From the NCBI GenBank assembly GCA_031266335.1, contig JAISBF010000062.1, positions 1-33,256 of the forward strand: DNA of 33,256 nucleotides, read 5' to 3'. A program made the position numbers and the translations under genes. The notes under the pieces were generated by a model that was given only the letters and a program-made list of their open reading frames with translations, was not told the origin of the DNA and did no database searches. This document shows positions 1 through 33,256 of this stretch, piece after piece. This DNA comes from Verrucomicrobiales bacterium. Lineage in GTDB: Bacteria; Verrucomicrobiota; Verrucomicrobiia; Methylacidiphilales; JAAUTS01. Position 1 is the stretch's first letter. Each line of letters opens with the position of its first letter.

Positions 1-533
1 TGCGGCGCGTTGTCGTCCTCCAGGTCAATTTTTATCGGCCTTTGCAAGTTCCACGCGTCGGCGCTGCCGCCGTTGCCCCACGATTTGATTTCCGCCGTGC
101 GTTCCTCGCAGTCGTATTCGACATACAACGCGTCGGTGGATATGACGTTAAACCAAAACGAGCCGTCCCCCGAGGTGTCCTTGGGCAGCCGGTTTTTATA
201 TTTGCCCGGTTCGATAAACTCCATCGGCGCGGGACCGGTGAGGATTTGGCTGTCGTAGTACACCCCCCACACATAGCGGGGATTTTCCGGCGTGCTGCCG
301 TAGTCTTGTTTGATAATCGCTTGGTAGGGATGCGCCCCTGCCTCAGTTCTCCGCGTGCGCGCGTTCGCGGTCACCGTCAGCGTCGTGCCGCCCGGCGTGA
401 TTTTGCGCTGGTAGCCGACGCCGGGTGACACGAACCCCATGCGAATCGTCTCAAGCAAAGCGTTCCACGTCGCGGCGGGGATCAGGCCGGGCCGCGTCAT
501 GCGCAATTTCGCCAGTGGATCAATGTCGGGCAT
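1..533 (-). CDS. Phage tail-tip/virion protein, 3' end outside window (partial)
   Basis: Open from an ATG at 533 leftwards to the window edge with no stop, about 177 codons; it is missing from the ORF track because it is unterminated. The product starts MPDIDPLAKLRMTRPG and contains TTLTVTANARTRR and YVWGVYYDSQILTG. I see no signal peptide or membrane segment, and I do not recognise the family. It is the last visible gene of the tail module, downstream of the tape-measure candidate and one other structural-looking protein, so a tail-tip or fibre-related role is inferred from position only. The gap before it (534-587) holds the AT-rich leader repeat. A GTCAGCG word lies inside the gene near 378. 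Confidence 0.6.
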   Translation of the reverse strand, partial: MPDIDPLAKLRMTRPGLIPAATWNALLETIRMGFVSPGVGYQRKITPGGTTLTVTANARTRRTEAGAHPYQAIIKQDYGSTPENPRYVWGVYYDSQILTGPAPMEFIEPGKYKNRLPKDTSGDGSFWFNVISTDALYVEYDCEERTAEIKSWGNGGSADAWNLQRPIKIDLEDDNAP

Positions 534-587
534 AGTTGCAAACTACCAATTCAAAAATACAAATTTTTCATTTTGCTTTTTTATTTT
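534..587 (-). repeat. AT-rich intergenic leader repeat, copy A
   Basis: On the minus strand the gap carries AAGCAAAATGAAAAATTTG, shared with the gaps at 2836-2896 and 5636-5691. It contains a mini-ORF (ATG AAA AAT TTG TAT TTT TGA) just before the start of the downstream gene at 533. Confidence 0.55.
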
Positions 588-1280
588 TTAACTGTAAATC
601 GTGGCGTCCCAGCCGGCGGCGGAATACAACTCAGTGTTGCGCTTGGTGTACCAGCGGCCGTCTTTTCCGGCTGACGAGCCAGTGCGCAGCCAGCCCGACG
701 AGGTTCTCACCCCCAGCGCGTCGGTGGCCGGGCGGGTTGAGTAATAAGTAGTCGTGGTGCGCGTCTTGCTCCCAACCAAATAAGATGTTACCCCGTGATA
801 TTGGCTCCCCGCCTCAAAGCCGCGAAACTCGTGCCATTCTTTGTCGCCGTCCACGTCGCGACATTTTTCCCAAATTGCGCCGTTGCGCGGCGCTTCCGGC
901 GTGCCGGCGATGCTGCCAAACCGCGGATGCTGCATGATGCTCACCTCGATCGTCGCCGCGTCCTCGCGAATGTCCGTGCCCGGCATCCCGCTGGCAATAT
1001 CGTCGCCATCCGGCGCGCCGTACACCAGCTTGAGTTTGCACAAGCTGCCCTGGCCCTCGCTCTTTTTGGCTAACACCTCGCGTAATACCAACTCGCCGGG
1101 ATAACTGGGATCGGCGTCGCCGTACTGGGGCGCGATGTGCTCCCACTCGGCCCATTGGCAGGCGCCGTTGACGGTGTGCGTCTTGCCCGTCTTGGTGATC
1201 GCCACGTCCTCGACGGAATTTTGAATCCAGTCGATGAGCCGGCCGACGGCGGTGACGGTGCCTATTTGTTGACGGGACAT
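588..1280 (-). CDS. Phage structural protein, probable distal tail component (hypothetical)
   Basis: 230 aa starting MSRQQIGTVTAVGRL. Soluble, mixed composition, rich in G/T/Y in the C-terminal half (SKTRTTTTYYSTRP), with no transmembrane segment. I cannot assign a family. It lies directly downstream of the tape-measure candidate and upstream of another unknown virion protein, the usual place for distal-tail or tip proteins in siphovirus modules; that role is inference. The ATG at 1280 is preceded exactly 19 nt upstream by TTGACA, the same arrangement as four other phage genes here. The opposite-strand ORFs at 795-1104 are shadows. Confidence 0.65.
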   Translation of the reverse strand: MSRQQIGTVTAVGRLIDWIQNSVEDVAITKTGKTHTVNGACQWAEWEHIAPQYGDADPSYPGELVLREVLAKKSEGQGSLCKLKLVYGAPDGDDIASGMPGTDIREDAATIEVSIMQHPRFGSIAGTPEAPRNGAIWEKCRDVDGDKEWHEFRGFEAGSQYHGVTSYLVGSKTRTTTTYYSTRPATDALGVRTSSGWLRTGSSAGKDGRWYTKRNTELYSAAGWDATIYS

Positions 1281-1299
1281 GATAATGCGGCGATGTCAA
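1281..1299 (-). promoter_or_regulatory. TTGACA-N13-ATG start-associated element (gene at 1280)
   Basis: TTGACATCGCCGC begins exactly 19 nt before the ATG. The first bases match the elements before 10445 and after 16130 (TTGACATCGCGCC). The distance is too short for an ordinary -35 box serving this start, so the function is unknown. Confidence 0.4.
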
Positions 1300-1425
1300 A
1301 ACCATGCGGGGGAGAAAAAATTCCAAACTCCAAATTTCAAAATCCAATTAAATCCCAATCTGCAAATTTCAAATCCCCAATAGCAACGCTGGCGCGGCAG
1401 CGGTATTTTGTTTGGAGTTTGGCAT
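1300..1425. repeat. Low-complexity CAAATTC-type intergenic repeat
   Basis: The gap between the tape-measure candidate and the next gene holds degenerate repeats of the type AATTCCAAACTCCAAATTTC and TGCAAATTTCAAATCC. They resemble the AATTTG/CAAATT repeats at 2836-2880. No gene is seen. Confidence 0.45.
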
Positions 1426-2835
1426 TTACCCCGTCTCCGCCAGCGGCAACGTGCCGGTCTTGTTCTTGATTTCCTCCAGCGCGCGCAGCATTTTGTCAAA
1501 CAACTGCGTGTGCTTCTTTTCCTCGCCGTCAACGGCGTTCGGCGGCGCGCCCTGGATGCCCTGCGCGGCGAATTGCGCGAAGTCCACGCCGGCGACCGCG
1601 CCGCCGCCGACCTTTCGCAATGAGTCCACCTCGATGCGCGGCCCCGCGTCCTTGGCTTTCTCGGCGGCATCGTCCAGCGCCTTGATTTCGCGGTCAATCT
1701 CAAGGCCGCGTTTCTCGGCCTTGAGCCGCGTTTCCGCGTCGTCAGACGCCAAATCGCCAGTCAGGGATTTTTTCTCGGCCTGCAAAAACTGTTTTTTCTC
1801 ATCCCCGGAAAGCTGCTCGAATTGTTGCTTGAGAATGTCCTGTTGCAAGCCGGTGACGCGCTGCTCTTTTGCCTCAGCCTCCCGCTGTGCTTTGGTTTGC
1901 TGTTGTCGTTGTTTTTCGGCGATGGTTTTGTCCAGATCAATGATTTGCCCGCGCACCTGCTCGGCTGCCAGCAACGCGGAACTCGACTGCAAGCGGTTAA
2001 ATTTTTCCACCAGCGCGGCGCGTTTTTCCGTGTCGCTCATGGACTTCAGGTTGTTGGCTTCCACCAGCGCGGCGTAATCCTGTTCGTCTTTTTCCCGCTG
2101 CTGTTGATATTTGCGCCACACCTCGTCTTCCTCGCCCTGCGCCTGGCGGCGACGGCGGGCGGCATATTCAATCATGCTTTTTTCGAGTTGGTGGGCCTCG
2201 TCGATGTGTACTTTTTTCAGCGCCTGGTAAATTTTTTCACGGGTAATTTTTTCGTTGATGGCGATGTCAGCCTCGGCTTTCTCGCCCGGCGTGACCGCGC
2301 TGTCCTTGGCGCGTTGCAAGCGCACGTCCTCGGCGGCGAGTTGGTCGCCGCGGTGCACCACCTCGGCTTGGGCGTCAATAACGCCCCTTTGAATGGTGCG
2401 AAACGCCGCGCCGCCTAACAACTTGGTCAGCCAGGAACTCTTGGCGATTGGCTCTTCCAAGGCGGCAACTTTCTGGCGTGCCTCGTCCAACTGGCCGGCG
2501 CCCGCGCCGCCGATGTTGATTTTCGCCAACTCGCCAAACTTGTCGGCCACCGCGCCGATTTGCGCGGCGGAGTCGCGCAACACCTTGTTAAGCCCCAACC
2601 CGCCGACCACGGCGAGGGTGAACGGATTAAATGCCGCCATGCCGATAAACCGCCCGAACACGCCGCCCAGCGAACCCGACAGGCCCGCGAGTTCCCGGCC
2701 CAGCGTGGCAATGCCGCGATTGGGCACGGTGCGGCCGAACGCCGAGGTAAACCGCCCCCACTGGTTCTGACACGCCTCGACGCCGGTCTGAAACTCCGCC
2801 CCGTCGAAACTCATCTTGGCTTGCGCTTCGCTCAC
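1426..2835 (-). CDS. Short tail tape-measure-like protein
   Basis: 469 aa from a GTG start (MSEAQAKMSFDGAEFQ). The N-terminal region has a Gly/Ala-rich hydrophobic segment (GLSGSLGGVFGRFIGMAAFNPFTLAVVGGL, roughly residues 52-81). It is followed by a long charged, Gln/Lys/Glu-rich helical stretch with coiled-coil character (about 110-400, for example QRQQQTKAQREAEAKEQR). That architecture, and a place downstream of the chaperone-position gene and upstream of the tip genes, fits a siphovirus tape measure. At 469 aa it would be short for the family, implying a short tail. The GTG overlaps the TGA of a 15-codon mini-ORF in the leader (GTGA), so translational coupling is possible. An alternative is another coiled-coil virion protein. 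Confidence 0.65.
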   Translation of the reverse strand: MSEAQAKMSFDGAEFQTGVEACQNQWGRFTSAFGRTVPNRGIATLGRELAGLSGSLGGVFGRFIGMAAFNPFTLAVVGGLGLNKVLRDSAAQIGAVADKFGELAKINIGGAGAGQLDEARQKVAALEEPIAKSSWLTKLLGGAAFRTIQRGVIDAQAEVVHRGDQLAAEDVRLQRAKDSAVTPGEKAEADIAINEKITREKIYQALKKVHIDEAHQLEKSMIEYAARRRRQAQGEEDEVWRKYQQQREKDEQDYAALVEANNLKSMSDTEKRAALVEKFNRLQSSSALLAAEQVRGQIIDLDKTIAEKQRQQQTKAQREAEAKEQRVTGLQQDILKQQFEQLSGDEKKQFLQAEKKSLTGDLASDDAETRLKAEKRGLEIDREIKALDDAAEKAKDAGPRIEVDSLRKVGGGAVAGVDFAQFAAQGIQGAPPNAVDGEEKKHTQLFDKMLRALEEIKNKTGTLPLAETG

Positions 2836-2896
2836 TTTTCAAATTCCAAATTATAAATTACAAATTGCAAATTTTTCATTTTGCTCTTTGATTTTT
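2836..2896 (-). repeat. AT-rich intergenic leader repeat, copy B, with 15-codon mini-ORF
   Basis: Contains AGCAAAATGAAAAATTTGC on the minus strand followed by repeats of AATTTG type. The mini-ORF reads MKNLQFVIYNLEFEK and stops with TGA overlapping the GTG start at 2835. Confidence 0.55.
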
Positions 2897-3505
2897 TCAA
2901 TCTAGCAGTTTCATCAACTCTTGTTCTTCTTCGTCAAAAATATTCAGCGTCTGCCCGTCATTTTCCAAAATTGCCGCGTAGCGCCACACGGCTTCGCCGG
3001 CAGGCAGTGTCCATACGTTGAAACGATTGCGAAACGGGAAGCACGGCGCGTAGTCGCGCTCGTCGTAGCCGTGCTGTTTCAGCGTTTCCACCATGCGCAG
3101 CAACCACGGCGTCTTCGGGCGCTCGACGGGGGATGCCGGCGTGTCAGTGTCAGCGGCGCCGCCACCGTCAGCGACCGGCGTCAGCGGCGGCGCGAGATAA
3201 TCGGCGAGGTAGGCCGCGAATTTGGCCGCCTCCACCGTCAGCGTTTGCGGGCGGTAATTGCGCAGAAACACGCCGTGGCGCGAGCGAAAATCGCCGATGC
3301 GCCACAAGTCGCGCAACGGCCGTCGGCGCGCGCACACGGCCACCGCCGCTTCCAATTCCGCCCAGCCCGCCGTGGTCTTGGCGAGCAAAAACGGACTTTC
3401 TTGAAATTGCAAACACAGCCAGTGCTCGACCGCAAACGGCCTCAGCCGCGCGCCAAGAACGGTGTGCGGCTGATGTACCAACGCCTCGTAAAAACGCGCG
3501 TCCAT
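2897..3505 (-). CDS. Phage protein in tail-assembly-chaperone position
   Basis: 202 aa starting MDARFYEALVHQPHTVLG. No membrane segment. The middle has a Pro/Ala/Asp-rich linker (DGGGAADTDTPASPVERP) between an N-terminal globular part and a C-terminal acidic part ending in FDEEEQELMKLLD. No family recognised from sequence. Genes between the tube/terminator and the tape measure are usually tail assembly chaperones, so this is the positional guess; I saw no obvious slippery heptamer for the usual -1 frameshift. It follows the upstream gene by only 5 nt. Two GTCAGCG words sit in the linker and a third nearby. Confidence 0.6.
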   Translation of the reverse strand: MDARFYEALVHQPHTVLGARLRPFAVEHWLCLQFQESPFLLAKTTAGWAELEAAVAVCARRRPLRDLWRIGDFRSRHGVFLRNYRPQTLTVEAAKFAAYLADYLAPPLTPVADGGGAADTDTPASPVERPKTPWLLRMVETLKQHGYDERDYAPCFPFRNRFNVWTLPAGEAVWRYAAILENDGQTLNIFDEEEQELMKLLD

Positions 3506-3510
3506 GCCGG

Positions 3511-3864
3511 TCAGGTCAATGAGTTGCCCTCATTGCGCCAGAGCTTGAGATTGACCAACACCTTTTTCCCCGCCTCGCGCGGGCGCCCGATGGTGCGAAT
3601 CAACCACTTGCGACCGCTGGCACCGGACTCCGTCAGCACGTCGAATTTTTGCGGCAGCGCCGTGCCCTGTTTGACTACCAGTTGCGCTTGCGAAACCTCC
3701 TGGGTGCTGTCGTTGCCGGTGACGGTGCAAATCACGCCGCTTTCATCTTCAAGTTCGTCCTCGACGCGAAATTTGTCCTCTTCGCCGAACGCGAGGTTGA
3801 TGTAACCCGTAAACGTCGGGCGAGTTTCGATTTCAACTTTGATGCCTTTTTGTGCTGCTGCCAT
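3511..3864 (-). CDS. Small phage protein, possible tail tube/minor tail protein
   Basis: 117 aa from the ATG at 3864 (MAAAQKGIKVEIETRP); the track's start at 3879 is a TTG five codons upstream. The product is small and beta-strand-like (FTGYINLAFGEEDKFRVEDEL, then SGVICTVTGNDST), ending KLWRNEGNSLT. Family not recognised. The position after a tail-terminator-like gene suggests a tube or minor tail protein; a true tube would usually be longer, so this is weak. TTGACA lies 22 nt before the ATG, a near-miss to the 19-nt spacing seen elsewhere. The next gene follows after 5 nt. Confidence 0.6.
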   Translation of the reverse strand: MAAAQKGIKVEIETRPTFTGYINLAFGEEDKFRVEDELEDESGVICTVTGNDSTQEVSQAQLVVKQGTALPQKFDVLTESGASGRKWLIRTIGRPREAGKKVLVNLKLWRNEGNSLT

Positions 3865-3886
3865 ATAATAATACCGCAAATGTCAA
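3865..3886 (-). promoter_or_regulatory. TTGACA element 22 nt before start (gene at 3864)
   Basis: TTTGACATTTGCGG precedes the ATG with a 22-nt offset rather than 19. It is a weaker member of the start-associated TTGAC set. The rest of the gap to 3954 holds short CAAAACG repeats and no gene. Confidence 0.3.
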
Positions 3887-3954
3887 ATCGCAAAACGCAA
3901 AACGACTGTCAGTTACCGGTTAATCAGTTGTGGTTTTGCGTTTTGAGCTTTGTG

Positions 3955-4428
3955 TTATGAGTTCCCTAGGGACACCGTCACCGTCAGCGCGAGACTGTCG
4001 GCAATGTGATTGTCCGCGCGCGCGGTGGCGCCGCCGCCGAGAACGGGCGTGTAGCCGCTGACGGTGACGCCCAGCGCGAGTGTGTTCAATTCCGCGCACA
4101 CCGCGGCGGCCTGCGCCTCGGCAAGGTCACTGTCAACGCCGAGCAACAACGCGCGCACCCGCGCCACGCGGCGGCGGTGTGTGTCCACGCTGGCCGCGTC
4201 GTCTTTGGGGATGCTGGCCACCACCACCGTTAGCGGCAACTCGAACACGTTGGCGCAGGGCGCGAGTTCCGTGGCGGTGTCGGCGCTGACGATGAGCGCC
4301 GGGTAGGTGTACTTGCCGTCGCTCAGCGCCGGCGTGACGCGGCAGTCGCGCAGTAGCTTGCAAGGCTTCGCCTTGGCCGCCAGCCACGCGGCGAATAATT
4401 TCTCGGTCAAAATTTCCAGGTCGGTCAT
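3955..4428 (-). CDS. Tail terminator-like phage protein
   Basis: 157 aa starting MTDLEILTEKLFAAWLAAKA. The order is an N-terminal helix, YPALIVSADTATELAP, a strand-rich FELPLTVVVASIP segment, HRRRVARVRALLLG and a strand-rich C-terminus (GVTVSGYTPV, LALTVTVSLGNS). This helix-strand layout with a conserved-looking 'xLTVxVxS' strand resembles tail terminator/minor tail U-type proteins, and the position between a completion-type protein and the tube region supports it. Assignment is by pattern and context only. It starts 5 nt after the upstream gene. Two extended CCGTCAGCG words fall in the C-terminal part. Confidence 0.55.
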   Translation of the reverse strand: MTDLEILTEKLFAAWLAAKAKPCKLLRDCRVTPALSDGKYTYPALIVSADTATELAPCANVFELPLTVVVASIPKDDAASVDTHRRRVARVRALLLGVDSDLAEAQAAAVCAELNTLALGVTVSGYTPVLGGGATARADNHIADSLALTVTVSLGNS

Positions 4429-4433
4429 AAAAG

Positions 4434-5288
4434 TTACGAGATAAGTTTAAGGCCGGCGCGGCGCGCCGCCGCGCGCGCGGCGGCGTTGGCGTAATGCACA
4501 AACCAGTCCTGCGCGATTTTCAGCGCCACCTGAATTTGCCGCTCACTGAGAATGGCGGACACATACGGGACGCGATTGATAATCGTGAGGGACGGGCGCG
4601 CGCCGGTGACCTCGACAATCTCGCCCTCGCCGGGGTGCCGCGTGATGAATTTCAACAATCCGCCGGTCCCGCCCAGCAGTCGCGCGCACGCGGCCCAGCC
4701 GCCCTTGGCGCGACCGACGCGCGCGATCACCTGCGTGAAATATTTTTTCGCGCCTTTTTGACTGACTACCATTTTATCGATAAATTTCCAGCGGCCGATG
4801 TCGCGCGTCGCGCCGCCCGCCGCGGTCATGCGCCCGTTGCGAAAATATTTCACGTGCTGCTCCGCCATCTCGGTTAGCGTGGCGGCGGGGCGATAGAGCG
4901 CGCGGTCGGTGCCGTACACGTCGCCGTTTTTTTTGACGAACAAGCGCACGGTGTTACCGTCGCCGTAAAACTCCACGGTTGCGGCGAGCATGGCCGGATT
5001 CATCGGCGCGAAGATGCCGGCGCGCCCGCCGCCGAACTTGACGTTCCATCGCTTGCCGCCGAACAGGTCTTTGTAAATCGCGCCCTCGCTCTGGCGTTGC
5101 GCGGCTTTGCTGTTGCCGAACGGCTGCGTCTCAATCGCCAGCCGAATAGCGACGCGCTGCATAATCTGCCGCAACGAGACTGTCGCCTCGCGCCCCGTGT
5201 GCTCGCGATAACGCCGCAACGCGGACACCACTTCGTTTTTTTTAAACATGGTGCGCACGCCGCCGAGCCGTTGACTGACACCGGTCAT
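4434..5288 (-). CDS. Phage head-tail/tail completion protein (hypothetical)
   Basis: 284 aa starting MTGVSQRLGGVRTMFKKNEV; an internal Met at codon 14 (MFKKNEVVSAL) could be the real start. Basic, helical N-terminus (ALRRYREHTGREATVSLRQI), a central region with WNVKFGGGRAGIFAPMN, and an Ala/Arg-rich C-terminus (AARAAARRAGLKL). No family recognised with confidence; the basic helical character and position between an adaptor-like gene and a terminator-like gene fit a neck/tail-completion role. The ATG overlaps the stop of the upstream gene (ATGA), implying translational coupling. Confidence 0.6.
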   Translation of the reverse strand: MTGVSQRLGGVRTMFKKNEVVSALRRYREHTGREATVSLRQIMQRVAIRLAIETQPFGNSKAAQRQSEGAIYKDLFGGKRWNVKFGGGRAGIFAPMNPAMLAATVEFYGDGNTVRLFVKKNGDVYGTDRALYRPAATLTEMAEQHVKYFRNGRMTAAGGATRDIGRWKFIDKMVVSQKGAKKYFTQVIARVGRAKGGWAACARLLGGTGGLLKFITRHPGEGEIVEVTGARPSLTIINRVPYVSAILSERQIQVALKIAQDWFVHYANAAARAAARRAGLKLIS

Positions 5289-5635
5289 GTGCTTTCATCC
5301 TGCAAAGTTAACACCCACTGGCGCGCGAACCCGTCGCGCTTGACGGCGGCAATGCGCCACCATTCAAATTCCTCACCGTCAGCGCGGCGCACGCCGACCC
5401 GCTCGTTCTCCGCGGGGCGGACGTCATGCGCGGTGGCGACGTCAAAGCGAATATGCAGCATCAGCGCGCGCGTCGCGCCGTACCCGCCGCCGTCGCCGAG
5501 CAACGCGGCGGACGCGGACGGCGCCCCCGCCGCGCCGGAAAAAATCCGCTCGTGATAATTCACCGTCACCGCCCAGACGGTGTGAATGACCCGCTGGACT
5601 TGCGCGTTGAACGATTGAAAATCAGCGGGCGTCAT
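5285..5635 (-). CDS. Head-tail adaptor-like small phage protein
   Basis: 116 aa starting MTPADFQSFNAQVQRVIHTV. It has two strand-rich segments (WAVTVNYHERIFSG and EFEWWRIAAVKRDGFARQWVLTL) separated by a Gly/Ala turn. The size and the position right after the capsid protease are typical for head-tail connector/stopper proteins, but I cannot name the family. It ends in an ATGA overlap with the next gene and begins after a gap containing both the AT-rich leader repeat and a 10-bp-stem palindrome. Confidence 0.5.
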   Translation of the reverse strand: MTPADFQSFNAQVQRVIHTVWAVTVNYHERIFSGAAGAPSASAALLGDGGGYGATRALMLHIRFDVATAHDVRPAENERVGVRRADGEEFEWWRIAAVKRDGFARQWVLTLQDEST

Positions 5636-5676
5636 AAATCACCAATTTTTCATTTTGCTTTTGAATTTTTTAATTC
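5636..5676 (-). repeat. AT-rich intergenic leader repeat, copy C
   Basis: Minus strand carries AAGCAAAATGAAAAATTGG, matching copies A and B. Here the mini-ORF is only ATG AAA AAT TGG TGA and ends 4 nt before the ATG of the next gene. Confidence 0.55.
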
Positions 5677-5699
5677 CCCGATAAACACAGTTTATCGGG
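5677..5699. promoter_or_regulatory. Palindrome CCCGATAAAC-ACA-GTTTATCGGG at S49 gene end
   Basis: A 10-bp perfect stem with a 3-nt loop that overlaps the TAA stop of the protease gene. A near-identical palindrome occurs at 10486-10505. No T-run follows on either strand, so a shared protein-binding site or RNA processing hairpin is as likely as a terminator. Confidence 0.5.
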
Positions 5700-6624
5700 C
5701 GCCGAGCGTCTCGATGAGCGCGAGCAATTCGCCGAAGTCGCTGACGGTGCCGTCGGCGAGGCCGCGCGCGACGGCATCCTCGCCGTCGAAGGTCTGCCCT
5801 TGGTAGGTGTCCGTGCCAAGGCCGCGCTCCGGGACTTGCCCGCGGTGCGTGTCCACAAAGCCGGTGAACCAGCAGTAGAGCCTGTCCACGCGCGCCTGCA
5901 ACAAGGCGCGGTCGCTGTCGTTGAGCGGATTGCCAGGCAAGCCCAGCGCCTTGTACTCGCCCGCCTTGAAGAGTTCGAGTTTCAGGCCCGCCATCTGCAA
6001 CTGCACCGAGCGGTCGAGCAACGCGATGTACACGCCGATGCTGCCGCTGTCGCTGGTGGGCGTGACAAAAATTTCATTGCAACCGGCGGCCAACCAATAG
6101 GCGGCGCTCGCCATTTGCGAATCAGTGAACGCGACGGTATGTTTGGCGAGACTGGCGAGATAACCCGCCAACTCCAACACGCCCCCAGCCGAGCCACCCG
6201 GCGAGTTGAATGCCAGCACAATGTGCCGAATGCGATAATCCGCCATCGCCTCATCGAGCGACTGACGCACCGCCTCAAGCGAACACCCGCCACACGCCAT
6301 TTCCAAGGACGACAGGTGCGCGCCGATCACGCCGTCGACGCTGATGATGCCGATATCGCCGCGCACGCTTTGCATCTGGCGCAACACCAGATGCATCATC
6401 GTTTCCTCGTAGCCTTGCGGCTTGCGCCCGCCGAATCCTGGCGCGTCGGGTTCATAAACTATCGGCGGGCCTGACGACGGGGCAGGCGATTGCTGCGCTG
6501 GCGCGGCAGCGGCGGCCTCGCCGCCCAGCCGCGCCAGTAAAGAGGCGCGCAGCGCGGCGTGCGTCGCCGGCAAGACACAGCACGGCTCGGCGAAAAGTTT
6601 GGTGTAGAGTTGCGCGAATTTCAT
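5692..6624 (-). CDS. S49 family capsid maturation protease (lambda gpC/SppA type)
   Basis: 310 aa. The SppA/ClpP-fold signature is clear: FNSPGGSAGGVLELAGYL (about 139-156), then DSQMASAAYWLAAGC with the nucleophile Ser at about 173, SGSIGVYIALLDRS (about 193-206), and FKAGEYKALG with the general-base Lys at about 225, as known for the S49 Ser-Lys dyad. The C-terminus has GQTFDGEDAVARGLADG, typical of these proteases. No signal peptide. In the phage the enzyme would trim scaffold/portal/capsid during prohead maturation. It is ATGA-coupled to the portal gene upstream. A separate coiled-coil scaffold candidate lies at 10023-10445, rather than a scaffold nested in this gene's 3' end. Confidence 0.9.
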   Translation of the reverse strand: MKFAQLYTKLFAEPCCVLPATHAALRASLLARLGGEAAAAAPAQQSPAPSSGPPIVYEPDAPGFGGRKPQGYEETMMHLVLRQMQSVRGDIGIISVDGVIGAHLSSLEMACGGCSLEAVRQSLDEAMADYRIRHIVLAFNSPGGSAGGVLELAGYLASLAKHTVAFTDSQMASAAYWLAAGCNEIFVTPTSDSGSIGVYIALLDRSVQLQMAGLKLELFKAGEYKALGLPGNPLNDSDRALLQARVDRLYCWFTGFVDTHRGQVPERGLGTDTYQGQTFDGEDAVARGLADGTVSDFGELLALIETLGAR

Positions 6625-8171
6625 GGCTCGTTTTCCTTGTGGTTGATTTTCTTGTCAGGCAAATCCTCGTCGTCAGCGGGCGGCTCGGCGTCAGCGGCGG
6701 CGGGCGCGGGTTTCAAGCCGCGCGAGAGTTGCAAATCGGCGGCGGTCAAGCCGCGTTTGGTCATCTGCTCCTTTTGCCACGCGATGAAGTCCAGCTCGTC
6801 GCTCATCTCGTCGCGCGCGTCCTGGCCGAGCATCCCGTACACGCGACTAGTGGAAATCAAAAACGACTGCCACTTCTTCAAAATCACGTTGCCGTCGCGC
6901 CCGAAGTCCACGGTGATGCGCTCCGGCGTCAGCCACGAGTGCGACCACCACTGCCAGTCGCGGCAGCGCCGCAGCCGGCCCGCCGCCATTTCCTTCGCGC
7001 AGTGGTAGGGAAAATCAAACGCCAGCCACGCATCCACCAAGTCGGTCTGCTCGCTGGCGATGAACACCTGCGCGTCAGCGAGCACCCAGCGCGTGTTGGC
7101 GCCGCCGAGCCGCGAGATATTCCAAAGCAGGTCGGCGCTGATGCCGAAGCCCCAGGCGATGTCGCGGATAAGGTAGGCGTCCATGAACTCAATCGAGTTG
7201 GGATGCGGGCGCGAGTCCAGTAACGTCTTCAAATCGCGTCCGGCGGGCAGCTCGACAATCTCGCCGCCGGTGCCGTGGAAGAAAATTTTGTCGGCGCTGA
7301 CCGTGTTGTTATCGCCGCCGTTCGCGCGTTGCCGCTCGCGCTTCATCGTCTCGACCATGCCGCCGCCGCCCGATTGCTGCGCGGCGGTGGCGATGTAGTA
7401 GCCGACTTGCGCGGAGGTCTTGATGCCCTGTTTGTTGGCGGCGGAAATTTCCGTTAGGTCTAACAGGTTGTTGACCGCGTGCGCGAGCGCGCTGATGCCG
7501 CGCAACTGGCCCGGCGTGTCATACTTTGCCAGCCAGCGCACGTTATCGGCACTGATGACGCGCGCGCGTTCCGCGTCACCGTCGGCGTCGAGCAGCCGGA
7601 ATTTTTGCACGCGGTTCAGCCGGTCGGTTTTCAGCCCGTCCACGAAACCGGCGTCCTCGCCGCCGCCGATTTGCACGCCGGAGTAAAATGCGCGCAACGC
7701 GCCGCCGCTCTGCGACTCGCTGTACACCACGGCGCAATCGCCGTCGCGGTATTTGGTGGCGAGCATCACGCGCTGGGCCTGGGTCGCCGTCAGCCGCGCG
7801 GACACGTCGTAAGTCATGGCCTGGCGCGCGCGCTCGTAATAGGACACCTCGGCGAGTTGGTTCCACTCGATGTCCTTGGTCTCGGCGCGCGGCACCAGGC
7901 CGCTGCCGATGACGTAGTTGGTGACGCCGTTGATGAGCCGCTTCGCGAGGCCCGTGTTCGCGCAGAGAAAATGCGCGCGCCGCGCGATTTCCAGCCGCGA
8001 ATATTTATCGGCCTCGCGGCGCGGGTTCAAGGTCGGCCAATAGACGTAGCCGCGCTGGTTCGTCCACGCCGCGCCCTGGTAGCCGCCGCCGCCGATGAAA
8101 AACGCGCTGGCTGCCGCTGACAGTGCCAGACCGTCGGCGCGGGATTTGGAAAATTTTTTCTTGCGGCTCAT
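6621..8171 (-). CDS. Phage portal protein (lambda gpB type)
   Basis: 516 aa, normal for the lambda-type portal family (about 500-550). Diagnostic segments include RLEIARRAHFLCANTGLAKR and INGVTNYVIGSGLVPRAETKD near residues 60-120, YRDGDCAVVYSES (about 143), GISALAHAVNNLLDLTEISA (about 220), and FMDAYLIRDIAWGFGISADLLW (about 334). The C-terminus is Ala/Asp/Pro-rich and charged. It forms the dodecameric DNA channel at one capsid vertex and docks terminase. It is ATGA-coupled both to the small gene upstream and to the S49 protease downstream, a compact translation-coupled unit. Several GTCAGCG words lie in the gene, including in the variable C-terminal tail. Confidence 0.9.
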   Translation of the reverse strand: MSRKKKFSKSRADGLALSAAASAFFIGGGGYQGAAWTNQRGYVYWPTLNPRREADKYSRLEIARRAHFLCANTGLAKRLINGVTNYVIGSGLVPRAETKDIEWNQLAEVSYYERARQAMTYDVSARLTATQAQRVMLATKYRDGDCAVVYSESQSGGALRAFYSGVQIGGGEDAGFVDGLKTDRLNRVQKFRLLDADGDAERARVISADNVRWLAKYDTPGQLRGISALAHAVNNLLDLTEISAANKQGIKTSAQVGYYIATAAQQSGGGGMVETMKRERQRANGGDNNTVSADKIFFHGTGGEIVELPAGRDLKTLLDSRPHPNSIEFMDAYLIRDIAWGFGISADLLWNISRLGGANTRWVLADAQVFIASEQTDLVDAWLAFDFPYHCAKEMAAGRLRRCRDWQWWSHSWLTPERITVDFGRDGNVILKKWQSFLISTSRVYGMLGQDARDEMSDELDFIAWQKEQMTKRGLTAADLQLSRGLKPAPAAADAEPPADDEDLPDKKINHKENEP

Positions 8172-8467
8172 GTCTGTATCATTCGGTGGCCGAACGCGGC
8201 GCTGACGCTGACCTGCGGCGTGAGCGGCGGCGGCACGGCCGGGTCTAACAAGCGAATCATGCGCTGCAACGCGGCGAGGTAATCCGTGGCGGGAAAGGTG
8301 ATTTGTCCGGTGCCGCCGCCGCCCTCGAACGACGTGCCGGTGAGCGTCACTTCCTTGAAGGCCGTCGCGCCAAGGTCATGGTGTAGCGCGCGCAGTTGCG
8401 CGAGGCTCGTGCCCTCGATGCGGTGAAACTCGCACACCGTCGCAATGTTGTCTTCTCGTGAGGCCAT
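8168..8467 (-). CDS. Small protein upstream of portal, gpW-position (head-tail joining candidate)
   Basis: 99 aa starting MASREDNIATVCEFHRIEGTS; internal LAQLRALHHDLGA helix, a Gly-rich turn (FEGGGGTGQITF) and ATDYLAALQRMIRLLD helix. Lambda-type modules place the head-tail joining protein W just before the portal; the size is compatible but I cannot confirm homology. It is ATGA-coupled to the portal gene. TTGACT lies exactly 19 nt before the ATG, with a GGAG Shine-Dalgarno-like tract between them. Two head-to-tail CGCTGAC words occur near its C-terminal coding end. Confidence 0.5.
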   Translation of the reverse strand: MASREDNIATVCEFHRIEGTSLAQLRALHHDLGATAFKEVTLTGTSFEGGGGTGQITFPATDYLAALQRMIRLLDPAVPPPLTPQVSVSAAFGHRMIQT

Positions 8468-8486
8468 AATAAAATCTCCAAGTCAA
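8468..8486 (-). promoter_or_regulatory. TTGACT start-associated element with GGAG ribosome-binding site (gene at 8467)
   Basis: TTGACTTGGAGATTTTATT runs directly into the ATG. The TTGAC begins exactly 19 nt upstream, as at 1280, 9993, 10445 and 15640. GGAG is 9 nt from the start. Confidence 0.45.
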
Positions 8487-8551
8487 AACAAAGGCGGCGA
8501 CACGAACCCCCATCCGCGCCGCCGCCCCGTTGTGACTCGCCGTCAGCGAGG

Positions 8552-9058
8552 TTATGAGCGAATTTTCTTTTTCGTCGGCGCGGGCGCGTCGGCGTTGGTA
8601 GCAGCGGGCGGGGCATCGTCAGCGGACGAATCCGCGCCGGGCGGCGGGGCATCCTGTTCCCCACCGCCCGGCGCGGCGCCATTACCTTCCATCGGGAAGA
8701 ATTCCTTAGCGTCTAGTGACTCGCCAGCGGCAGCGGCGGCCTGTTGCGCGGCGGCCACGGCGGAGCGCGCGCGCTCACGCGCCGCCGTCAGCGCCTCGCG
8801 GCGCTGGGCTTGCGCAACGTCAGCGGCGGCCCGCGCCTGGCGTGCCGCCGCCGCCTTGCCCGCCGGGGTGCGATGGTAAAAGTCCCGCTTGCGCCACGGC
8901 GCGGGGTTGCGGTAAATCTCGCCGCGCACAATCTCGCCCGCGTCACCGGCGCGGTTCAGCGCGGCGATGGCCGCGTCACCGTCAGCGCCGGCGTACAGGA
9001 TTTTATCCATTACGTCAGCGTTGGCGGCGGCGGCCAGCACGATGAAAATATTTTTCAT
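8552..9058 (-). CDS. Ala-rich phage protein between capsid and portal genes
   Basis: 168 aa starting MKNIFIVLAAAANADVMDKI. N-terminal domain of about 60 residues (ALNRAGDAGEIVRGEIYRNPAPW), then an Ala/Arg/Gln helix (AAARQARAAADVAQAQRREAL) likely to form a coiled coil, and a low-complexity Ala/Pro/Asp tail ending APTKKKIRS. Unrecognised family; position suggests a head accessory or decoration-related protein. The low-complexity tail contains many GTCAGCG words. The region before the ATG has CCGACG at the 19-nt position, a degenerate version of the TTGAC element. Confidence 0.6.
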   Translation of the reverse strand: MKNIFIVLAAAANADVMDKILYAGADGDAAIAALNRAGDAGEIVRGEIYRNPAPWRKRDFYHRTPAGKAAAARQARAAADVAQAQRREALTAARERARSAVAAAQQAAAAAGESLDAKEFFPMEGNGAAPGGGEQDAPPPGADSSADDAPPAATNADAPAPTKKKIRS

Positions 9059-9084
9059 AAATTTTTCTCCGCGTCGGCGGGCGA

Positions 9085-9993
9085 CTACCCATCGGTCGGT
9101 TCCACCAACCGCGCGCCGAAGTCCGCGTTGCCCTTGGCGACGCCGTACATCAACGTCAGCGTCATTTGCAGCTTGCCGAGTTTGATGTCGTAAAAATACC
9201 GCGACATGAGGCTCAACCCGCTGGCCGGGTCAGTGAACACGCCGATGGTGCCGGGGATGTTCAGACCCGGCACTAACAGCGCCGGGTCTTTCGGTACGCG
9301 CGCGGCGAACACCAGCGCGGACTTCACGCCGGCAAAGCCGGTGAGTTTGTTGGCAGGCGGCAAATCCGGCCACTCAATGATTTGGTCGAAGCCCGCGACG
9401 TTGCGAATCACGCCGGCGTGGTAATCCGGCTGCTCGCGCGCGAACTCGACGCTGATGATGCGCTGGTCATTGCTCAACGCCTCGAACACGTCCGTGTTCA
9501 CCAGCGCGTAACGCCCGATGGCGGGCGCGCCGGTCAGCGTCTTGCGCAGCGCCGTGAAGGTGTCGCGGCCGGTGTTGGCGACCGTCGCCTCTACGTTCTT
9601 CGCGTAGTTGCCGGGCGTGATGAGCGCGCCGGCGTCGGCGAGGATTTTTTTGCCGAGCGCGTAGGTCGCGACTTCCAGTTGCTCATCCACCAGGTTGCGG
9701 TCGGTGCCGGAAATTTCCTGCTCGCCAAAATTGACTGACACGTGAATGTGCTTGTCAATTTTGACCGGCACGTCCACGGTCACGGCGTCACCCGCCTCGT
9801 AACCCGTGGTCGTGCTGTAGTTGGCGACCGCCGGCACCACCGGAATACGCGCCGTCACCGTTGCGCCGTAGTTGACCGGCGTGGGCGCCAAATCGTGACC
9901 GATGGCGCCGAGCGCGGGAAATTGTTTCTTGATGAATTCAAGCGCCCTCAATGAGAGCACGTCCTGGGTGAGCTTGCCAAGTTGATTAGCCAT
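9085..9993 (-). CDS. Major capsid protein, P22 coat-like (HK97 fold)
   Basis: 302 aa. It starts MANQLGKLTQDVLSLRAL and has the layout of P22-type coat proteins: an early GATVTARIPVV strand, TVDVPVKIDKHIHVSVNFGEQEIS (about 74-97, the strand usually followed by the long spine helix), EQLEVATYALGKKILADAGALI (spine helix), and a later FDQIIEWPDLPP segment. The closing segment SGLSLMSRYFYDIKLGKLQMTLTLMYGVAKGN is typical of coat C-termini. It builds the icosahedral head. It is preceded by a coiled-coil scaffold candidate. TTGACA stands exactly 19 nt before the ATG. Family assignment to the HK97 fold is firm; the P22 subgroup is likely but not proven by eye. Confidence 0.85.
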   Translation of the reverse strand: MANQLGKLTQDVLSLRALEFIKKQFPALGAIGHDLAPTPVNYGATVTARIPVVPAVANYSTTTGYEAGDAVTVDVPVKIDKHIHVSVNFGEQEISGTDRNLVDEQLEVATYALGKKILADAGALITPGNYAKNVEATVANTGRDTFTALRKTLTGAPAIGRYALVNTDVFEALSNDQRIISVEFAREQPDYHAGVIRNVAGFDQIIEWPDLPPANKLTGFAGVKSALVFAARVPKDPALLVPGLNIPGTIGVFTDPASGLSLMSRYFYDIKLGKLQMTLTLMYGVAKGNADFGARLVEPTDG

Positions 9994-10012
9994 ATATAAA
10001 TCCCCGTGTCAA
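9994..10012 (-). promoter_or_regulatory. TTGACA start-associated element (major capsid gene)
   Basis: TTGACACGGGGATTTATAT abuts the ATG of the capsid gene, with TTGAC 19 nt upstream and a GGGG purine tract between. The element before 15640 shares CGGGGAT. Confidence 0.45.
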
Positions 10013-10022
10013 ATTCGCGTGA

Positions 10023-10445
10023 TTATTTCTTCCAGAATTTTTTCGCGTGCGCCTGGTATAGCGCCATTTTTTTGTGCGTGTCTTGCTCGGCGGCGATGGC
10101 GGCGGCGCTCTCCGCTTCCGTCAGCGGCGCGTCACCGTCAGCGGCGGGCGCGGGTAGCTCGGCGGCCTTGACGCCGAGCTTGGCCATTTGCTCGGCCACC
10201 AGCGCGCCGGCTCTTTGGTTGACCTGCTCGTCGATATTTTTTTGCGCCTCCGTCAGCGTGGCGACTTGCTGTTGCAACGCATTTTTTTCCGTGGTCAGCG
10301 CGCCGGCGTCGGCGGTCACGCGGGCGTGGTCGGCAGTCAACGCGGCGATATCGGCTTCGAGTTGTTTGATGCGCGTGGTGGCGGCGGCGAGTTTTTCATC
10401 CGCGCCGGCCAGCGCCTTGATTTTTTCGATGATGGTAGATCCCAT
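10023..10445 (-). CDS. Coiled-coil protein, scaffold candidate
   Basis: 140 aa. Residues about 12-85 are a continuous coiled coil (KLAAATTRIKQLEADIAALTAD, ALQQQVATLTEAQKNIDEQ), followed by a short acidic Ala/Pro hinge and a basic C-terminal helix (YQAHAKKFWKK). A highly helical small protein with a basic C-terminal helix immediately upstream of a P22-like coat gene is the expected form of a capsid scaffolding protein; this is inference from architecture and position. TTGACATCGCGCC lies exactly 19 nt before the ATG. The gene is divergent from hicA on the opposite strand, with a 20-bp palindrome between the two starts. Confidence 0.6.
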   Translation of the reverse strand: MGSTIIEKIKALAGADEKLAAATTRIKQLEADIAALTADHARVTADAGALTTEKNALQQQVATLTEAQKNIDEQVNQRAGALVAEQMAKLGVKAAELPAPAADGDAPLTEAESAAAIAAEQDTHKKMALYQAHAKKFWKK

Positions 10446-10464
10446 GCCAAGGGCGCGATGTCAA
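10446..10464 (-). promoter_or_regulatory. TTGACA start-associated element (scaffold candidate)
   Basis: TTGACATCGCGCC with the T exactly 19 nt from the ATG. The 13-mer recurs identically at 16121-16133, overlapping the stop of the primase gene. Confidence 0.45.
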
Positions 10465-10485
10465 AATCCGCGCGAAAAAAAAATC

Positions 10486-10505
10486 CGATAAACACGTGTT
10501 TATCG
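10486..10505. promoter_or_regulatory. 20-bp perfect palindrome CGATAAACACGTGTTTATCG
   Basis: Perfect inverted repeat in the divergent gap between the scaffold candidate (minus) and hicA (plus). On the minus strand it is followed by GGATTTTTTTTT, so it could be a rho-independent terminator for leftward transcription coming from the terminase genes. It is also an almost exact copy of the palindrome at 5677-5699, which lacks a T-run, so an operator role is possible. Confidence 0.55.
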
Positions 10506-10512
10506 AAAAAAA

Positions 10513-10549
10513 CATTGACTATGCACAATTTTTCGTGCATATTGTTCCC
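10513..10549 (+). promoter_or_regulatory. Probable hicAB promoter with inverted-repeat operator
   Basis: TTGACT followed after 17-19 nt by CATATT/TATTGT just before hicA. Between the boxes lies ATGCAC-N8-GTGCAT, an inverted repeat well placed for autorepression by the HicB HTH domain. This strand-specific promoter would express the pair independently of the phage genes. Confidence 0.5.
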
Positions 10550-10780
10550 ATGAGCAAGGCAAAAAAGTTGATGGCAAAGTTGATGTTAGGCCAGGCGGAC
10601 AAAAGTTTCAGCTTTGCCGACGCAGCGCTGATTTTAGCACACCAAGGGTTCACCCTGGACTTCGTCACCGGTAGCCATCACACTTTTCGCCACGCTGACG
10701 GTCGGCGGGTGACCTTGCCGAAGCACGGCAAGGACATCAAACCGCACTATGCAAAAACCATCCGGGAAACACTAACATGA
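10550..10780 (+). CDS. hicA: HicA-family toxin (mRNA interferase)
   Basis: 76 aa from ATG 10550 (MSKAKKLMAKLMLGQ); the track's GTG at 10496 lies upstream of the promoter boxes and within the palindrome, so it is rejected. The HicA dsRBD-like fold is recognisable: SFADAALILAHQGFTLDFVTGSHHTFRH (about 20-47), with the catalytic His in GSHHTF, then RRVTLPKHGKDIKPHYAKTIRE (about 51-72). Known HicA toxins cleave mRNA/tmRNA and are neutralised by HicB. It overlaps hicB by ATGA. The pair is on the plus strand inside a minus-strand phage structural module, so it looks like a moron (an independently expressed accessory insertion). Confidence 0.88.
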   Translation: MSKAKKLMAKLMLGQADKSFSFADAALILAHQGFTLDFVTGSHHTFRHADGRRVTLPKHGKDIKPHYAKTIRETLT

Positions 10781-11127
10781 AATACTTAACTAAAATTTAT
10801 TGGAGTGAGGCTGACGAGGCCTTTATCGCCGAGGTGCCGGCGTTGCGTGGCTGCGTGTCGCACGGCGCGACGCGCGAGGAGGCCGCCGCCAACATCGAGG
10901 AAGCCATGACTTCCTGGCTCGGTTCCGCGCAAAAACACGGCGATCCAATCCCCGCGCCGGATTTGGCGACGGAGGAAATTACGCGGCTGTCGCCGTTGCT
11001 GAATGTGTCCAAGCTGGCCCGGCTGACGGGGCTGAACAAACACACTTTGGCGAGCAAACTGCGGCGGCACAGCCCGTTCACCGTGCAAGAGGCGAAAAAA
11101 ATTCTGGCCGTGGTCAGGATGTTTTAA
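10777..11127 (+). CDS. hicB: HicB-family antitoxin with C-terminal DNA-binding part
   Basis: 116 aa. N-terminal partial RNase-H-like fold typical of HicB: IYWSEADEAFIAEVPALRGCVSHGATREEAAANIEEAM (about 7-44). The C-terminal segment (about 74-110, VSKLARLTGLNKHTLASKLRRHSPFTVQEAKKIL) has helix-turn-helix character and would bind the operator upstream of hicA. Translationally coupled to hicA (ATGA). By analogy with known systems it sequesters the toxin and autorepresses. On a prophage such modules can stabilise the element or act against competing phages; which applies here is not visible in sequence. Confidence 0.88.
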   Translation: MKYLTKIYWSEADEAFIAEVPALRGCVSHGATREEAAANIEEAMTSWLGSAQKHGDPIPAPDLATEEITRLSPLLNVSKLARLTGLNKHTLASKLRRHSPFTVQEAKKILAVVRMF

Positions 11128-11299
11128 CTTCCCCGCCCGGTTGACGGTCACGCTTAGTCCAGCGCCGCATCACCAGTGCGCGCATCTGCGCCGAGCCGCG
11201 CTTCTTGCGCCCGCCCGTCGCGCTGCCGCCCTTTGCCCCTATTTTCGCCATGTACTGGCTCACTGCTTTGGGTGTCTTCGTCTTCGTCTTCGCCGCCAT
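11114..11299 (-). CDS. Small basic phage protein (KIGAKGGSATGGRKKRG)
   Basis: 61 aa starting MAAKTKTKTPKAVSQYMAKIGAKGG. The AKIGAKGG...MRALVMRRW pattern matches a recurrent type of tiny basic phage/plasmid protein with Gly-Gly followed by a terminal Arg/Trp-rich helix; function unknown. It sits downstream of the large terminase gene and convergently overlaps the last bases of hicB (11114-11127). It also overlaps, in another frame, the ORF at 11154-11396; of the two, this frame looks more protein-like in the overlap. Confidence 0.5.
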   Translation of the reverse strand: MAAKTKTKTPKAVSQYMAKIGAKGGSATGGRKKRGSAQMRALVMRRWTKRDRQPGGEVKTS

Positions 11300-11396
11300 C
11301 CGGCGAGATTAGGACGGCGACGCCGTTTTTGCAAAATTTTAAAAAGCCGTGCTTCCGCGCCTCGGCGACGATGAGTTTCCATGCGGTTTTTTTCAT
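11154..11396 (-). CDS. Small phage ORF, N-terminal part plausible, C-terminal half doubtful
   Basis: 80 aa starting MKKTAWKLIVAEARKHGFLKF, then CKNGVAVLISPDGGEDEDED. The first about 35 residues look like a genuine small domain; the rest overlaps the better-looking 61-aa frame and reads like out-of-frame translation (GRAQEARLGADARTGD). Either the two ORFs overlap extensively, or they were once or still are joined by a frameshift near 11290. It lies 24 nt downstream of the terminase stop. Confidence 0.35.
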   Translation of the reverse strand: MKKTAWKLIVAEARKHGFLKFCKNGVAVLISPDGGEDEDEDTQSSEPVHGENRGKGRQRDGRAQEARLGADARTGDAALD

Positions 11397-11420
11397 AGTC
11401 GGGCAGCATACATAACCGGC

Positions 11421-13292
11421 TTACGTTTTGTCAACCGCCAACATCGGCTCAAGTTCGTGCCAGATGACCAGGTGCATTTTCAACGTGTCGCCGAAGTCGT
11501 TTTTATCGCCGTCTTTTTTCGTCCAGATAAACCGGCTGTAGCCGCGCTTGTCGGCTTCCTCGACTAACTTCTCGCTAACCAACTCAGCAACGAAATGCGG
11601 CTCAACGTCGGCGGGCAGCCACAGGCGCGGGACGCGAATCTCGCCGCGGACGATTTTGTCGTGCTTGGCGATGCGTTGCAAATAGAGCAACTTTTTGAAG
11701 TTGTCGTCGTCGTAGTGGTACACATCGAGATACTGGTCTTTATGCGGCGTGCGCGACACCGCGACGGTTTGCTTGACCTGTATGCCGCCGCGCCCCTTCG
11801 ACGCGAAGAACCGCCCGTCGGTCTGGGCGACAAAGTCGCGCACTTCCAGCGCCTTGAAGCCCTCGTCAATCAGGCCGAGTTTCACCGCGCATTTTTCCGT
11901 CGCGCCGAGGATTTCAATTTCTTCGTCGGCCCGGTCTAGCAACTCGTAATCCACCAGCGTATAGCCGTAGTCAATTACCGCCATTTCGCCGTTAGGCTTA
12001 AATCCAGCCTTGGTGTATTTGAGCACGTCTTCCTGTTTGTCAACGCACATGGTGACGAGGCACGGCGCGAACGGACATTGTCCGCGTTTGTACGCGCCGC
12101 GCAACTTGAGCACGTCGTTGCCGCTGACCTCGGCGCGTTCTTGCACAAACGGCAGGCCGAGGCGATTGTTGCGGAAGTGTTGCAGCTTTGATAAATCGCC
12201 GCCGCGATTTGCCTGGATGAATTCCACGGCCAGCTTGCCCCACGCCACGAACGGCGAGTAGAGGTCGCTGATGTGGACGCTGAGCTTGCGCGGAATCGGT
12301 TGCGGGTTGCTTTGTCGCCAGACGCCGGCGGCGACCATGCGGTTTTTTTGCGACTCGTTGATCGGCTGGTGGCACGCGCGGCACTCGTAAAATGTTTCGC
12401 GCAGCACGCGCTCAAGGTCGTATTCGCCGGTTAGGTCTTTGCAGTGCGCGAAGCGGACATGCTCGAACACCAGCGGCTGACGGTCGCCGCAATGCGGGCA
12501 CGGCACGTGCAACTGATGTTGCGTGCCGGTTTTGTATTCGCGCCAGGTCACGTGCCGGTCGGTGACCGGCGTGGACAGCGCGACGAGCTTGCCGCCCGTG
12601 GTCTTGAGCCGGTCGCGCGCAAGGTCGATTGTCTCCGCCTCGCCGCGCGGATTGGGCTGATGCTTGTCGAGTTCGTCCAACACGATCAGGCCGATGGGCT
12701 TGTTCGCCAGCGCGCCAGACGAGTATGAACCTAACATGTGAATCACCATGCCGCGTAGATACATGGTCAGATTGCCGAAGTCGTCGGCGTTGGCGCTGAT
12801 GGCCTGCGCGGTGGCGGGACATTTTTGCAACGACGGTTGCAGCCGCGTCTTGCTCATTTTTTGCGCCTCGGCGAAGCTGTCGATGATGTAGGCGATGTGG
12901 CACGGCGCGTTCGCCACAAGGTAGCGAATAATATTCAGCACGGATTCGGTCAAGCCGAGTTGCGACGACTTCATGATAACGCACTCGTCGAAATGCGGCG
13001 CGCCGCTGACGGTGAACTCCGCGTTAGTGTATTGGTCGGTGGCGAACTCCTGCGCCAGGCGCGCGTATGGCGTCAGCGACGAGTCGTAGAAGCCGGGGAA
13101 GGCCGGCGACATGGACTCATCGAGGAAGACGTTATTCTCCGCCCACTGCCACACGTTATCGGTCGTGCGCGCCTTGTAAATGTCGCCGAGCACGCCGGCG
13201 ACGAACGCGCGCACGTCACCGTCAGCGCCGCCGCGCGACGCCTGGGCGCTGACGGTGACAGGCACCAAATCAAGTTGCAGCGGTGAACTCAT
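11421..13292 (-). CDS. Terminase large subunit (lambda gpA type)
   Basis: 623 aa, the normal size for the gpA family (about 600-650). ATPase domain: Walker-A-like MKSSQLGLTES (about 107-117; the variant KSSQxGxTE is usual in gpA proteins), IIDSFAEAQKMSKTRLQP, and Walker B LIVLDELDKH (about 202-211). Then LVALSTPVTDRHVTWREY (motif III region) and a zinc-ribbon-like HVPCPHCGDRQP (about 269) and CRACHQP (about 305). The nuclease domain begins near VTMCVDKQEDVLKY. It packages DNA into the prohead with the small subunit and portal. Its start overlaps the small-subunit gene by 23 nt. Three or more GTCAGCG words crowd the first 100 codons. Confidence 0.92.
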   Translation of the reverse strand: MSSPLQLDLVPVTVSAQASRGGADGDVRAFVAGVLGDIYKARTTDNVWQWAENNVFLDESMSPAFPGFYDSSLTPYARLAQEFATDQYTNAEFTVSGAPHFDECVIMKSSQLGLTESVLNIIRYLVANAPCHIAYIIDSFAEAQKMSKTRLQPSLQKCPATAQAISANADDFGNLTMYLRGMVIHMLGSYSSGALANKPIGLIVLDELDKHQPNPRGEAETIDLARDRLKTTGGKLVALSTPVTDRHVTWREYKTGTQHQLHVPCPHCGDRQPLVFEHVRFAHCKDLTGEYDLERVLRETFYECRACHQPINESQKNRMVAAGVWRQSNPQPIPRKLSVHISDLYSPFVAWGKLAVEFIQANRGGDLSKLQHFRNNRLGLPFVQERAEVSGNDVLKLRGAYKRGQCPFAPCLVTMCVDKQEDVLKYTKAGFKPNGEMAVIDYGYTLVDYELLDRADEEIEILGATEKCAVKLGLIDEGFKALEVRDFVAQTDGRFFASKGRGGIQVKQTVAVSRTPHKDQYLDVYHYDDDNFKKLLYLQRIAKHDKIVRGEIRVPRLWLPADVEPHFVAELVSEKLVEEADKRGYSRFIWTKKDGDKNDFGDTLKMHLVIWHELEPMLAVDKT

Positions 13293-14265
13293 TGACTTTC
13301 AAAACTTGGAACACCCGTTCGACTTCGGCGAGCCAGGCCGCATCGAACTCATCGTCGGCGAGGTCGCGCATTTTCGTTTTCATGCGGCGGCCGAGATTGT
13401 GGATGCTCTGAAAAATCACCGCGTGGACTTCGCGCAATGCGTCCGTCACCGCCGCGCGGCTGACCATCTCGCCGCTGGCCTTGAGCACGTCCGGGCTGGT
13501 CTTTTCCAGCGCGCGGAGTTGGTTGGCGAGGTCGGACCAGATTTTGGATTTAATTTTGATGTCGCCCTCGTTGCGCTCATCGTCGGTGACGCGCAGCGCC
13601 GCCATGTAGTCCGCGTGCGCCTCGCGCTCGGCTTCGCGCAGCCGGATCAACATGCCGCTCAACCCCAGATCGCCGCTCACGCTCAACGGTGGCCGCGCGA
13701 CCGGTGGCGCGGCGGGCGGCGCTGATCGTGGTGCCGGCGCTGACGTTGGCGGCGGTGGATCACTGGCGGCGGCGGCGCGCGCGGCGGTGAGTAATTTATC
13801 AGGCACTCGCTGTGTCATCCGCCGCGCCCACCACTCCGGCATCAGTGCCGGCGCGTCGAACGGCGGGTAGTCACCGTCAGCGTCCGCGCCGATTTTGCGC
13901 CAGCTTTTGACCGTGCGCTCGGCGACGCCGTACCGCGCGGCGTAGTCAGTGTAGGCGCGCTGGTACTTCGGCCGCTTGACCGGGTTGACCGGCAACGGCT
14001 CGCGGTCGGCACGGGTGAAAGTTTCTGCCGGGATGATGTCGTTGATTTCATCAACTTCCGCGTCGGTGAGCCGTCCGCCCTCCGCCCACTTGCGAATGAG
14101 CGCGGCCTGGCGGCGCGCGCGCAAGTCCTCGCTGTGCGCCGCGAACTCGGCCATCAACTCGCGCTCGCCCGCCGACAGCGGCTTGCCCGCGCTGACTTTT
14201 TTGATGACGTTGGCGAGGTCGGCGTCGAGCACTTTCCCTGCTAGCTCCGGCGTGACGTTAGGCAT
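13270..14265 (-). CDS. Terminase small subunit-like DNA-binding protein
   Basis: 331 aa starting MPNVTPELAGKVLDADLANV. Residues about 105-130 form a helix-turn-helix (YTDYAARYGVAERTVKSWRKIG) of the Nu1/terminase-small type. A long Ala/Pro/Ser linker follows (about 160-200, SDPPPPTSAPAPRSAPPAA), then a helical C-terminal domain (LREAEREAHADYMAALR, RALEKTSPDVLKASG) that would contact the large subunit. It is longer than lambda Nu1 because of the linker and C-terminal domain. The start overlaps the methyltransferase stop by 8 nt and its end overlaps the large subunit start by 23 nt, so the three genes are a tight operon. GTCAGCG/CGCTGAC words fall in the HTH-flanking and linker regions. Confidence 0.75.
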   Translation of the reverse strand: MPNVTPELAGKVLDADLANVIKKVSAGKPLSAGERELMAEFAAHSEDLRARRQAALIRKWAEGGRLTDAEVDEINDIIPAETFTRADREPLPVNPVKRPKYQRAYTDYAARYGVAERTVKSWRKIGADADGDYPPFDAPALMPEWWARRMTQRVPDKLLTAARAAAASDPPPPTSAPAPRSAPPAAPPVARPPLSVSGDLGLSGMLIRLREAEREAHADYMAALRVTDDERNEGDIKIKSKIWSDLANQLRALEKTSPDVLKASGEMVSRAAVTDALREVHAVIFQSIHNLGRRMKTKMRDLADDEFDAAWLAEVERVFQVLKVNEFTAAT

Positions 14266-15640
14266 GAAGCTCTCCCGTTCCGAGCCACGTTTCGTTTTCC
14301 GGCACGCACGCCGTCAGCGTTTCCTCAATGTCGGCGACGGGAAAAAGCTCGGCGATTTTTTTCACGTCGCCCTTGTAAAAGACTAACACGTTTTGATGCA
14401 CCCGCGCCACCTTGCGGCTGTTGCTCATGTATTGATAGGCGCGGCGTGACGCGCTGGACAGGCAATCGGCGAGGATGAGGTCGTTGTAAAACAACAGCCC
14501 GCGCCGCTGGAAAATTTTTACGACCGCGCCGGCGAGGTCGTGATAGCCGCCCGTTTTTTTGTCGCGCACATTGCTCACCACTACCACGGCGAAACGATTT
14601 TCTTTCAGCGTCAGCGCTGCGTCGCCGAGCGCCTTATCCAGAACCACGATGAACTCTTCAAAGGTCGGCGCGTTGCTCGCGTCGTTCGGCAGGTTGCTGT
14701 ATTTTTCAAGGTTGTAATACGGCGGGCACGAGAACAAGAAATCCTGCGACTCGGGCGCGACGTGCCGGAGCACATTACAGCCGTCATCACAAATGTAGCG
14801 CCCGGACAAGCCGGCGGCGGCGAGCCGTTGCCCATTCAAGTCACATTGCTCTTGCCGCAACTCGACGCCGGTAAATTCGCACCCCTTGAACGCGCTGACG
14901 AAGCCGAACGCCGCGCCGCCGGCGAACGGGTCAAGGCAGCGCGGCTTGACGCCGTGCGGCATCCCGAACCACAGCAACATCAATTCACATAACACCGGGT
15001 CTAACAAACTGACGGCAGGCAACGCCATTTGGAACTGACCTTCCTTCGGCAGGCAACCGGCGCGCGTTTCACCGCCGTCGCCGATGAGCGTGTTCCATAA
15101 TTTTTTTCTGCCTAACCACTGAAACACCCGCAAAATCGAGAATGGCGCGACGCCGAATTTTTCTTTCAAGTCGCGCACCGGCTTTTCCTCGCCGTCAGCG
15201 GCGGGCGGTAGGCCGTCCACCAGCGCGGCCAGTTCATCCTCCGTCCAGCCCGCCAGGGACGCTGACAGTGACGCGGCGTTTAACTCAGCGGCCAGCGCCG
15301 TCAGTGTCGCGTCGTCGAACTCGCCGATGAGACTGTTGGCGGCAATCAACCGCGCTACATGCGTGGCCTCGTCGTAATCCACGAGCGACACATCAGCGTG
15401 CGTGAATCCCGACGCCAGCAAAATCTTATGCCGCAAATGCCCCGACACCAGCATCCCGTTCCGCCGATTCACCACCAGCGGATCAAAATAATCTCGCTCC
15501 AAACTTTTCTTCAACACCAGCCATGCCGCCGAATTTTCCTCCGGATGCTTGCGCGGATTCTTCGGATGCGGCTTGATGTCTGCCAGCGCCAGCCTCCGCA
15601 CCTCAATCACCGCCGTCCGCTCATCAGTCTTTGTCTCCAT
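14258..15640 (-). CDS. ParB-like N-terminal domain fused to DNA methyltransferase
   Basis: 460 aa. Residues about 11-100 are a ParB/sulfiredoxin-like nuclease-fold domain (LADIKPHPKNPRKHPEEN, then MLVSGHLRHKILLASG, the equivalent of the ParB GxRR region). The C-terminal half is an S-adenosylmethionine-dependent DNA methyltransferase: motif I CLDPFAGGAAFG (about 235-246), catalytic motif IV SCPPYYN (about 304-310; Cys stands where Asp, Asn or Ser is usual), and VVVVSNVRDKKTGGYHD. Such fusions are common in phages and are thought to methylate phage DNA; target base and site are unknown. It is first in the operon with the terminase genes. TTGACT lies 19 nt upstream of the ATG. Confidence 0.85.
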   Translation of the reverse strand: METKTDERTAVIEVRRLALADIKPHPKNPRKHPEENSAAWLVLKKSLERDYFDPLVVNRRNGMLVSGHLRHKILLASGFTHADVSLVDYDEATHVARLIAANSLIGEFDDATLTALAAELNAASLSASLAGWTEDELAALVDGLPPAADGEEKPVRDLKEKFGVAPFSILRVFQWLGRKKLWNTLIGDGGETRAGCLPKEGQFQMALPAVSLLDPVLCELMLLWFGMPHGVKPRCLDPFAGGAAFGFVSAFKGCEFTGVELRQEQCDLNGQRLAAAGLSGRYICDDGCNVLRHVAPESQDFLFSCPPYYNLEKYSNLPNDASNAPTFEEFIVVLDKALGDAALTLKENRFAVVVVSNVRDKKTGGYHDLAGAVVKIFQRRGLLFYNDLILADCLSSASRRAYQYMSNSRKVARVHQNVLVFYKGDVKKIAELFPVADIEETLTACVPENETWLGTGELHA

Positions 15641-15659
15641 ATCCCCGCGTCAAAGTCAA
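15641..15659 (-). promoter_or_regulatory. TTGACT start-associated element (ParB-methyltransferase gene)
   Basis: TTGACTTTGACGCGGGGAT abuts the ATG; the outer TTGAC is exactly 19 nt away and a second TTGAC lies at 13 nt. GGGGAT is shared with the element upstream of the capsid gene. Confidence 0.45.
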
Positions 15660-15774
15660 AACCCGCCTGCAAAAGTGCAAAAAATTTTTCACCCCCCGCG
15701 CATAAAAACCCCCTGCTGACTCCAAAGCCGCAGATTATTTCTAGCGGCAAAAAGATTCCTTTTCGCGCCAGGTG

Positions 15775-16075
15775 CATAGGTGCATAGGTCGAGGCGCGAA
15801 GTGCAACGCCTACGCATATATAGTGCTTTTTTCCGTTTTTTCATGGATAACATAATACCTATGTTACCTATGCCACCTATACCTATTAAGAGATAAGTAC
15901 ATGAATATCAAATAGTTAAGCGCCGCATAGGTGGCAAACAAAAAGGCACAGGCGGCATAGGTAAGAATTTTGTTAAAAAATAAAAAGCGAGGGGAACGGG
16001 GAAATGGCGGCAAAAATAGGCATAGGTAGCATAGGTCGATCTTAAGGTGAGGGGAAATAAAGAGCGGCACCTATG
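15775..16075. repeat. CATAGGT/ACCTATG iteron cluster, candidate phage replication origin
   Basis: About eleven copies of CATAGGT or its complement ACCTATG occur in this gene-free 300-bp stretch. Exact or near-exact copies are at 15775 and 15783 (direct pair), 15857, 15866, 15875 and 15881 (inverted block, the last two degenerate), 15926, 15956, 16021, 16030 and 16069. Spacings of 8-9 bp are frequent. AT-rich tracts lie between them (ATATATAG near 15817, GTTAAAAAATAAAAAG near 15972). The cluster is directly downstream of the primase/helicase-like gene. Iterons with AT-rich DNA beside a replication gene are the classic form of a theta origin; alternatively they could be operators. The 68-aa ORF inside is not convincing. 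Confidence 0.65.
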
Positions 16076-16129
16076 CCTGTTAGCTGGGTGCCGCCTTACA
16101 GTCGATTACGTCGTTATTGAGGCGCGATG

Positions 16130-17851
16130 TCAAACTACCGCTACATCGCCGGCAGCGGGGGATGTTGGCGGCGGCACGCTACTAGTTGAGCCATCGAGCA
16201 ACTCAACGTCATAACGCCGCTGACGATTACGGCCACGCTTGGAAAATCTCACACGCCGACCGTCTTGTAAATTAAAAATGCTGCCGCCGTATTTATCGGC
16301 GAGCAATTTTCCCATTCGAGATGCGGCCGCCGGCTTGCAATCGTACCAAACATCATCCCCGCTGCCACGCTTAACGCGCTCAATCATCCAGGCGAAACAG
16401 TTGTTAGCCACGCACACGGCAATCACTTCATCGAAATCGTAATGCAACAAAAATCTAACCTCACCGTCAGCGTCAGCAATGCCAAGTTTTTGGGAAAGTT
16501 TTTCAACCAACAACGCCATGTCCGCAGCCTCATTGTCACCAGACTCCTCGATCGGCGGCGGCACCAGCGCGTCGCCGAACCCGGCGTGCCACACAATACC
16601 ACCATATACCCGCGACCATTCCACAAACCCCTTCATCACTGTCGGCGGCACTGGACGCCGTGCCACGTCCCAAGCTCGCACCAGTGCCCACAGTGCACTT
16701 AAAAAATCGCCGCGCACCGCCAGCCGCTGGAAAAACTCATTGCTCAATTCATGTTCAATTTTGCGGTCGCGACTGTTGCTCTGCTCGATGTGAAGTTTGC
16801 ACTCCAGTGAACGGCGGGCAATGTCCTGCTGCAATGTCAAGTTGTTGCCCGCTAAATAACACACCGTCATGCGCGGCGCGCGAAACAACGACTGTTTGTT
16901 AAACAACCGACCCGTGCGAAAATCCGACGTGATAAAAGCGTTGAGGTCGCCGTTTTTCACTACGCCCTCCAGCTCATCAAAAAATAAATATGGCACCGAG
17001 TTCATCACCGCCGAGTCCAGCGTCTTGCGAAATTCATTTTTATCTTCGGGAATAGTGAGCGACTCACACGATCCCATCACCGTCGCCACCGCCATATTCA
17101 CCAGCAGCGTCTTGCCGCTCCCTGGCTTGTTAGCCGAATAAATAAACGACGGCCGCGGCGATGTAAAACCTAACAAGTCCGGAGCGAACATGGACACCAT
17201 TGAGACGACATGCACCGCCAAATCGCGCGGCGACAGAAACGGAAACTCCTTCAACATCGCGCGCAGGAACGCCACCGCGCGATCAAGCGACCACGCCTCA
17301 TCAATCACCACCGGAGAACGTAGCGTAAAAATTTCTGCGAACGCGTCATAACCAGCCGGCAACAAAACAATCGCCCCGTCAGCGCGCATCACTGGCTGAC
17401 GCTGGGCGTTGACCTTTTTTAGTTTTGGCAATCGACCGACAAACTGGTCAGCCCGCAAACACCCCCGCGCATCCTGCACCGACATCGTGCATTCCACCTT
17501 TTTCCACGGCTCGGCACCGTTGGCGGCATTCTTGTCATACTTCAAAAAGTATGTTAGGGCATGTTCTTCCAAAAACGTACGAAACCGGTCCGCATCCAGC
17601 GGCTCCATCAACCCAATGTCTTCATTGACCGTTACCGCCGCCGTCTCGCGCCGAAACACATTCACCGCCGCGCAAATCCCGCCCGCCTCGCGCGCGAAAT
17701 CAGACAATCGTCGCCCAGCGCGAATTAGCTCAATCGTCGGTAACGCTCGCTCATCTTTCACCTCACCGTCAGTGACCGACGGCTCCGGCGATGGAACCGC
17801 AACTCCACGCTCACGCAAAACTTTATTTACTGCGTCAGATTGCTCGCTCAT
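16130..17851 (-). CDS. Phage primase/helicase-like ATPase
   Basis: 573 aa from ATG 17851 (MSEQSDAVNKVLRERG), chosen over the track's start at 17872 because AAAGGTG lies 3-9 nt upstream. Walker A is ANKPGSGKTLL (about 240-250) and Walker B is PYLFFDELEG (about 287-296); CYLAGNNLTLQQDIARRSLECKL includes an arginine-finger-like segment. The C-terminal third has a strongly basic stretch (RFSKRGRNRQRRYDVELL). This resembles the helicase half of phage/plasmid replication proteins that act at iteron origins. The N-terminal 170 residues may be a degenerate primase-type or origin-binding part; I see no clear zinc or TOPRIM motif. It is directly followed by the iteron cluster. The downstream edge carries another TTGACATCGCGCC copy. 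Confidence 0.75.
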   Translation of the reverse strand: MSEQSDAVNKVLRERGVAVPSPEPSVTDGEVKDERALPTIELIRAGRRLSDFAREAGGICAAVNVFRRETAAVTVNEDIGLMEPLDADRFRTFLEEHALTYFLKYDKNAANGAEPWKKVECTMSVQDARGCLRADQFVGRLPKLKKVNAQRQPVMRADGAIVLLPAGYDAFAEIFTLRSPVVIDEAWSLDRAVAFLRAMLKEFPFLSPRDLAVHVVSMVSMFAPDLLGFTSPRPSFIYSANKPGSGKTLLVNMAVATVMGSCESLTIPEDKNEFRKTLDSAVMNSVPYLFFDELEGVVKNGDLNAFITSDFRTGRLFNKQSLFRAPRMTVCYLAGNNLTLQQDIARRSLECKLHIEQSNSRDRKIEHELSNEFFQRLAVRGDFLSALWALVRAWDVARRPVPPTVMKGFVEWSRVYGGIVWHAGFGDALVPPPIEESGDNEAADMALLVEKLSQKLGIADADGEVRFLLHYDFDEVIAVCVANNCFAWMIERVKRGSGDDVWYDCKPAAASRMGKLLADKYGGSIFNLQDGRRVRFSKRGRNRQRRYDVELLDGSTSSVPPPTSPAAGDVAVV

Positions 17852-17987
17852 AACACCTTTTTTAACGAGCAAAAATCAAATCCGAATACCCTTCACCCCT
17901 TCAAAAAATGGAAAGATGTAACGAAAAAGTGTAACGAAATATACTAACCAACTGGGAATTAAGGTGTTAAGACCGCAAACGCGCTCA

Positions 17988-18024
17988 GTGTGAAGCAGGC
18001 GCTCTACCACTAAGCTAAGGCTCC
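17988..18024 (-). tRNA. 5' part of tRNA-Val(CAC), truncated at the anticodon loop; probable prophage attachment site
   Basis: On the minus strand, GGAGCCTTAGCTTAGTGGTA and the bases that follow give a 7-nt acceptor strand, a canonical D-arm and the 5' anticodon stem CCTGC with loop TTCACAC (anticodon CAC). The sequence after the loop (TGAGCGCG) cannot pair with CCTGC. No TTCGA-type T-arm or AGGCTCC acceptor partner follows. Homology therefore stops in the anticodon loop, a known crossover position for tyrosine recombinases. The tRNA-like part faces the host genes and the divergent part faces the phage. Confidence 0.6.
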
Positions 18025-18123
18025 GTAACGGGCAGGGTCAAACGCTAGCCGTGAAAGAAATTTGTCGCAAGCTTAATTGTTCATCCGCAGCGTTATTCCG
18101 TGTCATGAACGCCGGGAAGATGT

Positions 18124-19023
18124 TTAATTGGCTTTGTCGCTGCCATCATCATCGGAAGATTTTTTGTTCAAGGCGACTTGATACGGGGCGTTGGCGCCTT
18201 GTTTTAGCAGGTCGTCCAGTTCTTCCAGGTTGTGACGTTGCATGATGATTTTAATGGTCGGAGCGTAAGAGGCTTCCTCGCAATAGCCAGCCGCCAGGAT
18301 ACGGGCCAGAAAGTCCTTGCCGGACTTGGTGTAAAAGGCGGATTTATAACGGTCGCCTTCTTTCAGGAAATCGGCATAACCCTGGAACCCGGCGGCCATG
18401 TCCCGATATACGCGGAAATTGGCGCGGGTGGCGATGCCGTTGTCCTTGGTCGGCATGTTGATGCTGTCGCCTTTCCAGGATTCGGCAAACGCCTTCATGC
18501 CGAAATAGTTATGGGCCTGCACGGCCAATGCGCTCTGACCATAACGACTTTCATAAATCGCCTGTGAAATCGTGACGGAAGCCGGGATGCCGTATTGCAC
18601 CTGGATGCGGATGGCCTCGGGCATGACTTGCTCCAGGAACTGACGCTGGGTGCCGCTGGCGGTGTCCAGAATAGAGGAGATTTTCTTGGCCAATTGCAAT
18701 ATATCCGCCGGCGAGGAGGTTTGCATACCGACCAAGCGGGCGATCTGGATGTTTAAATTTTCCAGTTGCAGGTCTTTCTGGGTTTGGATTTGCGCCCAGC
18801 GGTTGCGTTCCTTGGCATAAAATTCGGTAATCCAGACACTCATCTTGGTCGAGGTCCACGTCATGCCCAACAGGAGGCAGACGGCTGAAACGCACACGAT
18901 GTTGGAGACAATCAGCGTGGCAATCAGGCCAAAGGACTTCTTCGGCTCCTTGTGGAACCGTTGCATGGCGATCAGCGGCATCAAATCAACCACCGGTTGT
19001 TTTTTGGGACTCCAATAGCTCAT
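18124..19023 (-). CDS. Membrane-anchored glucosaminidase-domain protein (peptidoglycan hydrolase)
   Basis: 299 aa. A single transmembrane segment (GLIATLIVSNIVCVSAVCLLLG, about 32-53) follows a short basic N-terminus; a helical stalk (about 60-115) leads to a FlgJ/endo-N-acetylglucosaminidase-type domain. That domain shows IPASVTISQAIYESRYGQSALA (about 146-167, catalytic Glu in AIYESRYG), HNYFGMKAFAESWKGD, FRVYRDMAAGFQGYADFL and ILAAGYCEEASYAPTIKII. The domain hydrolyses glycan strands in the periplasm. It lies just outside the tRNA-Val remnant, so it is assigned to the host, but a phage-related lysis role cannot be excluded. Its base composition looks less GC-rich than the flanks, and it contains no GTCAGCG word. 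Confidence 0.85.
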   Translation of the reverse strand: MSYWSPKKQPVVDLMPLIAMQRFHKEPKKSFGLIATLIVSNIVCVSAVCLLLGMTWTSTKMSVWITEFYAKERNRWAQIQTQKDLQLENLNIQIARLVGMQTSSPADILQLAKKISSILDTASGTQRQFLEQVMPEAIRIQVQYGIPASVTISQAIYESRYGQSALAVQAHNYFGMKAFAESWKGDSINMPTKDNGIATRANFRVYRDMAAGFQGYADFLKEGDRYKSAFYTKSGKDFLARILAAGYCEEASYAPTIKIIMQRHNLEELDDLLKQGANAPYQVALNKKSSDDDGSDKAN

Positions 19024-19088
19024 AGACCTCCTTGTTAAGCTTATTGTTGGTAAAACTATGCGGGGGCAGGGTTAAGTCAAACCCTAAA

Positions 19089-19120
19089 ACAGGAAGAGCT
19101 TCACTAACGTAAAGCTCTTT
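19089..19120. terminator. Hairpin between glucosaminidase and pseudopilin genes
   Basis: AAGAGCTT...AAGCTCTTTG forms an 8-bp stem, followed downstream by a CGCCTTGGCGTTAATGAAGCTCTT repeat. It could act as a weak terminator for the pseudopilin operon read leftwards, but there is no strong T-run. Confidence 0.3.
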
Positions 19121-19166
19121 GTTCCTTCGCGCCTTGGCGTTAATGAAGCTCTTATAATCCAGCGGA

Positions 19167-19832
19167 CTACTGGCTCGCCCAGTTTTTAATCCACTTCAGG
19201 TAAACGGCGTAGCCCCGCGCATTGTTCTCGTCAGTGCTGGGGATGGCGGTGGACAATTGTCCGCCGGTGCTCCAGATGTCCGGCTCGACCATGTTGAACA
19301 GGGACTTCTGGTCGTTCCCGCTCACCCTGGTCTGGTTGGCAGCGTCGTAATAGTAACCGTAGGCATTGTTGTACGGATCCTTGAAATAGTCCCCGCTGCC
19401 ATCGGTTTTGACTTGGCTGGATTTAGGCTCGTAATACTGGGGATAGGCCACCGGCTGCCCATCCTGATGGTAAAACCGGCGCCCCATCAGGCAGGCGAAC
19501 AAGAAGCGCCCGCCGCTCCCCGCGGCATCACCCTTGACGCTGCCGTTGACGTTCGCGCTTCTGCCGCTTACCGTGGCCGCCTCGCCTGGATAACCGAAGG
19601 TGTCGCTGCCATACAGGTCGCCGCTGACAGTGACGCACCTGGCATCCGGGTAGTCGCCATTGTCAACCCGATAACGCTCCAGGGCGGTATCGAACGCGGC
19701 CAGCTCGGCCGCAGCGCGGGACCGCGCCGCCTTGTCGCGCAAAGCGCCGCCCGCGCCCAACGTCAACCCGGCCAGGATCCCTATGATGGTGATAACCACC
19801 AGCAGTTCAATCAATGTGAAACCTTGTTTCAT
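19167..19832 (-). CDS. Pseudopilin with prepilin-type N-terminus (GspG-like)
   Basis: 221 aa from ATG 19832 (MKQGFTLIELLVVITIIGIL). The track's extended start adds 53 residues without signal character and overlaps the upstream gene. MKQG^FTLIELLVV is a class III prepilin signal cut by prepilin peptidase, followed by the hydrophobic spine helix. The remainder is a globular domain with ALERYRVDNGDYPDARCV, typical of GspG-type major pseudopilins (helix, then DNGxYP), plus a longer variable C-terminal part with FKDPYNNAYGYYY. It would assemble into a short periplasmic pseudopilus or pilus. It follows a second pseudopilin by 16 nt, so both are one operon. A CGCTGACAGTGAC word encodes part of the C-terminal domain. 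Confidence 0.85.
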   Translation of the reverse strand: MKQGFTLIELLVVITIIGILAGLTLGAGGALRDKAARSRAAAELAAFDTALERYRVDNGDYPDARCVTVSGDLYGSDTFGYPGEAATVSGRSANVNGSVKGDAAGSGGRFLFACLMGRRFYHQDGQPVAYPQYYEPKSSQVKTDGSGDYFKDPYNNAYGYYYDAANQTRVSGNDQKSLFNMVEPDIWSTGGQLSTAIPSTDENNARGYAVYLKWIKNWASQ

Positions 19833-19848
19833 GCGGTTGCCAACCCGG

Positions 19849-20421
19849 TTACCAACTGGTGATGTATTTCCGTTGATCGCCGCCGTCGCCCGTGGTGGAT
19901 TTGGTGCCCGTGCTCCAAATCGCCATGCTGGCATAGATGGTCGCGGAACCGGCCCCGTTGGTATCCGGCACCTCGTCAATTTCGTTATCATAATCGTCGT
20001 CCACCTTGACGGAATAACAGCCCTCCCAAGGATCCATGAATCCCTCGGCGTCCGTCATGCTCGTGCCCTTGGGATAAAGCTGCTTGGCGGTAAACTCCAT
20101 GTACACCGTGCCCTTGGGGTTGCCATACGAGGCGTCAGTCTTGCCCACCAGCAGCCCGTACAAATCCTCGCTGTTGCTCCCGCCGTACGACTCCACGGCC
20201 GCGCTGTCAAAAAACTCCGGCCACGCGCCATAATCAGCCTGATAAGCGTTCAGCGCCACCTTCAAGCTGCTCACCATCGCCGCCGCCTGCGCCCGCTTCG
20301 CGGAATCCAGCGCCTTGTTCAAGGCCGGCACGGACAGTCCGGCCAGAATCCCGATGATGGTCACCACCACCAGCAGTTCAATCAACGTAAAACCCGTTTG
20401 GTATCGTTTGGCATGTTTCAT
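19849..20421 (-). CDS. Pseudopilin with prepilin-type N-terminus (GspG-like), second copy
   Basis: 190 aa from ATG 20421 (MKHAKRYQTGFTLIELL); the track's start at 20427 is a TTG two codons upstream. Prepilin signal QTG^FTLIELLVVVTIIGILAGLSVPALNKAL with the conserved Glu at +5. The globular part has LKVALNAYQADYGAWPEFF (GspG-like), then GFMDPWEGCYSVKVDDDYDNEID, an acidic loop of the kind that binds calcium in GspG proteins, and IYASMAIWSTGTKS. It is the first of two tandem pseudopilin genes downstream of a glycosyltransferase gene. The two paralogues share the N-terminal third but differ strongly after it. Confidence 0.85.
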   Translation of the reverse strand: MKHAKRYQTGFTLIELLVVVTIIGILAGLSVPALNKALDSAKRAQAAAMVSSLKVALNAYQADYGAWPEFFDSAAVESYGGSNSEDLYGLLVGKTDASYGNPKGTVYMEFTAKQLYPKGTSMTDAEGFMDPWEGCYSVKVDDDYDNEIDEVPDTNGAGSATIYASMAIWSTGTKSTTGDGGDQRKYITSW

Positions 20422-20468
20422 GACCAATACAACTTATGCAAAATCCCGGACTTGTAAATGGCAAAGGC

Positions 20469-21947
<1,479 letters not shown>

Positions 21948-22049
21948 AAGAACCGCCCCGCCCCGCGCGAAAAAACCGCGCCACAGGACGCCGAATACTG
22001 TGGTTTCAGTTTACAGGGTCAAGTTTATTTCTTAATCTGGCCGCCGACC

Positions 22050-22646
22050 ATGCGCAACCCGCCCCCCCTCAAACTCGGCATCCTCGGCTCCGGCCGCGGC
22101 AGCAACTTCATCGCCATCAGCGACGCCATCCGCGCGCGCCAACTCCACGCCACCGTCAGCCTCGTCATCAGCGACCTGGCGGACGCCCCCATCCTCAGCC
22201 TCGCCCGCGCCCGCGGCTACCGGACCTGGGCCTGCCCCGCCGGCCGATTCAAAACCAAACTGGAACCCGACCTCGAGGCGCAACTGGCCGCGCAACTCCG
22301 CGCCGCCGACATTGACCTCGTCATCCTCGCCGGCTACATGCGCGTCGTCAAAACCCCGCTGCTGGCAGCCTTCCCCCGCCGCATCATCAACATCCACCCC
22401 TCCCTGCTGCCCGCCTTCCCCGGCCTCCAAGCGTGGGCACAGGCATTGGCCGCCGGCGCCACCGTCAGCGGCTGCACCGTCCACTACGTCAACGAAATCC
22501 TCGACGGCGGCGACATCATCGCCCAAGCCCGCGTCCCCGTGCTGCCCGGCGACACCCCGGAGACCCTGCACACCCGCATCCAGGCCGAGGAACATTGGCT
22601 ACTGCCCGCCGTCGTCGGCCGCTTCGCCGCGGGAAAGTCCGCGTAG
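22050..22646 (+). CDS. purN: Phosphoribosylglycinamide formyltransferase
   Basis: 198 aa from ATG 22050 (MRNPPPLKLGILGSGRGSNF). The much longer track ORF (20586-22646) is an extension across the opposite-strand glycosyltransferase. Motifs: LGSGRGSNF (phosphate binding, about 12-20), VILAGYMRVV (about 91-100), INIHPSLLPAFPG (about 113-125, catalytic Asn and His at about 114 and 116), and VNEILDGGDIIAQ (about 147-159, catalytic Asp region). It transfers a formyl group from 10-formyl-tetrahydrofolate to GAR, the third step of de novo purine synthesis. It is divergent from the glycosyltransferase. An ACCGTCAGCGGC word codes for TVSG inside it. Size and motifs match the family. Confidence 0.93.
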   Translation: MRNPPPLKLGILGSGRGSNFIAISDAIRARQLHATVSLVISDLADAPILSLARARGYRTWACPAGRFKTKLEPDLEAQLAAQLRAADIDLVILAGYMRVVKTPLLAAFPRRIINIHPSLLPAFPGLQAWAQALAAGATVSGCTVHYVNEILDGGDIIAQARVPVLPGDTPETLHTRIQAEEHWLLPAVVGRFAAGKSA

Positions 22647-22760
22647 GCTTGGGCTAACCTATTGAGTTTGCGTCAGATAACGCCGCGCCGCGCAACACCA
22701 ACGCTTCGCCGCCAAGGACGGTTTCCTCGCAAAAAAGAAGCAGTCCCCGGCCAAATGGGA

Positions 22761-23307
22761 GCAGGTCTTCAGTCGCCGAAGAGCACTCTTCAGTCATCGA
22801 GGACTAGGTCTTCAGTCACCGAGGAACAGGTCTTCAGTCACCGGGGAACAGGTCTTCAGTCACCGGGGAACAGGTCTTCAGTCACCGGGGAACAGGTCTT
22901 CAGTCATCGGGGACTAGGTCTTCAGTCACCGAAGACTACCCTTCAGTCACCGAGGAACAGGTCTTCAGTCACCGGGGAACAGGTCTTCAGTCACCGAGGA
23001 CTAGGTCTTCAGTCACCGAAGACTACTCTTCAGTCATCGAGGAACAGGTCTTCAGTCACCGGGGAATAGGTCTTCAGTCACCGAGGACTAGGTCTTCAGT
23101 CACCGAAGACTACCCTTCAGTCACCGAGGAACAGGTCTTCAGTCACCGAAGACTACTCTTCAGTCATCGAGGAACAGGTCTTCAGTCACCGGGGAACAGG
23201 TCTTCAGTCATCGGGGACTAGGTCTTTAGTCACCGAAGACTACCCTTCAGTCACCGAGGAACAGGTCTTCAGTCACCGAAGAAAAGCCTTCAGTCATCGG
23301 GGAACAG
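22761..23307. repeat. 22-bp tandem repeat array, about 25 units
   Basis: The consensus unit is GGTCTTCAGTCACCGRGGAACA with variants (GAAGACTACTC, GAGGACTA, GGGGAACA), repeated without spacers about 25 times. Since 22 is not a multiple of 3 and the units lack stops, the 135-aa ORF at 22662-23069 is a by-product. Units with GTCTTC-AGTCACC-GAAGAC can form a 6-bp hairpin. The variants follow a partly ordered higher-order pattern (roughly every fourth to fifth unit is the GAAGACTA type), suggesting unequal crossover or segment duplication. One further unit lies beyond the inserted element at 23523-23561. Confidence 0.9.
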
Positions 23308-23326
23308 CCGTACCGCGCCATCAACG

Positions 23327-23522
23327 ATAATCCCGCAGGGATGAAATATTTATAGCCGCCGGTGTCAACCGGCGGTAGCTGTCTTTACGACGAACCAACT
23401 CCGTAGGAGTGAAATAAAAACGTCGCGCACAGTCGCTATTTCACCCCGTCGGGGTTGATTGGGTCGATGCTTACCGCCGGTTAACACCGGCGGCTATAAA
23501 TATTTCATCCCTGCGGGATTAT
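23327..23522. mobile_element. MITE-like element with 51-bp terminal inverted repeats
   Basis: The left arm (23327-23377, ATAATCCCGCAGGGATGAAA...) and right arm (23472-23522) are inverted copies with a single mismatch in 51 bp. Each arm contains its own palindrome CCGCCGGTGT(C/T)AACCGGCGG. The roughly 94-bp centre has CTCCGTAGGAGTGAAAT and a second CCCCGTCGGGG hairpin. There is no ORF, so any movement needs a transposase in trans. It interrupts the 22-bp array: array sequence resumes immediately after it. Confidence 0.75.
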
Positions 23523-23628
23523 GCAGGAACAGGTCTTCAGTCACCGAAGAAAAGCCTTCGTGCCTTAGTGCCTTGGTGGTGAACCTTAAATCACCCCACC
23601 GCTGACCATGACCGGAGCGGACGATAAC
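23523..23628. repeat. Residual 22-bp array unit and dispersed GTGCCTTAGTGCCTTGGTG-type repeat
   Basis: GGTCTTCAGTCACCGAAGAAAAGCCTTC repeats the end of the main array (compare 23265-23292), showing that the MITE-like element split it. The following TGCCTTAGTGCCTTGGTGG is a short dispersed repeat of a type also seen near 19120, 22700, 27750 and 29255. Confidence 0.6.
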
Positions 23629-24969
23629 TCAGCGTTGCAGAATCTGGTCCAGCCACTGGCCGGCCTTTTCCCTGGCCTTGTCGAGATTCTCCTTCGCCTT
23701 GCCCCGCAACTGGTCGAGCAACTGCCGCCCCTCCTCGCCGATGGCTTGCCGGATGCGCGGGGACAAATCTTCCCGCCACTGGCCGGGCGTGCCGCTGACG
23801 GTGAACGGCGCCCACTGGTAGCCGTCACCATCGTCAGCGGTGAACACCTCCGCCTTCAGGCGCGGCGGCAGCGGCGCGGCGGCGGGCAGGCCGAGGCGCA
23901 GCTCGCCGCTGAGGAGGCCGCCGCTGACGGTGACCGCGCCGCGCAGGGCGAGCAAGTGGCGGTTGGCCAGGCGCAGCTCGGTCAACGACAAGTCGCCGGC
24001 GGCGTAATGGAAATCGGCGCGCGCCTCGTCGAGCGGCAGGTCACCGGCAGCGGCGGGCAGGCCGAGCAGTTGCTTGGCGGGCAACAGGAACGGCGGGGCC
24101 TTGAACGCGGCCGCGGCCAATGTCAGCGAGCCGGTCGCCGCGCCCGCGCGCCACGCGAACGGGTCGCCGGTGTAATCGCCCGCCCCGCTGGCGAGGCCGC
24201 TGATGATGACACTCCACTTGGCGTTAAGCACCGCCGCCGCCGGCACGCGGTCGAGGTTGAACCGGATGCGCGCGGGCGCGCGGTCGGGCAGGACGGCGCT
24301 GCCGCTGACGCTGCCGCCGGCGATGGCGGCGAAGAATTTCTCGACGCGCCACTGCCCGTCCGCGCGGGTGACTTGGCCCGCCAAGTCGGTCAGCGACCAC
24401 TCGCCGGCCCGCAGCGCCGCGCCGCTGACGCTGCCGGTGCAACGGTCCTGGTCGGCGTCGAGGTCAACCTCAGCGCCAACCCCGGTCGCGACGAAAGCCG
24501 CGTCATCCGCGTGGCTGACGGTGAGGTTCCGGACGCTGACAGTTTGCACCCGCAAACGCGGCCAGCGGCCGGCGCCGGCGACCGGGGCCGGACGTTCACC
24601 GTCAGCGGCCGGCGCGGCGGTAGCGGCCGGGGTTTGCAACACCACCTCCGCGCCGTCAATGGTCACCGTCAGCGGGATCACCGGGGCGAACAGGTCGCCG
24701 AAGTTGAACCGGGCGCCGGCTTGCGCGAACGCGGCCCGCTGCCAGTGGGCCGCGGCGTCGCGGCTGATGATGACGCCGTCGCGCAACCGGATTTCGCCGC
24801 CGAGCGGGCGGACGCTGACGCTGGCGAGGCGCACCTCGGCGTTGAGCGCGCGGGACAATTCCGCGGCCAATTGGCCGGCGAGCCGCGCCTTGAGCAACCC
24901 CCAGCCGCTGACGCTGAGGATGAGTACCAGCAAGCCGATGCCGCCGCCGAGGAATGCCGCTTTTTTCAT
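23629..24969 (-). CDS. AsmA-like envelope protein with N-terminal anchor
   Basis: 446 aa from ATG 24969 (MKKAAFLGGGIGLLVLILSVSGWG); the track start adds 40 residues without support. One N-terminal transmembrane segment (about 4-26), then ARLAGQLAAELSRALNAEVRLASVSVRPLGGEIRLRDGVIIS (about 28-70), the typical AsmA/Mdm31-like opening. The rest is strand-rich and repeats LTVxxG/VRNLTV-type strands. The C-terminus is a charged helix (RGKAKENLDKAREKAGQWLDQIL). AsmA-like proteins sit in the inner membrane and reach across the periplasm, where some family members take part in lipid transport; the specific role here is unknown. This gene holds the densest run of GTCAGCG/CGCTGAC words in the window, more than ten copies, falling in several reading frames. 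Confidence 0.75.
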   Translation of the reverse strand: MKKAAFLGGGIGLLVLILSVSGWGLLKARLAGQLAAELSRALNAEVRLASVSVRPLGGEIRLRDGVIISRDAAAHWQRAAFAQAGARFNFGDLFAPVIPLTVTIDGAEVVLQTPAATAAPAADGERPAPVAGAGRWPRLRVQTVSVRNLTVSHADDAAFVATGVGAEVDLDADQDRCTGSVSGAALRAGEWSLTDLAGQVTRADGQWRVEKFFAAIAGGSVSGSAVLPDRAPARIRFNLDRVPAAAVLNAKWSVIISGLASGAGDYTGDPFAWRAGAATGSLTLAAAAFKAPPFLLPAKQLLGLPAAAGDLPLDEARADFHYAAGDLSLTELRLANRHLLALRGAVTVSGGLLSGELRLGLPAAAPLPPRLKAEVFTADDGDGYQWAPFTVSGTPGQWREDLSPRIRQAIGEEGRQLLDQLRGKAKENLDKAREKAGQWLDQILQR

Positions 24970-25234
24970 GCTTGCCGACCAGTGTAGTTGGATTGCGCGG
25001 TTAGGGAAGCCATTTCCGCCGGCGGGGAGAATGTTTACCGCAGAGGCGCAACACCTTAGCGGGCTATTACGCGCCCGCTCTAACGACACTAGCGAAGCGA
25101 ATCAAAGACGCGGAGGAATTTTGGTGGCGGCAAACCTTTCTCCAATAACTCCATGTCCTCGTGGTAAAAATTTCTTCGAGCTTGAGTTATGGCGGCCAGG
25201 CGGTAGCATCGGCGCTGGCGTTGACGCCGGCCTT
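24970..25234. other. Gene-free divergent gap with dispersed repeat fragments
   Basis: Lies between the divergent AsmA-like gene and the 25235 gene. It holds ACCGCAGAGGCGCAACACC and CAAAGACGCGGAGGAAT, fragments of the widespread 'CGCAGAGGCGCAGAG' dispersed repeat, and a GCGGGC...GCCCGC inverted repeat near 25060-25080. Promoters for both genes should be here but no clear boxes are seen. Confidence 0.4.
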
Positions 25235-25714
25235 ATGTCCGATTACGAACAGGATTTGCCACCGAAACAGGAAAAGATCATTTCCCCGTTTTCCGCCGCG
25301 GAACCGGTGGTGCCCGCTGACCGTGGCTTCACGACCAAGCTGCTGGTGTGGAGCGCGGCGCTGGTGCTGGCGCTGGCCGCGGTTGGTGGCGCGACGGTGC
25401 TGGTGATCAATTACATGAACGACCCCTACCGCACCATGCAGTCCTTCCCGGTGGAGAAATTCCTGGAGAATTACCGCGGCCTGGCCGGCGCCAAGTACAA
25501 GGCCGAGGTGCAGGTCGAGGCGGATTTGGGCTGGCGCGAGGGCGTGGGCCGGCTGATGTTGTTCACCGTCAGCGGCGACAACCGCCCGATTGCGGTGCTG
25601 GTGCCGGAGGCGGTGGCCAACAATATTTACTTTGTCAAGGGTCAGAAATATCTGGCGGAACTGGTGGTCAAGGAGGGAGGGCTGATTTATGCAAATTCCT
25701 GTCGTAAAAATTAA
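25235..25714 (+). CDS. Single-pass membrane protein, unknown
   Basis: 159 aa from ATG 25235 (MSDYEQDLPPKQEKIISPFS). A cytoplasmic charged N-terminus of about 32 residues, one transmembrane segment (KLLVWSAALVLALAAVGGATVLVINYM, about 35-61), and a periplasmic domain with YRTMQSFPVEKFLENYRGLAGAKYKAEVQVEADLGW, FTVSGDNRPIAVLVP and NNIYFVKGQKYLAELVVKEGGLIYANSCRKN. The last segment looks like an OB-like small beta domain, as in some envelope assembly proteins; this is a guess. It overlaps the next gene by 26 nt, so the two are one operon. Family not recognised. Confidence 0.75.
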   Translation: MSDYEQDLPPKQEKIISPFSAAEPVVPADRGFTTKLLVWSAALVLALAAVGGATVLVINYMNDPYRTMQSFPVEKFLENYRGLAGAKYKAEVQVEADLGWREGVGRLMLFTVSGDNRPIAVLVPEAVANNIYFVKGQKYLAELVVKEGGLIYANSCRKN

Positions 25715-27713
25715 CGCGCTCGGCTGGCTGGCGTGGAGCCTGCTGACGGTGACCGCGCCGGCGCAGACCCAGCCCGCGCCCAAACCCGCCGCCAATCAGC
25801 CCCCGCCGTCAGCGGCCCCGGCCCCGGCCCCGGCAGCGGCGCCCGCCCCCGCGCCGACACCGGCAGCGGCCCCGGCACCGTCAGCGCCGGCGCAAAACGT
25901 CCAGCAGAGTTCGCAGCAAGACGTGAACTCGGCGGTGTCCACGTCGTTCGATTATCTGTTCAACCGCACCCCCGGCCAGGGCACGGCGGCCAAGGAACTG
26001 TTCACCGCCAACAAGGCCGCGCAGGACAAGGCCATCGCGCAGGACGTGCTGGGCATCGGCTTCACCATGAACGCCGACCAGCGCCTGCGGTTTGAAAAAT
26101 ACCTGGCGATGACCGAGGTGCCGCCGGAGCGCTTGCTGGCCTACACGGACGAGGGGGACAAGGTGCTGGCCATGCTGCGGGACCGCCAGCCGTTTGACGC
26201 CTGGAAGGAGTTGTTCGTCATGGCGGATTACCGCGAGGTGGACGGCGGGCTGAGCTGGGAGCTGGCCAACCGCGTCGAGTCCATCTGGAACGCCGACCGC
26301 ACCAACGTGACGCTGGGGCGCGACAACACCCAGTTGCGCCGGGAAATCGACCGCGCCAACCGCACGGCGGACATGATGGCCGACGATTTGCGGCGCGCTG
26401 ACATTGACTATCAGCGCCAGTTGCGCAATGTCAAAAACAGCAACGCCAACAACGCCAAGCCCACCACTTCCGGCACCGCGCCGAGTTGGGCGAACGACGG
26501 CACGCCGTTCAACGTGACCCCCGCCAGCATCAGCGGCATCCAGGGCAAAATGCAAATCACCGAGGAATACATGGCCTCGCTGCAAGCCAAGGCGAAAATC
26601 ATGAAGAACGAGTTGAAGGGGCAAAAGCTCTGGGACCACGCGCAGCGCGATTTCGGCCTGTACATCGCCACGCTGTTCAAGTCGGGGCGTTACCGCCACG
26701 TGCTGATTGCCGCGGACTTCTACCGGCGGATTTTTGACGAGGGCGATTATCCGGTGGCCATCGCCGAGCAGGTCAACCGCTCGCTGGAAGTCGCGCAGTC
26801 GGTGAACGTCGCGGTGGACGTGTTCAACAACAAGCTCGCTGACGATGAGATCGCCTCGGCGACGTACCAGTTGCAAAAGGCATTCATCTCCAGCGAGTTT
26901 CACCCGGCCCTGCTGGGCTTGGAACGCGCCAAGAAGAAAAAAGTCGAGGCGTTCAACCGCGCCATCGGCAAGATGCAGAACCTCATCGAGGCGCGCGATT
27001 TCGGCGGGCTGGAAAAACAATTGGACGAGATGCGCAAAATCGCGCCGGATTTCGACGAAACCAAGGGGCTGGCGCTGGTCAACGCCGTCAAGCTGCGCTG
27101 CCAGCTCAGCCTGGGCAAGGCGCGCCTCGCCGTGCAGCAGGGCGACTTGCCGGGGGCGCTGGTGGAGTTCCAGGTGGCGGCGGAAACCTGGCCGGGCAAT
27201 CCCGACCTGAAGGACAAGGCGCTGTCGTTCTTCGATTCGCAGGACTTGAAAACCCAGGCGCTGACCGAGCTGGACCGGCTGGTGACGGAGGGCAATTACC
27301 GGGGCATCTTCGAGCGGCAACTGGCGTTCGCCCCCGCCATCAAGGATGACCAGCAGCGGCAGGAGCAACTCAAGGCCGCGCTGGAAAAGGTGCGCGACGC
27401 GGAAATGGCGATTGAAAAAGCCAACGTGATGCGCGCGCGCGGCGATGTGCACGGGGCCTGGGAAACCATCGAGCTGGCGGTCAAGCATTTCCCGACCGAT
27501 GTCAAGTTGAACACCCTGCGCGGCGAATTATCCGGCGAGGCCGCCGAATTTGTGTCCGCCATCAACAAGGCGAAAAACGCCGAGGCGCGCGAGGACTGGG
27601 GCTACAGCCTGACCTGGTTCGCCATCGCCCAGCGCCACTATCCGGCCAGCCAGGTCGCCAACGACGAGATTGCCAGGATTGCCAAGAAAATCCTGGAGAA
27701 ATCCGCGTTGTGA
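25689..27713 (+). CDS. Large secreted helical (TPR-like) protein, unknown
   Basis: 674 aa from ATG 25689, with a strong Shine-Dalgarno tract AAGGAGGGAGGG just upstream. N-terminal signal peptide (INALGWLAWSLLTVTAPAQ, about 8-26, AxA-type cleavage), then a Pro/Ala/Gln linker (about 28-75). After that the protein is almost all helical: a first domain (about 80-225), a coiled-coil-like stretch (LRREIDRANRTADMMADDLRRADIDYQRQLRN, about 218-250), and TPR-like helical pairs (about 320-670, for example ALVEFQVAAETWPGNPDLKDKAL and AWETIELAVKHFPTDVKLNTL). The context with a membrane protein suggests an envelope complex. The Pro/Ala linker carries two GTCAGCG words. A 535-aa opposite-strand ORF is a shadow. 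Confidence 0.8.
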   Translation: MQIPVVKINALGWLAWSLLTVTAPAQTQPAPKPAANQPPPSAAPAPAPAAAPAPAPTPAAAPAPSAPAQNVQQSSQQDVNSAVSTSFDYLFNRTPGQGTAAKELFTANKAAQDKAIAQDVLGIGFTMNADQRLRFEKYLAMTEVPPERLLAYTDEGDKVLAMLRDRQPFDAWKELFVMADYREVDGGLSWELANRVESIWNADRTNVTLGRDNTQLRREIDRANRTADMMADDLRRADIDYQRQLRNVKNSNANNAKPTTSGTAPSWANDGTPFNVTPASISGIQGKMQITEEYMASLQAKAKIMKNELKGQKLWDHAQRDFGLYIATLFKSGRYRHVLIAADFYRRIFDEGDYPVAIAEQVNRSLEVAQSVNVAVDVFNNKLADDEIASATYQLQKAFISSEFHPALLGLERAKKKKVEAFNRAIGKMQNLIEARDFGGLEKQLDEMRKIAPDFDETKGLALVNAVKLRCQLSLGKARLAVQQGDLPGALVEFQVAAETWPGNPDLKDKALSFFDSQDLKTQALTELDRLVTEGNYRGIFERQLAFAPAIKDDQQRQEQLKAALEKVRDAEMAIEKANVMRARGDVHGAWETIELAVKHFPTDVKLNTLRGELSGEAAEFVSAINKAKNAEAREDWGYSLTWFAIAQRHYPASQVANDEIARIAKKILEKSAL

Positions 27714-27776
27714 AAGAGCGGCACGGTCAGCTTGGTTAATAAACATGCTTCGCGCCTCGATGTCTTGGTGGCGCCG

Positions 27777-29165
27777 TCAGCCTCGGCGTCTGTTCGCCCT
27801 GAACTTGCCATAACACCATCCCATGAACGCCAGCCAGCCCGGCACTACCCAGACCACGTGTTGAAAATCCTTGATGTAACACATGGCGACCAGGATAAAC
27901 AGGATGAAGGCCAGGCAGAACCAATGGCCGGCGGGATAGGCGATGGCCCGGAATTTCGGCCGGCGGCCGGCGCGCTGACAGTGGGCGCGGAATTTCAGGC
28001 TGGTCAGGCTGATTAACGCCCAGTTGATGAGCAGCGCGGCCACGACCAGCATGAGTATCAGCATCAGCGCCTGTTTGGGAAAGGCGAAGTTCACGGCCAC
28101 GCACAGGAACGTCGCCAGCGCCGAAACCCCGATGGCGGCCACCGGCACCCCGCGGCGGTTGGTCTCGGCCAGCCAGCGCGGGGCGTGTCCCTGCGCGGCG
28201 AGTCCGTAGAGCATCCGGCTGTTGCAGTACACGCCGCTGTTGTACACCGACAGCGCGGCGGTGAGGATGACGAAGTTGAGCAAATGCGCGGCGTGGTCGA
28301 TGCCGAGTTGCGAGAAAATCAGCACGAACGGGCTGCCGCCGTAATCGTCGCCGCCGGCATTGATGGCGCTGACCATGACGTTCCACGGCGTCAATATCAG
28401 CATCACGCCGAGCGTGCCGAGATAGAAAATCAGGATGCGCCACAGCACTTGATTGATGGCCAGCGGAATGGTGCGCGCCGGGTCGGCGGTCTCCGCGGCG
28501 GTGATGCCGATGAGTTCCAGGCCGCCGAACGAAAACATGATGATGACCAGCGACAGCGCAAACCCGCGCGCGCCGCCGGCGAAGAACCCGCCGTGCGCCC
28601 ACAGATTGTCCACCGCCGCCGTCGGCGCCGCGCCGCTGACGATGAGCCACCCGCCGAGCACCATCATGCCGATGACCGCCACGACCTTGATCAGCGCGAA
28701 CCAAAACTCGGTCTCGCCGAAGATTCTGACATTGGCCAGGTTGATCACGTTGATAAAAATGAAGCAGGCCAGGGCCGGCAGCCATTGCGGCACCCAGGGC
28801 CACCAAAAGTGAATGTATTTGGCCACGGCGGTCAGCTCCGCCATGCCGACGAGCACGTAGAGCGCCCAGTAATTCCAGCCGGCCAGGAAGCCCGGAAAAT
28901 CGCCCCAGTATTTGTACGCGAAATGGCTGAACGAGCCGGCCACCGGTTCCTCGGCGATCATCTCGCCCAGTTGCCGCATAATCAAAAACGCCACCAGGCC
29001 GCCGAGGGCGTAACCCAGCAACAGCGACGGCCCGGTCAGCGCCATCACCCCGGCCGAGCCGAGAAACAGTCCCGTGCCAATGGCGCCGCCCAAGGCGATG
29101 AGCTGCACATGGCGGTTCCGCAAATCCCGGTGCAAATGGCCGTTTGGCGACGTGTGCGGTTGCAT
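27777..29165 (-). CDS. Amino-acid permease of the APC superfamily (AroP/GabP/CycA-like)
   Basis: 462 aa from ATG 29165 (MQPHTSPNGHLHRDLRNRHV). The family signature is clear: LRNRHVQLIALGGAIGTGLFLGSAGVMALTGPSLLLGY (about 15-52, first helix with the GAIGTGLF substrate-binding break) and GGLVAFLIMRQLGEMIAEEPVAGSFSHFAYKYWGDFPGFLAGWNYW. Further segments are MFSFGGLELIGITAAETADPARTIPLAINQVLWRILIFYLG and NSRMLYGLAAQGHAPRWLAETNRRGVPVAAI. Twelve transmembrane segments are expected. It imports amino acids with protons; specificity cannot be fixed by eye, though the closest pattern is the aromatic/GABA/D-serine-alanine group. It is separated from the neighbouring operons by dispersed repeats and appears to be a single gene. 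Confidence 0.92.
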   Translation of the reverse strand: MQPHTSPNGHLHRDLRNRHVQLIALGGAIGTGLFLGSAGVMALTGPSLLLGYALGGLVAFLIMRQLGEMIAEEPVAGSFSHFAYKYWGDFPGFLAGWNYWALYVLVGMAELTAVAKYIHFWWPWVPQWLPALACFIFINVINLANVRIFGETEFWFALIKVVAVIGMMVLGGWLIVSGAAPTAAVDNLWAHGGFFAGGARGFALSLVIIMFSFGGLELIGITAAETADPARTIPLAINQVLWRILIFYLGTLGVMLILTPWNVMVSAINAGGDDYGGSPFVLIFSQLGIDHAAHLLNFVILTAALSVYNSGVYCNSRMLYGLAAQGHAPRWLAETNRRGVPVAAIGVSALATFLCVAVNFAFPKQALMLILMLVVAALLINWALISLTSLKFRAHCQRAGRRPKFRAIAYPAGHWFCLAFILFILVAMCYIKDFQHVVWVVPGWLAFMGWCYGKFRANRRRG

Positions 29166-29288
29166 GTTGGCTGTTTTAACGCAAAGACGCAAAGAGGCAA
29201 AGGACGCAAAAATTTTTTAATTAACGCGTGACTATCCGGCTTTAAAAAATCTTTGCGCGCTTGGTTCCCTGGTGCCGTTGCGTCAATT
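29166..29288. repeat. Dispersed ACGCAAAGACGCAAAG-type repeat
   Basis: TTTTAACGCAAAGACGCAAAGAGGCAAAGGACGCAAAAA, followed by a CTTTGCGCGC...GGTTCCCTGGTG segment in the other orientation, fills the gap between the permease and purH. It is the same repeat family as fragments near 19120, 22700, 23560, 25040 and 27750. No gene is seen. Confidence 0.5.
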
Positions 29289-30821
29289 TTAATGCCGAAA
29301 GTGGCGGCGGCCGGTGAAGATCATCGCCATGTTCGCGGCGTCGGCGGCGGCGATGACCTCGGCGTCGCGGACGCTGCCGCCCGGCTCAATCGCGGCGGTG
29401 GCGCCGGCGTCAGCGGCGGCCTGGATGCCGTCGGCGAAGGGGAAGAAGGCGTCGCTGGCGATGATGCTGCCCCGGAGCGACAGTTTGGCTTCGCCCGCTT
29501 TCCAGACGGCGATTTTTGAGGAGTCCACGCGCGACATCTGGCCCGCGCCGATGCCGAGGGTCTGACCGTCAGCGGCATAAACGATGGCGTTGGATTTGAC
29601 GTGCTTGACCACTTTCCAGCCGAAGCGCAACGCCGCCAGCTCGCTGACGGTGGGCTGGCGCCTGGTGACAACCTGCCACTGCGCTTCGTCGTCGGGCGCG
29701 TCATCGCTGGCCTGCGCGACGAAGCCGCCGAGCACGGAATGCGCGTCGTAACGCCCGCCGGCGCGCTGCCAGTGGTTCTCGATGAGGCGCAGATTTTTCT
29801 TCTTCATCAGCAGCGCCTTGGCGTCGTCGGCGAACGCGGGGGCGATGATGACCTCGCTGAAGATTTCCGCGATGGCCGCCGCCACGGGCAGGTCGAGCGC
29901 GCGGTTCATGACGATGATGCCGCCGTAGGGCGCCTGCCGGTCGGTGGCGAACGCCCGTTCCCACGCCGCGCGCAAGTCGTTGCCGCCGCCGACGCCGCAG
30001 GGGTTGGTGTGCTTGAGAATGGCCAACGTCAGCGTGTCGAATTCGCCGATCAGGTTGACGGCGGCGCTGATGTCGATGATGTTGTTGTAGGAAAGTTCCT
30101 TGCCGTGGATTTGGTGGAAATACCGGTGGAAGTCGCCGTACAGCGCGGCTTGCTGAATCGGGTTTTCGCCGTAACGCAAGGGTTGGGCGCGGCGGCCGCT
30201 GAGGGTGAGGCTTTCCTGCAACAGCGGGGTGGCCGGCGTCGCCCTGGCGGTGAGGTAGTTGGCGATCAGCGAGTCGTAGCGCGCGGTGTGGCGGAAGACT
30301 TTGGCGGCGAGTTGTTCGCGGGTGGCGGGCGCGGTGTCACCGTCAGCGGCGATTTCCGCCTGCACTGTCGCATAATCAGCGGGATCCACGATGACCGTGA
30401 CGCTGCGGTAATTCTTCGACGCGCTGCGCAGCATGGACGGGCCGCCGATGTCGATGTGCTCAATCAACTCCTCGTGGCTGACGCCGGGCTTGGCGAGGGT
30501 TTGCTCGAAGGGGTACAAATTGACCACCACCAGGTCAATCGGCTCGATGTGGTGCGCGTTCGCCTGCCTGACATGCTCCGGGTTGTCGCGCAGGTGGAGC
30601 AGCCCGCCGTGCACCTTCGGGTGCAGCGTCTTGACGCGACCGTCCATCATTTCGGGGAAGCCGGTGTAGTCGGAGATTTCCTGTACCGGCAGCCCGGCGT
30701 CGCGCAACAGCTTGGCCGTGCCGCCGGTGGAGATTAGGCGGACTTGTTTGGTGACGAGGAACCGGGCAAAGTCCAACAAGCCGGTTTTGTCCGAGACAGA
30801 GAGCAGGGCGTTTTTAATCAT
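29289..30821 (-). CDS. purH: Bifunctional AICAR transformylase/IMP cyclohydrolase
   Basis: 510 aa from ATG 30821 ([20 protein letters not shown]). The track's 642-aa version reads back through the neighbouring cassette and is rejected. The N-terminal IMP cyclohydrolase (MGS-like) domain shows [48 protein letters not shown]-type motifs and [13 protein letters not shown] (about 1-150). The C-terminal AICAR transformylase domain shows [15 protein letters not shown] (about 205), [10 protein letters not shown] (the catalytic Lys-His motif, about 253), [12 protein letters not shown], and [12 protein letters not shown] and [28 protein letters not shown] near the end. It does the last two steps to IMP. 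Length and motifs are complete. It is downstream of purM, separated only by the GxxExxY cassette. Confidence 0.95.
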
Positions 30822-30837
30822 AAGATGGTTTTGTTTT

Positions 30838-31242
30838 TCACCGCGGAGGCGCGGAGACGCGGAGGTTTTTTGGGTGGTTGTTGACGATGCGTTTGATTCC
30901 CTGTTTGAGGACGGGAACATGGAAGTTGATGATGAGGCCAAGGGTCTTGTGGGAAAGTTTAAGGTAAGTAAGCAACTGGGCGGCATGAATTGGTTCAATG
31001 CTCGATACCGTTTTGAGTTCAAGAATAATGGCGTCGCTGACCACCAAATCCAGCCGGTAGCCGCAAGAAATCTCAAAACCCTTGTAGATGATGGGCAGCG
31101 GGACTTGGCGTTTGAACGGGATATTTTGCAATTCAAGTTCTTTGCCAAGACACTCTTCATAAGCGGACTCAAGCAGGCCCGGACCCAATGCCCGATGCAC
31201 TTCAATCGCTGCGGCAATAATCTGTCCGGTCAATTGTTCCAT
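30838..31242 (-). CDS. GxxExxY protein (PD-(D/E)XK nuclease-like), in a repeat-bounded cassette
   Basis: 134 aa. The N-terminus has GPGLLESAYEECL (about 20-32), the GxxExxY motif that names the family. The core RLDLVVSDAIILELKTV (about 63-79) matches the PD-(D/E)XK pattern (Asp, then E-x-K), consistent with a nuclease fold; function is not known. The last nine residues NLRVSAPPR and the stop are encoded by the left inverted repeat. The ribosome-binding region (GCGGAGTTTTTTGGG then ATG) is provided by the right one. The gene therefore fills its cassette exactly, between purM and purH. Confidence 0.85.
   Translation of the reverse strand: MEQLTGQIIAAAIEVHRALGPGLLESAYEECLGKELELQNIPFKRQVPLPIIYKGFEISCGYRLDLVVSDAIILELKTVSSIEPIHAAQLLTYLKLSHKTLGLIINFHVPVLKQGIKRIVNNHPKNLRVSAPPR
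30839..30874. repeat. Left inverted repeat of the GxxExxY cassette
   Basis: CACCGCGGAGGCGCGGAGAC followed by GCGGAGGTTTTTTGGG. It matches the complement of 31243-31277 with about two differences. Confidence 0.75.
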
Positions 31243-31277
31243 CCCAAAAAACTCCGCGTCTCCGCGCCTCCGCGTTG
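31243..31277. repeat. Right inverted repeat of the GxxExxY cassette
   Basis: CCCAAAAAACTCCGCGTCTC followed by CGCGCCTCCGCGTTG, the inverted partner of 30839-30874. It ends 6 nt before the stop of purM. Confidence 0.75.
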
Positions 31278-31283
31278 AATGTG

Positions 31284-32318
31284 CTAAAATTTCAATTGCA
31301 CCTTGCGGCCGCCTTTTACGATTTGGCCGATGATGTAGGACTGGCTGCGGGCCAAGACCTTCGGCGCGTCCGTGGCGCTGACGATGGCCACCATGCCGAT
31401 GCCCATGTTGAACACCTGGTAAAGTTCCTCCCGCGCCACGCCGCCTTGTTGCTCGAGCAATTCAAAAATCGGCAGCGTCGGCCAGGCGCCGACGTGGATG
31501 ACGGCATCGACATTGCGCGGCAGGATGCGCGGGATGTTGTCCACGAAACCGCCGCCGGTGATGTGGGAGAGGCCCTTGAAAGTGACTTTGTTGCCGATCT
31601 GCTTCAGCAAAGGCTGATAGTTGACGTGCGGCATCAACAGCGCCTCGCCCAGCGACTGCTTGCTGCCCGGCAACGGGGTTTGCACCGGCAGGCCGAGCTG
31701 GTTGAACAAAATCTCCCGCGCCAGACTGTAGCCGTTGGTGTGCAGGCCGGAGGAAGGGAAGCCGATCATCACGTCGCCGGGCTTGATTTTCGCGCCGTCG
31801 ATGGCCTGCCGGCGGTCCACCACGCCGACGATGCAGCCGACCAGATCGTAGTCCTCGCCCTGGTAAATGCCGGGCATCTGCGCCGTCTCGCCGCCGATTA
31901 GCGCGCAACCGGCTTCCTTGCACGCGAGGGCCAGGCCGCTGAGGATTTGGTTGAAAGTCTTCGGCTCCAGCTTGCCAGTGCCCACGTAATCGAGGAAAAA
32001 CAACGGCTCCGCGCCGACCACCGCGATGTCGTTGACGCAATGGTTGACCAAGTCCTGGCCGATGGTGTCGTGGCGTTTGAGCATGGCGGCGACCTTCAAC
32101 TTGGTGCCGACCCCGTCCACGCTACTGACGAGCACCGGCTCCCGGTAGCCCTTGAAATTGGCGCGAAACAAACCGCCGAAACCGCCGATTTTGCTCAGGA
32201 CTTCCTTGCGATGAGTCGAGGCGATGCGGGCGCCGATGCCCGATTTCACTAGATTGCCCAAGTCGAGGTCCACCCCGGCGGCGGCATAAGCCTTGTTGGA
32301 TTTGGTGTTCTTTTTCAT
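31284..32318 (-). CDS. purM: Phosphoribosylformylglycinamidine cyclo-ligase (AIR synthetase)
   Basis: 344 aa, normal for the family (about 345). Motifs: YAAAGVDLDLGNLVKSGI (about 11-28), GGFGGLFRA, VLVSSVDGVGTKLKVA (about 63-78, ATP/substrate-binding SxDGVGTKL), GQDLVNHCVNDIAVVGAEPLFFLDYVGTGKL (about 88-117), ALIGGETAQMPGIY (about 139-152), GLHTNGYSLAR and LSHITGGGFVDNIPRILP. It closes the imidazole ring in step five of purine synthesis. It is the upstream member of a purM-purH pair. Start ATG 32318 (MKKNTKSNKAY) is the only plausible one. Confidence 0.95.
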   Translation of the reverse strand: MKKNTKSNKAYAAAGVDLDLGNLVKSGIGARIASTHRKEVLSKIGGFGGLFRANFKGYREPVLVSSVDGVGTKLKVAAMLKRHDTIGQDLVNHCVNDIAVVGAEPLFFLDYVGTGKLEPKTFNQILSGLALACKEAGCALIGGETAQMPGIYQGEDYDLVGCIVGVVDRRQAIDGAKIKPGDVMIGFPSSGLHTNGYSLAREILFNQLGLPVQTPLPGSKQSLGEALLMPHVNYQPLLKQIGNKVTFKGLSHITGGGFVDNIPRILPRNVDAVIHVGAWPTLPIFELLEQQGGVAREELYQVFNMGIGMVAIVSATDAPKVLARSQSYIIGQIVKGGRKVQLKF

Positions 32319-32391
32319 GCGGGTGAGAATGGCAGAAGGCTAGGGGTTCGGAGTGGAAAGGAAATAAAATATTTTCGATACGTCGTTGTTT

Positions 32392-32460
32392 AACCACCGA
32401 TGGACACGGATAAAAAAATCGAAAAAAAACATCCGTGTTCATCAGTGTCCATCCGTGGTT
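32392..32460. repeat. Dispersed inverted repeat AACCACNGATGGACAC...GTGTCCATCCGTGGTT
   Basis: A 16-bp imperfect inverted repeat (one mismatch) with an inner ATCCGTGTTCATCAGTGTCC. It is the widespread 'GGATGGACACTGATGAACACGGAT' type of dispersed repeat, upstream of purM. No gene in this gap. Confidence 0.6.
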
Positions 32461-32585
32461 AAAAAAAATGAAAAAAACCCTTGCGCAAGCCCGCCCAATT
32501 CCATATCGTCCCATCCGTCAAATCGTCCAACCGAGTTACCAGAACCCGCTGAAGATGAAAAAGATCAGTCATAACGTAAGTGAAT

Positions 32586-32617
32586 CGCGCTCACGCGCTC
32601 ACGCGCTCACGCGCTCA
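32586..32617. repeat. (CGCGCTCA)x4 short tandem repeat
   Basis: Four perfect consecutive copies of the 8-mer CGCGCTCA. It lies in the gene-free stretch upstream of purM. Such pure octamers are slippage-prone. Confidence 0.85.
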
Positions 32618-32714
32618 TTATGACTACTGCCCCGATTCTCTAATTTCCCGGCCAGATTTTCCCCGTTTCATTCCCCATCCGGCGGTCTGCGGACATCAGC
32701 CTGTCGGGGTCTCA

Positions 32715-32975
32715 TTCGGCACCTTTAGCGGCAGTTCTAAAACCCTTAGAGCCGGTTCTAACTCCTTTAGCGGTGTCTCTAAAACTTTTAGAGCCGCCTC
32801 TAAGGTCTTTAGCAGCGTTTCTAAAACCTTTAGAGCTGCCTCTAACGTCTTTAGCGGTGCTTCTAAAACTCCTAGAGCCGGCTCTAACGTCTTTAGAAAC
32901 GGCTCTAAAACCTTTAGAGCCGCTTCTAACGTCCTTAGAGGCACCTCTAAAACCCTTGGAGTCGCCTCTAACGGG
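32715..32975. repeat. 21-bp hairpin tandem array, 11 full units plus flanking part-units
   Basis: Two alternating 21-bp subunits, TCTAAAACCTTTAGAGCCGCC and TCTAACGTCTTTAGCGGTGCT type, make a 42-bp composite unit; 11 full subunits run from 32736 to 32966. Each TCTAAA-ACC-TTTAGA forms a 6-bp hairpin and each TTAGAG-CCGC-CTCTAA an alternative one, so the array can switch pairings. Because 21 is a multiple of three and units lack stops, several frames stay open. The minus frame encodes heptads LEAALKV/LETLLKT and one plus frame LEPPLRS-like heptads. Whether any is translated is unproven. Confidence 0.85.
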
Positions 32976-33005
32976 ATACAAACCAACCCCTAACCCATAG
33001 AAATC

Positions 33006-33256
33006 ATGAAAACACACACCAGTTACCTAACCGTCAGCGTCAAAAAATACATCCACAAAACCTGGGATGGCATCTTTGACTTCTTCAGCCAATACAGCGG
33101 CGACCTGATCAACGTCCAAACCAAGACCGACCCCGGCCTCGCCGACGCCGACATCGCCAATATTCAAGAAACCACCGCCGCCTACGGCCAGTTGAACCAA
33201 GCCATCATTGAGGCAGAAAAAATCATCACCGCCCTGCGCGCCTTGCGGATTCAACT
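33006..33256 (+). CDS. Unidentified small helical protein, 3' end outside window (partial)
   Basis: Open from ATG 33006 to the right window edge, 83 full codons; absent from the track as it has no stop. It starts MKTHTSYLTVSVKKYIHKTW, continues with DGIFDFFSQYSGDLINVQTKTDP, and ends in a helix (AAYGQLNQAIIEAEKIITALRAL) with coiled-coil character. No signal peptide or membrane segment. Family not recognised. It begins about 30 bp after the 21-bp hairpin array, and the ORFs across that array end just before it, so the array may be its leader. An ACCGTCAGCGTC word occurs within the first 12 codons (encoding TVSV). Confidence 0.6.
   Translation, partial: MKTHTSYLTVSVKKYIHKTWDGIFDFFSQYSGDLINVQTKTDPGLADADIANIQETTAAYGQLNQAIIEAEKIITALRALRIQ

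Follow-up and report, generated by a model that had tools for sequence, protein, structure and literature searches.

What is the function of a dense cluster of short repeats that lies between a helicase gene and a gene for a ParB-like methyltransferase in a Verrucomicrobiales prophage? The DNA analysed here, 33,256 nucleotides to which we refer as the window, is a complete contig (C44) from a metagenome-assembled genome. Exact copies of CATAGGT, counted on both strands, occur in it nine times, every one inside 15775-16075, with starts at 15775, 15783, 15926, 15956, 16021 and 16030 on the plus strand and at 15857, 15866 and 16069 on the minus strand. Together with two near copies, ACCTATA (15875-15881) and ACCTATT (15881-15887), they make up the approximately eleven heptamers counted in the initial annotation. 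In dinucleotide shuffles of the whole window, the heptamer is expected with a mean of 0.84 and a maximum of 4 copies, as compared with the nine observed. The gap that contains the repeats (15641-16129, 489 bp) holds no long open reading frame and has a GC content of 0.458 versus 0.60 for the prophage, and its description as a gene-free, AT-rich stretch is therefore correct, as is the identification of its neighbors, the helicase gene (16130-17851) and the ParB-like/methyltransferase gene (14258-15640), both on the minus strand. The repeats are thus far beyond chance and confined to the helicase/methyltransferase gap. As boxes for host initiators are frequent in origins, one could think of binding sites for a host protein such as DnaA, and yet this is scarcely credible: outside the array, tandem CATAGGT pairs are missing from the host assembly and from nearly all related genomes (they were found in 3 of 142, namely the source genome, G085 at the same helicase locus, and G067 with one pair), the letters of the heptamer vary among phages of a single phylum, and there is no excess of DnaA boxes in the window, where exact matches to TTWTNCACA are absent and single-mismatch matches occur at chance level.

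Two copies spaced by 8 bp (15775-15781 and 15783-15789, plus strand) form one side of an inner core, and the other side (15857-15887, minus strand) is inverted relative to them and consists of ACCTATG at 15857-15863, ACCTATG at 15866-15872 and the two near copies. Between these blocks lies a spacer (15790-15856) whose portion 15816-15856 is 76% A+T (GC content 0.24) and which we propose as the unwinding element. Read in the orientation of the helicase gene, the core begins with 15857-15887, continues with the spacer and ends with 15775-15789, with iteron spacings of 9-9-74-8. Beyond the core, there are two single auxiliary iterons (15926-15932 and 15956-15962, plus strand), an auxiliary pair spaced by 9 bp (16021-16036, plus strand), and an outermost single iteron (16069-16075, minus strand) about 55 bp past the helicase stop codon. 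The spacing of 8-9 bp given in the initial annotation therefore holds inside the blocks (15775/15783, 15857/15866/15875 and 16021/16030), whereas the heptamers at 15926, 15956 and 16069 are isolated. The core DNA can form a long hairpin (z -3.8), which the inverted iterons suffice to explain. A GC-skew analysis, recommended as a check, gave no clear switch at the array.

The gene next to the array encodes a protein of 573 amino acids, counted from the ATG at 17851, which we assign to the D5/SF3-type initiator helicases on the basis of its predicted structure. The AlphaFold model, built from an alignment of 40 sequences, has a pLDDT of 90.8, and a Foldseek search of the PDB with this model returned SaPI5 Rep (7ola/7pds, probability 1.00), MPXV E5/D5 and the ASFV PrimPol, and also PriRep1 with dsDNA; the sequence identity to SaPI Rep is 12-13%, and this match reflects structural resemblance only. 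At the sequence level, a Pfam search assigned the protein to no family and gave no Rep_3-type match, and the sole match of its profile among PDB sequences was insignificant. Relatives of the helicase are fused to a CHC2 zinc ribbon and Toprim-like primase domains, or to DnaB-N. The gene had initially been called a primase/helicase, of which the helicase part stands, whereas a primase domain is lacking from the protein; a primase-like gene is present on another contig, C46. The classical iteron theta plasmid, with a Rep_3 winged-helix Rep and DnaA boxes, was also considered as a model and was rejected, since the protein has a D5/SF3 fold instead and DnaA boxes are lacking in the window.

The initial annotation had named missing conservation in relatives as evidence against an origin, but the repeats proved to be conserved. 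Relatives of the helicase were collected from whole genomes, GTDB contigs and viral contigs; in the latter, a single-protein scan for close relatives gave none, and an alignment-based scan did give relatives. Many of these relatives, which come mostly from Verrucomicrobiota and metagenomic phages, have an iteron array immediately 3' of their helicase gene. ACCTATG/CATAGGT itself occurs directly 3' of helicases with 41% (L055) and 35% (L058) identity to that of the window, and at several helicases with 30-43% identity. Dereplication at 80% left 51 helicase loci, of which 22 had some 7-mer in four or more copies downstream of the helicase, in comparison to 2 of 51 in the gene body, 4 of 42 upstream and 4 of 46 further downstream; with at least five copies, the corresponding numbers were 12 versus 0, 1 and 0. 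CATAGGT reaches a density of 1.89 per kb downstream of the helicases, which is 66 times the 0.028 per kb found in the rest of these loci. Other lineages have ACCCATG, ACCTGTG, ACCTGCA, ACCATG, ACCTTGA or ACCCCTG in the same place. More than half of the helicase relatives had no array in this exact 7-mer test, and some of these have degenerate or in-gene repeats. No array was found downstream of the helicase of the Akkermansia phage Moulinsart (26% identity). In G002, a genome of the same genus, CATAGGT is absent from the locus (L065:3860-4410), and the helicase gene there is broken, with 74% identity over the first 130 residues; this copy is a decayed relative of the prophage. One helicase subgroup (L071, L083, L096 and L101-L105) carries a second repeat family, CGGAAC, in 6-10 copies that adjoin the ACCTATG array and lie approximately 350-550 bp past the helicase match.

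These comparisons bear on two explanations without a role in replication. As the methyltransferase and packaging genes are preceded by the long gap in which the array is located, and as tandem operators are common in phages, the heptamers could be operators at which a phage repressor or activator controls the methyltransferase/terminase operon. We regard this as improbable, since the location of the array follows the helicase irrespective of the next gene downstream, the array overlaps the 3' end of the helicase open reading frame in several relatives, and of 21 loci that encode a related methyltransferase, not one had clustered CATAGGT. The repeats could also be a parS-like centromere for phage ParB proteins, for which one could invoke the ParB-like fusion protein encoded next to the array and a true ParB with an HTH_ParB domain on contig C46 (726 amino acids, L201:4237-6417, adjoining the primase-like gene). 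However, the array is not associated with the ParB-methyltransferase at other loci, and the parS sites of HTH-bearing ParB proteins are palindromic, whereas the sites in the window are 7 bp long, non-palindromic and 8-10 bp apart, which makes a centromere very improbable. The array accompanies the helicase, not the ParB-methyltransferase, and we judge the latter gene (14258-15640), in which a ParB-like domain is fused to a DNA methyltransferase, to lie outside the origin.

The relatives share more than the position of the repeats. Viewed in helicase orientation, array loci have a core in common, in which two or three iterons at intervals of 8-10 bp are followed by a partly AT-rich spacer of about 55-100 bp and then by inverted iterons. 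When this geometry was tested automatically with blindly chosen motifs, it was detected in 13 of 23 array loci, versus 0.88 expected from random placement, and in none of the controls (0 of 50 and 0 of 46). In the spacer, the initial 40 bp are 60% AT compared with a background of 44% (p = 6e-5, n = 20 loci, a statistic that ignores relatedness). The core geometry is shared, while the letters of the iterons differ between lineages.

A protein search of plasmids identified a system in which this arrangement has been studied experimentally, the Streptomyces plasmid pWTY27. Its RepA has 26% identity to the window helicase over 355 amino acids (E 1e-21; profile E about 1e-43), and the alignment covers the motor domain and leaves out the C-terminal domains, which have diverged beyond alignment. 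The genes repAB and the iterons are the basic replication locus of this plasmid, and its replication is bidirectional (Wang et al. 2012, PMC3583192). As in the prophage, the iterons directly follow the helicase gene, with the arrangement < 11 < 16 > 40 < 9 < 72 > 9 > 40 < 16 > 11 >, whose core spacings of 9-72-9 show the same arrangement as the 9-9-74-8 of the window. DNase I footprints of RepA cover 405-447 and 462-509 (PMC3583192), and when we placed the repeats on these coordinates, the footprints enclosed precisely the four iterons of the core (405-412, 414-421, 486-493 and 495-502) and none of the outer ones. In both elements, the primase-type gene is separate from the helicase gene, a primase-polymerase gene in pWTY27. 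They differ in being a plasmid and a prophage, in the letters of their iterons (GTGGGAAC in pWTY27, GCATAGGT in the window), and in the outer repeats, which form a near-perfect palindrome in pWTY27 and are irregular in the window. That a homologous array is bound by an initiator helicase further argues against operators, and that the geometry matches a proven origin argues against a centromere. With the conservation in relatives, pWTY27 supports the origin reading of the initial annotation; its assignment to the theta-type iteron origins needs to be modified, as the system is not of the classical Rep/DnaA type.

Similar designs are known from staphylococcal elements. The initiator helicases of SaPI and SCCmec elements bind, with their C-terminal domain, iterons directly downstream of their own genes (PMC7581432), and PICI origins have an AT-rich region between two iteron sets (PMC6092414). 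The prophage resembles the SaPI/PICI rep-ori modules in its D5/SF3 initiator helicase (PMC6092414, PMC7581432), in the position of the putative origin directly 3' of rep, and in the AT-rich region flanked by two iteron sets. In contrast to these satellites, the element described here carries terminase, portal and coat genes, and because it has its own structural genes, it is not a PICI. With SCCmec Cch2, a self-loading helicase, it shares the downstream repeats and possibly the C-terminal binding, which is a feature of Cch2 (PMC7581432), whereas the Cch2 iterons are 5-nt sequences in only three copies. In the archaeal plasmid pRN1, the origin also lies directly 3' of the SF3 helicase gene, and the encoded ORF904 protein has a C-terminal DNA-binding domain (PMC4234260), but that origin is a long stem-loop without iterons. 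By analogy to these systems, we propose that the C-terminal domain of the window helicase (approximately residues 433-558, modeled well with a pLDDT of 88.5) binds the iterons. As a Foldseek search of the PDB gave no significant structural match for this domain, the proposal that it binds DNA is based on its position and on analogy, and a winged helix, expected from the analogy to pRN1, was for the same reason dropped. When the C-terminal 'GRxRQRRY' segment was compared by eye with the iteron letters, no single specificity residue was found.

The element itself is a prophage of which contigs C44 and C46 very probably represent the two ends, because of the tRNA-Val copies, the integrase, and a common repeat pair. 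The right prophage end is marked by the att core at 17988-18025 (minus strand), which repeats the 5' half of tRNA-Val(CAC) over 38 bp and has its second copy on contig C46, where the complete tRNA-Val (17301-17372, L201) adjoins a tyrosine integrase gene. Two CGTTACA repeats 13 bp apart (17917-17936, minus strand) are probable integrase arm sites, and the same pair with the same distance is found beside the integrase at the other end. The integration site is the anticodon region of this tRNA gene, and the prophage appears to provide the 5' half of the tRNA: the complete tRNA-Val is at the integrase end, and the 5' half that was displaced is found beyond the helicase. Since terminase genes follow downstream and only 2 kb separate the array from the end of the prophage, packaging (cos/pac) sites or integrase arm sites could be suspected in the heptamers. 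This, too, is very improbable, as arm-like repeats of another sequence are found at the real ends (17917-17936 and on C46), and as Streptomyces plasmids with a homologous helicase keep the same type of array. Contig C46 also encodes a protein with a DNA-primase PHROG match, and the terminase, portal and coat genes are on C44, downstream of the array region on the same strand. A HicB-like antitoxin gene on the opposite strand (10777-11127, plus strand), probably a moron, lies between the coat genes and those for the terminase. Two further repeat regions of the contig are about 25 copies of the 22-bp unit GGAACAGGTCTTCAGTCACCGA with a higher-order period of 87 in the host part (22758-23307), and 42/84 bp tandem repeats, CCTTTAGCGGCGTCTCTAAAACC, near the contig end (32722-32973).

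Taken together, it is highly likely that the tRNA-Val prophage uses the array as its replication origin, and that the adjoining helicase is the initiator that reads the iterons and opens the core bidirectionally. The closest mechanism is that of a self-loading initiator helicase of the SaPI/pWTY27 type, not that of the classical RepA/DnaA plasmids, and the prophage origin is a fresh example of an already known kind of origin. In the mechanism that we infer for the 16130-17851 protein, its C-terminal domain would read the CATAGGT iterons, and a pair of hexamers would form at the oppositely oriented repeats of the core (15775-15887). Opening of the AT-rich DNA that separates these repeats would follow, and as the two helicase rings moved away from each other, two forks would arise and replication would proceed in both directions. 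Iterons outside the core, single or paired, may aid assembly or control copy number. A more speculative idea, to which we give clearly less credence than to the origin itself and which is somewhat more likely to be wrong than right, is a drifting code, in which the geometry of the origin stays fixed, the letters of the heptamer change together with an undescribed DNA-reading fold in the C-terminal domain, and each initiator would fire only its own origin.

In a limited search of the full-text literature, we found no description of a Verrucomicrobiota prophage origin. Our analysis provides a concrete candidate origin and initiator for such prophages, and relates them both to an origin that has been proven in a plasmid and to the design of SaPI elements. 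The layout was formerly termed unique to PICIs, but it is present in the plasmid pWTY27 and in phages too. Inverted pairs of heptamers with a spacing of about 9 bp, just 3' of a D5-type helicase gene, can be used to predict the origins of uncultured phages.
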